NCBI GenBank assembly: GCA_017592665.1
Contig: JAGFNW010000028.1
Coordinates: 62,001-126,000, forward strand
From: Streptosporangiaceae bacterium NEAU-GS5
Lineage (GTDB): Bacteria; Actinomycetota; Actinomycetes; Streptosporangiales; Streptosporangiaceae
DNA length: 64,000 nucleotides
Direction of reading: 5' to 3'
Positions within the stretch are counted from its first letter, which is position 1. Every line of letters begins with the position of its first letter. Of this stretch, positions 1 to 64,000 are shown piece after piece. The notes beneath the pieces were generated by a model, which saw only the letters and a program-made list of their open reading frames with translations, was not told the DNA's origin and searched no databases. A program made the translations under genes and the position numbers.

Positions 1-100
1 CGCGCAGGGACCGCTTCATATTCAGGTTCAGCGTGTTGAGCGCGTCGGGGCGGTCGAGCGTAATCAGGGCGACGGCCTCGATCACGTCGTAGTTGATCAA
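1..100 (-). CDS. Enoyl-CoA hydratase/isomerase, N-terminal fragment (runs off left edge)
   Basis: Reading the minus strand from a TTG at 98-100 gives LINYDVIEAVALITLDRP followed by a DALNTLN-type stretch, the usual N-terminus of a crotonase-fold enoyl-CoA hydratase. Only about 33 residues lie in the window. The TTG overlaps the TGA stop of the upstream PaaX-type regulator gene (97-99), so the two are probably translationally coupled; a GTG 15 bases further in is an alternative start. Crotonases next to a PaaX regulator fit phenylacetate or aromatic-acid catabolism, but the exact substrate cannot be read from this fragment. Confidence 0.75.
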   Translation of the reverse strand, partial: MINYDVIEAVALITLDRPDALNTLNLNMKRSLR

Positions 101-873
101 TAGTCTGGTCCATCCAGGTTACGGTCAACGAACGCGGCGGCCGCCGGATAGAGCCGGGCCGCCTCCTGTTCGAAGTATGCCCGGGCCTTCTCGCCCGGCC
201 ACCCCGGAGGCAATAACTCGGCCGGCAGACCCGGATCCCGGAACAGGAAGTTGCGCCAGCCGTGCAGCAGCCGGGAGCGCACCGCGAAGACGTCCGCCTC
301 GGGGGCGTCGCCGGGCAGCGTCCCGATCAGGTCGAGCGCGCCGGCCAGCCAGTCTTCGTACTGCTCGGCCAGGCCGTCGAGATCCCAGGCGCGGGCGACC
401 AGCTCGCGCGGGTCGCCGTCGAGGGTGCCCTCGAAGCAGACGGAGCCGAATTTCAGCGCGGCCAGCTCGGAGGAGGGGCGCGGCCCTAGCCAGGTGCCGT
501 CCGACAGCGGGGCGTAGCCGAGGAAGGTCAGGTCGGAGCGGATCCGCTCACGCCGGGCCCGATCCCGCACGGGATCGAGCACCACCACGTGCCAGCGGCC
601 TGACCAGGGCAGATCGCCGGTGCGGTAGATCCTCGCGGCCGCCTCGTCGAGCCGGGTGACGCACTTGGCGGTGGCGGCGTAGCCGGGGCCGTGCGGCAGC
701 CGTACGGGCTCGAGCCAGCCCTGGCGGACCATTCGGGAGATCGCGGTGCGCACCGCCGGTGCGGCGACCCCGAGGGGTGCGAGGAGCCGGACCAGCGCGG
801 CCACGGACGCGCGTCCGCCCCGGGTCCGCAGGTGGTCCCCGTACAGATCGAATAGCGCGGCGCGGGCGTTCAT
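97..873 (-). CDS. PaaX family transcriptional regulator
   Basis: A 258-residue protein with a PaaX-like N-terminal winged helix (about residues 1-70, containing the VRTAISRMVRQGWLEP helix-turn-helix), a middle domain around WHVVVLDP, and the PaaX C-terminal domain ending near residue 250. PaaX proteins repress phenylacetate degradation genes and release DNA on binding phenylacetyl-CoA. The ATG at 871-873 (MNARAALFDLYG) fits the family better than an in-frame start 63 bases upstream, which would add residues unlike the family. It is followed by an overlapping enoyl-CoA hydratase gene, as expected for a local catabolic regulator. The ligand is inferred only. Confidence 0.85.
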   Translation of the reverse strand: MNARAALFDLYGDHLRTRGGRASVAALVRLLAPLGVAAPAVRTAISRMVRQGWLEPVRLPHGPGYAATAKCVTRLDEAAARIYRTGDLPWSGRWHVVVLDPVRDRARRERIRSDLTFLGYAPLSDGTWLGPRPSSELAALKFGSVCFEGTLDGDPRELVARAWDLDGLAEQYEDWLAGALDLIGTLPGDAPEADVFAVRSRLLHGWRNFLFRDPGLPAELLPPGWPGEKARAYFEQEAARLYPAAAAFVDRNLDGPDY

Positions 874-1022
874 CCCACCCAGTGTGCGGTCAGGATCTGG
901 CTCCGACAATGCATAGGGGTGCGGGCTTTGATCCACTTAACGGGGCCAGGACGTTACCCTTTTGAGCTCGGAGGCGGGATAATAGGACATCACAGAAGAC
1001 GTGAATGGGAAGGGATACACGC

Positions 1023-1190
1023 ATGGCGGCGATGAAGCCGCGGACTGGCGACGGTCCGCTGGAGGTCACCAAGGAAGGACGGGGCATTGTCATGCGGGTC
1101 CCCCTCGAGGGTGGCGGCCGGCTCGTCGTCGAGCTCTCGGCGGATGAGGCCAGCGCCCTCGGCGACGCACTGAAGCAAGTGGTCGGCTGA
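1023..1190 (+). CDS. DUF3117 small conserved protein
   Basis: A 55-residue protein beginning MAAMKPRTGDGPLEVTKEGR, which matches the strongly conserved actinobacterial DUF3117 family over its full length, including the VPLEGGGRLVVEL stretch and the ALGDALKQVV end. Its function is unknown. The start at ATG 1023 is preceded by a GGGAAGGG ribosome-binding site around 1010-1017; an in-frame ATG 18 bases upstream is less likely because family members start at MAAMKPRTG. It stands alone, 100 bases before the aminopeptidase gene. Confidence 0.9.
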   Translation: MAAMKPRTGDGPLEVTKEGRGIVMRVPLEGGGRLVVELSADEASALGDALKQVVG

Positions 1191-1290
1191 CGATACCAGC
1201 CGGCTTGATCATTTTCCGGCCCTGGCCGTGGACGACCGGTCCGCGCCCGGGGCCGATCCTTGAGCGGGGTAGCAGATCGGGGTCCTTGCC

Positions 1291-2676
1291 GTGCCTTTCG
1301 AAACCACACTGTCCGTGACCGACGCCGGCGTCGAGCCGGGTGAGCTGCTGGCTGTTCCCTTTGGGCCGGATCTGTCGGCCGAGGTCGAGCTGCCGCTGCC
1401 GGTCGACGCGGTCCTTCGCCACTATGACGCGAAGGGCGAGCCGGACGAGGTCGTCGAGGTGCCGGTGGCGCGGGGCGACGAGGTGGGCCGGGTCCTGCTC
1501 TACGGCGTCGGCGACCGCTCCGTCAGCGCGCTGCGCCGCGCCGGAGCCTCCCTCGCGTCCCGGGCGAAAGGCCACGTGTCGATCACCGTCGTGCCACCGG
1601 CCGACGCCGACCTCGCCGCGCTCGCCGAGGGCGCGCTGCTCGCCGCGTACGGTTTCACGCTCGGTGAGACCAAGACCAGGCCGGTCAAGGAGATCGTCTT
1701 CGCCGGCGGCGACCGGGCCGCCATCGCGCGCGGTGAGACCGTGGCCCGCGCGGTCGGCCAGGCCCGCGACCTGATCAACACCCCCTCCTCGGTCAAGACC
1801 CCGGCGTGGCTGGCCGACCAGGCCGCCGCCACCGGCATGGTGACCCGCGTGTGGGCGGGCGCGGAGCTGGAGCCGTTCGGCGGCATCAGGGCCGTGGGCC
1901 AGGGCTCGCCCAGCGACCCGCGGCTGGTCCAGCTCTCCTACGAGCCCGAGTCCTACGAGCGGCATGTGGTCCTGGTCGGCAAGGGCATCACGTTCGACAC
2001 GGGCGGCCTGTCGCTCAAGCCGACCGACGGCATGAAGCACATGAAAACCGACATGGCCGGCGCCGCCGCCGTCATCGCCGTGCTGGCCGCCCTTCCCGCC
2101 TTCCACGTCCCTGTACGCGTCACGGGCCTGCTGCCCTGCGCCGAAAACGCCTTCTCCGGTGAGGCGCAGCGCCCGAGCGACGTCATCACCCAATACGGCG
2201 GCCGCACGGTCGAGGTCATCAACACCGACGCCGAAGGCCGGCTCGTGGTGGCCGACGCCCTGGCCTACGCCGACGAACAGCTCGACCCGGACGTGATGGT
2301 CGACGTGGCCACGCTGACGGGGGCCGCCAAGATCGCGCTCGGGCTGCGTTACGGCGCGCTCTACGCCACCGACGACCGGCTGGCCGAAGATCTGCTCGCG
2401 GCCGGGGAGTCGGGCGGCGACCCTCTGTGGCGGATGCCGCTGATCGACGACTACCTCTCCGATCTGGAATCCGACATCGCCGACCTGACCAATGTGGACA
2501 AGAAGATGTCGGGCGCCGCGGGGTCGATCTCCGGGGCGCTGTTCCTGCGCGAGTTCACCGGCGGCCGCCCGTGGGCGCACCTCGACATCGCCGGCACCGT
2601 GCGCGGCAAAGATGGGATGGCGACAGGTTTCGGTGTGCGGCTGCTGCTCGACTGGCTACGGGCCCTCGAGGCTTAA
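1291..2676 (+). CDS. pepA: Leucyl aminopeptidase (M17 family)
   Basis: A 461-residue cytosolic metallo-aminopeptidase that removes N-terminal amino acids from peptides using two metal ions. An N-terminal regulatory domain spans about residues 1-150, followed by the catalytic M17 domain with the metal and active-site signatures GKGITFDTGGLSLKP (about 230), KTDMAGAAA (about 251) and the family hallmark NTDAEGR (about 311). The GTG start at 1291 gives an N-terminus of normal length. The 3' end runs into short direct repeats shared with the convergent methyltransferase gene. The family assignment is secure; the peptide preference is not readable from sequence. Confidence 0.95.
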   Translation: MPFETTLSVTDAGVEPGELLAVPFGPDLSAEVELPLPVDAVLRHYDAKGEPDEVVEVPVARGDEVGRVLLYGVGDRSVSALRRAGASLASRAKGHVSITVVPPADADLAALAEGALLAAYGFTLGETKTRPVKEIVFAGGDRAAIARGETVARAVGQARDLINTPSSVKTPAWLADQAAATGMVTRVWAGAELEPFGGIRAVGQGSPSDPRLVQLSYEPESYERHVVLVGKGITFDTGGLSLKPTDGMKHMKTDMAGAAAVIAVLAALPAFHVPVRVTGLLPCAENAFSGEAQRPSDVITQYGGRTVEVINTDAEGRLVVADALAYADEQLDPDVMVDVATLTGAAKIALGLRYGALYATDDRLAEDLLAAGESGGDPLWRMPLIDDYLSDLESDIADLTNVDKKMSGAAGSISGALFLREFTGGRPWAHLDIAGTVRGKDGMATGFGVRLLLDWLRALEA

Positions 2677-2718
2677 GGGGCCTTGAGTCAAGGGGCTTTG
2701 CGCCTTAAGGGGCTTTGA
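2674..2718. repeat. Short AAGGGGC(C/T)TTG direct repeats between convergent genes
   Basis: Three near-identical copies of AAGGGGC(C/T)TTG lie in about 45 bases, at roughly 2676, 2692 and 2708. They span the stop of the aminopeptidase gene and encode the last codons (Val-Lys-Ala-Pro-stop) of the convergent methyltransferase. They may reflect a small tandem duplication at the gene junction. No clear hairpin with a T-run is present. Confidence 0.4.
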
Positions 2719-3331
2719 CGGCGGCGAGCAGGCCGTCGCCCAGGGGCAGCATGAGCGGGCGGAGCCGCTCGTCGCCGCGGATGAGACGGCCGAGCTCGCG
2801 CACGGCGACCGTGTCGGGGTCGCGCTGGGTCGGGTCGGCCACCCGGTCGTGCCAGAGCGCGTTGTCGAAGGCCAGGATCCCGCCCGGGCGCAACAGGCGG
2901 ACGGCCTCCGTGTAGTACTCCAGGTACTCCTGTTTGGCGGCGTCGCAGAAGACCAGGTCGTACCCCTGATCGGCGAGCCGGGGCAGCACGTCGAGCGCCC
3001 GGCCGGTGATCAGCCGGATCCGGCTACCGGAGAACCCGGCCTCGGCGAACGCCTGCCGTGCCATCCGCTGGTGCTCGGGCTCCAGGTCGACGCTCGTCAG
3101 CGTGCCGTCCGGGCGCATGCCGCGCAGCAGCCAGAGGCCGGACACTCCGCAGCCGGTGCCCACCTCGACCACCGAGCGCGCGCTGATGGCCGCGGCGAGG
3201 AAGCACAGTGCCGCGCCGCCACCTGGCAGGATGGGCGGGGCGCCCACTTCCACGCCCCGCAGGCGGGCGGATCGGATGATCTCGTCCTCCGGGACGAACT
3301 CCTCCGAGTAGGCCAGACTCGCCGTGTTCAT
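2705..3331 (-). CDS. SAM-dependent O-methyltransferase (Rv1220c-like)
   Basis: A 208-residue class I methyltransferase of the O-methyltransferase family 3 (COMT-like) type. The SAM-binding loop is VVEVGTGCGVSGLW (about residue 55), followed by LTSVDLEPEHQ (acidic loop), DLVFCDAAK and an LAFDNALWHDRV metal-binding-type segment. The start is ATG 3331 (MNTASLAY); an in-frame ATG further upstream would run through the sigE promoter. It is divergent from sigE, the same arrangement as Rv1220c-sigE in mycobacteria. The methyl acceptor is unknown. Confidence 0.85.
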   Translation of the reverse strand: MNTASLAYSEEFVPEDEIIRSARLRGVEVGAPPILPGGGAALCFLAAAISARSVVEVGTGCGVSGLWLLRGMRPDGTLTSVDLEPEHQRMARQAFAEAGFSGSRIRLITGRALDVLPRLADQGYDLVFCDAAKQEYLEYYTEAVRLLRPGGILAFDNALWHDRVADPTQRDPDTVAVRELGRLIRGDERLRPLMLPLGDGLLAAVKAP

Positions 3332-3362
3332 GCAGCAGAGCGTAGGGGAGTACGCCCCGAAC

Positions 3363-3390
3363 GGGAACTCACGCCACAACGGGGGCGTTG
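3363..3390 (+). promoter_or_regulatory. ECF-type promoter upstream of sigE (GGGAAC-N18-GTTG)
   Basis: GGGAAC at 3363-3368 and GTTG at 3387-3390 are separated by exactly 18 bases. This matches the -35/-10 pattern of SigR/SigH promoters (GGGAAT-N18-GTT) and is close to the SigE pattern. It points toward sigE, with transcription expected to begin near 3397, so the translation start must lie downstream of that. It suggests stress-dependent or autogenous transcription of sigE. Confidence 0.6.
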
Positions 3391-3489
3391 CACGCTTTAG
3401 ACGGTCTTTCCATGGATCGCCTAACACGTGGTACGCAGGAAGGGGCGAAATCAGGCACTATGGCCGTAGCGACGATCCTGCAGAGAGGA

Positions 3490-4065
3490 ATGCCGGTGGA
3501 CGAAACCGACCACCAGCCGGGAGCTCCTGTGCCCGACTGGACGCCTCCCACCTGGGAGGAGGTCGTCCGAACGCATTCCGCGCGGGTCTACCGGCTCGCG
3601 TATCGGCTCACTGGAAACGTGCACGACGCCGAGGACCTGACGCAGGAAGTATTCGTCCGGGTCTTCCGCTCGCTCTCGAGCTACACCCCGGGCACGTTCG
3701 AAGGCTGGCTGCACCGGATCACCACTAACCTGTTCCTCGACATGGCGCGGCGCAAGCAGCGCATCAGGTTCGAGGGGCTGGCCGACGACGCCGCGGAGCG
3801 GTTGCACGGCCGCGAGCCGTCGCCCGCCCAGGCCTATGACGACGCGCACATGGAAGCCGACATCCAGGCGGCGCTCGACGCGCTCGCCCCGGAGTTCCGC
3901 GCCGCCGTGGTGCTCTGTGACATCGAGGGTCTTTCGTACGAGGAGATCGCCGCCACACTCGGCGTGAAACTCGGCACCGTCCGCAGCCGCATTCACCGCG
4001 GCCGTGAGCAACTTCGGAAAACTCTGGAACATCGCGCCCCCCGCTTCACCAAGGAGGGGGCATGA
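3490..4065 (+). CDS. sigE: RNA polymerase ECF sigma factor SigE
   Basis: A sigma-70 family ECF factor of about 191 residues. Region 2 carries [21 protein letters not shown] and the -10 recognition helix [15 protein letters not shown]. Region 4 carries [20 protein letters not shown] followed by VRSRIHRGR, the helix-turn-helix for the -35 element. It closely resembles mycobacterial SigE. The start is uncertain: AGAGAGGA at 3482-3489 abuts ATG 3490 and is ideally spaced for GTG 3496, while ATG 3460 would give a longer form. The stop overlaps the anti-sigma gene by 4 nt, so both are co-translated, consistent with stoichiometric control by the anti-sigma factor. Confidence 0.93.
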
Positions 4066-4661
4066 GTCATCTTGGAGAGCGCGTTTCCGCGCTCATAGAC
4101 GGTGAGCTCGGGCACAGCGAGCGCGAACGCGCGCTGGCCCATCTCACGTTCTGCGCCGACTGCCGTGCCGAGGTCGACGCCTTCCGGGCGTTGAAGGCCC
4201 GGCTGCGGGCCATGGAGTCACCGGGCATGCCGGTCGACGTGACCATGGCGCTGCTGCGGATGTCGGAGCCGGGCGACCCGCTGCCACCACGGCCGCGTCC
4301 GCTGCCCGGAATGTACGGCGTCAACGGCGTCAGCAGTGTCAACGGCAGCAACGGCGTCAACGGCGTCAACGGATCGAACCGCCCGTTTGGCGGCTCGGTT
4401 TTCGTAACTGGCCCGGCTGACAACCGCCCGCGAGGATCGGGCGCGTCCACCGGGCCAGGCCGGATGTCGCGAGTCAGGCGGGCCGGCTATGTCGCCGTCG
4501 GTGTGGCCTCGGCCGCTGTCGCGCTCGGCACGTTCCTGATCACTTCGGGCCCTGAGACCCGGCCGCCGACCGCGCCCGGCATGATGGTCCCGCCGCTCAA
4601 CTCCGCCACCTACGGCAGGACCACCCCGACACCGTCACCGTCGGTGAGCAAGGCCCGCTGA
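4062..4661 (+). CDS. rseA: Anti-sigma-E factor RseA-like (zinc-binding ZAS domain)
   Basis: A 199-residue anti-sigma factor. Residues 1-60 form a zinc-finger anti-sigma domain with HLTFCADC (the HxxxCxxC zinc motif at about 27-34), preceded by SALIDGEL. A low-complexity Asn-Gly-Val/Ser linker follows at about 87-105. One membrane-spanning stretch, [20 protein letters not shown], lies near residue 145-165 before a short extracytoplasmic Thr/Pro-rich tail. Its ATG overlaps the sigE stop (ATGA). The membrane segment differs from the soluble mycobacterial RseA and would allow sensing at the envelope, perhaps through HtrA encoded next door; that link is inferred. Confidence 0.85.
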
Positions 4662-4679
4662 TCCATATCCCAGGTAGGA

Positions 4680-4714
4680 CGGCATACGATCGGTTTTACG
4701 ACCGGCGTATGCCG
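4680..4714 (+). promoter_or_regulatory. Strong inverted repeat between rseA and htrA
   Basis: CGGCATACG at 4680-4688 and CGTATGCCG at 4706-4714 form a perfect 9-bp stem, extended inwards by an imperfect CGG/CCG pairing around a TTTTACGA loop. It lies 19 bases after the rseA stop and just before htrA. It could attenuate read-through from sigE-rseA or be an operator; there is no run of T residues after it. Confidence 0.5.
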
Positions 4715-4755
4715 TTCTCGCCATCATGGCGCCGGACGACCACGGAATACTGGGA

Positions 4756-6111
4756 GTGACTGAGGGGATGACCGACCAGACGCGTCCTTATGGCGATGGG
4801 GGTTTCGCCGCGAGGCCGCCGGAGTTCTTTCCCGCCTCGGCCGGCCAAGGAGAGCCGGTCGGGCCCAGTCAACCGGCATATCCGCCACCCCCTCCCACGG
4901 CGTACGGGATGGGCGCGGGATGGGCGCCGCCACCGGGCCCGCCCGCTCCTCCGTACGGGGATGACGACGGCGGCAGGGGCCCGCGCGTGCCGCGCACGGG
5001 AATGCTGATCGGGCTCGGCGTGGCCATCGCACTGGTGGCGGGCGTCGCGGCGAGCGCCGGCACCTACCTGCTGACCAGGACGCCCGCGGGCACCGACCCC
5101 GGTTACACCCTGCCCGCGGTCCAGCCGGGCGCCACCGACCGCGCGCCCGAGTCGGTGGCCGGTGTCGCGTCGAAGGTGCTGCCGAGCGTGGTCTCCCTGG
5201 AGGTGCGCGGAAACAGCGAGGCCGGCACCGGATCCGGGTTCCTCATCAAGGGTGGCTACATCGTCACCAACAACCACGTGGTGGCCGTGGCCGCGCAGGG
5301 CGGCGACATCCGGATCAAGTTCACCAACCGGAAGGCGACCACCGGCAAGATCGTCGGCCGTGACCCCAACTCCGACATCGCCGTGGTGAAACCCGATGAA
5401 ACGTTCGGCGCGCCCGAGGCGACGCTCGGTAACTCCGACAACGTGGTGGTCGGCGATCCGGTGATCGCCATCGGCTCCCCGCTCGGGCTCACCGGCACCG
5501 TGACCACGGGGATCGTCAGCTCGCTCAACCGGCCCGTCGAGGCGGGCGGCGAGACCGGGTCGGACTACGCGCTGATCAACGCCATCCAGACCGACGCCGC
5601 GATCAACCCCGGCAACTCGGGCGGACCGCTGGTCAACTCGTCCGGCCAGGTCATCGGGGTCAACTCGGCCATCGCGACGCTCGGCGGGAGCACGAGCCTC
5701 GGGACGCAATCCGGCAGCATCGGCCTCGGCTTCGCCATCCCGGTCAACCAGGCCCGCCGGATCGCCCAGGAGCTGATCAACACGGGCTCGGCCCGGACGT
5801 CGCGGATCGGGATCAGCATCGATCAGAACTATCAGGGCCAGGGCGTGCGGATCGCGTCCGAGCCGGCCAACGGCGTGCCTCCGGTGACCCCTGACGGGCC
5901 CGCCGACCACGCCGGGCTCAAGGGCGGCGACATCATCCTCGCCGTCAACGGCCAGCCGGTGGGTGACAGCCGGGAGCTGATCGTCACCATCCGGAGCAAG
6001 GCGCCGGGAGACAAGGTCCGGATCACGTATCAGCACGACGGGCAGGAGCGGACCGCCACGGTGACAATCGGGGCCGCGCCGTCCACCATCCCGAACGTCC
6101 GGCCGTCCTGA
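4756..6111 (+). CDS. htrA: HtrA/DegP-like membrane-anchored serine protease with PDZ domain
   Basis: About 450 residues: a Pro-rich cytoplasmic N-terminus, a single membrane span (MLIGLGVAIALVAGVAASAG), then an extracytoplasmic trypsin-fold domain and a C-terminal PDZ domain (GLKGGDIILAVNGQPV). The catalytic triad is visible as His in TNNHVV, Asp in NSDIAVVK and Ser in INPGNSGGPL. It belongs to the PepD/HtrA quality-control proteases and follows sigE-rseA, where it probably responds to misfolded envelope proteins. The start is uncertain: GTG 4756, ATG 4768 (GAGGGG directly abuts it) and ATG 4726 are all in frame. Confidence 0.93.
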   Translation: MTEGMTDQTRPYGDGGFAARPPEFFPASAGQGEPVGPSQPAYPPPPPTAYGMGAGWAPPPGPPAPPYGDDDGGRGPRVPRTGMLIGLGVAIALVAGVAASAGTYLLTRTPAGTDPGYTLPAVQPGATDRAPESVAGVASKVLPSVVSLEVRGNSEAGTGSGFLIKGGYIVTNNHVVAVAAQGGDIRIKFTNRKATTGKIVGRDPNSDIAVVKPDETFGAPEATLGNSDNVVVGDPVIAIGSPLGLTGTVTTGIVSSLNRPVEAGGETGSDYALINAIQTDAAINPGNSGGPLVNSSGQVIGVNSAIATLGGSTSLGTQSGSIGLGFAIPVNQARRIAQELINTGSARTSRIGISIDQNYQGQGVRIASEPANGVPPVTPDGPADHAGLKGGDIILAVNGQPVGDSRELIVTIRSKAPGDKVRITYQHDGQERTATVTIGAAPSTIPNVRPS

Positions 6112-6178
6112 CATCGGCAGCACACGGCAGGCGGCATTAGTCTGAGAGCACTTGGTTGGTTATCGGTAGGAGTGCACG

Positions 6179-6592
6179 GTGTTCGGACTTGGGTGGGGCG
6201 AGCTCCTGGCGCTGGTCGTCCTGGCGCTGCTGGTGTTCGGCCCCGACAAGCTGCCGCAGGCCGCCCAGCAGGCGGGTCGTACGCTCCGGCAGATTCGGCA
6301 GATGGCCAACAACGCCCGGACCGACCTCGAGGCCAACCTCGGCCCCGAGTTCAAGAACTTCGATCCGGCCGACCTCAACCCGAAGGCCTTCGTCCGCAAG
6401 CATCTGCTCGACGACGTCGAAAACGACTGGAACGACAACGCGACCACGCCTTCGACGGCGATCGGCGCCACGTCCGACGAAGAAGATCTCCCCATGGAGT
6501 CGACCGTCTCCGGCCCGTACGCCATGACTTCCCCCGCCAGGGAAGAACTGGCGCCGGGCGAACTGCCGCCCTACGACCCCGAGGCCACCTGA
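6179..6592 (+). CDS. tatB: Sec-independent protein translocase subunit TatB
   Basis: A 137-residue protein with an N-terminal membrane helix (MFGLGWGELLALVVLALLVF), the conserved FGP hinge, an amphipathic helix (KLPQAAQQAGRTLRQIRQM) and an acidic disordered tail. This is the TatA/B architecture, and its place after htrA and opposite mrp matches the TatB gene of the mycobacterial sigE locus. It forms the twin-arginine substrate receptor with TatC, which is not encoded here. The GTG start at 6179 follows a GGTAGGAG ribosome-binding site at 6165-6172. Confidence 0.9.
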   Translation: MFGLGWGELLALVVLALLVFGPDKLPQAAQQAGRTLRQIRQMANNARTDLEANLGPEFKNFDPADLNPKAFVRKHLLDDVENDWNDNATTPSTAIGATSDEEDLPMESTVSGPYAMTSPAREELAPGELPPYDPEAT

Positions 6593-6605
6593 CCCCGCCC
6601 CGCGC

Positions 6606-7745
6606 CTATCCGCGGGTGGGGGAGATGTTGAGTTTGAGGCCCTTGAGGCTGGTCTGCTTCTTGCTGAGCGTGGTGGCGATCCGGCGGAGCTCGGCGGCCG
6701 CGGGGGCGTCGGGGTCGGTGAGGACCAGGGGCTTGCCGTTGTCGCCGCCCTCGCGAAGGCGCATGTCGATCGGCACCTGACCGAGCATCGGCACGCGCGT
6801 GCCGAGGATCCGCGACAGCGCGTCGGCGACCGTCTGGCCGCCGCCCTCACCGAAGACGTTGATCTTCTCGTCGCAGTGCGGGCAGGGCAGCCACGCCATG
6901 TTCTCGATCACGCCGGCGATCTGCTGGTGGGTCTGCGCGGCGATCGACCCGGCCCGCTCGGCCACCTCGGCGGCGGCCTGCTGCGGGGTGGTGACCACGA
7001 GGATCTCGGCGGTCGGCATCCGCTGCGCGACCGAGATCGCGATGTCGCCCGTGCCCGGCGGCAGGTCCATGAGCAGGACGTCGAGGTCGCCCCAGAAGAC
7101 GTCGGCGAGGAACTGGTGCAGCGCGCGGTCGAGCATGGGGCCGCGCCACACGACCGCCGAGTTGCCCTCGGGCTTGAACATCCCGACGGAGATCACCTTG
7201 ATGTCGTGCGCCACCGGCGGCATGATCATGTCTTCGACCTTGGTGGGCCGGTCGCTGACGCCGAGCATGCGCGGCACGCTGTGCCCGTAGATGTCGGCGT
7301 CGACGACGCCCACCTTCAGGCCGCTCGCGGCCATGGCGGCGGCGAGGTTGACGGTGACCGACGACTTGCCCACGCCGCCCTTGCCGGACGCCACCGCGAA
7401 CACACGCGTCAGCGACCCCGGCCTGGCGAACGGGATCTCCTTTTCCGGCCCGCGGTCGCCGCGGAGCTTGGTCTGCATGGCCTTGCGCTGCTCGGGGCTC
7501 ATCACGTCCATGTCGACGTGGACCGCGGTCACGCCGTCGACGCCCATGACGGCGTTGGTGACGTCACGCGTGATGGTCTCCTTGAGCGGGCATCCAGAAA
7601 TTGTGAGATATATCCCGACTCGCACCGCCCCGTCGGGAGAGATGTCAATGCTCTTAACCATGTCGAGGTCGGTGATCGGGCGCCGGATCTCGGGGTCTTG
7701 GACCGTCGCCAGCGCAGCCGTCACCAGTTCAGGGGTCGGTGCCAT
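6606..7745 (-). CDS. mrp: Mrp/NBP35-family iron-sulfur carrier ATPase
   Basis: A 379-residue protein with an N-terminal MIP18 (DUF59) domain (about residues 1-95, starting APTPELVTAALATVQDPE), then the P-loop ATPase domain with the deviant Walker A GKGGVGKSSVTVN, the DADIYGHSVPRMLG segment and LLMDLPPGTGD. A CPHC motif (WLPCPHCDEK) supplies the bridging cysteines for Fe-S cluster binding. It probably carries clusters to apoproteins. The ATG at 7745 is chosen because the fold starts there; upstream in-frame sequence does not look like protein. It is the last gene of an operon with the DUF1003 and MgtE-N genes. Confidence 0.93.
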   Translation of the reverse strand: MAPTPELVTAALATVQDPEIRRPITDLDMVKSIDISPDGAVRVGIYLTISGCPLKETITRDVTNAVMGVDGVTAVHVDMDVMSPEQRKAMQTKLRGDRGPEKEIPFARPGSLTRVFAVASGKGGVGKSSVTVNLAAAMAASGLKVGVVDADIYGHSVPRMLGVSDRPTKVEDMIMPPVAHDIKVISVGMFKPEGNSAVVWRGPMLDRALHQFLADVFWGDLDVLLMDLPPGTGDIAISVAQRMPTAEILVVTTPQQAAAEVAERAGSIAAQTHQQIAGVIENMAWLPCPHCDEKINVFGEGGGQTVADALSRILGTRVPMLGQVPIDMRLREGGDNGKPLVLTDPDAPAAAELRRIATTLSKKQTSLKGLKLNISPTRG

Positions 7746-7786
7746 GGGTCCATGGTATGGACTCAGCCCGCGCAGTACGAATGCGG

Positions 7787-8245
7787 CTACTGCTTGAGCT
7801 CCTCGGCCAGGCTGCGAAGCTCCGATCTGATGTAGTCGCGGGTGGCCACATCCGCGAGCGCCATCCGCAGCCCGGCGATCTCCCGCATCAGATATTCGAT
7901 GTCGGACTGGTTCCGCTCGGCCGTGATCCGGTCCTGCTCGTACTGCACGCGGTCGCGGTCGCCCTGCCGGTTCTGCGCCAGCAGGATGAGCGGCGCCGCG
8001 TACGAGGCCTGAAGAGACAGGATCAGCGTCAGGAAGATGAACGGATATGGGTCGAACTTCCACGGCGAGAAGATGTTCCACACCACCCACAAGGCGATGA
8101 ACACGCTCATGTAGACGATGAACCTGCCGGTGCCGAGGAACCGCGCGATCTGCTCGCTCAGCCGCCCGAACGCCTCGGGGTCGTAGTGCGGGCGCAGCCG
8201 CATGCGCAGCCGGCGCGGCTCGTCCAGCCGGTCGATCGTACTCAT
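7787..8245 (-). CDS. DUF1003 membrane protein
   Basis: A 152-residue integral membrane protein with two hydrophobic helices (FIVYMSVFIALWVVWNIF and FIFLTLILSLQASYAAPLIL) and the conserved LLAQNRQ-type motif plus a C-terminal coiled segment, as in the DUF1003 family. No biochemical function is established. It overlaps the upstream MgtE-N gene by 4 nt (ATGA) and precedes mrp by 41 nt, so the three form one minus-strand operon, as in mycobacteria (Rv1229c-Rv1232c region). Confidence 0.9.
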   Translation of the reverse strand: MSTIDRLDEPRRLRMRLRPHYDPEAFGRLSEQIARFLGTGRFIVYMSVFIALWVVWNIFSPWKFDPYPFIFLTLILSLQASYAAPLILLAQNRQGDRDRVQYEQDRITAERNQSDIEYLMREIAGLRMALADVATRDYIRSELRSLAEELKQ

Positions 8246-9447
8246 GTGGACTCCCGCCAGTCGTCGGGCAGCATGTGGTCGAGCACGTCGTCGACGGTCA
8301 CCGCGCCGACCAGACGGCCCAGCTCGTCGACGACGGGGATGGCGACCAGGTTGTACGTGGCGAGGTAGGCCGCGACCTCGGGCAGGGTCAGCTCGGGCCG
8401 GATCGGATCGAGCGTCGGGTCGACCACCGCGCCGAGTAAAGTCGCCGGCGGCTCGCGCAGCAGCCGCTGGAAGTGCGCGACCCCGAGGAATCGGCCGGTG
8501 GGCGTCTCGGTGGGCGGGCGGGCGACATAGACGTGCGCCGCGACCGCGGGGGTCAGCTCGCGCTGCCTGATGTGGGCCAGCGCCTCGGCGACCGTGGAGT
8601 TCGGCGGCAGGACCACGGGCTCGGAGGTCATCATGCCGCCCGCCGTCAGCTCGTCGTAGCTGAGCAGCCGCCGCACGGGCTCGGCCTCGTCGGCCTCCAT
8701 GAGCGCGAGCAGCGCCTCGGCCTCCTGCGGCGGCAGGTCCTGTAGCAGGTCGGTCGCGTCGTCGGGGGCCATCTCCTCGAGCACGTCGGCGGCGCGTTCG
8801 GGGGCGAGGTGGCTGAGCACCACCACCTGGTCGCGCTCGGGCAGCTCTTCCAGCACGTCGGCGAGCCGGTCGTCGTCGAGGGCGGCGGCCACCTCGACCA
8901 TCCGCTTGGCCGGCAGCTCGTGGAGCGCGTTGGCGAGGTCGGCGGCGCGCATCGACTCGAACGCGGCGATCAGCCCGGCCGCGCCCTGGTCGGGCTGGAC
9001 CGTCCCGAAGCCCTGGACTTCGCTCCAGTCGGCGATGACCGTCTCGCCGCGGCGTTTGCTGCCGCGCCGCACGGCGACCTTGGTGATCTGCCACTCGGAC
9101 GGCCTGACCTGCTCCATGGCCACGTCGAGCACATTGCCGGCCGCGCCGTCGAGGGTGACGGCGAGGTCGAGCAGCTGGCCGATGGCCAGTGTCTCGGACT
9201 CGCGCTGCTCGAACCGGCGCACGTTCAGCCGGCCTGTGAAGATCGCGGCGCCGGCCTCCATGCTGGTGATCCGGGTGATCGGCAGGAAGACCCGGCGGCG
9301 GGGCTGCACCTCGACGACGAAGCCGTGGACGTTCGGCGGCAGCGGGCCGCGCAGCGCGACCACCACGTCCCTGATCCGGCCGATCTGGTCGCCGGCCGGA
9401 TCGAAGACCGCAAGCCCGGCCAGGCGCGCCACGAAGATCCGATCCAC
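8242..9447 (-). CDS. Soluble MgtE N-terminal domain / CBS-pair protein (Rv1232c-like)
   Basis: A 401-residue protein with a PRC-barrel-like N-terminus (about 1-100), an MgtE intracellular N domain (about 190-290, with repeated LPERD, LAPERAADVLEEM and LPPQEAEALL units) and a CBS pair at the C-terminus (GGMMTSEPVVLP..., IPVVDELGRLVGAVTVDDV). The MgtE membrane channel domain is absent, so this is not itself a magnesium channel. It may sense Mg2+ or nucleotides and act on a partner, possibly the DUF1003 protein encoded next; this is inference. It is the first gene of the mgtE-N/DUF1003/mrp operon. Confidence 0.88.
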   Translation of the reverse strand: MDRIFVARLAGLAVFDPAGDQIGRIRDVVVALRGPLPPNVHGFVVEVQPRRRVFLPITRITSMEAGAAIFTGRLNVRRFEQRESETLAIGQLLDLAVTLDGAAGNVLDVAMEQVRPSEWQITKVAVRRGSKRRGETVIADWSEVQGFGTVQPDQGAAGLIAAFESMRAADLANALHELPAKRMVEVAAALDDDRLADVLEELPERDQVVVLSHLAPERAADVLEEMAPDDATDLLQDLPPQEAEALLALMEADEAEPVRRLLSYDELTAGGMMTSEPVVLPPNSTVAEALAHIRQRELTPAVAAHVYVARPPTETPTGRFLGVAHFQRLLREPPATLLGAVVDPTLDPIRPELTLPEVAAYLATYNLVAIPVVDELGRLVGAVTVDDVLDHMLPDDWREST

Positions 9448-9571
9448 AGGGGCAGATTACGGGACCTCGGAGGTCGCGCGTCCATCCGCATGGTCCCTTA
9501 TGCCGATGAAATCGCCACCCGGGTATGACAGGATCAAAGCAGTCAAACGGTCGTTACAGGGACAGGACATC

Positions 9572-10519
9572 ATGAGGCTCCTGCTTGCCATCATCTCGGC
9601 GTGCTGCTTCGGGTTCTCCGGCCCGATGGCGCACTTCCTGGGCGCCGCAGGGCTGTCTCCCCTGGAGGCGGTCTGGGTCCGGATGGCGGGCGCCGGGCTG
9701 ATCCTGCTGGCCGTGCTCAGCGTGGTCAAACCGGGCGCGCTGCGCATCCCGCGCGTCCAGTGGCGGTTCTTCGCCCTCTACGCCGTGGTCGCGGTCGCCG
9801 GCGTGCAGGCGCTGTTCTTCGTGGCGCTCACGCGGCTGCCGGTCGGCGTGACGCTGCTGATCGAATACACGGCGCCGGTGATGGTCGTGCTGTGGGTGCG
9901 GTTCGTCCGGGCCATCCGGCTGCCGCGCACGGCCTACCTCGGCGCGTTGATCGCGATCGTGGGGCTGACGATCGTGGTCCAGGTGTGGCAGGGCGTGCGC
10001 CTGGACGCCGTCGGCCTGATCGTGGCGCTGGTCGCGGCCGCCTGCTGCGCCGGCTACTTCCTCATGAGCGACAACCTGCACGTCGACCCGCTGGGCCTGG
10101 TGGCCTGGGGCATGATCGGCGCGGCGGTCGTGCTGCTGCCGATCGTCCGGCCCTGGGGGATCCCGTGGGAGGTGTTCGGCGGGTCGTCGACCGTCGATGG
10201 GCACACCATGCCGGTGGCCGCCGCCACCGGCTTCCTGATCGTGGTGGCCACCGTCATCGCGTACGTGACGGGCGTGCTGGCCGTACGACGGCTGTCGGCG
10301 GCCATCGGGTCGACGGTGGCCATGCTCGAAGTGGTCACCGGCGCGCTCGCCGCCTGGGTGCTGCTCGGCGAGGAGCTGGGCGCGGCGCAGATCGTCGGCG
10401 GCGTCATCGTGCTGGCCGGCGCGCTGCTGGCCCAGTCGGCGACCGTACGGCCCACGGCGGTCGTCACCCCGGCGCCGCACGTCAGTCGGCGTGACGCGGT
10501 GCCATCTCTTGAGGCGTGA
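9572..10519 (+). CDS. EamA/RhtA family drug-metabolite transporter
   Basis: A 315-residue membrane protein with about ten hydrophobic helices and two EamA halves, the second ending with AAWVLLGEELGAAQIVGGVIVLAGALLAQ, the typical end of the EamA repeat. Such proteins export amino acids or other metabolites; the substrate is unknown. ATG 9572 follows GACAGGA at a normal distance. The 3' end overlaps the convergent hypothetical gene at 10482 by 38 bases. Confidence 0.87.
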   Translation: MRLLLAIISACCFGFSGPMAHFLGAAGLSPLEAVWVRMAGAGLILLAVLSVVKPGALRIPRVQWRFFALYAVVAVAGVQALFFVALTRLPVGVTLLIEYTAPVMVVLWVRFVRAIRLPRTAYLGALIAIVGLTIVVQVWQGVRLDAVGLIVALVAAACCAGYFLMSDNLHVDPLGLVAWGMIGAAVVLLPIVRPWGIPWEVFGGSSTVDGHTMPVAAATGFLIVVATVIAYVTGVLAVRRLSAAIGSTVAMLEVVTGALAAWVLLGEELGAAQIVGGVIVLAGALLAQSATVRPTAVVTPAPHVSRRDAVPSLEA

Positions 10520-10853
10520 GCCGGACGACCTGGGACTCGGCGGCCCAGCGGTCGCTCGACCCGTTGAGCCGCTCCCGCGCGAGCAGGGCCACCACATCGG
10601 CCTGCTCGCCCTGGTCGACCACCTGGACGATGGCCGGGAAGCGGACCAGCCGGGCGCCGTTGTCCTTGCTGCGCAGGATCACCTCGATCTCCTCGGCCTC
10701 GGCCAGGCCCGGCAGCCGCTGCTCCGGGCCTCCGGTGACCAGGTAGATCGCGCCCTCGTGCCAGACGTGCCAGGCCATCCGCGGGCCGTCCGGCAGCTCG
10801 AGCCACAGCACCGACGACTTCTTGGCGCCCTCTTCGATCGCGGGCAAGCTCAT
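10482..10853 (-). CDS. Conserved hypothetical protein, 123 aa
   Basis: A soluble 123-residue protein that I do not assign to a named family with confidence. It starts MSLPAIEEGAKKSSVLWLEL, has a central WHEGAIYLVTGGPEQ strand-turn and a LRSKDNGARLVRF segment, reminiscent of small split-barrel (pyridoxamine-phosphate-oxidase-like) actinobacterial proteins. It is divergent from the CitE-like gene with only 18 bases between starts, so the two promoters must overlap the coding starts. Confidence 0.75.
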   Translation of the reverse strand: MSLPAIEEGAKKSSVLWLELPDGPRMAWHVWHEGAIYLVTGGPEQRLPGLAEAEEIEVILRSKDNGARLVRFPAIVQVVDQGEQADVVALLARERLNGSSDRWAAESQVVRLTPQEMAPRHAD

Positions 10854-10871
10854 GAACGCTACTTTACGAGC

Positions 10872-11813
10872 ATGCGCGCGCGACGTTCATGCCTGGCCGT
10901 TCCCGGAAGCAACCCGCGGTTCCTGGAGAAGGCCCAGAGCCTGCCGGTCGACGAGGTCTTCCTCGATCTGGAGGACTCGGTCGCCCCGCTGGCCAAGGAC
11001 GAGGCGCGCGGCAACGTGGTCCGCTACCTCAAGGAAGGCGACTGGTCGGGCAAGACGGCCGTGGTCCGGGTGAACGACCTGACGACGCAGTGGACCTACC
11101 GGGACGTGATCGACGTCGTGGAGGGCGCCGGCGACCGGCTGGACTGCGTCATGCTGCCCAAGGTCCAGGACGCCGGGCACGTGGCCTGGCTCGACACCCT
11201 GCTCACCCAGATCGAGCGGGCCACCGGGCTGCCCGAGGGCGGGATCGGGATCGAGGCGCAGATCGAGAACGCCCGCGGCCTGGTCAACGTCGACGCCATC
11301 GCCGCCGCGTCGCCGCGGCTCGAGACCCTGGTGTTCGGGCCCGCCGACTTCATGGCGTCGATCGGCATGCGCACGCTCGTCGTGGGGGAGCAGCCGCCCG
11401 GATACGACGCCGACGCCTACCACCACATCCTGATGCGCATCCTGATGGCCGCCCGCACGTACGGCCTGCAGGCCATCGACGGGCCCTACCTGCAGATCAA
11501 GGACCTGGACGGCTATCGCCGGGTCGCGCGGCGGTCGGCCGCGCTCGGATTCGACGGCAAGTGGGTCCTCCACCCGAGCCAGGTGGACGTGGCCAACGAG
11601 GTGTACGCGCCGGCGCAGGAGGACTACGACCGCGCCGAGCTCATCCTGGAGGCGTACGAGTACTACACCACCGTGGAGCGCAAGGGCGCGGTCATGCTGG
11701 GGGACGAGATGATCGACGAGGCCTCCCGGAAGATGGCCCTGGTCATCGCTGCCAAGGGCCGTGCGGCAGGCCTCGCGCGTACGACGAGGTTCGAGGGGGC
11801 GATCAGAACTTGA
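10872..11813 (+). CDS. HpcH/HpaI aldolase / CitE-like CoA-ester lyase
   Basis: A 313-residue member of the CitE / malyl-CoA lyase family. It begins RSCLAVPGSNPRFLEKA and has the family elements DEVFLDLEDSVAP (acidic metal site), VVRVNDL, IGIEAQIENARG (catalytic Arg and Glu region), LVFGPADFMASIGM and KWVLHPSQVDVAN. Such enzymes cleave or form (S)-malyl-, citramalyl- or methylmalyl-CoA using Mg2+; the natural substrate is not readable. No ribosome-binding site precedes ATG 10872 and only 18 bases separate it from the opposing gene, so a leaderless transcript is plausible. The 3' end overlaps the convergent DUF6529 gene by 11 bases. Confidence 0.88.
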   Translation: MRARRSCLAVPGSNPRFLEKAQSLPVDEVFLDLEDSVAPLAKDEARGNVVRYLKEGDWSGKTAVVRVNDLTTQWTYRDVIDVVEGAGDRLDCVMLPKVQDAGHVAWLDTLLTQIERATGLPEGGIGIEAQIENARGLVNVDAIAAASPRLETLVFGPADFMASIGMRTLVVGEQPPGYDADAYHHILMRILMAARTYGLQAIDGPYLQIKDLDGYRRVARRSAALGFDGKWVLHPSQVDVANEVYAPAQEDYDRAELILEAYEYYTTVERKGAVMLGDEMIDEASRKMALVIAAKGRAAGLARTTRFEGAIRT

Positions 11814-12366
11814 TGCCGAACGTGGTGAAGAACCAGTAGGCGGAGGTCAGCCAGAGGCCGATCAGCGCGGTGAACGCCAGCCCGCCGAGCACGGGCAGCG
11901 TCCATCCGGGGGCGTCCCGCTTGGGCAGGGCCAGCATCTTGGCCGTGAACACCCCGTAGAAGAAGCAGCCGAGCAGCGAGTGGATGATCACCCGCGGCGT
12001 GTCGAACTGCGCGCCCAGCGAGTAGAGGCAGTGGAAGGCCACCGGCACGGTCAGGATGAACGCGATCCGCCCCGACCAGCGGTGCGCCGACGGCAGCCAC
12101 TCGCCCTGCAGGGGGATCTTGCCCCACATGGCCAGCGCGGTGACCAGCTGGAAGACGGCCAGCAGGGCCGCCGCCGTGGTGAGCCACGCCTTCATGGCCA
12201 GGGGGCCGGAGAACCCGGCAACCCCGATCGCGTAGCCCGTGGGGGTGTGCATCTTGCCGTACACCCCGAGGGCGACGGCCACCAGGCCGCCGGCGAGGAG
12301 GGGAACCAGCAGCGTGGCGGCGCTGGTCCTCGGGGCGTGGTGGGGGGAGGTCCGGATGTCGCTCAT
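11803..12366 (-). CDS. DUF6529-type integral membrane protein
   Basis: A 187-residue protein with five predicted membrane helices. Histidines in or near helices (HRWSGRIAF, AFHCLYS, VIIHSLLG) resemble the haem-ligand spacing of small cytochrome b561-like proteins, so a haem-binding redox role is possible but unproven. Its ATG shares one base with the TAA stop of the upstream secreted-protein gene (TAATG), indicating co-translation. The pair is probably one functional unit. Confidence 0.75.
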   Translation of the reverse strand: MSDIRTSPHHAPRTSAATLLVPLLAGGLVAVALGVYGKMHTPTGYAIGVAGFSGPLAMKAWLTTAAALLAVFQLVTALAMWGKIPLQGEWLPSAHRWSGRIAFILTVPVAFHCLYSLGAQFDTPRVIIHSLLGCFFYGVFTAKMLALPKRDAPGWTLPVLGGLAFTALIGLWLTSAYWFFTTFGIKF

Positions 12367-13046
12367 TACAGCGCGCTCCAGTCGCCGTCGATGAAGGTGT
12401 CGGGGGTCTGCGGCTGCAGCGTGACGCCGTACCAGTCGACCGGTCCGCCGTCGAAGTAGGGCGCGCTCTCGCCGGCGTTGCCGGACTCGATCTTGCCGAC
12501 CGTCTGCCCGGTGGGCAGCTTGATCCATCCGCCGACGATCCGCGCGCCGCGCACGAGGGCGGTGGCCCGGTAGAGCCCGGAAGGACGCTTGACGACCGGA
12601 GCGACGAAGCGCCACTTGTGGCCCTGGAACTCGATCTTGCCTTGCGCCTTGCCGCCGCCGAGGGCCGCGGTGATCAGCGCGTTCTTGCCCTCGAGCACGA
12701 GGGTGTTGTTCTCCGCCTTGCCCTTGAGCCACGACTCGATGTGCCCGTCGCAGAAGTACGCGACGGCCCTGCCGTTGCGGATCGCGAGGGCCACCAGGCC
12801 GCCGTTGCCCTGCACGACACCGGCGTAGTCGACCTTCTTGGGGGTCGTGTCCGGGGCGGCCGTCTCGGACGGCTCGGGGGCGGGGATGGGGGTAGGTTCG
12901 GGAGCTGACGGCGTCGCCGCGGTGGTGACGTTCTGGTCAGCGCTCGCCGTCTCGATCGCGGGTGATGACTTTAAGCTCGCCGCGCCGAGGACGACGGCGA
13001 GAACCGCGCCCGCGGCCAGCGTATATGTTGGCCCTAGCCGACTCAT
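12366..13046 (-). CDS. Secreted or membrane-anchored hypothetical protein, partner of DUF6529 protein
   Basis: A 226-residue protein with an N-terminal hydrophobic segment (YTLAAGAVLAVVLGAASL) and a Pro/Thr/Glu-rich linker (about 40-70). The C-terminal domain (about 72-226) contains VDYAGVVQGNGGLVALAI, AYFCDGHIESWLKG, and a VDWYGVTLQPQTPDTFIDGD end. One Cys lies in the ordered domain. No known enzyme motif was recognised. It sits outside the membrane by prediction and is coupled by a TAATG overlap to the five-helix membrane protein downstream. Confidence 0.75.
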   Translation of the reverse strand: MSRLGPTYTLAAGAVLAVVLGAASLKSSPAIETASADQNVTTAATPSAPEPTPIPAPEPSETAAPDTTPKKVDYAGVVQGNGGLVALAIRNGRAVAYFCDGHIESWLKGKAENNTLVLEGKNALITAALGGGKAQGKIEFQGHKWRFVAPVVKRPSGLYRATALVRGARIVGGWIKLPTGQTVGKIESGNAGESAPYFDGGPVDWYGVTLQPQTPDTFIDGDWSAL

Positions 13047-13174
13047 TTTCTGTCTCCTGGGGTGTGATTGCCTTCCCCGAGTGAACTGCCCCCATGGTGA
13101 TCTGTCTGTGAACTAATGCGCACAGGTGTAGGGGGATCGCAGATGATCATCCACGTGTTACCGAGAATGAAGGC

Positions 13175-14140
13175 ATGACCAGTTCTTGGCCCTATCCAGC
13201 CCCGCAGCCGGTGACCTCGGCGACGCGGCCCCCATGGGCCGTCTCGCCGCCCTCGGGGGCCCGTTACGACCGGCTCGCTCACACGGCTCTGCACCGCTGG
13301 TGGCGCCCGATCGTGGGCACGGCAGCGATCATAGCGGTATTTCTGGCGGTTTCGTTTGGCTTCGGCGTGGTGGCGCTGGTCTTCTCGGCCGTGACGGGAG
13401 TGCCCACCGCCTCGTCCACGGCGCGGGGAAACGCGTTCTTCCGCGACCCGCTGCTCGACCTGGGCTTCCAGCTGGCGATCCTCGCCGTCGCCATTCCGAT
13501 CGTGTACGGCGTGGCCTGGGCGGTCCAGCGGCGGCCTCCCGGCACCCTGTCGTCCGTGGCCGGGCGGCTGCGCTGGGGGTGGCTGGCGCGCTGCCTGCCC
13601 GTGGCGCTGGCGGCCGTCCTGCTCGGCGAGGGCGCGCAGGACATCGCGGTGGTGCTGACCGGCGGGGAGACGGGTTACCGGTGGGGTGGGTGGGGGGCCT
13701 TCCTGCCGGCGATGGTGGTCGTCGTGCTGCTGGTGCCGTTTCAGGCGGCGGCCGAGGAGTACGCGTTCCGGGGATGGATCCTGCAGGCTTTCGGCGCGTA
13801 CATCAGGAATCCGATCCCCGGCATGGTGATCGGCTCGGTCGCGTTCGCCGCGCTGCACGGCTACACCGACTGGGGCATCGCGTACGTCTTCGGCTTCGGC
13901 ATCCTGATGGGCTGGCTGGCGATCAGGACGGGCGGCCTGGAAGCGCCCATAGCGCTGCACGTCACGAACAACGTGGTGGCGTTCGGGTTCACCGCCGCGT
14001 CCGGGGATCTCGGCTCCGCTTTGGAGCAGGGCTCGCTCCCGTGGCAGTCTGTCGTCGGGACGGTTGTGCAATTCGCCGTGTACGCGACTGCGATCCCAAT
14101 AATCGCCCGAAAGGCGGCAATCCAGACGCTTTCTCACTAA
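13175..14140 (+). CDS. CPBP family intramembrane glutamic endopeptidase (CAAX-protease-like)
   Basis: A 321-residue polytopic membrane protein with the CPBP/Abi signature: EEYAFRGW (the EExxxR motif, about residue 197), FAALHGYTDWG (second motif His) and HVTNNVVAF (third motif). A cytosolic Pro-rich N-terminus precedes about seven helices. These proteins are Rce1-related intramembrane proteases, some acting in bacteriocin self-immunity; the substrate here is unknown. ATG 13175 follows GAATGAAGG. It is divergent from the DUF6529 operon across a 128-base promoter region. Confidence 0.87.
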   Translation: MTSSWPYPAPQPVTSATRPPWAVSPPSGARYDRLAHTALHRWWRPIVGTAAIIAVFLAVSFGFGVVALVFSAVTGVPTASSTARGNAFFRDPLLDLGFQLAILAVAIPIVYGVAWAVQRRPPGTLSSVAGRLRWGWLARCLPVALAAVLLGEGAQDIAVVLTGGETGYRWGGWGAFLPAMVVVVLLVPFQAAAEEYAFRGWILQAFGAYIRNPIPGMVIGSVAFAALHGYTDWGIAYVFGFGILMGWLAIRTGGLEAPIALHVTNNVVAFGFTAASGDLGSALEQGSLPWQSVVGTVVQFAVYATAIPIIARKAAIQTLSH

Positions 14141-14346
14141 ATCCTGTCTAGAGAGGTCTGGTCACGGCTGGCGGTGTCGTGATGCTGTGGAGAGGTACGC
14201 AGTTCCAACAGGGGCGTCAACCGAAAGGTGATCGCTTGGCGATGGCGGGGTATCAAACTGATCGCGTCCGTTGAGGAAAAACGGTCCAAAATGGTCTCCA
14301 TGAGAGACGGCAGGACCGCCTGGCCGCCGACGAGGAGGTAACGAGC

Positions 14347-17300
14347 GTGGCCTCGGAACCCCACGAGCCGCGTGACAGCTCGGAGTCGCCAGAAGGCGAC
14401 CGGCGCCATGCACCCGACGCCGACCACACGTCCCACCACCCCCCCGCGCCCCCCACCCCCCACGCCCCCGCCCAGCCCACCCCCCCACGCGACGGCCCTC
14501 CCCCCGACGGCCCCCCCGCGCCCACCGACCACGCGCACCCCAGCACGCCCTCCGGTGGCCGCTCTGGTCCACACACAGCCGCCGAGGACTCGCCTGGTCG
14601 CTCAGTGCCCGCCGGGCCTCCTGCGCTGCACCACGAGCCTCCTGGGCCCGGCGAGACCCCTCCTGGCCCGCCCGTGGACCCTCGCCGCACCTCCTCGCCC
14701 TGGGCCATGCCTCCCTTCAGCGGCCCCAGCACCCGATCTCCCGCATCCAGCACCCCCACGCCCGCCCCCAGCTCGCCCGCCCCCGGCTTATCCGCACCCT
14801 CCGCACCGTCCGCGCCCGCCACATCGGGTCCGGCTCCCTCCGCACCGCTGGCACCGGCACGGCCCGGCAGTTCCCCGCCCACGCCGATGTCGCCCGCGCA
14901 CATGTCGGCCGCGCCCCTTGGTGCCCCTGTGCCTGAGGACGAGTCTGAGGAGCCCCCACCCGACGCTCCGGGAGCGGGAGAGCGCGGCGCGCGCAGAGCT
15001 GACGACACCCGCTCCGGCAGGGCCGACGACACCCGTTCCGGCACGCCCGACGACACTCGTTCCGGTAGGGCCGAGGACACTCGTTCCGGTAGGGCCGAGG
15101 ACACTCGTTCCGGCGCGCCTGACGATCCGGCGGCCGCCGGCCACACATGGAACCCGCGCCCTGCGCCGGGCTCCACGCCGCCCCCTGGCGCGGCGTCGCC
15201 GCGAGGTGGCAGGCCGTCCTCAGGTGCTCACCCTGGCCGTCACCCCTACTCTGCTTCCCCCGCCCAATCCCAGCCCACGTCGCCGCCCCCGGCCGCGGGT
15301 GCCGGTGCGGGTGCGGGTGCGGGTGCATCCGCCGGGCCCTCCGGCCCTTCCGGCCCCTCGGGCGGCCAGCTCGGCCCGGAGACGCGGTGGCCCGAGCCGC
15401 CTGAGCGCAGGCGGCGGATCGTCGACCGGCCCGACAAGCTGGTCGCATCAGGCCCGCCACGCCGGTCGCAGCAGCCGCCACCCCCAGCCGAGACCCAGCC
15501 GCCCGCGCCACCGCGATCGCCGGCGCCGCCAGCCGTGTCTTCCTCACCACCGGCATCACCGCCACCTGCGGCACCGTCATCACCCGCAGGAGCCGCAGGG
15601 CCTTCGCCAGCGGCGCCAGCGGCGCCAGCGGCGCCAGCGGCAGCGGCGGCAGCGGCAGCGGCGGCAGCGGCGTCGGGTGGGCCGAGGCATGGGGACCATG
15701 AGGACGAGTCCACGCGGGACACCGTTCCGCGGCGAGTGATCTCGGAGCCCTTGCGGCCGCCTATGGAGAGGCCCGCTGCCGAAAGGTCCTCAGCTGAGCG
15801 GTCCTCAGCTGAGCGGTCCTCGGCTGAGAGGGCCTCCGCGGAAAGCGTCTCTGCGGAAAGGCCTTCGGAGAGGCCTCCCGCGGGGAGACCCTCTGTGGGC
15901 AGCCCTCCGGGTGAGACTCGGGCGCCGGGGGCTTCTCCCGAGGAGGATGAGTCGACCCGGGATACGGTTCCGCGCCGTACCGTGCCTGAATTACCTCGTC
16001 ATCGGGCCGAGCCAGTACGTCCCCCGACGGGAGAGCACCCGCCGGCCGGGCGCGCGCCCTATGGCAGGACCCCCTACGGTCCGGCGCAGCGTGGCGGCGA
16101 ACGGGCCGAGCAGCCGATGTCCGCGCCTGCCGCGCCGCCTGCCGCGCCGCCTACCGCGCCGCCTACCGCGCCGCCGACTACGCCTGCCGTGCCGTCTGCT
16201 CCGCCCACCGCGCGCCCGGCGACGCCCCCGAAGACATCTGCGGTAACGCCCGCAGTGACGCCTCCTGCGACTCCGCCGCCGTCGCAGCAAACGTCGCCGC
16301 CGACTCCGCCGCCGGCGCGGCCGGTCACCCCGCCGACTACGCCTGCCGTGCCGCCGGAGGGGCCGCGGATCGTGCGGCAGCCGCAGATCCATGCCGAGCC
16401 CGAGCGACTGCCGCGCCCGGCGCTGCCGCCCGGCCCCACCACGGCCCCGACGAGAGCGCCCGCAGGTTCGGCGGCGGCCGGCTCAACGGGAACTGCGGGA
16501 GGGGCGGCAGGCTCGGCCGCTGACACCTCGGACGGCGTTCAGCGGATCGGGAAGCCGCCTGGCGGCAGGCCCGCGCGTCCGGCGCGGGCGGATGTGCTGG
16601 TGGCCCTCGGACCGCCGCGGCCCGGCGGCGGGCGGCACCACCGCCGGCCCGAGCCGAAGCCGAAACGCCTGCCGCGCCGCCGCAGCCGCTTCGGCACCAT
16701 CGCGGTCCTCGTCACGCTCCTGGTGGCCGCCGTCCTCGGCGTCGGCGTCGTTAGGTGGGTCAGAACCCCCACCGGCGCAGGATTCGCCCTGTCCGCAGGG
16801 GACGGCCAGACGGGCGACACGGCGTTCCAGGCGCCAGGTCTGCCCGGAAACGGCTCCAACCAGACCCTCAACGCGATCACGTCGTCCGGCACGACCGTCG
16901 TCGCCGTCGGCAGCGACATCTCGGGCCAAACCCCGAAGCCGCTCTTCCTCGTCTCCTCCGACGGTGGCCGGATGTGGGAGTCGGGCCGTGTCGTGGGCGT
17001 GGCCGCGTACGAGCAGATCGCCGGAGCGGTCGGCCGTGTCGCGGGCGGCAATGGACGCTGGCTCGCGGTGGGCATCGACGCGCCCGGAGCCGCCGGTCCG
17101 GCCGCCCGCGGCATGTGGACCTCGCCAGACGGCCGCACCTGGACGGCCGTCAACCCCGACCAGCTGACGGCCTTCTGGAGCCAGGATCGGATCTCCGACG
17201 TCGCCCGTACGTCCGCCGGCTTCGTCGCGGTGGGCAGCACCGTGCTCCAGGACGGCACCACGGGCGCCGTGAGCTGGATCTCCCCCGATGGCGAGCGCTG

Positions 17301-18963
17301 GACGCGGATCGACACGGGCCAGATCGGCCCGCCCTCCCAGGTGCGTGCCATGCGCGCCGTCGTGGCCCGCGGCGATCAGGTGGTCGCCCTCGCCGACCCG
17401 AGCAACGGCGACGCCACCTCCGTGATCATGCGGTCCGCCGACGGCGGCGGGACGTGGCTGCGTTCGGCCACCGCCATCCCCTCGGTACGGCCCGAGCCGG
17501 GCGCCCTGGCCGTGACCAAGCAGGGCTTCCTGCTCGTCCCCACCCGCCAGACGACCGGAAACGGGCAGGTCAACGTCTACTGCTCGCCGGAAGGCGCCCA
17601 GTGGGGCCAGTGCGGCTCGATCGGGCGGCTCAGCGCGGAGGGCGCCGGCGTGCGCGGGCTGGCCTCCTCGGCCGCCGGGATCGCCGCGGTGACCGAGTCG
17701 GCCTGGGAGCGGTACGACCTCTACACCAGCTCCGACGGCCGCACCTGGACCAAGAGCGCCGACCTGGGCGAGATTCCGGGCACGCTGCGCGGTCTCACCA
17801 TCACCGACTCCGGCACGCTCGTGGCCAGCGGCGACAAGCGCGGCCAGGGCGACGTGGAGAACCTGCCGGTCCTGATGACGGCGCAGAAGGGCAAGTCGGC
17901 CGAAGCCGTGCCGCTCGAGGCGATCGCGGGCCTCAGCCGGCTCGCTCACGACGTCACCTCCGTCGCGTCGGCGGGCGGCGCGTTCGTGGCCGTCGGCTCG
18001 GCCAACGGCGACGCGGGGATCTGGGTCAGCGGCAACAACGGCGCCAACTGGCGGGCGGTCACCTCGCAGTGGCTCGGCGGCTCGGGCCGCCAGGCGCTCA
18101 CCGGGGTCGCGCACGGCCCGCAGGGGTGGCTCGCGGTCGGTGGTACGACCAGCAACCCGGCCGTCACCGGCCCCCTGCTGCTCACGTCCACCGATGGGCG
18201 CAACTGGCGGCCGGGCCCCCAGGTCGAGGTCCCGCCCGGCCGCGTGTCGCTCGTGCCCGAGGTGGTGGCGGGCGGCAAGAAGGGATTCGTCCTCGCCGGG
18301 GTCGATCGCAGCACGACCGACATGCGCGCGGCCATGTGGTTCACGCCAGACCTGAAGAGGTTCACCCGGGTTTCCCCCGCCGACCTGCCGTCCGCGGGCG
18401 TGGGGGTGCGGATCTACGACATCGCGATCACTCCGTACGGCTTCATGGCGGTCGGCGGCTACGGCCCGACGGGCAGAGAGAGCGGCGCCGTGTGGATCTC
18501 GTCCGACGGGGTCAACTGGCGCGCCCAGACCCGGGTCGTACCGGATGGGGCTGATGCGGCCGGCCTGCGCCAGGTGGTCGCCTCCGGATCGGACATCGTC
18601 GCCGTCGGCACCGCCTCCGGCCGCTCGTTCTCGGCCGTGACGAGCGACAACGGCGCCTCCTGGAAGTACGCGTGGCTGCCGGGCGAGGAGAAGGCGGCCG
18701 TTCTCGACCTGGCCGCGACGGGCCAGGGCCTGGTGGCCGTCGGCGCGTACGGCGATCCTGGCGAGGGCGACAGCATGGCCTGGACGTCCTACGACGGCCT
18801 GCAGTGGCGCGAGCAGCCGGTCACCGAGGACGGCCTCGGCGGCGCGGGCGCGCAGTGGCTGGGCGCGATCTCGGTCTCCGGCACCCACGTGGTCGCCGTC
18901 GGCAGGTCGACCACCTTCACGGCGGACCACCTGATGATCTGGCGGACCACGGTCAGCGAGTGA
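14347..18963 (+). CDS. Giant Pro-rich membrane protein with extracellular Asp-box/beta-propeller domain
   Basis: A 1538-residue protein. Residues 1-780 are Pro/Ala/Ser-rich and disordered, with five 8-residue (R/T)(A/P)(D/E)DTRSG repeats (about 218-259), three AERSS repeats, a 13-Ala tract, and two copies of DESTRDTVPRR (about 454 and 534). One membrane helix (about 781-804, TIAVLVTLLVAAVLGVGVV) precedes about 730 extracellular residues made of roughly 14 units of the pattern VAVG...WxSxDGxxW, resembling BNR/Asp-box sialidase-type blades. That number would fit two seven-bladed propellers. GTG 14347 follows a GAGGAGG site. The Thr-rich cytosolic repeats look like possible Ser/Thr kinase targets (inference). 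The function is unknown. Confidence 0.85.
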   Translation: MASEPHEPRDSSESPEGDRRHAPDADHTSHHPPAPPTPHAPAQPTPPRDGPPPDGPPAPTDHAHPSTPSGGRSGPHTAAEDSPGRSVPAGPPALHHEPPGPGETPPGPPVDPRRTSSPWAMPPFSGPSTRSPASSTPTPAPSSPAPGLSAPSAPSAPATSGPAPSAPLAPARPGSSPPTPMSPAHMSAAPLGAPVPEDESEEPPPDAPGAGERGARRADDTRSGRADDTRSGTPDDTRSGRAEDTRSGRAEDTRSGAPDDPAAAGHTWNPRPAPGSTPPPGAASPRGGRPSSGAHPGRHPYSASPAQSQPTSPPPAAGAGAGAGAGASAGPSGPSGPSGGQLGPETRWPEPPERRRRIVDRPDKLVASGPPRRSQQPPPPAETQPPAPPRSPAPPAVSSSPPASPPPAAPSSPAGAAGPSPAAPAAPAAPAAAAAAAAAAAASGGPRHGDHEDESTRDTVPRRVISEPLRPPMERPAAERSSAERSSAERSSAERASAESVSAERPSERPPAGRPSVGSPPGETRAPGASPEEDESTRDTVPRRTVPELPRHRAEPVRPPTGEHPPAGRAPYGRTPYGPAQRGGERAEQPMSAPAAPPAAPPTAPPTAPPTTPAVPSAPPTARPATPPKTSAVTPAVTPPATPPPSQQTSPPTPPPARPVTPPTTPAVPPEGPRIVRQPQIHAEPERLPRPALPPGPTTAPTRAPAGSAAAGSTGTAGGAAGSAADTSDGVQRIGKPPGGRPARPARADVLVALGPPRPGGGRHHRRPEPKPKRLPRRRSRFGTIAVLVTLLVAAVLGVGVVRWVRTPTGAGFALSAGDGQTGDTAFQAPGLPGNGSNQTLNAITSSGTTVVAVGSDISGQTPKPLFLVSSDGGRMWESGRVVGVAAYEQIAGAVGRVAGGNGRWLAVGIDAPGAAGPAARGMWTSPDGRTWTAVNPDQLTAFWSQDRISDVARTSAGFVAVGSTVLQDGTTGAVSWISPDGERWTRIDTGQIGPPSQVRAMRAVVARGDQVVALADPSNGDATSVIMRSADGGGTWLRSATAIPSVRPEPGALAVTKQGFLLVPTRQTTGNGQVNVYCSPEGAQWGQCGSIGRLSAEGAGVRGLASSAAGIAAVTESAWERYDLYTSSDGRTWTKSADLGEIPGTLRGLTITDSGTLVASGDKRGQGDVENLPVLMTAQKGKSAEAVPLEAIAGLSRLAHDVTSVASAGGAFVAVGSANGDAGIWVSGNNGANWRAVTSQWLGGSGRQALTGVAHGPQGWLAVGGTTSNPAVTGPLLLTSTDGRNWRPGPQVEVPPGRVSLVPEVVAGGKKGFVLAGVDRSTTDMRAAMWFTPDLKRFTRVSPADLPSAGVGVRIYDIAITPYGFMAVGGYGPTGRESGAVWISSDGVNWRAQTRVVPDGADAAGLRQVVASGSDIVAVGTASGRSFSAVTSDNGASWKYAWLPGEEKAAVLDLAATGQGLVAVGAYGDPGEGDSMAWTSYDGLQWREQPVTEDGLGGAGAQWLGAISVSGTHVVAVGRSTTFTADHLMIWRTTVSE

Positions 18964-19321
18964 CGATCCCCCACTCCACCAGTGTGTCGCGCAGTCCCTC
19001 GGTCAGCGGCGGAAACGCGGCCTGGTCGAACCAGCCGGCGTCGGCCGCGTCGTCGCCCGCGCGAAGCGTGCCGCCGACGACCGTGGCCAGATAGTCATAG
19101 ATCTCGTACGGCGGCCGCAGCGCGACGCCCGCAAGCGCGCCCACGGCGACCTCGAGCCCTGTCTCCTCGCGCAGCTCGCGACGCACGGCCGCGCCGTCGC
19201 TCTCTCCGGGCTCGACCCGGCCTCCGGGCAGCGACCACAACCCCTCTCCGGGCGGGTGGCCACGCCGTACCAGCAGGAGACGCCCCTCACCATCGCGGAC
19301 GATGGCGCCCACACATCGCAC
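18953..19321 (-). CDS. Nudix hydrolase
   Basis: A 122-residue Nudix protein with the complete box GRVEPGESDGAAVRRELREE followed by TGL (Gx5Ex7REUxEExGU). It starts at GTG 19321 (VRCVGAIVRDGEGRLLLVRRG); sequence upstream in frame does not look like protein. Nudix enzymes hydrolyse nucleoside diphosphates linked to another group; the substrate is unknown. The 3' end overlaps the end of the large propeller gene by 11 bases in convergent orientation. Confidence 0.88.
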   Translation of the reverse strand: MRCVGAIVRDGEGRLLLVRRGHPPGEGLWSLPGGRVEPGESDGAAVRRELREETGLEVAVGALAGVALRPPYEIYDYLATVVGGTLRAGDDAADAGWFDQAAFPPLTEGLRDTLVEWGIVTR

Positions 19322-19451
19322 AAGCCGAAGACTACGGCGGGGCCGCCCGCGCCGCGGCCGCGGATGAAAGGCCAGGTCAAGGTTATGATTACGGCCGGAT
19401 AACGGGAAGGGCCTTGACGCGGGCCGATGGTGGAAAGCACCGTGAGTAGTT

Positions 19452-20078
19452 GTGAGAGCCGCGCCCACGTGTCCGCGGTGCTTCGGACCGCTGCACGAGC
19501 CGAGCGTCTGGTCCAGTGCCTGGCGCTGCGGCACGCACGGTGACGTGCTGCCACTCCAGCCGTCGCGCTCGCCGAGCCGTGCCGCGCTCGACGCGCTGCG
19601 GACGATATCGCGCGTGCCGGTCTGGCTCGCCTGGCCGCTGCCACCCGGCTGGCTCGTCAGCGGGTTCGCGCACGCCGGTGATGAGCGGACGGGCGTGCGC
19701 GCCAGTGTGGTCGCCCTGACCGGACCGTCGATCACCCACGGCCCGGCCGACATTCTGCTGATCGCCGAAGAGCCCGGTGTGGGGCTCGGCGCCGGCTACG
19801 CGGGGATTGCCGGGCCCGACCCGGGCGCCGGATTCGCGGCGCAGACGCCGCACGCCAAGGTGGAGACCCGGGGACACCCGACCGCGCTGTGGTGCGTCGA
19901 CGGCGTGCCCGACGATCGGGCCGTCTACGTGGGCGAGGCGCTCGGCCACTGGCTGTGGACGGTCGCCTGGCCGGCCGAGGTGGGCGCCTTCATCGCGCTC
20001 GCCGAGCTCGCCCTGACCGACCTGCGCGAACACGACTTCGAGGTCCCGTTCGGGGCCTTTTCCCCGCGCCTGGAATAA
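19452..20078 (+). CDS. DUF6758-like zinc-ribbon protein
   Basis: A 208-residue conserved actinobacterial protein with an N-terminal zinc-ribbon-like segment (CPRCFGPL ... WRCGTHGDV), followed by an alpha/beta domain with VPVWLAWPLPPGWLVSGFAHAG and GPADILLIAEEPGVGLGAGYAG. I take it as the DUF6758 family from this pattern; the biochemical role is unknown. The GTG start at 19452 places the CxxC at residues 7-10. It lies 29 bases upstream of marC and may be co-transcribed with it. Confidence 0.8.
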   Translation: MRAAPTCPRCFGPLHEPSVWSSAWRCGTHGDVLPLQPSRSPSRAALDALRTISRVPVWLAWPLPPGWLVSGFAHAGDERTGVRASVVALTGPSITHGPADILLIAEEPGVGLGAGYAGIAGPDPGAGFAAQTPHAKVETRGHPTALWCVDGVPDDRAVYVGEALGHWLWTVAWPAEVGAFIALAELALTDLREHDFEVPFGAFSPRLE

Positions 20079-20107
20079 GATCATTCCCTCGCCGGCTGGG
20101 GGGATAA

Positions 20108-20719
20108 GTGTTCGACGCGCGGTTCTTCGTCGAGGCGTTCGTGACGATGTTCGTCATCATGGATCCGCCCGGCATCATCCCGCTTTTCATCGCCTACACG
20201 AGCGGCCGGACCGCGGCGCAGCGGCGGCGCGTGGCCTGGCAGGCGCCGGTGGTGGCGTTCTGCCTGATCGTGCTGTTCGCCGTGTTCGGGCAGGCCATCC
20301 TCGGCTACCTGCATGTCGAGGTCCCGGCCATGCAGATCGCGGGCGGACTGCTGCTCATGCTGGTCGCGCTGCAGTTGCTGATGGGCCGGACCGAGCCGCC
20401 CGAGGAGGGCATGCGGTCCAACGTCAACGTGGCGCTCGTGCCGCTCGGCACGCCGCTGCTGGCCGGGCCGGGCGCGATCGTGGCCACGATCGTCTTCGCC
20501 CAGCAGGTCAAGGGCGAGGTCACCAAGATCGTGGCGCTCTTCCTCGCCATCGCGGCCGTGCACATCTGCCTCTGGCTTTTCATGCGTTTCTCGGTGACCA
20601 TCATCCGGGTCATCAAGGACAACGGCGTCGAGCTGGTCACCCGCATCTCAGGACTTCTGTTGTCCGCCATCGCGGTCCAGCTCATCATCAACGCGGTGCG
20701 AACTCTTGTAGGGTCATGA
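20108..20719 (+). CDS. MarC family (UPF0056) inner membrane protein
   Basis: A 203-residue protein with six hydrophobic helices and MarC hallmarks: FVIMDPPGIIPLFI near the N-terminus and VPLGTPLLAGPGAI in the middle. Originally linked to multiple antibiotic resistance, MarC proteins have no proven transport function. The GTG start at 20108 follows CTGGGGGGA. The MBL-fold gene starts 3 bases after its stop, so the two form an operon. Confidence 0.9.
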   Translation: MFDARFFVEAFVTMFVIMDPPGIIPLFIAYTSGRTAAQRRRVAWQAPVVAFCLIVLFAVFGQAILGYLHVEVPAMQIAGGLLLMLVALQLLMGRTEPPEEGMRSNVNVALVPLGTPLLAGPGAIVATIVFAQQVKGEVTKIVALFLAIAAVHICLWLFMRFSVTIIRVIKDNGVELVTRISGLLLSAIAVQLIINAVRTLVGS

Positions 20720-20722
20720 ACC

Positions 20723-21433
20723 GTGACAGCACGCATCGAGCGAGTGGTGACCTCCGGCGTCGTGGATGTCGACGGCGTCGAGCACAAGGTCGAGAACAAC
20801 ACGTGGATCGTCGGAGACGACGAGGCGGTCATCGTGATCGATCCCGCGCGCGACGCCGACAAGATCCTTGAGCAGGTGGGCGAGCGCGAGATCTGGGCCG
20901 TCATCTGCACCCACGGCCTGCCCGACCACGTCGGCGCGGCGATCGAGGTCGCCGAGCGCGACGAGGCCGAGATCGCCCTGCACCCCAAGGACAAGCGCCT
21001 GTGGCGCCAGACCTGGGCGGAGACCTGGCCTGACATCGACATGGAGGACGAGGGCCTGTTCGAGGTCGCCGACGTGCGGCTCGAGGTCCTCGCCACACCC
21101 GGAGTGACGCCCGGCGGCGTGTCGCTGCTCTGCGAGGAGCTCGGCGCCGTCTTCACCGGCAAGACGTTGCAGGCCGACGGCCCCGGCAAGGTCGGCGGGG
21201 AGTATCCCGCCCTTGCCGACCAGCTGACCTCCATCGGCGAGCGGCTGTTCACGCTGCCGGCCGACACGCGGGTCCTGCCGGCGCACGGCGAGGAGACCAC
21301 GATCGGCGAGCAGGAGCCGCACTTCGACGCCTGGCTGTCCGGGTCGCTCACCGGCACGCCCGCGGAGTCCTCTCCGCTGGCCAACGGCACGGGCGCGGCG
21401 AGCATCAAACTCAACCTCGACGACGACGAGTAA
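20723..21433 (+). CDS. Metallo-beta-lactamase-fold protein with degenerate metal site
   Basis: A 236-residue MBL-fold protein that aligns with actinobacterial glyoxalase-II-like hydrolases. The usual ligands are altered: THxHxDH reads THGLPDH (second His lost), TPGHxPG reads TPGVTPG (His to Val) and FTGDTL reads FTGKTL (bridging Asp to Lys), while PAHGEET keeps a His. Three of the expected zinc ligands are therefore missing, so it is probably not an active dinuclear hydrolase. A C-terminal acidic tail ends LNLDDDE. The GTG start at 20723 is 3 bases after the marC stop. A binding or regulatory role is possible. Confidence 0.88.
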   Translation: MTARIERVVTSGVVDVDGVEHKVENNTWIVGDDEAVIVIDPARDADKILEQVGEREIWAVICTHGLPDHVGAAIEVAERDEAEIALHPKDKRLWRQTWAETWPDIDMEDEGLFEVADVRLEVLATPGVTPGGVSLLCEELGAVFTGKTLQADGPGKVGGEYPALADQLTSIGERLFTLPADTRVLPAHGEETTIGEQEPHFDAWLSGSLTGTPAESSPLANGTGAASIKLNLDDDE

Positions 21434-21462
21434 GCTGGAATCTCGCACTCGCGTTCGAGAGG

Positions 21463-22425
21463 ATGGCGATGGAGCAGCTCGGGCTTGACGTCGCGCCGCG
21501 GCGGCTCTACACGTGCACGCCATCCCGATTGAACGCGTGGCTGGAGTGCCCGCGTCGTTATCGGTTCGCCTATCTCGACCGTCCCGCGCCGCCCAAGGGC
21601 CCGCCGTGGGCGCACAACAGCATGGGCGCGTCGGTCCACAACGCGCTGGCAGGCTGGTGGCGCGAGCCGTATGAGCGGCGCACGCCGCTGCTGGCCGCCG
21701 TGCTGCTCACCAACGGCTGGATCAGCGAGGGCTATCGCGACCAGGAGCAGTCGGAGCTGTGGCGCGACCGGGCGCGGACGATGGTGTCGGGATACGCCGC
21801 GACGCTCGATCCGGCCGACGAGCCGGTCGGCGTCGAGCGCACGGTGGCCACCCGCACGCGCGTGCTGGCCGTGTCGGGGCGGATCGACCGCCTCGACCGG
21901 CGCGGCGACGAGCTCGTCGTGGTCGACTACAAGACCGGCCGCCGTCCCCTCACCACCGACGACGCCCGGGGCTCCCTGGCGCTCGCGATCTACGCGATCG
22001 CGTCGTCGCGCATGATGCACCGCCCCTGTCACAAGGTCGAGCTGCATCATCTGCCCACCGGCGAGATCGTCGAGTGGGAGCACACCGACGCCTCGCTGGG
22101 CCGCCACCTCGCCCGTGCCGAAGAGATCGCGCAAGAGGCGTCCGCCGCCGACGAGGCCTACAAGGCGTGGCGCGCCACCGGCCCTCCACCTGCGCGCCCG
22201 GCCGGCACGCCGTCTCCCGGCGCCGACGTCACGGCTCAGGCGGGGGCGGCCGAGGTCCCGGAGGAGATCGATCGGGCGTTCGCCCCGTTGCCGGGGGCCA
22301 TCTGCTCGTGGTGCGACTATCGGCGGCACTGTCCAGAAGGCCGGGCCGCCGCGCCCGACCGCAGCCCCTGGGACGGCCTCGCCACCACCGACACCTACGT
22401 CGTCCAGCCCGTCTCGCCCACGTGA
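21463..22425 (+). CDS. RecB-family PD-(D/E)XK nuclease with Fe-S cluster motif
   Basis: A 320-residue single-domain nuclease. The N-terminal TPSRLNAWLECPRRYRFAYL carries the first cluster Cys and the conserved Arg/Tyr. The catalytic core has SGRIDRLDRRGDELVVVDYKTG (Asp and DxK motif), and the C-terminal CSWCDYRRHCPEG supplies three more Cys. Together they match the four-Cys 4Fe-4S arrangement of AddB/Cas4-type nucleases. There is no helicase domain. It likely processes DNA ends in repair. ATG 21463 or 21469 could start it. Confidence 0.9.
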   Translation: MAMEQLGLDVAPRRLYTCTPSRLNAWLECPRRYRFAYLDRPAPPKGPPWAHNSMGASVHNALAGWWREPYERRTPLLAAVLLTNGWISEGYRDQEQSELWRDRARTMVSGYAATLDPADEPVGVERTVATRTRVLAVSGRIDRLDRRGDELVVVDYKTGRRPLTTDDARGSLALAIYAIASSRMMHRPCHKVELHHLPTGEIVEWEHTDASLGRHLARAEEIAQEASAADEAYKAWRATGPPPARPAGTPSPGADVTAQAGAAEVPEEIDRAFAPLPGAICSWCDYRRHCPEGRAAAPDRSPWDGLATTDTYVVQPVSPT

Positions 22426-22435
22426 TAGGGCGGTC

Positions 22436-23332
22436 TCAGGCGTCGATCGTGGGCTTGGGCCAGCGGTGGGGGTTGATGAGGCCGCGCAGGCCTTTGGTCA
22501 CGTCATAGCCGGCGGCGCCGAGGCGGGCGCGGGAGCCTCGGAGCATGGCGCGTGTGTTCGCGTCGAATATGCGCTCGTACGGCTCCTCCGGGATGGAGTT
22601 CATGGCCAGCCGGAAGGACCGGAGGGCGGCTGTCACGGCGCGCTGCGGCACGTCGGGCAGCACTCCATACATCGATCGCGCCCAGTCGGGGAGCGTGTAG
22701 TAGCACAGCGCGCCAAACGGGAAATAGGCCGGTTTGCCCGGCGCGAGCCGCCGTGCGACCCGTGGCCAGAGCAGAAAGCGCACGGTCTCGGCGGCCTCGG
22801 GGGTGACCCTGAGCAGGGGCCGCACACCGGCGAAGTAGTCGGCCATCTCGGCGAGGGAGCCGGGCACGTCCTCCTCGTGCAGGCCGACGTAGGCGGCGCT
22901 GCGCCGCTGTTCGGCCAGATAGCGGTCGGCCTGCCGGTCGGTGAGGGCGACCCCGGCCCGGCGCGTGACCTCCAGATAGGACGAGACCTCGGCGCAGTGC
23001 ACCCACAGCAGCAGCTCGGGCTCGTCGACGCGGTGGCTCTCCCCGTCGGCGGTGAAGCGCAGTGTCCGGTGAATGCCGCGCACCCTCCGGCCGATCTCGC
23101 CGGCCTCCTGCGGGCTTCCGAAGGTGACCCGCCCCACGAAGTCGGCCGTACGGCGCAGCCGCCCGAAGGGGTCTTCCTGGAATGTCGAGTTCTGCCACAC
23201 GCCGCGCATGGCGATCGGGTGCAGCGCCTGAAGCATGAGCCCGCGGACGCCGGCCACCCACATGCTGCGGTCGAGGTGGACGGGCCAGGTCGCCGCCTGG
23301 GGCGACTGAACGCAAACATCCCCATCAGCCAT
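22436..23332 (-). CDS. Oxygenase MpaB family protein (DUF2236)
   Basis: A 298-residue protein of the DUF2236/MpaB (latex-clearing-protein-like) family. Family marks include the LDRSMWVAGVRGLMLQALHP N-terminus, DPFGRLRRTADFV, GIHRTL and LLWVHCAEVSSYL. Some relatives bind haem b and oxidise lipids or rubber; the substrate is not known here. The gene follows an alpha/beta hydrolase gene by 32 bases on the same strand, suggesting a two-gene operon, and ends 10 bases from the convergent nuclease gene. Confidence 0.85.
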   Translation of the reverse strand: MADGDVCVQSPQAATWPVHLDRSMWVAGVRGLMLQALHPIAMRGVWQNSTFQEDPFGRLRRTADFVGRVTFGSPQEAGEIGRRVRGIHRTLRFTADGESHRVDEPELLLWVHCAEVSSYLEVTRRAGVALTDRQADRYLAEQRRSAAYVGLHEEDVPGSLAEMADYFAGVRPLLRVTPEAAETVRFLLWPRVARRLAPGKPAYFPFGALCYYTLPDWARSMYGVLPDVPQRAVTAALRSFRLAMNSIPEEPYERIFDANTRAMLRGSRARLGAAGYDVTKGLRGLINPHRWPKPTIDA

Positions 23333-23364
23333 GTAAGTAGCTAATTACATGGCCTGTCGAGAAG

Positions 23365-24240
23365 TCAACGCTGCAGGAACAGGCTTTCCGCGCGGTTCCA
23401 GAAGCGGGTGAGCGCGGACGCGGTCGTCTCCGGCGCCTCGACGGCGGGGGAGTGGACGGCGCCGGGCACCACCACGCACTCGGCCTCGAGCCGGTCGGCC
23501 ATCTCGGCCTGCATGCCCGGCGGCCAGCCGTCGTCGTGCTCGCCGAACAGCACAAGCGTGGCGAGGCCGCTCGTGCACAGCTCGTCGAGCCGGTCACGGG
23601 CGTCGAGCACTTCGCGGGCCATCGTCATCAGCCCGGTCGGCGAGTTGGCGAACAGCCGCTTGCGCAGGAAGGCCACGATGTCGAGCGGCACCCCGGCCTG
23701 CAGCGCCTCGGGCTCCATCCGGTTGGCCCACAGGTGCTCCAGGCCCAGCTCGGGCAGCTCGGACAACATCATGCGGCCGGCCCGCTCGCGCGGCCCCACG
23801 ATTCCGGCCGGCCCTGAGCTCATCAGCGCGTACGAGGCGAGCTTGGCCGTGCCGTCGAGGACCGCTTCGCGGGTGACGAGCCCGCCGAAGGAGTGCCCGA
23901 GCAGGTGGACCGGCTCGCCCGCGCCGACCAGCGACGCGATCGCATCGACGTCGGCGCCGAGGGAGGCGCACGAATACGCCTCCGGGTCGTCGGGGCCGGG
24001 GGTCTCGAACTGGCCGCGCAGGTCGATCGCGACCACGCGCCGCCCGGCCTGCGCGAGGGTCTGGAGGATGGCGATGAAATCCTCTTTGCTCCCCGTGAAG
24101 CCCGGGACCAGCAGCGCCGGCCATCGCTCGGCGACACCCGACACCGGCACGGCCTCCAGAGCGGCGAACGCGCCGACCGCCGTTTCCAGACGCCGGGCGC
24201 GCACGCCAGGAGGCAACGTCAGAAACCTCGGCGTACTCAT
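23365..24240 (-). CDS. Alpha/beta-fold hydrolase
   Basis: A 291-residue hydrolase with LLVPGFTGSKEDF (oxyanion region), the nucleophile elbow LLGHSFGGL, a catalytic Asp in LFGEHDDGWP and a His in VPGAVHSPAVE. The ATG at 24240 (MSTPRFLTLPPG) follows GAGAGGG at good spacing; an in-frame ATG 24 bases upstream would overlap that site. It is probably co-transcribed with the DUF2236 gene. The substrate is unknown. Confidence 0.87.
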   Translation of the reverse strand: MSTPRFLTLPPGVRARRLETAVGAFAALEAVPVSGVAERWPALLVPGFTGSKEDFIAILQTLAQAGRRVVAIDLRGQFETPGPDDPEAYSCASLGADVDAIASLVGAGEPVHLLGHSFGGLVTREAVLDGTAKLASYALMSSGPAGIVGPRERAGRMMLSELPELGLEHLWANRMEPEALQAGVPLDIVAFLRKRLFANSPTGLMTMAREVLDARDRLDELCTSGLATLVLFGEHDDGWPPGMQAEMADRLEAECVVVPGAVHSPAVEAPETTASALTRFWNRAESLFLQR

Positions 24241-24385
24241 GACAACCCTCTCACGTGCCACCACGATACCGAGGCGTTATCAAAGCAACACCAATGACGT
24301 GAATTTGCCGGTGGCCAAATACGACCCATGTGCGCCCTCCAGAAGGTCCCTACCCACGTACGCGGGCGTGACTCAAGGAGGTCTT

Positions 24386-26410
24386 TCAGCCGGCCCGACG
24401 CGGACGCGGCCGGGTGGGCCGCCGGGTCTGGCGGCGCTCGGACGCGGCCGACGGCGCGGGGGCGTCGTCCTCGGTCGCCAGGTCGGGCGATTGGAAGATC
24501 ACCATGAACGGACTGGCTGGGATGATCTTCTTGGGCTCCTCCCGCACGACCACGGGCTCCTCCTTCGCTTCCGGTGTCTCCGGCAATTCGGGTGTCTCTT
24601 GCAGAATCTGATCGACGACCGCCTCCGGCACGTCGGCGGGCTCGCTTGCCGGGGCCGCGCCGGCGAGAGCGCTGCTCAGGGCCGCCTTATTGGCCCCTCT
24701 GCGGCTCCGGCGCCCGGTCGCGGCCTCGACCACACCCTCGGCCTCCATCGCGGCCTCAGCGGCCGTTGTGGGGGCGTCGTCGAGGATGTCGGCCGGAAGC
24801 TCGCCATGGCTCACGTGCGCGGGCCGGCTCTGCCGCGCGGCCTGGCCTTCGGACGGAATCTCGTCCTGAACGCCCTCGTGCGGCTCGGGCCCGCCGTCGG
24901 TGGCGCGGGCGCCACGCGTGCGGCGGCGCTCACGGGTGCGCGCGGGACGGGTGCGACGCTCCTCCCGGTCGCCCGCGCGGTCGCCCGCACGGTCGCCCAC
25001 GCGGTCGCCCTTGCGGGACCGCGACCGCGTGCGGCCGGTCTCGCCGAGATCCTCGATCTCCTCGGCGTCGAGCCCGGCACGTGAGCGGTTGGCACGCGGC
25101 AGCACGCCCTTGGTCCCCTCGGGGATGGCCAGGTCGGCGTAGACGTGCGGGGAGCTGGAATAGCTCTCGACCGGGTCGGCGTAGTCGAGGCCGAGCGCGT
25201 TGTTGATGACCTTCCAGCGGGTCAGCTCGGTCCATTCCACGAACGTCACGGCGCGGCCCGTGCGACCGGCCCGGCCCGTGCGCCCGATGCGGTGCACGTA
25301 GGTCTTGTCGTCCTGCGGGCAGTCGTAGTTGACCACGTGGGTCACGTCGTCGATGTCGATGCCGCGGGCCGCGACGTCGGTGGCGACCAGCACGTCGATC
25401 TTGCCGTTGCGGAACGCGCGGAGCGCCTGCTCGCGCTGGCCCTGGCCGAGGTCGCCGTGGACCGCCGCGACCGCGAAGCCCTTGTCCCTCAGCTGTTCGG
25501 AGACCATGTCGCAGGCGCGCTTGGTCTCGCAGAAGACCATGGTCAGCCCACGGCCGTCGGCCTGCAGCAGCCGGGCCACGATCTCGATCTTGTCCATCCG
25601 GTGCGTACGGTAAACGAACTGAGTCACCTGAGGGAGGGTGCTCTCGACGTCGATGTCGCCGTTCTCGGCGCGCACGTGGGTCGGGCGGATCAGATAACGG
25701 CGCGACAGCGCCACGATCTCGCCCGGCATGGTGGCCGAGAAGAGCATGGTCTGCCGCTCCTGCGGCACCAGCTTGATGATGCGCTCGATGTCGGGCAGGA
25801 AGCCCAGGTCGAGCATCCGGTCGGCCTCGTCGAGCACCAGCATGGTGACCTGGCTCAGGTCGAGGTGCTTCTGCTTCACGAGGTCGAGCAGCCGGCCGGG
25901 AGTGCCGACGACCACGTCGACGCCGTTCTTGAGGGCGTCGATCTGCGGCTCGTACGCGCGGCCGCCGTAGACGGTGAGGATTCTGGAGCCGAGCTTGCCG
26001 GCGGCGAGGACGAGATCCTCGGTCACCTGCAGGGCCAGCTCGCGTGTGGGGACCAGGACCAGCCCGCGCGGCTTCTTCCGGTTCTTGCGCGGTTTGCCTA
26101 CGAGCTGGAGCATCGCGACACCGAAGGCGTAAGTCTTGCCGGTGCCGGTGCGGGCCTGGCCGATGACGTCCTGTCCGGCCAATGCCAGCGGGAGCGCCAT
26201 CTCCTGGATCGGGAATGGTGCGATGATGCCCTCGGTCTCGAGGGCGTCGGCGATTTCCGGGATTACTCCCAGGTCTCGGAACGTCGTGGTCAGCGTAGCC
26301 TGCCTATGTCGGTTGCGAAGGCGGGCCTTCCGGGACCTGAGGGCAGCGATGATCTCCCCGTGCCGGGTCCTCGCGGAGGTGACGCCTTCGGCGTCTCGCG
26401 ACCGCGGCAT
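24386..26410 (-). CDS. DEAD-box ATP-dependent RNA helicase (RhlE-like)
   Basis: A 674-residue RNA helicase. All superfamily 2 motifs are present: Q motif FRDLGVIPEIADALETEGI...PFPIQ, ARTGTGKT, VPTRELALQV, TPGRLLDLV, LDEADRM, FSATMP, VATDVAARGIDI and HRIGRTGRAGRTGRA. The C-terminal 230 residues are an Arg/Glu-rich disordered tail with GDRVGDRAGDRAGDR repeats, likely RNA-binding. It occupies the slot of mycobacterial rhlE (Rv3211) beside the divergent ferritin-like gene. The exact start is uncertain because the first 40 residues are basic and poorly conserved. Confidence 0.93.
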   Translation of the reverse strand: MPRSRDAEGVTSARTRHGEIIAALRSRKARLRNRHRQATLTTTFRDLGVIPEIADALETEGIIAPFPIQEMALPLALAGQDVIGQARTGTGKTYAFGVAMLQLVGKPRKNRKKPRGLVLVPTRELALQVTEDLVLAAGKLGSRILTVYGGRAYEPQIDALKNGVDVVVGTPGRLLDLVKQKHLDLSQVTMLVLDEADRMLDLGFLPDIERIIKLVPQERQTMLFSATMPGEIVALSRRYLIRPTHVRAENGDIDVESTLPQVTQFVYRTHRMDKIEIVARLLQADGRGLTMVFCETKRACDMVSEQLRDKGFAVAAVHGDLGQGQREQALRAFRNGKIDVLVATDVAARGIDIDDVTHVVNYDCPQDDKTYVHRIGRTGRAGRTGRAVTFVEWTELTRWKVINNALGLDYADPVESYSSSPHVYADLAIPEGTKGVLPRANRSRAGLDAEEIEDLGETGRTRSRSRKGDRVGDRAGDRAGDREERRTRPARTRERRRTRGARATDGGPEPHEGVQDEIPSEGQAARQSRPAHVSHGELPADILDDAPTTAAEAAMEAEGVVEAATGRRSRRGANKAALSSALAGAAPASEPADVPEAVVDQILQETPELPETPEAKEEPVVVREEPKKIIPASPFMVIFQSPDLATEDDAPAPSAASERRQTRRPTRPRPRRAG

Positions 26411-26527
26411 CCGAATTCTTGGGGGTCCGGGAACCTAATACCCCGGATCAACGCAGTGCGGTCGCACTTTCATTGAGCAGTCTACTCGATAGCACAAGAG
26501 GGAACCTATTTCACTTACGCTGCCCCC

Positions 26528-27166
26528 ATGAGTGATACCCCTTCCGGCGTCGTTGACCTCCTTGGCCTGCTGGCGTACGCGGAGCTGAGCGCGTTCCTGC
26601 GGCTCGCGGAGGACGCGGCGCGGCTGGCGCCCACGCTGACCGACCGGGCCGCGCTGAGCGAGGTCGCGGCGAACGAATATCGCCACTTCCGGTTGGTGCG
26701 CGATCGGCTCGAGTCGCTCGGAGCCGATTCCGAGGCGGCCATGGCGCCTTTCGTGGCCGCGTTGGACGGCTGGCACGAGCAGACCCGTCCGGCGGATTGG
26801 CATGAGGCCTTGGTCAAGGCGTATGTGGGGACGGGGATCGCCGACGACTTCTATCGGGAGATGGCGCGCGCGGCCGACCCGTCGGTGGGCGGGTTGGTCG
26901 AAGAGGTGCTGGCCGACCAGGCGCGGGCCGAGTTCGTGGTGGAGCGGGTGCGCAATGCCGTGGAGTCCGATCCCGCGCTGGGCGGGCGGCTGGCCCTGTG
27001 GGGGCGCCGTCTCGTGGGGGAGGCCCTCAGCCAGGCGCACCGGGTCGCCACGTCGCGTCCCGAGCTCGCCACGCTGGTGTCCCCGGAGGATCTGGCGGGG
27101 ATCGGCCGGATGTTCGCCCAGCTCACCGAGGAGCACAACAACCGGATGGCGGAGCTCAAACTCTGA
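26528..27166 (+). CDS. Ferritin-like-fold protein (MiaE-related)
   Basis: A 212-residue helical protein of the ferritin-like family related to tRNA hydroxylase MiaE. Putative di-iron ligands are Glu in LLAYAELSAFLR, ExxH in AANEYRHF, and Glu/His positions in DQARAEFVVE and LTEEHNNRM. A tRNA-hydroxylase role is not established for this branch. It is divergent from the DEAD-box helicase gene, as in the mycobacterial Rv3210c-Rv3211 region. Confidence 0.85.
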   Translation: MSDTPSGVVDLLGLLAYAELSAFLRLAEDAARLAPTLTDRAALSEVAANEYRHFRLVRDRLESLGADSEAAMAPFVAALDGWHEQTRPADWHEALVKAYVGTGIADDFYREMARAADPSVGGLVEEVLADQARAEFVVERVRNAVESDPALGGRLALWGRRLVGEALSQAHRVATSRPELATLVSPEDLAGIGRMFAQLTEEHNNRMAELKL

Positions 27167-27169
27167 TAG

Positions 27170-27198
27170 TTGACACTTACGAAAGCGATGACTAACTT
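27170..27198 (+). promoter_or_regulatory. Housekeeping-type promoter for the VOC gene
   Basis: TTGACA at 27170-27175 and TAACTT at 27193-27198 are 17 bases apart, matching a sigma-70/HrdB promoter. Transcription would begin near 27205, about 29 bases before the VOC start. It overlaps the first bases after the ferritin-like gene stop. Confidence 0.6.
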
Positions 27199-27233
27199 TC
27201 TTGGGGTAGGTCCCCGAGAGAGGAATTTCGGTC

Positions 27234-27578
27234 ATGACACGACCCGTAGTGTGGTTCGACATCGCGACGACCGACGGCCCGGCGCTGTTCGGCTTCTACC
27301 AGGAGCTGTTCGGCTGGGAGATCGAGAACACCCCCATGGGGTACGGAATGATCACGCCTGGAGAGGGCGGGATCGGCGGCGGCATCGGCACGGCGGAGGA
27401 GGGTTCGGCGAAAGGCGTTAGCGTTTACGTCGACGTGGACGACGCGCAGGCCTATCTCGACCGGGCCGAGACGCTCGGCGGCAAGACCGTGGTCCCGCCG
27501 TACGAGGTCCCGGGCGTCGGCAAGCTCGCCGAGTTCACCGACCCGCAGGGCAACAGGATCGGCGTCTGGCAGCGGTGA
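27234..27578 (+). CDS. VOC (glyoxalase/bleomycin resistance-fold) family protein
   Basis: A 114-residue single vicinal-oxygen-chelate domain (WFDIATTDGPALFGFYQELFGW, VYVDVDDAQAYLDRAETLGG, EFTDPQGNRIGVWQ). Members include glyoxalase I, dioxygenases and antibiotic-binding proteins; no function can be assigned. ATG 27234 follows GAGAGAGGAA. It precedes an ArsR/SRPBCC pair, a common association of small enzymes with such regulators. Confidence 0.85.
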   Translation: MTRPVVWFDIATTDGPALFGFYQELFGWEIENTPMGYGMITPGEGGIGGGIGTAEEGSAKGVSVYVDVDDAQAYLDRAETLGGKTVVPPYEVPGVGKLAEFTDPQGNRIGVWQR

Positions 27579-27621
27579 TGGGCCGATGAGCCGCGGGTGC
27601 GCGCCGGCGTCGTGACTGAGA

Positions 27622-27661
27622 AGCTGTCGTGACATAGGAGCTGTCTCGACGAGGAGCTGTC
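27622..27661 (+). repeat. Three AGCTGTC direct repeats upstream of arsR
   Basis: AGCTGTC occurs at 27622-27628, 27639-27645 and 27655-27661, that is at 17- and 16-base intervals, in the leader of the ArsR-type gene. Such phased short repeats could be binding sites for the encoded regulator. The pattern is seen directly; the role is inferred. Confidence 0.4.
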
Positions 27662-27697
27662 AGTCTCGGCTGAGGAGCGCGGGAGCGGAGCGGCCAA

Positions 27698-28063
27698 GTG
27701 ACCAGGGACACACCCGGCGGCGAGCCTCAGGGCGACATGGATGAGGCGCTGAAGGCGATCGCCGAGCCGCGGCGGCGCGCGATCTTGCGGCTCGTGGCGG
27801 GCCAGGAGATGCCGGCGGGCCGGATCGCCGAGCATTTCGAGGTGACTCGGCCCGCTGTTTCCCAGCACCTTCAGGTGCTCAAGGAAGCCGGTCTGCTCAT
27901 CGAGCGGCGTGAAGGCACTAAACGGTTGTACCGTGCGAGGCATGAGGGCCTCGCGCCGCTACGGCAGTTCCTTGACGAGATGTGGGCCGAATCGCTGGAC
28001 GTCGCGCGCCGCATTGCGGAGAGGGAGCGCGGATTGTCCGACCATCAGTCCGAGGCGGGGTGA
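27698..28063 (+). CDS. ArsR/SmtB family transcriptional regulator
   Basis: A 121-residue winged-helix repressor (ALKAIAEPRRRAILRLVAGQ, GRIAEHFEVTRPAVSQHLQV, LIERREGTKRLYRAR). It lacks the Cys-rich metal-binding motif (ELCVCDL) of metal-responsive ArsR proteins, so its signal is not a classic metal. The stop overlaps the SRPBCC start (GTGA), the common actinobacterial ArsR-AHSA1 pairing. Confidence 0.9.
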   Translation: MTRDTPGGEPQGDMDEALKAIAEPRRRAILRLVAGQEMPAGRIAEHFEVTRPAVSQHLQVLKEAGLLIERREGTKRLYRARHEGLAPLRQFLDEMWAESLDVARRIAERERGLSDHQSEAG

Positions 28064-28638
28064 CGCCCATCCGGCTGTCGTCCAAGGTCGCCGGCCGCGG
28101 GGATGCGTGCATGGCGTTCTCTGAGCAGGCCGGCGCCATCCCGCCGATCCGCCGGTCGGTGCTGGTGCGCAGCGATCGGGCGCACGTCTTCGAGGTCTTC
28201 GTGGGCGAGCTCGGCCAGTGGTGGCCGACGATGTCCCACTCGCTCGGTGGCGACCGGCTGGCCAAGGTGACCGTCGAGCGGCACGAGGGCGGCCGCGTCT
28301 ATGAGACGTGGGATGACGGCACCGAATGCGTGTGGGGCGAGGTCCTGCTCTGGGAGCCGCCCGAGCGCTATGCGATGACGTGGGAGTCGACCCGCTACGA
28401 CCACGGGGCCGACGATCTGAAGCTGTCGCCCGAGGGCGCGGCGACCGAGGTCGAGTTGCGCTTCCTGGAGCTCGGCCCGGCGCTGACCCGCGTCGAGCTC
28501 GAGCACCGTGGCTGGGAGCGCCTTTCTCCCGCCCTCGCCGCCCGCTACCCGTCGAGCTACTCCTCCGGCTGGGCCTCGATCCTCGACCGGCTCGTGGCGT
28601 ACGCGGAGGACCCGCAGAACGAGCTGCCCGGGGTCTAG
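28060..28638 (+). CDS. SRPBCC (AHSA1/START-like) domain protein
   Basis: A 192-residue protein whose START-like ligand-binding domain begins at about residue 25 (IPPIRRSVLVRSDRAHVFEV) and includes WWPTMSHSL, GGRVYETWDDGTECVWG and RVELEHRGWERL. GTG 28060 overlaps the ArsR stop by 4 nt, indicating translational coupling. The 3' end overlaps the convergent DUF3107 gene by 4 bases. The ligand is unknown. Confidence 0.87.
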   Translation: MTPIRLSSKVAGRGDACMAFSEQAGAIPPIRRSVLVRSDRAHVFEVFVGELGQWWPTMSHSLGGDRLAKVTVERHEGGRVYETWDDGTECVWGEVLLWEPPERYAMTWESTRYDHGADDLKLSPEGAATEVELRFLELGPALTRVELEHRGWERLSPALAARYPSSYSSGWASILDRLVAYAEDPQNELPGV

Positions 28639-28865
28639 AGCGTCCCGCCGAATCCGACCGGCCGGGTCTCTTCTTCGCCGAGCTCGACGAAACCGAGCGC
28701 CGACACGGGCACGACGACCCTGCGCCCCTTCACGTCGGTGAGGGAGAAGACCCCTCTGTCGGCGGCGAGCGCCTTGCGCAGCTCCTCTTCGACCTGGTCG
28801 GCGCTCAGCTCGGTCTCGACGACGAGCTCCCGGTGCACTGAACGGACGGCGATCTTTACTTCCAT
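28635..28865 (-). CDS. DUF3107 small protein (TB9.4-like)
   Basis: A 76-residue protein (MEVKIAVRSVHRELVVETEL ... GRRVVVPVSALGFVELG) matching DUF3107, the family of mycobacterial Rv3208A/TB9.4. Its function is unknown. ATG 28865 is preceded by an AAGGGG-type site. It lies 95 bases downstream of the TetR gene on the same strand, reproducing the Rv3208-Rv3208A order. Confidence 0.9.
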   Translation of the reverse strand: MEVKIAVRSVHRELVVETELSADQVEEELRKALAADRGVFSLTDVKGRRVVVPVSALGFVELGEEETRPVGFGGTL

Positions 28866-28960
28866 TGGGGCGTCCCCTTTCGAGTGGGTTTCCATCGTGG
28901 CCCCGCACGGGCTCTCAAGGGGCTTTGATCGCGACGGGCGTAACCGCCCGGCCGGGACGG

Positions 28961-29581
28961 TCAGCTGGTGCGCGGGAAGTTGCTGATGCCGCGCCAGGAC
29001 AGGCGGGCGATGAGCTGGGCCGCGGCCTCCTTGGGAATGGAGCCGCCGCTCTGCAGCCAATAGCGGGCGCTCACCTCGGCCATGCCGACCAGCCCGACGC
29101 CGAGCAGATGGGCCTCGTCGCTGGAACAGCCCGTGTCCTCCTGGATGACCTGGGCGATGGCGTCGGCGCTCTCACGAAGCGAGCGGTCCATGCGCTGCCG
29201 CACGGCCGCCACGTTGCGGAGGTCGGACTCGAAGACCAGCCGGAACGCCTCTCCCTGGCTGGAGACGAAGTCGAAGAACGCCCCGATGGCCCCCTGCACG
29301 CGGAGCTTGTTGTCGGTGGTGCCGGCGAGCGCGTCCTTGAGCCTGGTGACCATGTCGTCGACATGCACGTCGAGCAGCGCGAGATAGAGCTCGAGCTTGC
29401 CGGGGAAGTGCTGGTAGAGCACCGGTTTGCTGACCCCGGCCCGCTCGGCGATCTCGTCCATCGCGGCCGCGTGATAGCCGTTCTCCACGAACACTTCCTG
29501 CGCCGCGCTGAGCAACTGGCGACGTCGGGCCACGCGGGGCAGGCGGGTGCCCCGGGGCTTGGCGTCCGGGGTAGCGGTCAC
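28961..29581 (-). CDS. TetR/AcrR family regulator (Rv3208-like)
   Basis: A 206-residue TetR regulator with the N-terminal helix-turn-helix MDEIAERAGVSKPVLYQHFP (about residues 41-60) and a helical C-terminal ligand domain. The conserved neighbours DUF3107, ferritin-like protein and RhlE identify it as the Rv3208 counterpart. Its targets and inducer are unknown. Confidence 0.9.
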   Translation of the reverse strand: MTATPDAKPRGTRLPRVARRRQLLSAAQEVFVENGYHAAAMDEIAERAGVSKPVLYQHFPGKLELYLALLDVHVDDMVTRLKDALAGTTDNKLRVQGAIGAFFDFVSSQGEAFRLVFESDLRNVAAVRQRMDRSLRESADAIAQVIQEDTGCSSDEAHLLGVGLVGMAEVSARYWLQSGGSIPKEAAAQLIARLSWRGISNFPRTS

Positions 29582-29646
29582 AGGAGACTCCTCGAAGGGC
29601 AGGCATCGGGTATCGCGTCGCTCATCCTACGCGGGGGTAACCCAGC

Positions 29647-29841
29647 TCAGCGATAGTCGTCCTCGTCGAGGTCGACTTCCCGGCGCTGCTCAGCGGTGTC
29701 GGCCGGATCTGCTTCCAGCGGTATCTCCCCAGGCCAACGGGGATCGTCCGAAGACGTCACAGGACGGTGCTGCTCGGCGGCGTCCGCTTCGGGCGCCTCG
29801 ATCGGTAGCTCGTCGGCCTCCAGGCCGGATGTGTCGGACAT
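29647..29841 (-). CDS. Small acidic hypothetical protein, 64 aa
   Basis: A 64-residue strongly acidic protein, probably disordered (EADELPIEAPEADAAEQ, ending VDLDEDDYR). No family was recognised. A good ribosome-binding site (GGGGAGG) precedes ATG 29841, which argues that it is a real gene. It lies 33 bases downstream of the LigD polymerase gene and is probably the last gene of the ligase/polymerase operon. Confidence 0.65.
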   Translation of the reverse strand: MSDTSGLEADELPIEAPEADAAEQHRPVTSSDDPRWPGEIPLEADPADTAEQRREVDLDEDDYR

Positions 29842-29874
29842 CGAGCGCCTCCCCTTAGTCGCGTACCGCCCACA

Positions 29875-30741
29875 TTACGCTCCGTCGTCCATGAACAGGT
29901 CGCCGTGGGCCTCCACCCGGGCCAGGACGTCGTCGGCGGTGAAGACGAGCTGATCCGGACTCGTGCAGTCATCCACCTCTTCCCACGACAGCGGCGTCGA
30001 GACAGTGGGCATCCGGTTGGCCCGGAGCGAATACGGCGCGACCGTGGTTTTGGCCGGGTTGTTCTGGCTCCAGTCGATTAAGACCCGGCCGGGGCGCTCC
30101 CGCTTGGCCATCGTGCTGGTGATGAACCGGTGCTCGGCCTCCAGCCGCTGCGCCAGCTCCTTGGCGTACGTGGAGGGGTCGTCGCCCTCCCACTCGCAGT
30201 AGACCTGCATGCCCTTGTTGCCGCTGGTCTTGGGGAAGCATTCGACGTCGAGGGCCTCGCGGAGCAGCAGCGCCACCCGGCAACAGTCGACGATGGTGGC
30301 CGGCGCGCCCGGGTCGAGGTCGAAGACGAGCCGGTCGGGCGGGAGCGGCTGGTCATCGCCGTCGACCCGCCACTGCGGCACGTGGATCTCGAGCGCGGCC
30401 AGGTTGGCGTAGTAGACGAGGGTCGGCAGGTCTTCGACGACCGCGAAATCGATCTTCTCGCGGTTCATGGTGCTGCCGGGGACGGGCAGCGTGACCCGGC
30501 GGACCCAGGGCGGGGTGTGGCGGGGCGCGTTCTTCTCGAAGAAGAACTGGCCGGCGACGCCGTTCGGGTAGCGCTTGACCGTGAGAGGGCGGCCTTCGAG
30601 GTGGGGCAGCATGTACGGCGCGATGCGCGAGTAGTAGTCGATCACCTCGGCCTTGGTGAAGGCCGCGTCCGGATAGAGCACCTTGTCGAGGTTGCTGAGG
30701 ATGAGCTCTTTCCCGTCGACCTTGACGGGGACCTTGCTCAT
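29875..30741 (-). CDS. NHEJ primase-polymerase (LigD polymerase domain, stand-alone)
   Basis: A 288-residue protein equal to the polymerase (PolDom) module of LigD, here as a separate protein. Catalytic-site features are LVFDLDPG (the DxD metal ligands), SGNKGMQVY (the SGxKG loop, with Gln where LigD of M. tuberculosis has His) and the third Asp in VLIDWSQNN. It fills gaps with ribonucleotides at DNA ends during Ku-dependent end joining. It starts 13 bases after the stop of the ligase gene, in one operon. Confidence 0.92.
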   Translation of the reverse strand: MSKVPVKVDGKELILSNLDKVLYPDAAFTKAEVIDYYSRIAPYMLPHLEGRPLTVKRYPNGVAGQFFFEKNAPRHTPPWVRRVTLPVPGSTMNREKIDFAVVEDLPTLVYYANLAALEIHVPQWRVDGDDQPLPPDRLVFDLDPGAPATIVDCCRVALLLREALDVECFPKTSGNKGMQVYCEWEGDDPSTYAKELAQRLEAEHRFITSTMAKRERPGRVLIDWSQNNPAKTTVAPYSLRANRMPTVSTPLSWEEVDDCTSPDQLVFTADDVLARVEAHGDLFMDDGA

Positions 30742-30754
30742 GGCCGCACCTTGG

Positions 30755-31681
30755 TCATACCCGTACCTCCGCGGGGACTATGTCGGGCCGCAGGCCACGC
30801 CAGGCGGGGTTGCGCAGCCGGCCTTCCGCGGTCCACATCGTGTAGGTGACTTCCCCGACGAGCTCGGGCCGCACCCAGTGCGCGTCGCGTGAGATCTCCC
30901 GAGGGAGAGGATAGGAGAACGCGCTTTGTCGGATTTCTAGTGGTTTGAGCATGGCATAGAGCCGGTCGAGGGCCGCGTCGGTGAAGCCGGTGCCCACGTG
31001 GCCGACGAACACGAACTCGTGCTCGCCGTACATGCCCATCAGGAGGGAGCCGATGCCGCCCTCGCGGCGGCCCTTGCCGGGCCGCCAGCCGCCGACCACC
31101 ACCTCGGTGCTCTGCACGTTCTTCACCTTGATCCACCACGGCGAGCGCGTGCCCGGCCGATACGGAGCGTCCAGGCGCTTGGCCACCACGCCCTCCAGGC
31201 CCTGCTCCCGCGTCGCGTCCAGCACCGCGGGATCGCATGGGAAGCGCGGCGGCACCACGAGGTCGAGCGATTCGAGCAGCTCTCTGCGCTCTCGGTACGG
31301 CAGGTCGCACAAGGAGTGGCCGTCGAGGTGGAGCAGGTCGAACGGGAGATAGGTCACCGGCACCATGGCGACCATCGGGCCTGGCGCGGTCAGGTGCATG
31401 CGGCGCTGCAGCCGCTCGAAGCTGGGCCGGCCGAGCTCGTCGAAGGCGACCAGTTCGCCGTCGAGGATCACTTGGTGCCCGCCCACGCTGAGTGACGAGA
31501 CCTCTGGATATCGGGGAGTGAAATCGGTAGCTTTGCGCCCGGTGATCCGTACCCCATCGTCATCGATGTAGACGATCGCCCTGATCCCGTCCCACTTGAC
31601 CTCAAGCGCGTAGCGTGACCGGTCCGCGGGCAGGATTCCGGGGACGGCCAGCATGGGTTCGATCGGGTATGGCAGGGCCAT
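30755..31681 (-). CDS. ATP-dependent DNA ligase (LigD ligase domain, stand-alone)
   Basis: A 308-residue ligase with the adenylation-site lysine motif EVKWDGIR (about residue 28), the motif III/IIIa DGELVAFDELG segment, VVAKRLDAPYRPG, WIKVKN (motif V), and a C-terminal OB-fold. This is the LigD ligase module without the polymerase and 3'-phosphoesterase modules. It is divergent from Ku across 77 bases, so NHEJ genes share a control region. The start ATG 31681 gives the typical MxxPYPIEPMLA N-terminus. Confidence 0.92.
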   Translation of the reverse strand: MALPYPIEPMLAVPGILPADRSRYALEVKWDGIRAIVYIDDDGVRITGRKATDFTPRYPEVSSLSVGGHQVILDGELVAFDELGRPSFERLQRRMHLTAPGPMVAMVPVTYLPFDLLHLDGHSLCDLPYRERRELLESLDLVVPPRFPCDPAVLDATREQGLEGVVAKRLDAPYRPGTRSPWWIKVKNVQSTEVVVGGWRPGKGRREGGIGSLLMGMYGEHEFVFVGHVGTGFTDAALDRLYAMLKPLEIRQSAFSYPLPREISRDAHWVRPELVGEVTYTMWTAEGRLRNPAWRGLRPDIVPAEVRV

Positions 31682-31758
31682 GTGGGGTATCTGCCCCAGA
31701 GGTAAGGGCCTTGAATCCCTACGTGGTTTTAGTCGAACAAAGAGACGAGAATGTGGCT

Positions 31759-32670
31759 ATGCGCAGCATCTGGAAGGGCGCCATCTCGTTCGGATTGGTG
31801 ACGATCCCGGTAAAGCTCTACTCGGCGACCGAGCAGAAGGACGTCGCTTTCCACCAGGTGCACCGCGAGGACGGCGGCCGGATCAAATACCGGCGCGTCT
31901 GCACCGTCGACGGCGAGGAGGTCTCCTACTCCGACATCGCCAAGGGCTATGAGCTCGCGACCGGCGAGATGGTCGTGCTGACCGACGAAGACTTCGCCGA
32001 CCTGCCGCTCAGCACCTCACGCCGGATCGACGTGCTTCAGTTCAGCCCGGCCGAGCAGATCGACCCCATCTACTTCGCCAAGGCGTATTACCTCGAGCCG
32101 GACGCCCAGGGCTCCAAGCCTTACGTGCTGCTCCGTGACGCGCTGGAGCGGTCCGGGCAGGTGGCCATCGTGAAGGTGGCGCTGCGCCAGCGCGAGTCGC
32201 TGGCCACGCTCCGGGTCAGGGACGGGATCTTCGTCCTGGAGACCATGCTCTGGCCCGACGAGGTTCGCGAGGTGGAGTTCCCATTCCTGGAGGAGGACAT
32301 CGAAGTCCGGCCGCAGGAGCTGACGATGGCCGAGTCGCTGATCGACACGATGGTGGCCGACTTCGACCCGTCGGAGTACAAGGACGCTTACCGCGAGGCC
32401 CTGCAGCAGGTCATCGAGGCCAAGGTCGAGGGCAGGGAGCTCGTCGCCCCGGAGGCCCCCGCCGAAGCCGGCCCCGCCGTCGACCTGATGGCCGCCCTCC
32501 GCGCCAGCGTCGAAGCCGCCAAACGCGAACGCGAAACCACCCCCGCCACCACCAAGAAACCTTCGAAGGCCGCCACCAAATCCAAGGCCGAGCCCGCCAA
32601 GGCGAAGGCCGAGCCCGCCAAGGACAAGGAAGAGGCCGCCCCCAAGAAGCGCCCCCGCAAGTCCGCCTAA
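31759..32670 (+). CDS. ku: Ku DNA end-binding protein
   Basis: A 303-residue bacterial Ku. It starts MRSIWKGAISFGLVTIPVKL, the near-invariant family N-terminus, and contains the ring-forming core to about residue 245, then a Lys-rich tail with AKAEPAKAKAEPAK repeats that should bind DNA non-specifically and aid threading. ATG 31759 is chosen over longer upstream frames because the family begins there. It works with the divergent LigD-type ligase and polymerase in non-homologous end joining. Confidence 0.95.
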   Translation: MRSIWKGAISFGLVTIPVKLYSATEQKDVAFHQVHREDGGRIKYRRVCTVDGEEVSYSDIAKGYELATGEMVVLTDEDFADLPLSTSRRIDVLQFSPAEQIDPIYFAKAYYLEPDAQGSKPYVLLRDALERSGQVAIVKVALRQRESLATLRVRDGIFVLETMLWPDEVREVEFPFLEEDIEVRPQELTMAESLIDTMVADFDPSEYKDAYREALQQVIEAKVEGRELVAPEAPAEAGPAVDLMAALRASVEAAKRERETTPATTKKPSKAATKSKAEPAKAKAEPAKDKEEAAPKKRPRKSA

Positions 32671-32677
32671 CCCCACC

Positions 32678-32889
32678 CCCCGCGTGATCTTGCACATGTT
32701 CCCATCGCGCAGGTCTGCGCTTTGGTGATCTTGCACGAACTCCCTTTTGCCTGGTGACGCCGTCGGTGATCATGCACACAGCACGTACTGCATGATCACC
32801 GACGCGTTGACCTGCGCTTTGGGAATTCGTGCAAGATCACCACTTCGCGCCGCCTGGGCGTTCGTGAATTCCTGCAAGATCACGCGGGG
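32678..32889. repeat. Palindromic array of six GTGATCTTGCA sites
   Basis: A 212-base element with perfect 17-bp ends, CCCCGCGTGATCTTGCA (32678-32694) and its reverse complement (32873-32889). Inside are three forward sites at 32684, 32725 and 32766 (41-base spacing) and three reversed sites at 32789, 32830 and 32873 (41- and 43-base spacing); the two central copies read GTGATCATGCA and form a 12-bp hairpin with a short loop. Adjacent text (TTCCCAAAGCGCAGGTC-like) is also partly repeated, giving units of about 41 bp. It lies between convergent genes after ku. It resembles a REP/BIME- or MITE-like element; no transposase is present. Confidence 0.85.
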
Positions 32890-32931
32890 CGGGTGGGGGG
32901 AAATGGGAATTGTAGTGGGAAATGGGGTGAG

Positions 32932-32964
32932 AAGCCGGGCAGGACTGGGAGTCCTGCCCGGCTT
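32932..32964. terminator. Bidirectional terminator hairpin (15-bp stem)
   Basis: AAGCCGGGCAGGACT (32932-32946), a GGG loop, and AGTCCTGCCCGGCTT (32950-32964) form a perfect 15-bp stem. It lies between the convergent ku and small secreted protein genes and could end transcription from both sides. Confidence 0.75.
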
Positions 32965-33035
32965 TCGGGTTTCACTGGCTGCGTTGTGGTGGCCTTAGTA
33001 AGGCGTTAACGAGCCAGGGTCGGCTTCTTGTGGGT

Positions 33036-33320
33036 TTACCAGACCTTGTGCAGGTTCCGAACGCAGCCGATCTCCTTGCGGACGAAGAAGGGAGAGTGCC
33101 GGAACTTGGTGACGGTCACCTTGTTCTTCTTGTGACCGAAACGAACTTGGTTGTTGTGCTGCATCCAGACGCAGCGCGGACCCCACCACTGCGGGCCGAA
33201 GCCGGTGGCGGAGGCGTTGGCGCTGGTCACCCCGCCGGCCACGGTGCCGATGGCCAGGAACCCGCCGGCCAGCGTGGAGGTGAGGGCGGTGGCCGTGAGC
33301 GCCTTCTTGAGACTGAACAT
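33036..33320 (-). CDS. Small secreted basic protein, 94 aa
   Basis: The protein starts MFSLKKALTATALTSTLAGG at ATG 33320, behind GAGGGGATG, and has a typical Sec signal peptide ending near ANASA (about 38). The mature part of about 56 residues is basic with two Cys (PRCVWMQ ... EIGCVRN) and many Lys/Arg/Phe. Its signal peptide resembles that of the other small protein at 33795-34040, so the two are probably paralogues. No known family was recognised; a host-defence-like or signalling role is speculative. Confidence 0.7.
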   Translation of the reverse strand: MFSLKKALTATALTSTLAGGFLAIGTVAGGVTSANASATGFGPQWWGPRCVWMQHNNQVRFGHKKNKVTVTKFRHSPFFVRKEIGCVRNLHKVW

Positions 33321-33794
33321 TGTTGTACATCCCCTCGACGGTTCTGTCGCATTTTCAGGCTTCAACCGCTTTCGCCGATCTCTGCCTTGGATGACTCTTA
33401 GCTACCAGAGTCTTCCTGGTTGTCATGATCTCCGACCATGCGTGCAGATAAACGGCACTCGGCAGGCTTTTGCCGTCCAATGACATCGGGATTACACAAC
33501 ACACCGCTAAATCGCCATATAGGGCGATTTAGCGGTGTGGTGCAGCGATTAGCTGCGTGCGACTAGAACCGTTTGAGCGAGCTAGTGCCGCGACCGACAA
33601 GATTTGCCCTGAAGGAGCGGTGTCCAGAGCGGTGCATCGCAAGGCGGAGGAGGGAGCCAGCCTGGTGGGCTGGTGACCGACGACAACGCGGCGAGGTGCC
33701 GCTCTGGGCGACGCGACAGGGCGAAGATTGGCGGAGGGGCACTAGGCACTAAGGGGCGCCCGCCGCGACTATGCCGCCGCGGGCGCACCCTCGT
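33321..33794. other. Non-coding stretch between two small secreted protein genes
   Basis: About 470 bases without a supported gene. Its main feature is the 17-bp perfect hairpin at 33500-33539. The part next to 33320 should contain the promoter of the small secreted protein gene. Short open frames here (for example around 33582-33788) lack a plausible start site and codon pattern. Confidence 0.6.
33500..33539. terminator. Perfect 17-bp inverted repeat
   Basis: CACACCGCTAAATCGCC (33500-33516), a six-base loop ATATAG, and its exact complement (33523-33539) form a long stem. It lies downstream of the 33795-34040 gene and upstream of the 33036-33320 gene, both on the minus strand, so it may separate their transcripts or act as an operator. 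No T-run follows. Confidence 0.6.
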
Positions 33795-34040
33795 TTACCA
33801 CCACCAGCGGCTGCAGCGCCGGTGGCACCAGGCGCTCCGCCAGCTCGGGTACCACTTGTGGCACCAACGGCGGCCTCCCCACCAGCCGCCGTGGCCACCC
33901 CACGTGGCGAAGCCGGGGGCCGTGACGGCCGGAGCCGTAACGGTGGCGGCGGACGCGCTGGTGGCGGCCAGGACGACCGTGCCGGTGGCGAGAGCGGCGC
34001 TCATTGCAGTGGCCGCGAGCGCGGTCCTAAGACTGGACAA
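33795..34040 (-). CDS. Small secreted Trp/Arg/Cys-rich protein, 81 aa
   Basis: A TTG start at 34040 has an AAAGGAGG ribosome-binding site at ideal spacing. The N-terminus LSSLRTALAATAMSAALATG is a signal peptide, cleaved near ATSASA. The mature peptide of about 50 residues is rich in Gly/Trp/Arg/His with three Cys (GRRWCHKWYPSW, SAWCHRRC) and ends in SRWWW. The signal peptide resembles that of the 33036-33320 gene. Trp/Arg-rich cationic composition recalls antimicrobial peptides, but no family is recognised. The region just upstream is unusually AT-rich. Confidence 0.65.
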   Translation of the reverse strand: MSSLRTALAATAMSAALATGTVVLAATSASAATVTAPAVTAPGFATWGGHGGWWGGRRWCHKWYPSWRSAWCHRRCSRWWW

Positions 34041-34232
34041 GATGTCCTCCTTTGAGCGGTTTGTTCCAATGAGGAATATGACCGCAATTCGTGCCAAATC
34101 ACCCACTCAGAGTCGATTTTATGCTGTGTTTATATGTTTGTGTATCTTCGTGTCGATTTATTGCGGTTTGGGGGTAGTGTCCGGTGATATATCTGGTTAC
34201 CGTTGGGGAAAGCAACCGGAAAGGGAGGGTAA
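34041..34232. promoter_or_regulatory. AT-rich divergent promoter region
   Basis: This 192-base spacer separates the Trp-rich peptide gene and the hydrolase gene. It has clearly lower GC than its surroundings, including TTTTATGCTGTGTTTATATG-type stretches, which could favour promoter melting or binding of an AT-preferring nucleoid protein such as Lsr2. No exact promoter boxes could be fixed. Confidence 0.5.
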
Positions 34233-35159
34233 ATGGAGCGTCCTATCGATCACTGGCCAGGCCGTCTGATCGGCCCGGTGCACGTGCGCTCGACCCCCGG
34301 AAACGCCGCTGAGCAAGCCGTTTTCGTGCACGGCCTGGCGGGCTCGGCGACCAACTGGACCGATCTGATGGGCCTGCTCCAGGACGAGGTGACCGGCCAC
34401 GCCCTCGACCTGCCTGGCGCCGGATACTCCCCGGCACCGGATGACGGCGACTACTCCATCGACGGCCACGTCCGGGCCGTGGTCGGGCTGATCGAGCGGA
34501 TCGGCGCCCCTGTCCACCTGTTCGGCAACTCGCTCGGCGGCGCCGTCTCGGTCCGCCTGGCCGCCACCCGCCCCGAGCTGGTGCGCACCCTCACGCTCGT
34601 CTCGCCCGCGCTGCCCGACCTGCTTCCCCGCTACGGACCGGCCCGCGTCGCGGTGTCGGCCACACCCGGCCTCGGCGACTGGGCCGTCAAGCGGTTCGGC
34701 GCCGTCTCCCCGGAGCGCCGCCTCCGGGCCACCATGAGCGTCTGTTACGCCGACGCCGACCGGGTCCACCCCGATCGGCTGCGGGACGCCATAGAAGAGC
34801 TGCGCCGGCGTGACGCCCTGCCGTACGCCGGGATGGCCCTGCTGAAGTCGGCGCGCGGCATCGTCCGCGAATACTTCACCGGCCGCCTCTGGCGTGACGT
34901 CGACGCGGTGACGGCGCCGACGCTGGTCATCCACGGACGGCGGGACAAGATCGTGCACCGGCGGATGGCCATACCGGCCGGCCGCAGGTTCCGCGACGTA
35001 CGCCTGGTCACGCTGGCCGACGCGGGCCACGTGGCGCAGATGGAGGTGCCCGAAGCGGTGGCACGGGAGGCCCGCCGGCTCATCCTCGACGCGCGACTCT
35101 CCGAACCCCGCGTTTCGTCTGCCGGATTGGGGAATGCGGGGACCCCGCGGCTAGGTTGA
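34233..35159 (+). CDS. Alpha/beta hydrolase (LipV-like position)
   Basis: A 308-residue hydrolase with VFVHGLAGSATNW (oxyanion), the nucleophile elbow LFGNSLGGAVS, Asp in VIHGRRDKIV and His in DAGHVAQME. ATG 34233 follows AAGGGAGGG. In mycobacteria a LipV-type hydrolase lies in the same syntenic block (Rv3203). The substrate is unknown. It is divergent from the Trp-rich small protein gene across a 192-base AT-rich promoter region. Confidence 0.87.
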   Translation: MERPIDHWPGRLIGPVHVRSTPGNAAEQAVFVHGLAGSATNWTDLMGLLQDEVTGHALDLPGAGYSPAPDDGDYSIDGHVRAVVGLIERIGAPVHLFGNSLGGAVSVRLAATRPELVRTLTLVSPALPDLLPRYGPARVAVSATPGLGDWAVKRFGAVSPERRLRATMSVCYADADRVHPDRLRDAIEELRRRDALPYAGMALLKSARGIVREYFTGRLWRDVDAVTAPTLVIHGRRDKIVHRRMAIPAGRRFRDVRLVTLADAGHVAQMEVPEAVAREARRLILDARLSEPRVSSAGLGNAGTPRLG

Positions 35160-35193
35160 GTGGTGGTAGCCGTACAGAGACTGGAGCAGAACC

Positions 35194-36375
35194 GTGTCGT
35201 TGCCACCCTTGGTAGAGCCGGCCGCCGAGCTGACCGTCGACGAGGTGCGCCGCTACTCGCGACATCTGATCATCCCTGACGTGGGAATGGCCGGGCAGAA
35301 ACGACTGAAGAACGCCAAGGTCCTGTGTGTCGGCGCCGGTGGGCTCGGGTCGCCCGCTCTCATGTATCTGGCCGCGGCGGGGGTGGGCACGCTCGGCATC
35401 GTCGATTTCGACATCGTCGACGAGTCCAACCTGCAGCGTCAGATCATCCACGGCCAGTCGGACGTGGGCCGCCTCAAGGCCGAGTCGGCCGCGGCGAGCG
35501 TGCGCGAGATCAATCCCCGCGTCGACGTGGTGATCCACAACGTGGCGCTCACCACCGACAACGTGATGGACATCTTCGCGGGCTACGACCTCATCGTCGA
35601 CGGCACCGACAATTTCGCCACCCGTTACATGGTCAACGACGCGGCGGTGCTGCTCGGCAAGCCCTATGTGTGGGGCTCGATCTACCGGTTCGACGGCCAA
35701 GCCAGCGTCTTCTGGGCCGAGCACGGGCCGTGCTACCGCTGCCTCTACCCGGAGCCCCCACCTCCCGGCATGGTGCCGTCGTGCGCCGAGGGCGGCGTGC
35801 TCGGCGTGCTCTGCGCGTCGATCGGGTCCATCCAGGTCAACGAGGCCATCAAGGTCATCACGGGCATAGGCGACCCGCTGGTCGGGCGTCTGATGATCTA
35901 CGACGCGCTCGAGATGAAGTATCGCGACGTGAAGGTGCGCAAGGATCCCGAGTGCGTCCTCTGCGGCAAGAACCCGACCGTCACCCAGCTGCTCGACGAC
36001 TACGAGGCCTTCTGCGGCACGATCTCCGACGAGGCGGCGCAGGCGGCGAGCGGCTCGACCATCACGGCCGCCGAGCTGAAGCAGATGCAGGACCGCGGCG
36101 ACAACATCTACCTGATCGACGTCCGCGAGCCCAACGAGTACGAGATCGTCAGCATCCCTGGCGCCGTGCTGATCCCCAAGGGCGAGTTCCTGAACGGCGC
36201 GGCGCTGTCGGGCATGCCCCAGGACAAGCGGATCGTGCTGCACTGCAAGTCCGGCGCCCGGTCGGCCGAGGTGCTGGCCGTGCTGAAGAACGCGGGCTTC
36301 TCCGATGCCGTGCACGTGGGCGGCGGCGTGCTCAGCTGGATCAAGACGGTCGACCCCTCGCTGCCGACATACTGA
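35194..36375 (+). CDS. moeZ: MoeZ/MoeB-type sulfur-carrier adenylyltransferase/sulfurtransferase
   Basis: A 393-residue two-domain protein. The N-terminal ThiF/E1-like adenylyltransferase has the nucleotide loop GAGGLGSPALMYLAAAGVG (about 48-66), zinc-binding CxxC pairs (CYRCLYP and CVLCGKN), and Arg/Asp residues of the ATP site. The C-terminal rhodanese domain (about 295-390) carries the active Cys in LHCKSGARSAEVL. MoeZ activates and sulfurates ubiquitin-like carriers for molybdopterin, cysteine or thiotemplate pathways. It corresponds to Rv3206c in the conserved block. GTG 35194 is the start. Confidence 0.94.
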   Translation: MSLPPLVEPAAELTVDEVRRYSRHLIIPDVGMAGQKRLKNAKVLCVGAGGLGSPALMYLAAAGVGTLGIVDFDIVDESNLQRQIIHGQSDVGRLKAESAAASVREINPRVDVVIHNVALTTDNVMDIFAGYDLIVDGTDNFATRYMVNDAAVLLGKPYVWGSIYRFDGQASVFWAEHGPCYRCLYPEPPPPGMVPSCAEGGVLGVLCASIGSIQVNEAIKVITGIGDPLVGRLMIYDALEMKYRDVKVRKDPECVLCGKNPTVTQLLDDYEAFCGTISDEAAQAASGSTITAAELKQMQDRGDNIYLIDVREPNEYEIVSIPGAVLIPKGEFLNGAALSGMPQDKRIVLHCKSGARSAEVLAVLKNAGFSDAVHVGGGVLSWIKTVDPSLPTY

Positions 36376-36426
36376 TTTAGCTCTAGATCATCAAGATCAC
36401 CCCCAAACGCCGATAAGGTCGGAGGG

Positions 36427-37155
36427 GTGGAAGAGGAAGGTGAGCGGCGGGCGTGGCCGGCCTTGGTCGTCACGTCCGCTCTCGCGTTCACCTGCGGGCT
36501 CATCGCTCTTGCCGCGGCCGTCGCCGCGGGCGCCGAGCTGACCCGCGGGCCGAGCGGCGCCGAGCTGCGGCAGGCCGCCGCCACCGAGGTCGCCCAGCGC
36601 TGGCAGACCTGGCCCGCCGGAAAGATCTTCCCGGAGACCATCGGCTACAAGGGCGAGCAGGGCGGCAGTGAGCGCGCCCGCCGCGTGGGGATCTCCAGCC
36701 GGATCGACTGCGCCGCGGCCGTCGACGCGCCGCTCCGCGCGGCCGTGCGGGCCGCCGGGTGCCTGGCCATCATCCGCGCCACCTATCTCGACGAACTGCA
36801 GGGCATCGTCGTGACGCTCGGCGTGGCCGCCTTCCCCGACCCCGCCGCGGCCGCGACCGCCAAGGCCGTCTTCCCCCAGGCCGGCAAGGCCTCGCCCGGG
36901 CTTCGCGCGCTCGCCTTCACCGGCACCGTCTCCGACCACTTCACCGCGGCCGTACGGCAGGCCGGCACGATCCGGCAGGCCGGGCCGTACGTGGTGATGA
37001 CCACGGCGGGCCAGGTCGACGGGCGGCCGGCACGGGCCATCGCGCGGCAGCGGCCCACCCTGTTCACCTTCACCGCCGATCTCGCCGACAGCGTCGCCAT
37101 GACGCTGGCCACCCCCGCCACTCCTGACTGCGCGGGCGAGGGGTGGACGTGCTGA
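36427..37155 (+). CDS. Membrane-anchored protein of S8-protease module 1
   Basis: A 242-residue protein with one N-terminal membrane helix (ALVVTSALAFTCGLIALAAAVA) and an extracytoplasmic domain: VAQRWQTWPAGKIFPE, RRVGISSRIDC, VDAPLRAAVRAAGCLAIIRATYLDE and a TPDCAGEGWTC end. Its domain is paralogous to the protein at 38367-39206. No known family was recognised. Its stop overlaps the following S8 peptidase start by 7 nt (GTGCTGA), so the two are co-translated and probably interact. GTG 36427 is the start. Confidence 0.8.
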   Translation: MEEEGERRAWPALVVTSALAFTCGLIALAAAVAAGAELTRGPSGAELRQAAATEVAQRWQTWPAGKIFPETIGYKGEQGGSERARRVGISSRIDCAAAVDAPLRAAVRAAGCLAIIRATYLDELQGIVVTLGVAAFPDPAAAATAKAVFPQAGKASPGLRALAFTGTVSDHFTAAVRQAGTIRQAGPYVVMTTAGQVDGRPARAIARQRPTLFTFTADLADSVAMTLATPATPDCAGEGWTC

Positions 37156-38357
37156 GGCTCCCGGCCGCGCTGCTCGCGCTCACCGCCTTCCTCGCCGCCT
37201 TCGTCAGCACGGCTCTGGCCGACGACGTGCGCGGCAGCCAGGAGCGCGTGCTGCACACGCTCGACGTGAACGACGCCTGGCAGATCACCAAAGGCACAGG
37301 GATCACCGTCGCCGTGCTCGACTCGGGTGTCGACGGCCGGCACATGGATCTCGCCGGATCCGTGACCGCAGGCAAGGACTTCACCGCCGGCGCCAATCCG
37401 CCGGGCACCGCGCCGGTCCGGTTGCACGGCACCTACATGGCCTCGCTGATCGCGGGGCACGGCCACGGGCCGGGCGGGCAGGACGGCGTGGTCGGCGTCG
37501 CGCCGCAGGCGAGGATCCTGTCGGTCCGGGTGATCCTGGAGGACGAGGAGCCGGGCTTCCACGAGTTCAACTCCGACGCCCGATATGAGGATGTGGTGGC
37601 CCGCGGCATCCGCTACGCGGTCGACCACGGCGCCGACGTGATCAACCTGTCGATCTCCAAGGATCTGCCGACCGAGGCCGAGCGTGACGCGATTCGCTAC
37701 GCGATCGGCAAGGGCGTCGTGCTGGTCGCGGCGGCCGGAAACGACGGCGACGGCAAGTCCACCGCTCCCTACTCCTATCCGGCGGCCTTCCCGGGCGTCA
37801 TCTCGGTGGCCGCGGCGACGAGCGGCATGCGGCGGGCCTCGTTCTCCAACCGCAACTCCTCGGTCATGGTGGCCGCGCCGGGGGTGGATGTGCTCGGGGC
37901 CGGTCCCAACAACGAATACTGGGTCGGCCGCGGCACCTCCCAGGCCACCGCCCTGGTGTCGGGCGTGGTGGCGCTCATCAAAGCCCGTTATCCGAAGATG
38001 TCGCCCGCGCTGGTGGCCCAGGCCTTGAGCGCCTCCGGGCAGGGGGCGTACAACATGGGGACCGGCTTCGGGGTCATCAACGCCTATCGAGCGCTGAACG
38101 AGGCGGCCCGGCTGTCCCGGCATCGCGCCGTCGCGTCCGGTCCGGGCGTCCAGGATCCCAAGCGCCGGCTCGCGAAGGCGGGAGCGGTCCACAGAGTGCC
38201 GATCATCCGGCGCGACCACCGGGCCATCGCCGTTTTCGGGGCGATCGCGCTCGGCGGCCTGCTCGCCGCGGGCGCGGCCGTGGCTGCGATGATCGTCCTC
38301 ATACGACGCTCCAGAAGACCTGGCTTCCGTCCGTTGGAGTTGGTCACAAAGGGGTAA
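37149..38357 (+). CDS. S8 serine peptidase, mycosin-like, catalytically intact
   Basis: A 402-residue subtilisin-family protease with a signal peptide (LRLPAALLALTAFLAAFVS), a catalytic domain and a C-terminal membrane helix (AVFGAIALGGLLAAGAAVAA), the MycP/mycosin layout. The triad is complete: Asp in VAVLDSGVDG, His in RLHGTYMASLIAG, Ser in GRGTSQATALVSG, plus oxyanion Asn in AAAGNDG. GTG 37149, behind GAGGGG at 37138-37143, is preferred to GTG 37143. Mycosins normally accompany type VII secretion, but no ESX genes are present here. It is encoded with the membrane protein upstream. Confidence 0.9.
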   Translation: MLRLPAALLALTAFLAAFVSTALADDVRGSQERVLHTLDVNDAWQITKGTGITVAVLDSGVDGRHMDLAGSVTAGKDFTAGANPPGTAPVRLHGTYMASLIAGHGHGPGGQDGVVGVAPQARILSVRVILEDEEPGFHEFNSDARYEDVVARGIRYAVDHGADVINLSISKDLPTEAERDAIRYAIGKGVVLVAAAGNDGDGKSTAPYSYPAAFPGVISVAAATSGMRRASFSNRNSSVMVAAPGVDVLGAGPNNEYWVGRGTSQATALVSGVVALIKARYPKMSPALVAQALSASGQGAYNMGTGFGVINAYRALNEAARLSRHRAVASGPGVQDPKRRLAKAGAVHRVPIIRRDHRAIAVFGAIALGGLLAAGAAVAAMIVLIRRSRRPGFRPLELVTKG

Positions 38358-38366
38358 CATCATGGT

Positions 38367-39206
38367 ATGCCGCCCGAGTCGCGCCGTTCGCCCGTTAGTC
38401 GTGCGCGCGCGCGTCCCTGGCCGGCTTCCCGTGGGCGCGCCGCCGCGGCCAAGGCGGCCCGCGAGCGGGCTGAGCTGGAACGCGGCATCCGTTACCGCTC
38501 GATCCTGATGATCCTGGTGGGCGCCGTGCTGGCGGTCGGCGCCGTCAACGTCCTGCTCGGCACGCTCGGCCTGGTGCAGGAGACGAGGTCGCGCCCGCTC
38601 ACCGTCGAGGAGCGCGACCGGTATGTGCAGGAGGACGTGGCCCGCCGGTGGCACGCCTGGCCGATCGGCATGGTCTTTCCTGAAGAGCTGGAATACACCG
38701 GTTTGGGGCGCACCCAGCTGTTCGCGCGACGGGTCGGCATCGCGCCCGAAGCCCCGTGCACGGCCGTGGTCGACGCTCCGGTGGCGTCCGTTCTGAAGGA
38801 GACCGGCTGCCTGACCATGCTCCGGGCCACCTATGTGGATCAGACCTCGACCTTCGCCATCACGGTCGGCGTGGCCGTGCTGCCCGACGAGGAGACGCGG
38901 GTGGCCGCCTCGGCGCGGCTGCCGGTCGACGATCGGGTGGGGGTCCGTCCCGTGGCGTTCCCCGGCACGGTGACCGACCGGTTCGGCGCGGCGCAACGGC
39001 AGCGCACCGGCTGGGTGGGCGCCGGGCCGTACATCGTCTTTTCCAGCGTCGGCTACACCGACGGCCGGACCAGGGAGTCGGTGCCGCCGGAGGAGCTGCT
39101 GAACGCCGAGCTGTGGCCGACCGCGCAGGCCATCGCCGGGCGGATCGCCCGGTTCCTGGCAGAACCCCCCGACGTCCCTCGTTGCACCCAGGGGAACGTG
39201 TGCTGA
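38367..39206 (+). CDS. Membrane-anchored protein of S8-protease module 2
   Basis: A 279-residue paralogue of the protein at 36427-37155, with a basic cytosolic N-terminus, one membrane helix (ILMILVGAVLAVGAVNVLL) and an extracytoplasmic domain (VARRWHAWPIGMVFPEELEY, RRVGIAPEAPC, VDAPVASVLKETGCLTMLRAT). The two conserved Cys align with those of the paralogue. It overlaps the following S8-like gene by 7 nt (GTGCTGA), the same junction as module 1. The duplication is therefore of the whole two-gene unit. Confidence 0.8.
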   Translation: MPPESRRSPVSRARARPWPASRGRAAAAKAARERAELERGIRYRSILMILVGAVLAVGAVNVLLGTLGLVQETRSRPLTVEERDRYVQEDVARRWHAWPIGMVFPEELEYTGLGRTQLFARRVGIAPEAPCTAVVDAPVASVLKETGCLTMLRATYVDQTSTFAITVGVAVLPDEETRVAASARLPVDDRVGVRPVAFPGTVTDRFGAAQRQRTGWVGAGPYIVFSSVGYTDGRTRESVPPEELLNAELWPTAQAIAGRIARFLAEPPDVPRCTQGNVC

Positions 39207-40369
39207 AGACCTTCTCGCTCTGTTTCGCGCTCGCCCTCGCCGCACTGCCCGCCGCGCCCGTTCAAGCCGCCCCCAAGCCCGACAAGGCTGGTCAGTCGGA
39301 TCAGTGGATCCTGACCGCCATCGACGTCGCGGAGGCCTGGAAGACCACCAAGGGCGCGGGCGTCACGGTCGCCCTGCTCGAAGGCCGGGTCGACGGCGCG
39401 GTTCCCGAGTTGAAGGGCCGCGTCGTCAGCGGGCCCGACCTGACGGGCCGGATCTTCGGGTCCGACCAGCCCTACGGCGCCGCCACCGCGCTGGCCTCGC
39501 TCATCGCCGGCACCGGCAAGAAGGGCGGGGTGCAGGGCGTGGCCCCCGAGGCGCAGGTGATGTCGATCGCCGTCTCGCAGCCCGCGGTCGAGGGCTCGTT
39601 CGTCGATCCGCAGGCCGAGCCGGACGCCCCGGCCGACAGCCCGCTGGCCCGCGGCATCCGCTACGCCGCCAACCACGGCGCGGCCGTCATCGTGATCCCC
39701 TCCTGGGGGTACGGCGTCGAGCGGCTGGATCGTGACGCCGTGGCGTACGCGCTGGCGAGAGGCTCGGTCGTGATCGCGGGGGTGGGCAACGACGGCGGCA
39801 CCCCCTACAGCCAGGAGAGCGGCACGTCGTTCTGGCAGTTCCCGGCCGGATATCCCGGTGTCATCGGGGTTGCCGCGTCCGACAAGCAGGGCGCGCACGC
39901 GCCGTTCAGCAGCGACAATCTGTCCGTCCTGGTGGCGGCGCCGGGCGTCGACCTGCCGGTGGTGCAGGCCGGCGGCAAGCGCGCCAAGGGCTCGGGGAGC
40001 GAGGGCTCGGCGGCCCTGGTCGCCGGCGTCGCCGCGCTCGTGAAGGCCAAGTATCCCGAGCTCAAGCCCGAGTTCGTGGCCCGCGCGCTGGCCGAGACGG
40101 CGCGCCCGCACCCGCCCGCCGGCTACGACGACAAGGTCGGCTTCGGCGTGGTCGACGCGAGCGCCGCGCTCACCAGGGCCGGTCAGCTGGGCGGCTACCA
40201 GCGCGCGATCGTCGGCGACGACGACCTCCACTTCGGGCACGGCATGCTGTCGAAAGGACCCGAGCCGCCCGGGCCGGATCCGATTAGGCTGTGGGTCTAC
40301 GGCGCCGGCGTGCTGATCGGCATCGCGGCCTTCTCGGGCGCCGTGGTGATCCTCGCGAAACGCCGGTGA
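39200..40369 (+). CDS. S8 pseudopeptidase, mycosin-like, catalytic triad lost
   Basis: A 389-residue paralogue of the S8 protease at 37149-38357 with signal peptide, peptidase fold and C-terminal membrane helix. The triad is replaced: Asp to Glu (VALLEGRVDG versus VAVLDSGVDG), His to Tyr (PYGAATALASLIAG versus LHGTYMASLIAG), and Ser to Glu (GSGSEGSAALVAG versus GRGTSQATALVSG). The oxyanion Asn remains (GVGNDG). The fold residues are kept and the frame is open, so it looks like a maintained non-catalytic partner rather than a dying gene. GTG 39200 follows AGGGGAAC. Confidence 0.88.
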   Translation: MLKTFSLCFALALAALPAAPVQAAPKPDKAGQSDQWILTAIDVAEAWKTTKGAGVTVALLEGRVDGAVPELKGRVVSGPDLTGRIFGSDQPYGAATALASLIAGTGKKGGVQGVAPEAQVMSIAVSQPAVEGSFVDPQAEPDAPADSPLARGIRYAANHGAAVIVIPSWGYGVERLDRDAVAYALARGSVVIAGVGNDGGTPYSQESGTSFWQFPAGYPGVIGVAASDKQGAHAPFSSDNLSVLVAAPGVDLPVVQAGGKRAKGSGSEGSAALVAGVAALVKAKYPELKPEFVARALAETARPHPPAGYDDKVGFGVVDASAALTRAGQLGGYQRAIVGDDDLHFGHGMLSKGPEPPGPDPIRLWVYGAGVLIGIAAFSGAVVILAKRR

Positions 40370-40460
40370 TCACATGTTGGCTGCCGTTTGGGTGCTTTTC
40401 GGCTGCGGTCGTGCCGATAAACGCCGTTGAGAGCCTGGTGTCGGGCTAAGGTCTCCGCCC

Positions 40461-40826
40461 ATGGGCTATGAGCTGCGCGTCGAGCGGGAGCACCCGCTCG
40501 CCTACGCCGATCTCGAAGGCGTGCTCTCGGCCGGGTTCGAGCTGCGGGGCACGCGTGAATCCGCCGAGTTGCTGACGCGTCACGACGACGCGGCGCACCA
40601 GGTGGGTTTGTGGGCGGGCCGCCTGTCCGCCCAGCCGGGCTCCGACTGGCACGTCGCCCAGCTGGCGCGGTGCTGCGAGCTGCTCGGCGCCCGTCTCGTG
40701 GGCGAGGACGGCGAGTCGTACGAGATCCGCGACGGCATTCTCGAGCAGGTGAACGGGTCGGCGGTGTACGAGTTCGGGAAGCTGGAGGAGATCCTCGCCA
40801 TGGGTCCCGCCCAGTGGAGCGCATGA
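40461..40826 (+). CDS. Hypothetical protein, 121 aa
   Basis: A soluble alpha/beta protein (MGYELRVEREHPLAYADLEG, GSDWHVAQLARCCELLGARL, YEFGKLEEIL). No named family was recognised. Its TGA overlaps the ATG of the alkyltransferase-like gene by 4 nt, so the two are co-translated. Confidence 0.75.
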   Translation: MGYELRVEREHPLAYADLEGVLSAGFELRGTRESAELLTRHDDAAHQVGLWAGRLSAQPGSDWHVAQLARCCELLGARLVGEDGESYEIRDGILEQVNGSAVYEFGKLEEILAMGPAQWSA

Positions 40827-41191
40827 GCCCGAAGAGCAAGGGACGAGCGGTCGCGAAGCCCGAAACCGCGCAGGGCGGCGCCCGTGCGCGGCCCACCAGC
40901 TCGGAATATGCCGAGCGGGTATTGGGCGTCATCGAGTCGATCCCGTCCGGGCAGGTCATGTCGTACGGGGATGTCGCCGAATACCTCGGCGAGGGCGGAC
41001 CCCGGCAGGTCGGCAGGGTGATGTCGACCTGGGGCGGTGGAGTGCCCTGGTGGCGTGTTGTGCACGCAGATGGAACTCCTGCTCCGGGCCTGGAAAGCGA
41101 GTGTCTGGCCAGGTGGCGTGAGGAGGGGACGCCGATTCGCGGAGATCGTGCCGATATGCGTTTGGCCCGTTGGGACGGATCGGCCCTTTGA
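40823..41191 (+). CDS. Alkyltransferase-like (ATL) protein of the MGMT family
   Basis: A 122-residue MGMT-fold DNA-binding protein. The active-site Cys of true O6-methylguanine methyltransferases (PCHRV) is replaced: the site reads VPWWRVV. The Arg finger/helix-turn-helix SYGDVAEYLGEGGPRQVGRV is present. ATL proteins bind O6-alkylguanine and hand it to nucleotide excision repair. It matches Rv3204 by position in the conserved repair block. ATG 40823 overlaps the upstream gene (ATGA). Confidence 0.9.
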   Translation: MSPKSKGRAVAKPETAQGGARARPTSSEYAERVLGVIESIPSGQVMSYGDVAEYLGEGGPRQVGRVMSTWGGGVPWWRVVHADGTPAPGLESECLARWREEGTPIRGDRADMRLARWDGSAL

Positions 41192-41243
41192 CCGGCATTA
41201 CCATTTGGGGAACATCGGGTCTTCGAAGGGTGGTGCCCCGCTC

Positions 41244-44132
41244 ATGACACCCGCTCCCACGGGCGATGCCGTCGCCAGCCGTTTGCGGGCTGTCCAGGAG
41301 CTTTACGACCGCGGCGAGCCTGTAGAGGCCATGGTCGCGCTCGTGGCCCAGGGCGGTCTGACCCCGGCCGAGCGGCGCGAGCTCGACCGGGAGGCGCTGG
41401 CCGGTCCGCTGGGGCTGCGGCTCGACGCGGCCGCCAAGCGCGGCCCGGTCCGGCGCCGTCAGGCCATCGACGCGTTGCGCCCCTATCTCGCGCAGGTCGA
41501 TCCACGGGTCAAGAGCGAGCTCCCGGTCGGCCGCAGGGTCGCCTTCCACCTGGTCGAGACCCGAGATCCAGAAGAGCTCGCGGCCGGCGACGCGCTGGCC
41601 AAGATCGCCGCGGCGTCCGCCGAGCCGTCCAGGCGCGTCCGCAAGGGCCTTCGGTGGTATGCCGACCTTCCGGTCGACGGCGTCGCCGACGGCCTGCTCC
41701 GGCTGCGCAAGGCCGACCTCGTCCCGGTGACCCAGATCGACGACATCACGTGGGAGGGCAACCGCCTGCGGATCACCGGCCACGCCTATCTCGCCGGCCT
41801 GTCGGTCCGCAGCCGCCGCTTCAACCGCGCCACCGTCGTGCTGCGCGGGCCCCGCTGGCTGCCGCCGGTGACCATGCGGACCCGCCGGATCTACCACCCG
41901 GAGGCCACACACGCCGCGCGTGAGCCCGGCTGCAACTACGACTGGTCCGGCTTCACGGCCGACTTGAATCCGTTCGCGCTGCGCTGGCGCGCCGGCCTGC
42001 GGGCCGTCGTCCGCGGCGGCAAGCGCATGCTGCGCCGCCGGCACACGGTCCAGGACACCACCACCTGGCGCGCCGAGATCGTCATCTGGAGCCGCGCCGC
42101 CCGCGCGTCGGGCGCGCTGCGCGGCCCGGCCATCGGCCGCACCGAGCGCCCCGCCGGGCTGCAGGTCAAGCCCCGCTGGTGGGTGCGTCCCGTCTGGACC
42201 TCCGACAAGGCCCTGCAGGTCGTGCTGCAGCCGACCCGGGCGCAGCTGACCAGCGTGCGGCAGATCGACGACACGGTCGAGCTGACCGGCTTCCTGCCCG
42301 GCCGTCCCATCTCCAAGGGCAAGGCCCGAGTCGGCGGCCACCGGATGTCCGCCGACTTCACCCCGGTCGACGGCGGCTCTGAGTTCAGCCTGGCCCTCGG
42401 CGTGCAGACGCTGCTGTCGGGCGACGCCCGGCGGCTGTGGGTGGAGCCCAAGGGCGACCCGGCCGCCTCCGTCATGCTGGAGGGCGCCGAGGAGACCCGG
42501 CTCATCGTCGGCGAGCGCGAGATCACGGTCCAGGCCGACCGGCGCGACCGCGTGGTCGTGTCCGGCCACCGGATCATGCCGGTCGTCACGTCCATCGAGT
42601 GGCGTGGCGAGGAGCTGGCGATCTCCGGCAACTACCCTGACCCGGACGATGGTCCGCGCGAGCTGGTGCTCCGGCACCGCGGCGGGCTGATCTTCCGGGT
42701 GCCCGTGACCCGTGAGGGCGCCTCGTTCTCCGTACGGCTCTCGCCCGGCGCCATGCCGCGCTTCGGGTCGACCGTGCCGCTGGCCGAGGGCAGCTGGAAC
42801 CTGTCGGTGGCCCTTCCTGGCCGCCAGGGCGTGCCGGCCCGATACGCCCACGAGAGCCTGGCCGGGCTCGACGAGGAGCCGCGCGCGATCGCCGGCCGCG
42901 TCTATCGCTTCGTGGCGACCAGATTCGACGTGCCCGTGCTGATCGCGGCCGAAGACCGGCCCGGCGACGAGCGCAGCGCGGCCGGAGTGTGGGCGCTGAG
43001 CCGCCAGTTCTACCAGAGCGAGCGGTCCAAGCCGATCCGCGAGGCCACCGTCTACGCCTCGTTCGACGGCCGCTCCTACTCCGACAACCCGCGGGCCGTC
43101 TACGAGGAGCGGCTGCGCCGCGGCGACGACCGCGAGCACATCTGGGTGGTCAGGGACGGCGCGTTCGTGCCGCCCGGCTCGCGCGAGCTCGGCTTCGGCG
43201 GCGACATCGTGCCGACCGTGGTCCGCGAGGGCAGCAGGGAGCACTACGAGGCGCTGGCGAGGGCCAAGCACATCGTGGCCAACCAGTTCCTGCCGCAGTG
43301 GTTCCGCACCCGCGAGGATCAGGTCTACGTGCAGACCTGGCACGGCACCCCGGTCAAGCACGTGGGCCGCGACCTGCCCCACATGAGGCGCGAGCCGCGC
43401 CCGCCCGTGTGGCATCGCCAGGCGGCCGAGGTGCGCGGCTGGGATCTGCTGCTGGCGCAGAGCCCGTGGGCCGCCGCGATCATGCGCAAGGCGTTCGCGT
43501 ACGAGGGTGAGATCGTCGAGATCGGCTATCCGCGCAACGACGCGCTGGTCACCGGCGACCGCGAGGCGCTGTCGGCGGAGCTGCGGCGGCGGATCGGGGT
43601 CCCCGAGGGCCGCAAGGTCGTGCTGTACGCGCCGACCTTCCGCGACTACGACCGGCGCAACGCCTCGGTCCGGATCGACCTCGCCGACGCGAAGAAGAAG
43701 CTGGGCGACGACTACGTGCTGCTGGTCCGCGGGCACAGCATGCAGGCGTTCCCCAACGTCCCGTCGCAGGGCGGCTTCGCCATCGACGTCACCACTTATC
43801 CCGATATGTCTGATCTGTTGGCGTTCGCGGACGTACTGGTCACGGACTACTCGTCGTCGATGTTCGACTTCGTGGCCACCGGACGGCCGGTGATCCTCTT
43901 CACCCCCGACCTGGCCAAGTACAGGTCGAGCCGCGGCCTCTACCTGGATCTGGAGTCGCAGCGTCCGGGCATCCGCGTGGAGACCTCGTCCGACGTCATC
44001 GAGACCGTGAGCCGGATCGACGCGCTCCACGCCAAGATGGCCGACCGCTACGCCGCCTTCGCCCGCACCTACGTCCCCCATGACGACGGCAAGTCCGCCG
44101 CCACCCTCGTCGACCACATCTTCCCCGCCTGA
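41244..44132 (+). CDS. CDP-glycerol glycerophosphotransferase-like (teichoic-acid type) glycosyltransferase
   Basis: A 962-residue protein. The C-terminal 360 residues form a glyphos_transf (PF04464-type) domain with IVANQFLPQWF, QVYVQTWHGTPVKHVG, KVVLYAPTFRDY and LVTDYSSSMFDF, which are the TagF/TagB hallmarks. The N-terminal 590 residues contain repeated beta-rich units and no named domain. It probably makes a wall-associated glycerol-phosphate polymer. ATG 41244 is used rather than upstream frames overlapping the ATL gene. A strong terminator follows at 44133-44162. Confidence 0.87.
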   Translation: MTPAPTGDAVASRLRAVQELYDRGEPVEAMVALVAQGGLTPAERRELDREALAGPLGLRLDAAAKRGPVRRRQAIDALRPYLAQVDPRVKSELPVGRRVAFHLVETRDPEELAAGDALAKIAAASAEPSRRVRKGLRWYADLPVDGVADGLLRLRKADLVPVTQIDDITWEGNRLRITGHAYLAGLSVRSRRFNRATVVLRGPRWLPPVTMRTRRIYHPEATHAAREPGCNYDWSGFTADLNPFALRWRAGLRAVVRGGKRMLRRRHTVQDTTTWRAEIVIWSRAARASGALRGPAIGRTERPAGLQVKPRWWVRPVWTSDKALQVVLQPTRAQLTSVRQIDDTVELTGFLPGRPISKGKARVGGHRMSADFTPVDGGSEFSLALGVQTLLSGDARRLWVEPKGDPAASVMLEGAEETRLIVGEREITVQADRRDRVVVSGHRIMPVVTSIEWRGEELAISGNYPDPDDGPRELVLRHRGGLIFRVPVTREGASFSVRLSPGAMPRFGSTVPLAEGSWNLSVALPGRQGVPARYAHESLAGLDEEPRAIAGRVYRFVATRFDVPVLIAAEDRPGDERSAAGVWALSRQFYQSERSKPIREATVYASFDGRSYSDNPRAVYEERLRRGDDREHIWVVRDGAFVPPGSRELGFGGDIVPTVVREGSREHYEALARAKHIVANQFLPQWFRTREDQVYVQTWHGTPVKHVGRDLPHMRREPRPPVWHRQAAEVRGWDLLLAQSPWAAAIMRKAFAYEGEIVEIGYPRNDALVTGDREALSAELRRRIGVPEGRKVVLYAPTFRDYDRRNASVRIDLADAKKKLGDDYVLLVRGHSMQAFPNVPSQGGFAIDVTTYPDMSDLLAFADVLVTDYSSSMFDFVATGRPVILFTPDLAKYRSSRGLYLDLESQRPGIRVETSSDVIETVSRIDALHAKMADRYAAFARTYVPHDDGKSAATLVDHIFPA

Positions 44133-44162
44133 CCCTCCCGTTTCAGACCGGAAACGGGAGGG
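44133..44162 (+). terminator. 12-bp stem terminator after the glycerophosphotransferase gene
   Basis: CCCTCCCGTTTC (44133-44144), a six-base loop AGACCG, and GAAACGGGAGGG (44151-44162) form a perfect stem directly after the stop codon. Confidence 0.8.
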
Positions 44163-44219
44163 CGTGTCGTGGGCGGACTCGGCACGATCATCACGTTTGT
44201 TCTGATGGAATGACGTGCT

Positions 44220-47200
44220 GTGAGTTATCGGCTGGTGCGGCGTGGAGGTGTGGGGCGCGGTTCGGCTCCCGTGCTCGACGAGCATCAGCGGGCCGTGGTC
44301 GAACATATGTCCGGTCCGCTGCTCGTCCTCGCCGGTCCTGGCACGGGAAAGACGACGACCATCGTCGAGAGCGTGGTCGACCGCATCGAGCGGCGCGGCC
44401 TCGACCCGGAGCGGGTGCTCGTGCTCACGTTCGGACGCAAGGCCGCGGGCGAGCTGCGCGACCGGATCACGGCTCGGATGCGGGCGACCATCAGGACTCC
44501 GCTCGCGGTCACCTTCCACAGCTACGCCTACGCGCTGCTGCGCCGCGAAGCCGTACAGGCGGGGGAGCAGCCGCCCCGGCTGCTGACCGGGCCCGAGCAG
44601 CTGCTGGAGATCAGGAGGCTGCTCCACGGCGAGCTGGAGGACGGCGCCCGGCACTGGCCGTCGCGGATGCGTGAGCTGCTGAAGACCCGCGCCTTCGCCG
44701 AGGAGGTGCGCGACTTCCTGGCCCGGGCGAGCGAGCGCGGGCTCAGCGGGAGCGACCTGGTCCAGCTGGGCAAGGAGCACGCCCGCGACGACTGGGCGGC
44801 CGCCGGCCGCTTCGCCGACCGCTACGAGGACCGTTTCGCCCTCGATCCGGAGCCGATCCTCGACTACACCGAGCTGATCCGGGAGGCCGCGGGCCTGCTG
44901 TCGAACGGCGAGGTCCGCCGGCGTGAGCGGGACGCCTACGACGTGATCTTCGTCGACGAATACCAGGACACCGATCCCTCGCAGGAGCTGCTGCTGTCGC
45001 GCCTGGGCGGCGACGGCCGCGATCTCATCGCGGTGGGCGACCCCGACCAGTCCATCTACGGCTTCCGCGGCGCCGACGTGCACGGGATCATGCGCTTCCC
45101 CGAGCGCTTCCCGACCGCCGACGGCCACGACGCGCCCGTCATCGCGCTGCGCGTGTCGCGCCGCAGCGGGCCGGGGCTGCTGGAGGCGTCGCGGCGGGTC
45201 GCCAACCGCCTCCCGGCTCCTCCGAAGCAGGGGCACCGCGACCTGATCCCCGCCGACGCCCAGGATTCCGGCAGCGTGCGGGTGATTCTGGCCGACAGCG
45301 ACAGCCAGGAGGCGGCGATCGTCGCCGACACGCTGCGCCGCGCGCACCTGCTGGAAGGCGTCCCCTGGTCGCGCATGGCGGTCCTGGTGCGCAGCGCCAA
45401 GCGGCAGGTGGCGCTGCTGCGCCGGGCGCTGCTCACGGCCGGCGTGCCGGTGCTGGTCGCGGGCGACGACGTCCCGTTAGCCCAGGAGCCCGGCGTGCGC
45501 CCGATCGCCACGCTGCTCAAGGCCGCCGTACGGCCTTCGGGCCTCGACGTGGCCACCGCCGAGGAGCTGCTGACCGGCCCCATCGGCAACACCGACATGG
45601 TCGGCGTACGGCGGTTGCGCCGCGCCCTCCGCGTGGCCGAGCACGAGGCGCTGGCCGCCTCGCAGACGCTGGGCGCGCTGCCGTTCACGCCGCGATCGTC
45701 GGACGAGATGCTGGTCGCCGCGCTTCGCGACGAGCGAGAGCTGGTCAACGTCGAGGCCCACGTGGCCGCGCCCGCCGCGCGTGTGGCAAGGCTCCTGACA
45801 CAGGCCCGGGAAGCCGTACGCCGCCGCCTGGGGGCCGAAGAGGTGCTGTGGGAGGTCTGGCAGGCCAGCGGCCTCGGCGAACGCTGGACGGATGCCAGCT
45901 TCTCCGGTGGGCCGCGGGGCGGGCAGGCCGACCGCGACCTGGACGCCGTCGTCGCGCTGTTCGACTACGCGGCCAAGTTCGCCGACCGGGTGCCCATGGC
46001 CGGCATCGAGGTCTTCGTCGACGACCTGCTCTCCCAGGAGATCCCGGCCAACACGCTGGCCGAGCACGCCCCCGAGGGCGAGGCCGTCCGGATCCTCACG
46101 GCACACCGCTCCAAGGGCCTCGAATGGGACGTGGTCGTGGTCGCGGGCGTCCAGGAAGGGGTCTGGCCCGACCTGCGGCTGCGCGGCTCGCTCCTCAGCG
46201 TCGACGCCCTGGTCGAAGACGACGCCAACATCGCCGGGCTGACCTCCAAGCTGCTCGCCGAGGAGCGCCGGCTGTTCTACGTGGCCGTCACGCGGGCGCG
46301 CCGCCGGGTCGTGGTGACCGCGGTCGGCGGCGAGGACACCGACGAGCGGCCCTCGCGCTTCCTGTCCGAGCTGCTCCCGAGCGGGATCGAGAGCGCCACC
46401 ATCGAGGATCGGGCCCGCTGGCTGAGCATGCCGTCCCTGGTCGCCGACCTGCGCGCGGCCGTCTGCGACCCCGAGCGTCCCGAGATCGTACGGCGTGCCG
46501 CCGCCGAGCACCTGGCGCGGCTCGCGCTCGAGAACGTGCCGGGGGCCGGCCCCGACGACTGGTACGCCCTGAAGGAGCTGTCCGACGACCGCCCCATCAC
46601 CTGGCCCGACGACGTGGTCCGGATCTCCCCGTCCTCGGTGGAGAACTTCACCAAATGCGGGCTGCGCTGGCTGCTCGAGACGGCCGTCGGCGCCGGGTCG
46701 GCCGGCGTCACGCAGAGCCTCGGCACGGTCATCCACGCCATCGCCGTGCTCGCGGCCGCCAACGACGACCCCGAGGCGCTGTCCGGGCGGCTCGACGCCA
46801 TCTGGGACGGCTTCGACTTCGGCGGCGTGTGGTTCAACCGCAAGCAGCGCCGGGTGGCCGAGCAGATGGTCGAGCGCTTCCTGCAGTGGCACCGCGACAA
46901 TCCGCGCGAACTGGTCCGGACTGAAGAGGCCTTCAGCGTGCCGCTCAGCGACAACGTGATGATCCGGGGAAGGGTGGACCGGGTCGAGCGGGACGGCGAG
47001 GGCCGGGCCGTGATCGTCGACCTGAAGACCGGCACGGGCAAGCCGCGCGACGACGAGCTCGACCGGCACCCGCAGCTCGGCGTCTATCAGCTCGCCACGC
47101 TGCTCGGCGCGTTCAAGCGGCACGGCCTGGTGGAGCCGGGCGGCGCGGCCCTGGTGCAGGTCGGCAAGGCGGTCGGCGTGGGCCCGAAGGCCAAGGAGCA

Positions 47201-47366
47201 GCGGCAGGCCCCGCTCGAAGGCGATCCCTGGGCGCAGGAGCTGGTCACGACGGTCGCCGAGGGCATGGCCGCCAAGGTGTTCGTGGCCACGGTCAACGAC
47301 GGCTGCCGGACCTGCGCGGCCCGGCTGGCCTGCCCGGTCAACGACAACGGGGGCCAGGTTTGCTGA
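44220..47366 (+). CDS. adnA: AdnA-like helicase-nuclease subunit
   Basis: A 1048-residue UvrD-like motor with C-terminal RecB nuclease domain, part of the AdnAB end-resection machine of actinobacteria. Walker A is AGPGTGKTTT (about 39-48), Walker B IFVDEYQDTDPSQ (about 245), followed by GDPDQSIYGFRG and TRARRRVVV. The nuclease has GRVDRVERDG and VIVDLKTGTGKP (about 918-945). Cys in FTKCGLRW and CRTCAARLACP form a probable 4Fe-4S site. It precedes adnB with a 7-nt overlap. GTG 44220 is the start. Position matches Rv3202c. Confidence 0.92.
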   Translation: MSYRLVRRGGVGRGSAPVLDEHQRAVVEHMSGPLLVLAGPGTGKTTTIVESVVDRIERRGLDPERVLVLTFGRKAAGELRDRITARMRATIRTPLAVTFHSYAYALLRREAVQAGEQPPRLLTGPEQLLEIRRLLHGELEDGARHWPSRMRELLKTRAFAEEVRDFLARASERGLSGSDLVQLGKEHARDDWAAAGRFADRYEDRFALDPEPILDYTELIREAAGLLSNGEVRRRERDAYDVIFVDEYQDTDPSQELLLSRLGGDGRDLIAVGDPDQSIYGFRGADVHGIMRFPERFPTADGHDAPVIALRVSRRSGPGLLEASRRVANRLPAPPKQGHRDLIPADAQDSGSVRVILADSDSQEAAIVADTLRRAHLLEGVPWSRMAVLVRSAKRQVALLRRALLTAGVPVLVAGDDVPLAQEPGVRPIATLLKAAVRPSGLDVATAEELLTGPIGNTDMVGVRRLRRALRVAEHEALAASQTLGALPFTPRSSDEMLVAALRDERELVNVEAHVAAPAARVARLLTQAREAVRRRLGAEEVLWEVWQASGLGERWTDASFSGGPRGGQADRDLDAVVALFDYAAKFADRVPMAGIEVFVDDLLSQEIPANTLAEHAPEGEAVRILTAHRSKGLEWDVVVVAGVQEGVWPDLRLRGSLLSVDALVEDDANIAGLTSKLLAEERRLFYVAVTRARRRVVVTAVGGEDTDERPSRFLSELLPSGIESATIEDRARWLSMPSLVADLRAAVCDPERPEIVRRAAAEHLARLALENVPGAGPDDWYALKELSDDRPITWPDDVVRISPSSVENFTKCGLRWLLETAVGAGSAGVTQSLGTVIHAIAVLAAANDDPEALSGRLDAIWDGFDFGGVWFNRKQRRVAEQMVERFLQWHRDNPRELVRTEEAFSVPLSDNVMIRGRVDRVERDGEGRAVIVDLKTGTGKPRDDELDRHPQLGVYQLATLLGAFKRHGLVEPGGAALVQVGKAVGVGPKAKEQRQAPLEGDPWAQELVTTVAEGMAAKVFVATVNDGCRTCAARLACPVNDNGGQVC

Positions 47367-50300
47367 CACCCGAGGAGCTGGCGGGCCGGCTCGGGGTGCT
47401 GCCGCCCACGCCTGAGCAGGCAGGGGTCATCGCGGCCGACCCGGCGCCCATGGTCGTGATCGCCGGAGCCGGCTCCGGCAAGAGCGAGACCATGGCCGGG
47501 CGCGTCGTCTGGCTGGTCGCCAACGGCCTGGCCCGCCCCGAACAGATCCTCGGCCTCACCTTCACTCGCAAGGCCGCGGCCGAACTGAGCGAACGTGTGC
47601 GCAAGCGCCTGGAAGGCCTGAAAAGCGCGGGTCTCGTGCAGTCCATGGACGACGAGCCGGAGGTGTCCACCTATCACGCGTACGCGGCCCGGCTGGTCAC
47701 CGACCACGCCCTCCGCGAGGCGCTGGAGCCGACGATGCGCCTGGTCAGGCCCGCTGTGGCCTGGCAGATGGCGGCCCGCGTGGTCGGGCAGTACGACGGG
47801 CCCATGGACAAGGTCGACCTGGGGCCGCCCAGCGTGACGGCGGCCGTGCTCGAGCTGGCCGGGGAGATGTCCGAGCATCTGCGTACGCCGGGCGAGGTGC
47901 GCGAGGTCGGCGACTGGCTGCTCGACCGGCTGAACGAGCTCACCGGCCGCGTCACGCTGCCCCAGCAGCGCCCGGTCCGCACCCAGGGCGTACGGGAGCA
48001 GCTGCTGCCGCTGGTCGAGGCGTACGAGCGGTTCAAGCGGGGCCGCGAGGTGCTCGACTACGGCGACCAGATGGCGCTGGCGGCGCTGATCGCGTCCAAG
48101 CACCCGGAGGTCGGCGCCATCGAGCGGGAGCGGTTCACGGTGGTCCTGCTCGACGAATACCAGGACACCAGCCAGGCTCAGCTCGTGTTGCTGCGGTCGC
48201 TGTTCGGCGGCGGGCATCCGGTGACCGCGGTGGGCGACCCCTGCCAGTCGATCTACGGCTGGCGCGGGGCCTCGGCGGGCAACCTGTCCCGGTTTCCGAC
48301 CGACTTCCCGACCGCGCAGGGCCGCCCCGCGGACGTCAGGCAGCTGTCGGTGAGCTTCCGCAACGGCGAGCGGGTGCTGGACGCGGCCGCCCGGATCCAG
48401 GCGCCGCTGCGCCGCGAGGCCGCCGTGCCGGTGCTCAAACCCGGCGCCAACCGGGCCGACCGGGGCCGGATCGTGTGCGCGTTCCACGAGACGGCCGAGC
48501 ACGAGGCCGAGTGGATCGCCCAGGGGGTCGTCCGGACCATCGGCATGGAGCTCGCGCCCGACGGCCTGCCCTGGGAGGACGGCCGGATCCAGCCCAAGGA
48601 CGTGGCGATCCTGGCCAGGAAGCGGTCGCAGTTCCCGGCGCTGCGCCGCCACCTCGAGGCGCTGGGCGTCCCGGTCGAGGTGGTAGGCCTCGGCGGCCTG
48701 CTCACCGTGCCCGAGGTGGCCGACATCGTGGCGACCCTCAGGGTCATGTACGACCCGACGGCCGGCGATGCGCTCGTACGGCTGCTGGCCGGGCCCCGGT
48801 GGCGGATCGGGCCGGCCGACCTCAAGCTGCTCGGCGACCGGGCGCGCGACCTCAACCGGGACGCCACGCGGCGGGTCGAGGATCCGCTCGAACAGGTCGT
48901 CATCGACATGGAGACCGAGCGCGGCAGCCTGGTCGACGCGCTCGACGAGCTGCCCGACCGGCCCGAATGGCTGGAGCCGTTCTCGCCCCTGGCCCAGGAG
49001 CGGCTGCCGGCGCTGGCGCTCGAGCTGCGCACGCTCCGCTCGCACGCGGGCCAGTCGCTGCCCGACCTGATCGGCGAGGTGGAGCGTCGGCTCGGCCTTG
49101 ACGTCGAGGTGGCGGCCCGGGGCGGCAGCCTCTACGCGGCCCGCGCCGACCTTGACGCCTTCCTCGACGCGGCGTCCCGCTTCGCCGGAGACGCCGAAGA
49201 CCCCACGCTCGGCGCGTTCCTGGCCTATCTGAAGGCGGCCGAGACCGAGGAGTTCGGCCTGGAGGCGGGTCGGGTCGGCGAGTCCAACAGCGTCAAGCTG
49301 ATGACGGTGCACGCGTCCAAGGGGCTGGAGTGGCCGGTCGTCGTGGTCCCCGGCCTGAGCCAGATGAACGGGAAGAACGGGCTGATCAAGGGCAGTGTCT
49401 TCCCGGCCGCCCCGATCACCAACTCGCGCTGGACCGAGAACCCGCGCAAGCTGCCCTATCCGCTCCGTGGCGACGTGGCCGACCTGCCCGCGCTGACCGG
49501 TCTCGACAAGGAGGCGCTGGCCGCCTTCGACGAGGCCTGCCGCGACCGCGACCTGCTGGAGGAGCGCCGGCTGGCCTATGTGGCGATCACTCGCGCGCAC
49601 TATCTGCTGATCGCGTCGGGCTATCGGTGGGGAAGTGCCGCGAAGCCGCTCGAACCGTCCGATTTCCTGACCGAGATCAGGGAGAGCGGCGCGGCCGTGG
49701 CCGTCTGGCATGACGGCGAGGGCGAGGACAACCCGCTGCTGGCCGAGCCGCCGAGCCAGGAATGGCCGTCGATCGCGATCAAGGAGGGCATCGCGGAGGG
49801 CGCGCGCATGGTCCAGCAGGCCATGGAGGGCCTGGCGTCCGATCCGGGCGGGGAGGTCCGCGAGCGCGACCGGGAGCGGATGCGGTCGTGGGCCCGCGAC
49901 ACCGAACTGCTGCTGCGCGAGCGCGAACGCCGCCGGGATGCCACCGTGGTCGAGCTGCCGTCGCGGCTCACCGTGTCGTCGCTGGTCCAGCTGGCCGCCG
50001 ACCCTTCGGCGTACGCGCGGCAGGTGCGCCGGCCGCAGCCGCACAAGCCGGCCCCGCTGGCCAGGCGCGGCACGGCCTTCCACCGATGGCTGGAGACCCG
50101 CTGGGGGCAGCAGCGGCTGATCGACGACGGCGACCTGCCCGGCGCCTCCGACCAGATCTCCGACGCCGACGCGCAGCTCGCGCACCTGCAGGAGCGTTTC
50201 GAGCAGAGCCGCTGGGCCGCCATGCGTCCGGTCGACCTGGAGGTCCCGTTCGAGACGGTCATCGCCGACCGGCTCGTCCGCGGCCGGATGGACGCCGTGT

Positions 50301-50551
50301 TCGAAGACGGGTCGGGCTACGTCGTGGTCGACTGGAAGACCGGCGACCGCCCCACCGGCAAGGCGGCCAGGGCCGCCGCCGTGCAGCTCGCCGCCTACCG
50401 CCTGGCGTGGTCACGTCTTTCCGGCACGCCGCTCGACGAGGTCGGCGCGGCCTTCCACTATGTGCGGTCCAATCAGACCATCCGCCCCGTCGACCTCATG
50501 GACGCCGACGACCTGACCGCCCTGATCTACCAGATCCCCGCGGCCGAGTAA
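47360..50551 (+). CDS. adnB: AdnB-like helicase-nuclease subunit
   Basis: A 1063-residue partner of AdnA. The motor has AGAGSGKSET (about 35), VVLLDEYQDTSQAQ (about 264), GDPCQSIYGWRGASAG and TVHASKGLEWPVVVVPG. The C-terminal nuclease has GRMDAVFEDGSGYVVVDWKTG (DxK about 990) but no Fe-S cysteines, unlike AdnA. TTG 47360 overlaps the AdnA gene by 7 nt, so expression is coupled for a heterodimer. It ends 5 bases from the convergent siderophore operon. Confidence 0.92.
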   Translation: MLTPEELAGRLGVLPPTPEQAGVIAADPAPMVVIAGAGSGKSETMAGRVVWLVANGLARPEQILGLTFTRKAAAELSERVRKRLEGLKSAGLVQSMDDEPEVSTYHAYAARLVTDHALREALEPTMRLVRPAVAWQMAARVVGQYDGPMDKVDLGPPSVTAAVLELAGEMSEHLRTPGEVREVGDWLLDRLNELTGRVTLPQQRPVRTQGVREQLLPLVEAYERFKRGREVLDYGDQMALAALIASKHPEVGAIERERFTVVLLDEYQDTSQAQLVLLRSLFGGGHPVTAVGDPCQSIYGWRGASAGNLSRFPTDFPTAQGRPADVRQLSVSFRNGERVLDAAARIQAPLRREAAVPVLKPGANRADRGRIVCAFHETAEHEAEWIAQGVVRTIGMELAPDGLPWEDGRIQPKDVAILARKRSQFPALRRHLEALGVPVEVVGLGGLLTVPEVADIVATLRVMYDPTAGDALVRLLAGPRWRIGPADLKLLGDRARDLNRDATRRVEDPLEQVVIDMETERGSLVDALDELPDRPEWLEPFSPLAQERLPALALELRTLRSHAGQSLPDLIGEVERRLGLDVEVAARGGSLYAARADLDAFLDAASRFAGDAEDPTLGAFLAYLKAAETEEFGLEAGRVGESNSVKLMTVHASKGLEWPVVVVPGLSQMNGKNGLIKGSVFPAAPITNSRWTENPRKLPYPLRGDVADLPALTGLDKEALAAFDEACRDRDLLEERRLAYVAITRAHYLLIASGYRWGSAAKPLEPSDFLTEIRESGAAVAVWHDGEGEDNPLLAEPPSQEWPSIAIKEGIAEGARMVQQAMEGLASDPGGEVRERDRERMRSWARDTELLLRERERRRDATVVELPSRLTVSSLVQLAADPSAYARQVRRPQPHKPAPLARRGTAFHRWLETRWGQQRLIDDGDLPGASDQISDADAQLAHLQERFEQSRWAAMRPVDLEVPFETVIADRLVRGRMDAVFEDGSGYVVVDWKTGDRPTGKAARAAAVQLAAYRLAWSRLSGTPLDEVGAAFHYVRSNQTIRPVDLMDADDLTALIYQIPAAE

Positions 50552-50556
50552 GGGCC

Positions 50557-51645
50557 TCAGGGGAGGTAGTGGAACGCGGGTTTGGGGTGGAGGAGGAAGT
50601 CGTGGTGGGAGATGTTCCAGGCGTAGGCGCCGGCCATGGCGAAGGCGACGACGTCGCCGACGGCGAGGGCGGCGCGGACGTGGCGGGCGAAGACGTCCTT
50701 GGGCGTGCACAACCGGCCGGCCAGGGTGAGCTCCCTGTCAGGGCTGTGTGAGCGGGAGATGACGACGAAGGGCTGGTTGTGGCCCTTCGTCACGGGTGTG
50801 CGCAGATGGTGGGTGCCGCCCGTGAGGATGGCGAACCACTCGCCGTGGACCCGCTTCACGTCCAGGACTTTGGTCAGATACCAGCCGGAGTAGGCCGTGA
50901 GGGCGCGCCCCGGCTCGATCCGGAGGATTTCCCCCGGTGCCCGGCGGGCGCGCATGCCGTGGGCGTAGGAGGTCCAGTCGAAGCGGTGGGCGGGGTCGGT
51001 GTAGGAGACGGCCATGCCGCCGCCCAGGTTGATCTCCCCCAGGTTCAGCGAACGGGCGTAGGCCAGCACCGCATCGGCGAGGGTGAGCAGGTCGGGAGCG
51101 TCGAGGCCGCTGGCGAGGTGGGCGTGGATCCCGTGCGCGCGTACCGGATGGGCGATCAGTTTGAGGCATTCGGTCACGTCGTCCGGATCCATCCCGAACG
51201 GGGTCGCGCCGCCGCCCATGGCCAGCGCCGCGCCGCCGACCGGGACGTCGAGGTTGACGCGGAGCAGCACGTCGGCCGGGCGTCGTGACGCCTGGAGGCG
51301 GCGCAGTTCGGCCGGGCTCTCGACGTGCAGGCGCCGTACGGGAAGGGCGAGTTCGGCGTCGGTCTTCCCCGGGCCGCCGAAGGCCAGCGGCATGCCGGGC
51401 AGCAGGGCCCGGATGTGCTCGACCTCGCCGCCCGACGACACCTCGAAGCCGTCGACGTGCTCGGCAAGCACGCGGAGCAGGGCCGGATCCGGGTTGGCCT
51501 TGACCGCGTAGTAGAGCTCCAGTCCTTCGGTCGCGGCGCGGACGGCGGCCGCGTGCCGGTCCAGCCCAGGGAGGTCATAGACGTACGCCGGGACGTCGCC
51601 CAAGGTCTCGGCGATCCCTTCCAGACCCGTGGGGATGGTCAGCAT
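50557..51645 (-). CDS. PLP-dependent decarboxylase (type III, siderophore-associated)
   Basis: A 362-residue fold-type III decarboxylase related to ornithine/lysine/diaminopimelate decarboxylases and to SbnH-like siderophore enzymes. The PLP lysine is in LYYAVKANPDP (about residue 40), the Gly-rich phosphate loop in INLGGGMAVSY, and the second-site Cys in AGRLCTPKDVF. It overlaps the upstream IucA/IucC gene by 7 nt and is the last gene of the siderophore operon. It may decarboxylate an amino acid or an amino-acid-citrate conjugate; the substrate is inferred. Confidence 0.87.
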   Translation of the reverse strand: MLTIPTGLEGIAETLGDVPAYVYDLPGLDRHAAAVRAATEGLELYYAVKANPDPALLRVLAEHVDGFEVSSGGEVEHIRALLPGMPLAFGGPGKTDAELALPVRRLHVESPAELRRLQASRRPADVLLRVNLDVPVGGAALAMGGGATPFGMDPDDVTECLKLIAHPVRAHGIHAHLASGLDAPDLLTLADAVLAYARSLNLGEINLGGGMAVSYTDPAHRFDWTSYAHGMRARRAPGEILRIEPGRALTAYSGWYLTKVLDVKRVHGEWFAILTGGTHHLRTPVTKGHNQPFVVISRSHSPDRELTLAGRLCTPKDVFARHVRAALAVGDVVAFAMAGAYAWNISHHDFLLHPKPAFHYLP

Positions 51646-53174
51646 GGCAGCAGAGGATTGCGGACGGGCACGTATCCGGCGGCGCGGTCGGCCAGGCGGG
51701 CCCAGCGCACCGACAGGTTGGCCTTGGCCGGCAGCGTCGGCCGGGTCAGCAGGTCGTCGAGCGGCCAGCCGTGCGTCTCGGCGGCCTCGGCGATCACCTC
51801 GCGTGCCACGGGCCACAGCCGCTCCTCGCCGCCGAGCGTGGCCGCGATCTCGGCGAGGTGGTTGACGAACAGGCAGTAGACGACCCGATCCCAGCCGCGT
51901 TCGGCGTCGTAGGTCATGGCCTCCGACACCCGGCCCGGCGGCAGGTCGTGGCGTCCGGCGATCAGCTTGGTGCCCTCCATGTCCCGGAACACGGCCTGAA
52001 CGGGGGATCCGTCCGCATCGAGGCCGATCAGCACGTTCTGCAGGTGTGGCTCCAGAACCACCCCGTGTCGGGCGTAGGCGTCCAGGACCGGGAGGGCCAC
52101 CCGTTCCACGTACGCGCGCCACCACGCCACGGGGTCGCCAAGCGGCGTGAACCCGGTCGCGAGGGCCCCGGCGAGGATCGGCGTGACTCCGGGCGCGCAC
52201 CGCCCCCACGGGCTGCACCGGATCAGCACGCCGAGCCCTTCCAGCAGCCGCGTGCCGAGCCGTACGGACCGATAGCCCGGCTCGGGAAGCCACGCCGTGC
52301 CGGGGAACCGGGCCGCGAGATCGGCGAAGACCGGCCCGAGCCGGGAGCTCAGCTCGACCGCCCCGGACAGCTCATACCAGGCGTTCTTCCGCACACAGTT
52401 GGTGATCCGCACGTTCAGCGAGAACTTCAGGCACTTGTCGATCAACGGGTCGTAGACCGTCCGGACCGACGAGGTCGGGACGACATCGGCCGGGGCGGGC
52501 CCCAAATCCACCAGATCCGCCCCGAAGTCCGGAGCGAGCAGCTCGACCTGGTAGGGGTGGGCGGGAAGCAGGACGTATCCCTCCGGGGCCGCTGCGATCC
52601 GGTCGAGCGCGGACACATCGCCTTCCTCCGCCACAAGGCCGGCGCGCACGGCGAGCAGGCGGAGCGGGAACCGCGCGTGCGTCTCCGGCGCGTACGCCAG
52701 GGGGACGGCACGCGACTTGGGCGACGGATGACACGGATGGCCGGCGACCAGGGCCTGCTCGGACGCCAGCCACGGGTCGGCGGGCGGGGCCACGTTTCGG
52801 CGGGCGGCCAGGATCTCGGCGATCGTCGCCCTGCTGCCGGCCACCTGGGCCGCGAACTCGGCGTTGTCACCGAACAGCGCGGCCTGCGCCAGCGACGCGA
52901 GCCGGTCCGACGTGAGCGGCTCCCAGCCGCCGTCGAGCAGCGCCTCAGGCCGGCCGTCGAAACGCAGGGCGAGGCCGCGCACCCGGGCCCGGACGGGCAC
53001 GCCGCCGAGCCGGAGCATCCGGTGCGGCCCGTCGTCCCAGCCGGGCAGCTCGCGAAGGCAGCACCGCAGCAGCGCCTCGACGCTGGCCGTGTCGGCGGCG
53101 GTGTCGGCCGTGATTTCGGCGGTGGTGTCGGCGGAGGCGGCCGCGGCCTGGCCGGGCGGGCCGAGGAGGAGCAT
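51639..53174 (-). CDS. NRPS-independent siderophore synthetase (IucA/IucC) 1
   Basis: A 511-residue NIS synthetase that condenses carboxylates such as citrate with amines or alcohols using ATP. It has the AGHPCHPSPKSR motif (about 160), the RITNCVRKNAWYEL segment, GVVLEPHLQNVLIGL, VFRDMEGTKLI and the C-terminal KANLSVRW found in FhuF-containing IucA/IucC proteins. ATG 53174 shares a base with the upstream stop (TGATG); GTG 53186 is an alternative. It is the third gene of the operon. Confidence 0.9.
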   Translation of the reverse strand: MLLLGPPGQAAAASADTTAEITADTAADTASVEALLRCCLRELPGWDDGPHRMLRLGGVPVRARVRGLALRFDGRPEALLDGGWEPLTSDRLASLAQAALFGDNAEFAAQVAGSRATIAEILAARRNVAPPADPWLASEQALVAGHPCHPSPKSRAVPLAYAPETHARFPLRLLAVRAGLVAEEGDVSALDRIAAAPEGYVLLPAHPYQVELLAPDFGADLVDLGPAPADVVPTSSVRTVYDPLIDKCLKFSLNVRITNCVRKNAWYELSGAVELSSRLGPVFADLAARFPGTAWLPEPGYRSVRLGTRLLEGLGVLIRCSPWGRCAPGVTPILAGALATGFTPLGDPVAWWRAYVERVALPVLDAYARHGVVLEPHLQNVLIGLDADGSPVQAVFRDMEGTKLIAGRHDLPPGRVSEAMTYDAERGWDRVVYCLFVNHLAEIAATLGGEERLWPVAREVIAEAAETHGWPLDDLLTRPTLPAKANLSVRWARLADRAAGYVPVRNPLLPC

Positions 53175-54583
53175 CACGCCCCCCACAAGTAGTTGGGCCC
53201 GCTCGTGCCGTAGTACTTGTTGATGTCCTTCGCCCCCGTGCGTTCCTTGGCCACCAGCGTGCCCGCGGTGACCATCGATTTTCCGACCAATCTGGCCGCG
53301 TCGAGCGTGCGGGCCCGCAGCAGGCGGGCCATCGGCTCGTCCGCGTACGGCGCCAGCGCCCGGGCCAGGGCGTCGCGCACGAGGGCCCGGCCCTGGTCGC
53401 CGACGGCGCCGACGGCGACCGCGGCGGCCGCCAGGTGGAGCGTGATCGTGACGAACACGTCGGCGAGCGCGTGCGGGTCGTCGGTGAGCATCCGCCGGTC
53501 CGTGAAGGCCGGCGCGTCGATGCCGCGCGTCCGCAGCAGGCCGGGGGAGGCCAGCAGCCCGTCGTTGTCCTTGATCAGCAGCCGCGGGCCCGGCAGGACG
53601 AGCGCCAGGTTCTGCTGGTGGGCCTCCAGAGCGATGCCGTAGCGGACGAACAGCAGCACGTTCCAGCGCAGCAGCACGTCGAGGTAGTCGCGGAGCAGCC
53701 CCTTGGGGTCGGCGCTCAACTCCTCGAGGACCAGCGGCAGCGCCGCCACGGTCACGATCCGGCCCTCCGGCAGCCTGCGGACCATCCAGGCGAGGTATTC
53801 GTCGCCGCTGTGCGCGTACATCTGCTCGTCGGCCGCGAGCACCGGCATGTCCGGCTCGCGGCGCAGCACTTCGCGAAGGAGGAGCTCGGCCCTGGCCCCG
53901 TCCTCCAGCGTGCCCGGTTTGATCGACCGCCGATTGCGCGCGCCGAGCGTGCTGGTCGGCAGCGGCAGCTTCAGGTGGGTGCGCGCGTCGATCTCGACCG
54001 TGCGCATCGAGAGCGTGGGCCGTACGGTCAGATGGGGCTCAGGCAGGACGTCGGGCACGTACGGCGCGGTCAGCGGATGCACCGGGAAGAGGCCCTCGGA
54101 GGGGAAGAAGTCCGGTGTGGGCCACGATCCAGGCACCCGGGCCCAGCGCAGCTCGAACCGGGGCGCGAACTCGGGCGCGTACGCGATGAGCTGTTCTGGG
54201 GTGAGACCGCTGCGACCGCGTGCCGTGGGATAGATGGGGTGGCCGAGAGCGGCGGCGAGGCTGTCGAACCGCATGGTGCCGGTCGCCGGGATCGTCCGCA
54301 GCCGCAGCGCCGTCAGCGTTTCGTGGCATTCGCGGGCGAATGCCGTCACGTCATCGGCCGGGTCGGCGATGTCCGTCAGGGTGCCGAGCACCTCGTCGAG
54401 GGTCAGCTCCTCGGTCTCGGCCACCGCGAAGTCCTGGAACAGGCCTCCCGGCGCGAGCCGCACCCGGCGGCCCGAGGTCAGGACCAGCGCGGCGCCGTCC
54501 TTGTCGCGGGTCATCCGCGCGGCGATACCGCGGTAGTCCTCGCGCAACAGCGCGTCGAGGACCCGCCGGGCCAGCTGCGTCAT
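53174..54583 (-). CDS. NRPS-independent siderophore synthetase (IucA/IucC) 2
   Basis: A 469-residue NIS synthetase with ALGHPIYPTARGRSGLT (the HPxxP motif with Tyr in place of the second His), LPLPTSTLGARNRRSI, ALEAHQQNLALVL and LIKDNDG. The C-terminus ends INKYYGTSGPNYLWGA. It differs enough from its neighbour to suggest a second condensation with a different substrate. It overlaps the ATP-grasp gene by 4 nt (ATGA) and the next NIS gene by 1 nt. ATG 54583 is the start. Confidence 0.9.
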   Translation of the reverse strand: MTQLARRVLDALLREDYRGIAARMTRDKDGAALVLTSGRRVRLAPGGLFQDFAVAETEELTLDEVLGTLTDIADPADDVTAFARECHETLTALRLRTIPATGTMRFDSLAAALGHPIYPTARGRSGLTPEQLIAYAPEFAPRFELRWARVPGSWPTPDFFPSEGLFPVHPLTAPYVPDVLPEPHLTVRPTLSMRTVEIDARTHLKLPLPTSTLGARNRRSIKPGTLEDGARAELLLREVLRREPDMPVLAADEQMYAHSGDEYLAWMVRRLPEGRIVTVAALPLVLEELSADPKGLLRDYLDVLLRWNVLLFVRYGIALEAHQQNLALVLPGPRLLIKDNDGLLASPGLLRTRGIDAPAFTDRRMLTDDPHALADVFVTITLHLAAAAVAVGAVGDQGRALVRDALARALAPYADEPMARLLRARTLDAARLVGKSMVTAGTLVAKERTGAKDINKYYGTSGPNYLWGA

Positions 54584-55707
54584 GCGACGACCCAGGGGTT
54601 GTCGCGCAGGAAGCCCTCGATCGCCGTGTCCACCTCGTCCCGGGACGGCCCGATCGCGCGAACGATCCCCAGATAGTCGCGGTTGGTCCCGGTGATCTCG
54701 ATGGTGTCGCCGACCTTCCTGATCGGTTGGTGCCACAGGCCGTCCGACGCGTACGTGGGCGGAGCCTGGGTGACGGTGCCGGGGCGTTCGGCCATGAGGC
54801 TGAGCGTGGCACAGTGGCCGTCGCGGGATCCGGCCAGGGCCGGGGGCTGGGGCGCGGCCTCGCCGGCGTGCACGCGCAGGATCCACTCGAACAGCGGGAT
54901 CCCGAGGAAGTCGGCCATCAGCAGGTCGCAGTTGTCGCCGATCACCCGGTAGTTGACCTCGATGATCCGCGGGCCGTCGGCGGTGACGACGTATTCGGTG
55001 TGGCAGGCGCCGAAGCCGATCCCGATCGCGTCGAGAGCCTTCTCGATGTGCGGCTCGTCGCGCGGGCACCAGTCGAGCCGCTCCTCGGCGAAATGCGGCA
55101 GCGGGCCCAAGGTGGTGCGGAAACCACCGAGGACCTGCCGGTTACGGCCGTCTCCGAGCGTTTCGAGCGTGTAGAGGGGGCCTTCGAGGTATTCCTCCGC
55201 GACCATGGCCCGGCCCGGGACGATCGCCCGTGCCAGCTCCTCGTCATCGCGTACGAGGACCACGTCTTCGCTGGCCACGCCCTGAGCCGGCTTCACCACG
55301 GCGGGGAAGGGGAGGCGCGCGCCGGGCGTGAGCCGTACGGACCGGACCGATTCGACGCCCTGGCGGGTCAGCTCGCGGCGGGTCAGCGCCTTGTTCTTCG
55401 CGGTGACGCAGGCGCGCCAATCCTTGCCCGGCAGGCCGAAGTAGGCGGCGGCGAGCGCCGTCTCGGCCTGGATGTGGTCGGAGTTCGAGAAGATCACGTC
55501 GGGCCGATGGTGGCGGGCGATCACGTCGATCATGGCCCGCGCGTCGCGCACGTCGGTCTCGATGGCCTCGACCCGGCTTCCGGCCGGCGCGTAGCGGTCC
55601 GGCTGATCGGTCAGGATGGTGACATCCCATCCCAGGGCCTCTGCCGCGGGCAGGAACCCGTGCGTGACCGAGTCGGTTGGATTGAGCGCGGAGAGGTACA
55701 GCCGCAA
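54580..55707 (-). CDS. ATP-grasp ligase of siderophore operon
   Basis: A 375-residue ATP-grasp enzyme, first gene of the operon. It has an N-terminal Rossmann-like part (TILTDQPDRY, PDVIFSNSDHIQAE), the ATP-grasp core with FPAVVKPAQGVASEDVVLV, VAEEYLEGPLYTLE and RIIEVNYRVIGDN (metal-binding Glu/Asn), and a C-terminal small domain. Such ligases make amide bonds through acyl-phosphates. It may join an amino acid to a citrate or other carboxylate intermediate. TTG 55707 follows AGGGGG at good spacing. An iron box lies just upstream. Confidence 0.87.
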   Translation of the reverse strand: MRLYLSALNPTDSVTHGFLPAAEALGWDVTILTDQPDRYAPAGSRVEAIETDVRDARAMIDVIARHHRPDVIFSNSDHIQAETALAAAYFGLPGKDWRACVTAKNKALTRRELTRQGVESVRSVRLTPGARLPFPAVVKPAQGVASEDVVLVRDDEELARAIVPGRAMVAEEYLEGPLYTLETLGDGRNRQVLGGFRTTLGPLPHFAEERLDWCPRDEPHIEKALDAIGIGFGACHTEYVVTADGPRIIEVNYRVIGDNCDLLMADFLGIPLFEWILRVHAGEAAPQPPALAGSRDGHCATLSLMAERPGTVTQAPPTYASDGLWHQPIRKVGDTIEITGTNRDYLGIVRAIGPSRDEVDTAIEGFLRDNPWVVA

Positions 55708-55716
55708 GGAACCCCC

Positions 55717-55735
55717 TAAGGCAAGGCTTACCTAA
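55717..55735 (-). promoter_or_regulatory. DmdR/IdeR iron box upstream of siderophore operon
   Basis: The minus strand reads TTAGGTAAGCCTTGCCTTA, matching the 19-bp IdeR/DmdR consensus TWAGGTWAGSCTWACCTWA at 18 of 19 positions. It lies 10 bases before the TTG start of the ATP-grasp gene. Binding of iron-loaded repressor here should shut off the operon in iron-replete cells. Confidence 0.85.
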
Positions 55736-55808
55736 CCAGCGCAATGATAATCGACCACGTTCGGGTGCGTGGGGGAATCCGGTCGCGTGGGGGCTATGTT
55801 AAGGGGAC

Positions 55809-56711
55809 GTGGAGATCTCCGAAGGCCTGTTGGGCCCCTTGCTGCTGGCGCGCACCGTCATCGACCGATCGACGGCGCTACGCGGAGACAGCGGCTGGCT
55901 GGAGCGGGCCTGGGCCGACGACAAGACGCGCGTCCTGGTGATCGACGACGGCAACACGCAGATTCGCCGCTTCAGCGACGGCGTCGAGGTCGTGCTGCGG
56001 CCCCCCGCGGAGGCTCCGGAGGGCGACCGCTATCTGCTCGGCGTCGACGAGGACGGCGTCGCCTACTTCGCCGTGCGTGGCCCGCTGCCGCCCGGCGCGG
56101 AGACCGGTGGACTGCGGCAGATCGGCGCGCAGCTGGGCGACCGCGACGCGGGCCTGCTCGTTTACGCCGTGGCCTTGGAGGTCTGGCACACCACGCACCA
56201 GTTCTGCCCGCGATGCGGCAGCCGCACCGACGTGACCTCATCCGGGCACATGCGCGTCTGCCCGAAGGACGGAAGCGAGCACTTCCCCCGCGTCGACCCC
56301 GCGGTGATCATGCTGATCCGCGACGACGCCGACCGGGTCCTGCTCGCGCGCGGCCCGCAGTGGCCGGAGGGGCGGGTCTCCGTCCTCGCCGGCTTCGTCG
56401 AGCCCGGCGAGGCGCTCGAGCACGCGGTCATCCGCGAGGTGCGGGAAGAGGTCGGCATCGCCGTCACCGCGCCGCGCTACATGGGCAGTCAGCCGTGGCC
56501 GTTTCCGCGCAGCCTCATGCTCGGCTTCTTCGCGCGCGCGACCACGACCGACCTGCACTGCGACCCCGAAGAGATCGCCGAGGCCCACTGGTTCACCCGG
56601 GAGCAACTGCTCGCCGAGCTGGAAAGCGGCCGGCTCGCCCTGCCGTCGCCCATCTCCATCGCCCGCCGCCTCATCGAGACCTGGTACGGCGAGCCGCTGC
56701 CGGGAGACTAG
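55809..56711 (+). CDS. nudC: NAD(+) diphosphatase NudC
   Basis: A 300-residue Nudix enzyme of the NudC type, which cleaves NAD(H) and can decap NAD-RNA. The zinc ribbon uses CPRCGS with a second Cys in RVCPKDGS. The Nudix box is GFVEPGEALEHAVIREVREE followed by VGI, and the NudC-specific SQPWPFPRSLM lies just after. It matches Rv3199c and lies 8 bases from the convergent mycoredoxin gene. GTG 55809 is the start. Confidence 0.94.
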   Translation: MEISEGLLGPLLLARTVIDRSTALRGDSGWLERAWADDKTRVLVIDDGNTQIRRFSDGVEVVLRPPAEAPEGDRYLLGVDEDGVAYFAVRGPLPPGAETGGLRQIGAQLGDRDAGLLVYAVALEVWHTTHQFCPRCGSRTDVTSSGHMRVCPKDGSEHFPRVDPAVIMLIRDDADRVLLARGPQWPEGRVSVLAGFVEPGEALEHAVIREVREEVGIAVTAPRYMGSQPWPFPRSLMLGFFARATTTDLHCDPEEIAEAHWFTREQLLAELESGRLALPSPISIARRLIETWYGEPLPGD

Positions 56712-56718
56712 TGGGGCG

Positions 56719-56961
56719 CTAGATCCCCAGGCGGGCCTTGACCTCGATCACCGAGGGATTGGTGGCCGTGCTGCCGTCACCGAAAAGGACGGTCGGGACC
56801 GTCTGGTTGCCCCCGTTGACGCTCATCACGAATTCCGCCGCGCTTGGGTGCCGCTCGATGTCGATCTCCTGGAAGACGATCCCCTCGCGGCTCAACTGGC
56901 TCTTGAGTCGCTTACAGGGGCCGCACCAGCTGGTGGTGTAGACCGTGAGCGCCATCTTCAT
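56719..56961 (-). CDS. mrx1: Mycoredoxin (glutaredoxin-fold, Mrx1-like)
   Basis: An 80-residue glutaredoxin-fold protein with active site SWCGPCKRLK (CGPC) and the cis-Pro region QTVPTVLF. Mycoredoxins reduce mycothiol mixed disulfides in actinobacteria. It lies between nudC and the helicase uvrD2 as in mycobacteria (Rv3198A). The start may be ATG 56961 or ATG 56955. Confidence 0.9.
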   Translation of the reverse strand: MKMALTVYTTSWCGPCKRLKSQLSREGIVFQEIDIERHPSAAEFVMSVNGGNQTVPTVLFGDGSTATNPSVIEVKARLGI

Positions 56962-57009
56962 CCCTTCGTGTCCGTTGTGCAGTCATTGGCAACACGAAGG
57001 ACATCTTTG

Positions 57010-57888
57010 CTATTTCATGAGCCTGCCGATGACCCACTGCTCGACCGATTCGGCGACGCCAGGCTCACGGTAGAGGGGCGCGCTGTGCTGGGTGCCCGGC
57101 ATCGTCATGATGGTCATGTCCACTCCGGCCTCGGCGAGCGCACCCTGCAGGATCTCGCTGTGATACGGCGGGACGAACTCGTCCGCCGAGTGGACCGACA
57201 ACATCGGCGCGTCGCCCGGAGAGGCGTGCAGGGCCGGCTCCATGCTCCGCCAGATCCGCGGGCACTTGATCGGGCCGCAGCCACCCGCCAGCGCGATCGC
57301 CGCCTTCCTCAGGTGGCGCTGCTCGGCGTCGGCGCCCTGGTCGCCGTCGGCGTAGGCGGTCATGGGGGAGACCACCGGCGAGATCCCGACCACGCCGCGG
57401 AGGCCGGGCAGGCCGTCGCCGTAGGTGTCGACGGCCGCCGCGATGTGCCCGCCGGCCGAGAAGCCGATCACCGCATAGCGGTCGGGATCGGTGTTGAACT
57501 GCGCCGCGTGCCGCCGTACGGCGGAGATCGCGGTAAGGGCGTCCGACCGCTGCGCCGGCCACGGAGCGTCACCGGACAGCCGGTAGTCGATGTTGGCCAC
57601 CGTGAAGCCGAGCTGGGAGAAGCTCCGGCTCACCTCGGTCATGTACTTCTTGTCGCCGCTCGCCCACCAGCCTCCGTGGATCACGAAGACCGCGGGCCGT
57701 GCCTCACCCTCCGGGTGCCACCAGACGTCCATCCGCTGACGCACGTGCGAGCCGTACGAGAACGTCCTGACCTCGGTGACGACGGGGCTTGGAGTAGGAA
57801 CGGGATCGCCGGCCCGGGCGGCGGCCGGGGCCTGAGTCACAAATAGGGCAGCAAGCGCAAGGGCGCCGACACCCAACGCTGTTCGCAC
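57010..57888 (-). CDS. Secreted alpha/beta hydrolase (esterase-like)
   Basis: A 292-residue secreted hydrolase. The signal peptide is RTALGVGALALAALFVTQA. The HGGWW oxyanion motif, the elbow IGFSAGGHIA, Asp in HSADEFVP and His in GTQHSAPLY make up the hormone-sensitive-lipase-like site. GTG 57888 has a GGAGGCAGG site ahead of it. It is divergent from uvrD2. The substrate is unknown. Confidence 0.85.
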   Translation of the reverse strand: MRTALGVGALALAALFVTQAPAAARAGDPVPTPSPVVTEVRTFSYGSHVRQRMDVWWHPEGEARPAVFVIHGGWWASGDKKYMTEVSRSFSQLGFTVANIDYRLSGDAPWPAQRSDALTAISAVRRHAAQFNTDPDRYAVIGFSAGGHIAAAVDTYGDGLPGLRGVVGISPVVSPMTAYADGDQGADAEQRHLRKAAIALAGGCGPIKCPRIWRSMEPALHASPGDAPMLSVHSADEFVPPYHSEILQGALAEAGVDMTIMTMPGTQHSAPLYREPGVAESVEQWVIGRLMK

Positions 57889-57942
57889 CCTGCCTCCAAT
57901 GGTGTTGGCACATCCGTGGCCGACTGCTGGAAGGATGATGCC

Positions 57943-59967
57943 ATGGATGTCCTCGCGGGGTTGGATCCTGAGCAACGGCAGGTCGCCGAGGCGGTGCGCG
58001 GACCGGTCTGCGTGCTGGCCGGAGCGGGCACCGGAAAGACCCGCGCGATCACCCATCGCATCGCGTACGCCGTGCAGAGCGGGGTTGTCGACGCTCAGAG
58101 CGTGCTCGCTGTGACATTCACCACACGGGCCGCGGGAGAGCTGCGGCAGCGGCTGCGCGCGCTCGGCGCGCCCGGCGTCGTGGCGCGCACGTTTCACGCG
58201 GCGGCGCTGCGCCAGCTCACCTACTTCTGGCCGCGCGTGATCGGCGGCGACCCGCCGCAGGTGGTCGAGTCGAAGCTGCCCCTGCTGATCGAGGCCTGCC
58301 GGCGGCTGCGCAGAAACCCCGACCGCGGCGAGCTGCGCGACGTGGCCAGCGAGATCGAGTGGGCCAAGGTCACCCAGATCGGCCCCGATGACTATCCGTC
58401 CGCCGCGGTCAAGGCGCGCCGCACCCCGCCGATCCCGCCGGAGGAGGTGGCCCGGCTCTACGAGGGGTATGAGACGCTGCGCCGCCAGCGGCACCTTGTC
58501 GACTTCGAGACCATCCTCGAGCTCACCTCGGCCGTGATGACCGAGCACCGCGAGGTCGGCGACCAGATCCGCTCCCAGTATCGCTACTTCGTGGTCGACG
58601 AGTTCCAGGACGTCAACCCGCTGCAGAAGCTGCTGCTCGACACCTGGCTCGCCGGGCGCGACGACCTGTGCGTCGTGGGCGACCCAAACCAGACGATCTA
58701 CTCGTTCACCGGGGCCACCCCGCACTATCTGACCAGCTTCGCCGTCGAACACCCATCGGCCACCGTGATCCGGCTGGTCCGCGACTACCGGTCGACGCCG
58801 GAGGTGGTCTCCCTCGCCAACCGCGTGATGGCGAGGTCGCCGCACCGGCTCGAGCTGGTCGCCCAGCGGCCCGAAGGCCCCGCGCCCGAGTTCACCGAAT
58901 ACGACGACGAGCCGGCCGAGGCGCTCGGCGTCGCGCTGACCATCAAGAAGCTGATGGCCGACGGCCTGCCCACGCGCGAGATCGCCGTGCTGTTCCGGAT
59001 CAACGCCCAATCCGAGGCCTACGAGCAGGCCTTCACCGACGCCGGCGTGCCCTATCAGGTGAAGGGCGCGGAGCGGTTCTTCGAGCGTCCCGAGGTGCGG
59101 CAGGCCGTCGTGCTGCTGCGCGGCGCGGCCCGGTCGGCCGGATCCGACGAGCCGCTCGCCGAGGCCGTGCACGGCGTGCTCGCGGGCATCGGGCTCACAA
59201 GCGAGCCGCCCGCCGGCAAGCAGGCGCGCGAGAAGTGGGAATCGCTCCGGGCCCTGTCCAATCTGGCCGAAGGCTACGACGACCTGCCCACGTTCGTGGC
59301 CGAGTTGGAGCGCCGGGCCCTCGAGCAGCACGCGCCCCCGGTCGAAGGCGTCACGCTGGCCTCGCTGCACTCCGCCAAGGGCCTCGAATGGGACGCGGTC
59401 TTCCTCGTCGGGCTCACCGAAGGCATGGTGCCGATCGTCTACGCGGAGACCCCGGAGCAGGTCGAGGAGGAAAAGCGGCTGCTCTACGTCGGCATCACCC
59501 GGGCGCGCGAGCATCTGCACCTCTCCTGGGCGCTCGCCCGGTCGCCCGGCGGCCGCCGCTCGCGGCGTCCGTCCCGGTTCCTCGACAACCTTTCGCCGCG
59601 TACGGCGGCGCAGCCGTTCAAGCCGGTCGCCAAACGCGACCGGCGGGCCATGGCCGCGCCCGTCGCCTGCCGGATCTGCGGCAAGACCATCACCGTGGCC
59701 GCCGAGCAGAAGCTCGGCCGCTGCGCCACCTGCCCCGCCGACTACGACGAGGCCCTCCTCGAGGCCCTGCGCGCCTGGCGTACGACCGTCGCCAAAGAGG
59801 CCAAAGTCCCCGCCTACGTCGTCTTCACCGATGTCACGCTGCAGGCGATCGCCGAACGCGTTCCGGCAACAGAGGAAGACCTGCTCTCGATCGCCGGGAT
59901 CGGACGGGTCAAACTGGACAGATACGGTGAAGCCGTACTGGACCTGTGCCGCAAGGGGGACGCGTGA
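57943..59967 (+). CDS. uvrD2: UvrD2 ATP-dependent DNA helicase with HRDC domain
   Basis: A 674-residue superfamily 1 helicase. It has LDPEQRQVAEAVRGPVCVLA, Walker A AGAGTGKTRAIT, VVDEFQDVNPLQ, GDPNQTIYSFTG and SLHSAKGLEWDAVFLVG. After the motor come a four-Cys motif (CRICGKT ... CATCP) and a C-terminal HRDC domain (about 600-674). ATG 57943 is preferred, behind GGAAGG. UvrD2 is essential in mycobacteria. It ends in a GTGA overlap with tesB. Confidence 0.94.
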   Translation: MDVLAGLDPEQRQVAEAVRGPVCVLAGAGTGKTRAITHRIAYAVQSGVVDAQSVLAVTFTTRAAGELRQRLRALGAPGVVARTFHAAALRQLTYFWPRVIGGDPPQVVESKLPLLIEACRRLRRNPDRGELRDVASEIEWAKVTQIGPDDYPSAAVKARRTPPIPPEEVARLYEGYETLRRQRHLVDFETILELTSAVMTEHREVGDQIRSQYRYFVVDEFQDVNPLQKLLLDTWLAGRDDLCVVGDPNQTIYSFTGATPHYLTSFAVEHPSATVIRLVRDYRSTPEVVSLANRVMARSPHRLELVAQRPEGPAPEFTEYDDEPAEALGVALTIKKLMADGLPTREIAVLFRINAQSEAYEQAFTDAGVPYQVKGAERFFERPEVRQAVVLLRGAARSAGSDEPLAEAVHGVLAGIGLTSEPPAGKQAREKWESLRALSNLAEGYDDLPTFVAELERRALEQHAPPVEGVTLASLHSAKGLEWDAVFLVGLTEGMVPIVYAETPEQVEEEKRLLYVGITRAREHLHLSWALARSPGGRRSRRPSRFLDNLSPRTAAQPFKPVAKRDRRAMAAPVACRICGKTITVAAEQKLGRCATCPADYDEALLEALRAWRTTVAKEAKVPAYVVFTDVTLQAIAERVPATEEDLLSIAGIGRVKLDRYGEAVLDLCRKGDA

Positions 59968-60833
59968 ACTCAGCTCTCAAGGAGCTGCTCGACCTGCTCG
60001 ACCTGGAGCAGATCGAACTCGACATCTTCCGCGGGCGCAGCCCTGAGGAGCGGATCCAGCGGGTCTTCGGAGGCCAGGTCGCCGCGCAGGCCCTGGTCGC
60101 CGCCGGCCGTACGGTGCCGGACGACCGGATGGTCCACTCGCTGCACGCCTACTTCATCCGGCCCGGCGACCCGGCCATCCCGATCGTCTACAACGTGGAG
60201 CGGGTGCGCGACGGCCGGTCCTTCACCACGCGCCGCGTGGTCGCCGTACAGCACGGCAAGGCCATCTTCACGATGTCGGCGTCCTTCCACATCACCGAAG
60301 ACGGCGTCTCCCACCAGGCCGTCGTGATGCCCGAGGCGCCCGACCCCGAGACGCTGCCGACCTTCCAGGAACGCATGCAGCGCGTCGTGGGCGACGACCC
60401 CGGTTGGCGCGAGTGGCTCTCCCGGCCGCGCCCCGTCGACTCGCGCTACGTCAACGCGCTCACCTGGGAGGCCCAGCGCGACCCGAGCCTGATCTCCTCG
60501 GAGAACAACGTCTGGTTCCGCTACGACGCCGACCTGCCCGACGACCCGTTGCTGCACGTCGTCCTCGCCGCGTACGCGTCAGACTTCACCCTGGTCGACA
60601 CCGTCCTGCTGGCCCATGGCCTCGCCTGGGGCGCCTCCAACGTCGTCGGCGCCTCCCTCGACCACGCCATGTGGTTCCACCGGCCGTTTAGGGCCGACGA
60701 CTGGATCCTGTACGCCCAGGAGTCCCCCTGGAGCGGCGGCGCCCGCGGCCTCGCTCGGGGAGAGATGTTCACGTCGAGCGGCGACCTCTGCGTCTCGGTC
60801 GTACAGGAATGCATGATCCGCATGACCAGGTGA
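59964..60833 (+). CDS. tesB: Acyl-CoA thioesterase II (TesB-like)
   Basis: A 289-residue double-hot-dog thioesterase that hydrolyses acyl-CoA to free acid and CoA. It has RVFGGQVAAQALVAA, LHAYFIRPGDP and the second hot dog with ASDFTLVDTVLLAHG and SLDHAMWFHRPFR (catalytic Asp, and Thr/Gln region later). GTG 59964 overlaps the uvrD2 stop by 4 nt. Confidence 0.92.
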   Translation: MNSALKELLDLLDLEQIELDIFRGRSPEERIQRVFGGQVAAQALVAAGRTVPDDRMVHSLHAYFIRPGDPAIPIVYNVERVRDGRSFTTRRVVAVQHGKAIFTMSASFHITEDGVSHQAVVMPEAPDPETLPTFQERMQRVVGDDPGWREWLSRPRPVDSRYVNALTWEAQRDPSLISSENNVWFRYDADLPDDPLLHVVLAAYASDFTLVDTVLLAHGLAWGASNVVGASLDHAMWFHRPFRADDWILYAQESPWSGGARGLARGEMFTSSGDLCVSVVQECMIRMTR

Positions 60834-60953
60834 AACGCGAGATCTCTGGGCTCTGGGGTGGGTAGCCAGTGATGGTGTAATGAGGGCGTGGAGGAGGTTC
60901 GGGCGCGAGCCTCGGCCTGTCTCACTCTGAACCGCGATGCGCATCAGTCCTCC

Positions 60954-61870
60954 TTAGATGGTGTCGATCTCATTGTCGTGCGCCCACTTTTCGATCTCGG
61001 ATTGGAGATGCCCCCACCGTGCCGGCGCTACCTTGCCCTCAGGCGTGATGTGAAGGACGTCGCGCTGGCCGAACGTCCGGTACAAGTCGCCGACCAGGAG
61101 CGCGGTAGCCGATACCAGGTCTGGGGTGTCGCCCGCCAGGCCGTCCAGAGGCGTGACACGCTCGGCGGCCGGGACAGGCCACTCACGGGTCGGGTGCCGA
61201 GACGTACCTGCACTCCGCCGGGGCCGCGTGTGGTGAGCATGAGGGGCCGGCCGCCGCCGGGCGCACAGATGCGGGCCCGGATAAAGGGCATCACCGCCCG
61301 CACCGGCCCAGTCCCGAGCGAAAGTAGCGCCGAACTTCAGGCCCCCCGAGGCAATCTCGGTCTGCGAAAGGTAGACGATCGAGGGGTCGTTGCGGCACGG
61401 GTACCGATAGCCGTTGTTGACGGCAATACCGTGCGCGGAACGAGGGCTCCGGGGTACGGCGATCACGTAGCTGCCGATCCCCAGCCGCAAGGGGTCCTCG
61501 ATCGTGAAGACGTCGAACGCGAAGAACGGGTCGACCCCGGAGACGATGATGGACCGCATTCGGCCAACTCGGCATCCGAAATGGCGATGCCGGGCAGACC
61601 AGCGGCCTAGGCCTGGGTATTTTCGCCTATGCCGAGCACGATAATCCCGCCTTGGGTATTAGCCATCGCTGCGGCGTCGGTGGTCAATGCCCTGCGGTCC
61701 TTGTCGCTGTTGCCGTACAGATCGCGTTTGAAGTCAAGATCTTCGGCCTCAGGCACCAGCGCCGTGGTCAGCGCCTCCAGATGAGCCCAGGTCAGGGTTT
61801 CGCGGGAGGCGCGCTCACCGAAGATCATCTCCAGTCGGCGCGAGCGGTAGATGCTCGTGGCGTATGACAT
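60954..61870 (-). pseudogene. Decayed AlbA_2-domain (Schlafen-like) ATP-binding/DNA-binding protein
   Basis: Reading from ATG 61870 gives MSYATSIYRSRRLEMIFGER with DLDFKRDLYG and MANTQGGIIVLGI, the AlbA_2 start. An in-frame TAG follows at 61607-61609, then family-like sequence resumes in the same frame (GLPGIAISDAELAE). It shifts frame near 61560 into YVIAVPRSPRSAHGIAV and YRYPCRNDPSIVYLSQTEIA, and shifts again near 61300-61200. The last stretch, LVSATALLVGDLYRTFGQRD, again has coding-like base use. At least one nonsense and two frameshifts show that the gene is dead. Confidence 0.8.
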
Positions 61871-62029
61871 AGGGGCCCCGTGGAGCTAGCGTCCGGCAGC
61901 CGGCCTATCCCAAGCTTCGAGTGGTGTTAAACGATCCCGACCAGGCCTACGTGATCGCGCTGGTGGTGACGTGTGCGGTGGGTGATCACCGGAGTGCGTG
62001 AGCGGATTGACCCATCCGCCAGCAGCGGC

Positions 62030-62200
62030 TTACGACATTCGGCGACGGGTCACTGCGATCCCGAGCAGGAAGCCAGCGCCCAAGCCCGCCCCAAGCAACC
62101 CCACCAGGTCTACCACTCTGAACCCATGGTGTGACCAGAGAGCGCCGGCGACGATTATCACGGCCAGAAGCACTAAGACGACAGTTCGAGGAGCGGACAC
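62030..62200 (-). CDS. Small membrane protein, 56 aa
   Basis: A 56-residue protein with two hydrophobic helices (TVVLVLLAVIIVAGALW and VDLVGLLGAGLGAGFLLGIA) and an RRRMS end. GTG 62200 follows GGGAAAGG at good spacing. It is divergent from the TetR gene and its start lies close to the TetR operator-like palindrome, so it may be its regulated target. No family was recognised. Confidence 0.6.
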   Translation of the reverse strand: MSAPRTVVLVLLAVIIVAGALWSHHGFRVVDLVGLLGAGLGAGFLLGIAVTRRRMS

Positions 62201-62231
62201 GACACAACCTTTCCCGCCTTTAGAGAACACG

Positions 62232-62245
62232 CTGTTCAGGAACAG
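62232..62245. promoter_or_regulatory. Palindromic operator CTGTTCAGGAACAG
   Basis: CTGTTC and GAACAG flank a 2-base centre in the 61-base space between the divergent small membrane protein and TetR genes. It is a plausible operator for the TetR protein. Confidence 0.6.
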
Positions 62246-62261
62246 AATGTATCGTTAGTCG

Positions 62262-62897
62262 GTGGCATCCACAAGAACGCAAGCTCAGCTCGACCCGCGC
62301 CCCGCCCTGGGCGGGCTTCCATCGCAGGCGCATCGGGGCAGGCCGCGCGATCCGGCGGTGGACCGGGCGATCCTCACTGCCGCGTTCGAGGTGATCGGCA
62401 CCCATGGGGTCCGTGGTGCGACTATGGACCGGATCGCCCACCAGGCAGGCGTGTCTCGGGGATCGATCTATCGCCGCTACCGATCCATCGAAGAGATCCT
62501 GGTCGCCCTCAACGTGCACCTTGCCACTCAGGTCGACCTCGACGACCACGGCGATGTCGCCGCCGACCTGATTGCGCTGGCCGAATCATTTTCGAATGTC
62601 TACCGCGATCGACAGTCCTATGCCCTCGAAACCGAGACGATGACCATTTCCGCCGATCACCATCCTGACTTGGCCGAGGCGATCCGCGGGGCCAACGACG
62701 CACAGCGACAACGCACCCGCGAGATCATTAACCGGGCTATCCGGCGGGGCCAACTGCGCGCCGACACCAACCCCGATGTAGTGATCGACGCGCTTGCCGG
62801 CGCGCTGCTCTACCACGTGGGTCGCCGGCTGGCGCCGCCCGAACCTGGCTACGCCGCTCAGATCGTTGACCATCTCCTCCGCGGTATCCGGGCCTGA
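62262..62897 (+). CDS. TetR/AcrR family regulator
   Basis: A 211-residue TetR regulator. An Arg-rich N-terminal extension precedes the helix-turn-helix MDRIAHQAGVSRGSIYRRYR (about 48-67) and a helical C-terminal domain (TetR_C_33-like, ending YHVGRRLAPPEPGY...). GTG 62262 is the start. It is divergent from a small membrane protein with an inverted repeat between them. The inducer is unknown. Confidence 0.88.
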   Translation: MASTRTQAQLDPRPALGGLPSQAHRGRPRDPAVDRAILTAAFEVIGTHGVRGATMDRIAHQAGVSRGSIYRRYRSIEEILVALNVHLATQVDLDDHGDVAADLIALAESFSNVYRDRQSYALETETMTISADHHPDLAEAIRGANDAQRQRTREIINRAIRRGQLRADTNPDVVIDALAGALLYHVGRRLAPPEPGYAAQIVDHLLRGIRA

Positions 62898-63344
62898 ACG
62901 GACAAGACCGATCTGTTCGGAGCCGGGACTTCGGCCCTCCGCGCTGCCCAGCGCTATCCGATACCGGCTCTGGCCCTGCTCGCAAGCGCGGCCTATCTGG
63001 CTTGGCGGGCCGACTATCTCAGCCCATCGCGGTGGCGCACCGGGATATCGGAGATCGCCCGGCCTGGCCGACCGTTGTTGGACGCCTTTGTTCACTCCGC
63101 CGAGGGTTACCACAGTGCTTGAAGGGCCTTGCTGGTCATCGAGCCGTATGGGCCCCCAACCGTGGAGCAGCTAGTCGCGCGCCATCTGGCACGCACCCGC
63201 GCCCCCGAGCGGCTGGGCGTGGGTGCGGCTTCGCGGCCGGCGAGACCGTCATGGACCCCGACGTGGTACGGCAGTTGCTGAACCGCTCACGCACGACCGC
63301 GCCGCCGCAGGCGGCCGGCAGGTCATATCGAGGGCCGTGCTCGG
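62898..63344 (+). pseudogene. Degenerate region with response-regulator-like remnant
   Basis: No intact gene is seen in about 450 bases. A stretch near 63225-63296 reads FAAGETVMDPDVVRQLLNRSR in one frame, like the linker of NarL/FixJ-type response regulators, but the receiver and LuxR DNA-binding parts are missing. A frame from about 62910 to 63122 (ALRAAQRYPIPALALLASAA) also has coding-like base use and then stops. These look like gene remnants; the identity is weak. Confidence 0.35.
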
Positions 63345-64000
63345 TCACAGGAGGGCCGTGGCGACGCTGAGACGGGCCGGGCGGGTGGGGAAATCGATCA
63401 GCTGGTACGACTCGCCGGTTGCGGTGTCGATCGCGTAGATCCCGGCGTTGTCCCAGAGCAGGGCGATCAGGACGGTATCGGGGTCGCGCCACCCCGCGAG
63501 CATCGGCAACGTGAGCTGAAAGCCCACAGGGAACCGATAGTGGCCGCTCATTGTCGCTCGCCTGGTGTCGACAATGGTGAGCTCGGGTGTCTCGTCACGG
63601 ACCCACCGGGTGCCCTCGGGCGTCTCCTCACGACGCCGGGGGCCCTTGGGCCCCTGCGGCCACATCAGAGTGGCGAGCCGGAGGCCGTCGGCGGAGATGA
63701 CGGACCATTGAGGATCGAGGGAGTAGACGGTCTCGGATTCCACAGCCCCTATGGGAACGATGCTGTGGAGGCTCCCGTCATCGCGTAGAAAGCGCATCAG
63801 ACCATCGCCCACGCCCGCCTCGTACGCGTCGTACATCGGAATGGAGGCGTCGCCAGACGGGACGCCGAGCACGCAGCAACTGCGGGGCAGGCGGGTCACC
63901 TTCATGGTCGTCACGTCGATGAGGACGGCCGGCTGGTTCGTGGGCTTGTCGTCGTCGAGGGGGGAGAAGTCGACCGTCACTCGCCGCCCATCGGGGGCCC
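63345..64000 (-). CDS. Beta-propeller-like hypothetical protein (runs off right edge)
   Basis: The frame stays open to the right edge (APDGRRVTVDFSPLDDD), so only the last ~218 residues are visible. PDGRRVTV, SADGLRLATLMWP and WDNAGIYAIDTATGE are typical of WD40/TolB-like propeller blades. No signal peptide can be seen because the N-terminus is outside the window. A role cannot be assigned. Confidence 0.7.
   Translation of the reverse strand, partial: APDGRRVTVDFSPLDDDKPTNQPAVLIDVTTMKVTRLPRSCCVLGVPSGDASIPMYDAYEAGVGDGLMRFLRDDGSLHSIVPIGAVESETVYSLDPQWSVISADGLRLATLMWPQGPKGPRRREETPEGTRWVRDETPELTIVDTRRATMSGHYRFPVGFQLTLPMLAGWRDPDTVLIALLWDNAGIYAIDTATGESYQLIDFPTRPARLSVATALL

Follow-up and report, generated by a model that had tools for sequence, protein, structure and literature searches.

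Two consecutive gene pairs of the same design, each encoding a single-span extracytoplasmic protein and a membrane-anchored mycosin-like S8 protein, are found in the Streptosporangiaceae bacterium NEAU-GS5, within the stretch of 64,000 nucleotides analyzed here (hereafter, the window). At this locus, we observed duplication, conserved synteny, loss of the catalytic residues of the second S8 protein in one group of genera, a retained reading frame, a predicted protease fold and evolutionary constraint. The explanation that we favor, and to which we give somewhat better than even chances, is that each pair combines a sensor with a protease and that the second protease, no longer catalytic, has been conserved as a scaffold or regulator, judging by sequences, structural models and analogy.

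Two paralogous modules

The locus (36427-40369; Table 1) sits between a putative moeZ gene and a DNA-methyltransferase-like (MGMT-like) gene. Its coordinates, the two-unit design and both 7-nt GTGCTGA junctions had been read correctly in the initial annotation. PA1 and PA2 share 43% identity across 147 aa (E = 8e-38), and S8-1 and S8-2 share 39% across 316 aa (E = 8e-51); thus, the two-module repeat is a true duplication. From the 108 relatives found in the scan, 80 named loci were kept, 79 of which contain all four genes; in the exception, L181, a contig end truncates the locus. L169 and L206 are likewise truncated, within PA1 and S8-2. The moeZ-like flank is present in 76 of the 80, the misses (L137, L161, L169 and L181) being contig-end cuts. 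Co-occurrence of the modules, a check proposed at the outset, is borne out: in the 79 loci where the contig extends over both, module 2 is always accompanied by module 1. The nearest start codon, putatively the one in use, lies 4 nt before the partner stop at 77 of 80 module-1 and 70 of 81 module-2 junctions, and the GTGCTGA junction exceeds chance by sequence comparison. It arises because the partner ends in Cys, so that TGC TGA doubles as GTG CTG A; this C-terminal Cys is invariant in 14 PA2 rows and near-invariant in 59 partner rows.

Table 1. Features of the two-module locus, in window positions
Feature	Position	Strand	Description
moeZ-like flank gene	35194..36375	+	syntenic context, outside the system
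PA1 (module 1 partner)	36427..37155	+	N-terminal single span and extracytoplasmic domain; Cys-stop end
GTGCTGA 7-nt overlap	37149..37155	+	PA1 stop / S8-1 start
S8-1 (module 1 S8 protease)	37149..38357	+	signal peptide, intact D/H/N/S, C-terminal anchor
S8-1 Asp58 codon	37320..37322	+
S8-1 His93 codon	37425..37427	+
S8-1 Asn198 codon	37740..37742	+
S8-1 Ser264 codon	37938..37940	+
PA2 (module 2 partner)	38367..39206	+	single span and PknH-sensor-like domain (probable); Cys 131, 148, 273 and 279 conserved
GTGCTGA 7-nt overlap	39200..39206	+	PA2 stop / S8-2 start
S8-2 (module 2 S8 pseudoprotease, putative)	39200..40369	+	signal peptide, predicted subtilisin fold, C-terminal anchor, E61/A94/E268 at triad places, Asn197
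S8-2 Glu61 codon	39380..39382	+	Asp place
S8-2 Ala94 codon	39479..39481	+
S8-2 Asn197 codon	39788..39790	+
S8-2 Glu268 codon	40001..40003	+

Loss of the catalytic residues in one group of genera

Both S8 proteins pass the PF00082 cut-off of 21.8 bits (S8-1, 157.6; S8-2, 84.3). The intact triad initially described for S8-1 (D58/H93/N198/S264 with the oxyanion Asn) recurs as DHNS in all 80 module-1 rows, whereas window S8-2 has E61/A94/N197/E268. The Glu/Tyr/Glu previously assigned to S8-2 holds for both Glu; the His place, however, is Ala, with the Tyr found two residues upstream of it (in Herbidospora and Acrocarpospora, the His place is indeed Tyr). Signal peptide, fold, oxyanion Asn197 and membrane anchor of S8-2 appear to be retained, as had been proposed: the signal peptides and C-terminal anchors of both S8 proteins were read from sequence, the S8-2 model has a helix at 361-388, and the model of dead S8-2 still has the subtilisin fold (TM 0.89 relative to target length). 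S8-2, which lacks the PF00082 triad, is best described as a putative pseudoprotease, a non-catalytic member of the subtilisin fold.

Of the 81 S8-2 rows, 48 are intact, with Sphaerisporangium, Nonomuraea and Streptosporangium among the holders, and 33 are dead, from Microbispora, Planotetraspora, Microtetraspora, Herbidospora, Acrocarpospora, Sphaerimonospora, the window and MAG ZC4RG28 (L183); the dead state is therefore derived within one group. That active and inactive paralogs are paired is supported, but a dead paralog does not define the layout. Among the dead rows, Ser is gone from 33, His from 32 and Asp from 27, the MAG still having Asp and His but not Ser. The residues at the triad places vary between dead genera (E/A/E, G/D/G, H/Y/Q, D/E/G). 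Ser167 of the substrate strand, present in all 48 active rows, is replaced by Pro in 32 of the 33 dead rows, and Asn197 has become Asp in 32 of 33, the window retaining Asn. In the S8-2 alignment, 66 columns are conserved in both states, and 22 lose conservation in the dead state, among them the triad, the oxyanion Asn, Ser167 and the N-terminal extension.

In the S8-2 tree, the dead copies make up a single nested group; with the catalytic and Ser167 columns masked, a branch with SH-aLRT 95.6 still separates all 33 from the rest, that is, one change. The locus tree built without S8-2 (and without L181, which has no module 1) places the MAG beside Sphaerisporangium (94), implying two changes, but a single dead clade including the MAG is not rejected by the AU test (p = 0.20). 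A second, separate loss in the MAG is disfavored by the shared Pro167 and Asp197, the masked tree and the AU test, so that one loss for the window's group, the MAG included, is favored by these comparisons. Placement of the MAG, a long row, is unsure. A further lineage with a dead second unit (L092, L096 and L105) arose separately, judging from the trees: its common origin with the window's dead group is rejected (AU p = 0.006; MAG outside that set). The two pieces of L128 were left out of the S8 tree.

Selection and evolutionary rates

An open stretch of 369-400 codons is present in all 33 dead S8-2 copies, which agrees with the kept frame noted initially, and in 31 of the 33 a start codon lies 4 nt before the PA2 stop. 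Within genera, dN/dS is 0.22-0.43 for dead and 0.26-0.58 for active S8-2, against 1.04-1.16 in neutral simulation; the suggested dN/dS check on the pseudoprotease thus yields purifying selection rather than a value near 1. PA2 remains constrained in the dead groups, with dN/dS of 0.12-0.27. The groups leave out the window, L181, L183, L136, L141, L151, L154, L165, L169, L201 and L206, and pairs were limited to dS 0.05-1.2, dropping 1 of 36 in Streptosporangium and 1 of 21 in Planomonospora/Planobispora. The window has no within-genus value because its genus holds one genome; its dN/dS is 0.44-0.54 for S8-2 versus 0.28-0.44 for S8-1. In Microbispora, dN is 0.144 for S8-2 versus 0.064 for S8-1.

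The dead-clade/rest length ratio is 0.50 for S8-2, the top of seven genes (others, 0.35-0.49), and its dead-clade stem is 0.266 long versus 0.036-0.112 in the six other genes. A burst of change on this stem is only suggested, because, relative to the length of each gene's tree, the moeZ stem (1.31%) is near that of S8-2 (1.43%; five other genes, 0.49-0.84%). Evolutionary-rate covariation did not single out the cognate partner-S8 pairs (rho 0.37 for PA1-S8-1, 0.29 for PA2-S8-2) over control pairs (S8-2-MGMT, the highest, 0.42; moeZ-hydrolase, 0.32) in an analysis that left out five of 81 rows without one gene.

The partner proteins

PA2 has a mean column identity of 69% across 14 orthologs (14 genus codes). 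Pfam hits of PA1 to PknH_C (E = 0.0037) and DUF7373 (E = 0.00086) are both under the Pfam cut-off; against PF14032, PA1 scores 17.6 bits (cut-off 27), PA2 has no match to the profile, and 5 of 59 partner rows match (best E = 4.8e-7). Searches with the PA2 profile against PDB sequences, and of the partners in PADLOC, gave no match. The partner model aligns with PknH 4esq at Z 9.1 (rmsd 4.2, 139 residues), about 2 Z units over the next row, with no Foldseek match at E 0.001. Four Cys are conserved and may form disulfides. The PknH sensor domain is described as having two disulfides and has been proposed as a small-molecule binder; domains of the PF14032 type are listed for LpqQ, LprH, LppH, LpqA and Rv3705c (PMC4118811). 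The partner domain is probably a PknH-type sensor domain, with four Cys that may correspond to the two PknH disulfides. Unlike PknH, the partner lacks a kinase, its companion being a protease, and the window partners fall under the Pfam cut-off.

Type VII secretion and other explanations

No ESX genes lie at the locus, as initially stated: it is flanked by moeZ and the MGMT-like gene, and an EccB search, positive in 19 of 60 genomes, gave no match in the window genome. Nor does ESX explain the locus across genomes, since 31 of 78 carry it without an EccB match (many are drafts, where no match does not prove absence). The reading of both S8 proteins as standard ESX mycosins serving type VII secretion, with S8-2 catalysis lost along with ESX, nevertheless has points in its favor. 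Of the NCBIfam profiles, TIGR03921 (T7SS mycosin) comes nearest to the two window proteins, and it matches all 55 aligned S8 rows; the window proteins score 264.3 (S8-1) and 197.8 (S8-2), below the equivalog cut-off of 278.75 bits, but this cut-off does not separate the two kinds, since the partner-linked L095 protein, about 4.4 Mb from EccB, lies above it (344.1) and two of four EccB-neighborhood S8 proteins lie below (266.5, 269.5). In a first sample, all 9 genomes with active S8-2 gave an EccB match and none of the 5 with dead S8-2 did; this pattern was a sampling effect and failed in the named genomes (11 of 32 with dead versus 36 of 46 with active S8-2, L191 and L169 left out), which rejects joint loss with ESX. 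ESX is rarer in the dead group, in counts that are clade-bound and ignore kinship. Moreover, 12 S8 proteins within about 16 kb of EccB are separated from the module proteases by a 99/96 branch; this split is what is used, as the 12 are not one clade alone (p = 0.003) because the L120 and L121 rows fall on their side. The ESX reading is thus very improbable and, on sequence comparison, largely refuted.

Rather than a passive scaffold, S8-2 might be a receptor for a ligand or signal that binds a peptide or other molecule in its remodeled former active site, in line with what has been suggested for CspC. Asn197 to Asp and Ser167 to Pro, each in 32 of 33 dead rows, the sensor-like fold of the partner, the PknH version of which has been proposed as a small-molecule binder, and the CspC precedent would fit; yet the triad places are unconserved across the dead group, the window still has Asn, and Asn to Asp is a one-step change, so we consider a receptor unlikely. 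Decay into a relic is highly improbable: the varied triad residues, the faster Microbispora S8-2 and a length ratio that tops seven genes by a small margin are set against 33 of 33 open copies, dN/dS far below neutral simulation, the conserved start in 31 of 33 and retention in at least 6 genera. Still harder to credit is a different reaction through new acidic residues: His to Asp/Glu with Asn to Asp in several genera is reminiscent of the sedolisin acidic set, but the nucleophile Ser is absent from all 33 dead rows, and the acidic places differ across the group.

A proposed mechanism

Under our preferred reading, with S8-2 as a non-catalytic scaffold or regulator, two paralogous sensor-protease units would sit at the external side of the membrane, with each S8 protein being a membrane-anchored subtilisin-fold protein of a mycosin-like clade with no ESX link. 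Judging by the triads, unit 1 would be catalytic in every row examined and unit 2 ancestrally so. Catalysis would have been lost in the common ancestor of the six genera named above for dead S8-2 (Microbispora to Sphaerimonospora), the window and, probably, the MAG, nucleophile Ser and Ser167 going first, then His, and in most also Asp, with S8-2 staying under purifying selection afterwards. We infer that S8-2 was kept since its fold, not its chemistry, is needed, and that it may hold its partner, and probably also unit 1, in a complex and tune the active protease. Counting against this reading are the cognate covariation, not above controls, the dead-site residues that differ between genera, the top length ratio of S8-2, its window dN/dS above that of S8-1, the fast Microbispora S8-2, and the placement of the MAG near Sphaerisporangium in the tree without S8-2.

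In soil actinomycetes, the pair of a sensor-like protein and a surface protease is present twice at one locus, and in one group of genera the second protease died long ago and yet was kept, probably now working as a structural or regulatory partner, by sequence and analogy. The locus offers a clean natural experiment on the birth of a pseudoenzyme: the same syntenic gene is intact in some genera and dead in their neighbors, the partner gene and active paralog are retained across the switch, and the role of the fold once the chemistry is gone can be tested by ortholog swaps among non-pathogenic soil actinomycetes. More tentatively, the whole might be an extracytoplasmic protease machine that is gated by its sensors and has no link to secretion, and whose second unit turned into a sensor-pseudoprotease more than once (the window's group; L092/L096/L105), active and dead subtilase forming a standing regulatory hetero-complex. 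If so, it would parallel the Csp and iRhom principles at a bacterial surface, with the switch caught before, during (the MAG) and after, in neighboring genera.

Relationship to known systems

The initial view that no such system had been described was too strong, given that CspB with the pseudoproteases CspA and CspC follows the same mode and that mycosins have a protease-independent role. In C. difficile, active CspB is accompanied by CspA and CspC, whose triads other families keep intact and one lineage has lost (PMC6636752), and the CspC:CspA heterodimer is presented as the signaling node (PMC12880746). As in these germination subtilases, the paralogs occur together, one active and the other dead; however, Csp are soluble spore proteins with a prodomain and jelly roll, whereas the proteins of the locus are membrane-anchored, actinobacterial and each provided with a sensor-like partner. 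Against NF040808 (CspC), S8-1 scores 25.7 bits (cut-off 675) and S8-2 is absent from the matches; the window system would work in a Csp-like way but, by this profile, is not a Csp member. The open-licence literature yielded no paper joining pseudoprotease with mycosin and, for Streptosporangiaceae subtilase/pseudoprotease and Microbispora pseudoenzyme/serine protease, no title on the locus among the matches listed. MycP is reported to stabilize ESX complexes without protease activity or, according to the authors' mutants, substrate binding (PMC5082899). The module S8 proteins resemble mycosins in signal peptide, subtilisin fold, C-terminal anchor and closest profile but are not ESX-linked, form a separate branch and have a different partner protein, which means that mycosin-like proteases exist outside type VII secretion. 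In PADLOC, both S8 proteins match the generic subtilase model, and S8-1 also weakly matches IetS.

Conservation of the two-unit locus

Two successive two-gene units occupy positions 36427-40369 of the window sequence, each comprising a single-span partner protein (PA1, PA2) followed by a mycosin-like S8 protein (S8-1, S8-2). As the initial annotation proposed, the same GTGCTGA overlap joins partner and S8 genes in both units; a spacer of 9 bases separates the units, and PA1 and PA2 (43% over 147 aa), like S8-1 and S8-2 (39% over 316 aa), are paralogues. The source genome, 9.96 Mb in 127 contigs, is the only one of its genus in the sample.

Features of the two-unit locus, with residues at the Asp, His, oxyanion Asn and Ser places
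Feature	Positions	Description	Residues
PA1	36427-37155	module 1 partner	
S8-1	37149-38357	module 1 S8	D58, H93, N198, S264
PA2	38367-39206	module 2 partner	
S8-2	39200-40369	module 2 S8	E61, A94, N197, E268

The two-unit locus was read out in 14 of the 60 genomes searched (the window and L069-L081). The PA2 profile, run against named genomes, retrieved 108 relatives, and the best 80 were retained; the two sets share some genomes, and their counts are not additive. PA1, S8-1, PA2 and S8-2 are all present in that order in 79 of the 80 named loci, two of which have an outer gene cut inside; the exception, L181, starts at a contig end. Module 2 without module 1, which the initial annotation regarded as adverse to its reading, is absent from the 79 loci whose contig covers both. 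The locus is flanked by moeZ upstream (76/80) and an MGMT-like gene downstream (79/80), all misses being short contigs. The PA2 profile matched 151 of 200 genomes drawn evenly from the family at E 1e-20 or better. A wider partner profile at 1e-8 matched 56 of 296 genomes of the class: 28 belong to the family, and of the 28 others, 27 fall under one family code. Weak matches at this level also comprise other PknH_C-like proteins. Other genera of the family carry, at the moeZ-MGMT place, a single module (L082-L087, L090 and L091 with both flanks; L089 placed by MGMT alone) or two modules (L092; L088, placed by MGMT alone).

Loss of the catalytic triad in S8-2

S8-1 has the canonical D/H/N/S in all 80 rows (the window plus 79 loci), in line with the intact triad first described. 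For S8-2 of the window, the two glutamates of the supposed Glu/Tyr/Glu stand, but the His place holds Ala, not Tyr. The dead paralogue of the proposed active-inactive pairing is present in 33 of 81 S8-2 rows, whereas the triad is intact in the other 48. The commonest broken patterns, mostly similar within a genus, are GDDG (13), HYDQ (7), DEDG (4) and HYDG (2); EANE (window), GADP, GADG, GRDD, DQDG, DHDD and GGDP occur once each. Ser is lost in 33/33 dead rows, His and the oxyanion Asn in 32 each, and Asp in 27. At position 167, all 48 active rows have Ser, and 32 of the 33 dead rows have Pro instead. One of the active S8-2 rows is L151, labelled Microtetraspora sp. NBRC 13810, which clusters with Thermocatellispora, apart from the remaining Microtetraspora rows, and whose name may be wrong.

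With S8-2 left out, the locus tree unites 31 dead rows in a single clade (SH-aLRT 99) and sets MAG ZC4RG28, in which Asp and His persist, beside Sphaerisporangium (94), implying two changes; a single dead clade is not rejected on these data (AU p 0.20). Once the triad, Asn and Ser167 columns are masked, the tree of S8-2 itself divides all 33 dead rows from the rest by one branch (95.6), implying one change. A single loss is the more economical reading, in which Ser and Ser167 changed first and His and Asp followed; the MAG is probably an early branch of that loss rather than a second one, and the Asn of the window would be a reversal or parallel case. Neither tree is rooted for the trait; the change is read as a loss and not a gain on the ground that unit 1 and single-unit relatives carry the canonical triad.

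Constraint on the inactive protease

Within genera, Nei-Gojobori dN/dS of dead S8-2 is 0.22 in Herbidospora, 0.24 in Sphaerimonospora (one pair), 0.27 in Planotetraspora, 0.29 in Microtetraspora, 0.35 in Microbispora and 0.43 in Acrocarpospora (one pair); active S8-2 gives 0.26 in Sphaerisporangium, 0.35 in Nonomuraea, 0.48 in Streptosporangium and 0.58 in Planomonospora/Planobispora. In neutral simulations of three dead S8-2 genes the medians were 1.04-1.16 and the 2.5% bounds at least 0.83, and each of the 33 dead copies is open over 369-400 codons, a span delimited by the profile match. Decay through frameshifts and dN/dS near 1, the opposing case, is thus very unlikely. Constraint on PA2 is, if anything, stronger in dead than in active groups (0.12-0.27 vs 0.26-0.44).

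Branch lengths fitted gene by gene on one topology (76 rows) give S8-2 the highest dead-clade/rest ratio of seven genes (0.50), slightly above PA1 and the hydrolase (0.49 each) and S8-1 (0.46), with moeZ (0.41), MGMT (0.40) and PA2 (0.35) lower. The dead-clade stem measures 0.266 in S8-2 vs 0.036-0.112 in the other genes. Extra change on this stem is suggested rather than established, because its share of tree length (1.43%) is close to that of moeZ (1.31%; the rest, 0.49-0.84%). Excluding the MAG from the dead set, 22 columns conserved in active S8-2 are lost in dead S8-2, including the triad places, the oxyanion Asn, Ser167 and N-terminal R31, Q34, W36 and V37; 66 are conserved in both.

The S8-2 model (mean pLDDT 87.1; 55-row alignment) has a subtilisin fold plus a C-terminal helix, so that this fold is predicted to be kept. 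The PA2 model (pLDDT 90.8; 59 rows) combines a long N-terminal helix with an alpha/beta domain and has no Foldseek match at E 0.001. The partner is likely a PknH-type sensor domain, given that VIA-align ranks the PknH extracellular domain first (Z 9.1, rmsd 4.2, 139 residues), ahead of TiME, an Rv0999 orthologue and RseB (6.5-7.2), and that there are weak PF14032 hits and four conserved cysteines; in PknH, for comparison, this domain is described as holding two disulfides, and a small molecule is the presumed ligand of its cleft.

Relation to type VII secretion and to other pseudoproteases

EccB, a marker of ESX (type VII secretion), has no match in the genome of the window in a search positive in 19 of 60 genomes. 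A dependence of the dead state on prior loss of ESX fitted perfectly in 14 genomes but failed in 78. In the S8 tree, 12 S8 proteins of EccB neighbourhoods are separated from the module proteases by a 99/96 branch. Therefore, the module proteases are mycosin-like but not ESX mycosins, consistent with the initial remark that no ESX genes are present. The mycosin profile (TIGR03921) cut-off is no help in this separation: 0 of 10 mixed module and partnerless rows pass it, and 2 of 4 EccB-neighbourhood S8 proteins fall below it. L095 (G057), an S8 from another family that has a linked partner and an intact triad, scores 344.1 bits, above the cut-off; EccB lies ~4.4 Mb away, and profile-based naming would yield "ESX mycosin".

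Thus, pairing is conserved, catalysis was lost in one group, and S8-2 was retained under constraint; the main claim does not rest on the MAG placement or on the stem-burst and profile cut-off arguments. The locus is a real, conserved pseudoprotease module. The claim that no described system has this layout goes too far, since the principle is known: PMC5082899 reports that mycosins stabilise ESX membrane complexes and that ESX-dependent secretion is independent of their proteolytic activity and, judging from mutants made by the authors, who add a caveat, also of substrate binding, and PMC6636752 describes Csp triads lost in C. difficile and its family and intact in other families. The module is this principle in a new form, not a categorically new system. 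On the favoured reading, S8-2 would hold PA2 in a membrane complex, probably together with PA1 and S8-1, and would tune S8-1. The S8-2 locus offers a good natural experiment.

A further dead S8 lineage comprises L092, L096 and L105, each second behind an active S8, together with L106 (contig start) and L104 (alone); identity with the S8-2 event was rejected (AU p 0.006). Dead S8 relatives for which no partner gene was detected are L122, L124, L125, L127 and L128. Of these, L124 (G010) reads EPDA, L125 (G006) DRSA and L127 (G008) GSDG, and L128 (G007) is a split copy; the three unsplit ones cluster with active L097, forming another pseudoprotease line, and do not include L122. The oxyanion Asn became Asp in several such lineages (32/33 dead S8-2 rows, also L122, L124 and L127), which may reflect convergence or merely the easiest mutation. 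Single partner-S8 pairs outside the moeZ locus (L100-L103) have intact triads in 4/4. The genome of the window holds a related S8 with no partner detected (L098) and, at L107 (G000:C95), weak partner-like (PknH_C-like) matches at 6434-6892 and 10734-11177, lying in reading frames that stay open for 325 and 1406 codons; comparable matches occur in many relatives.
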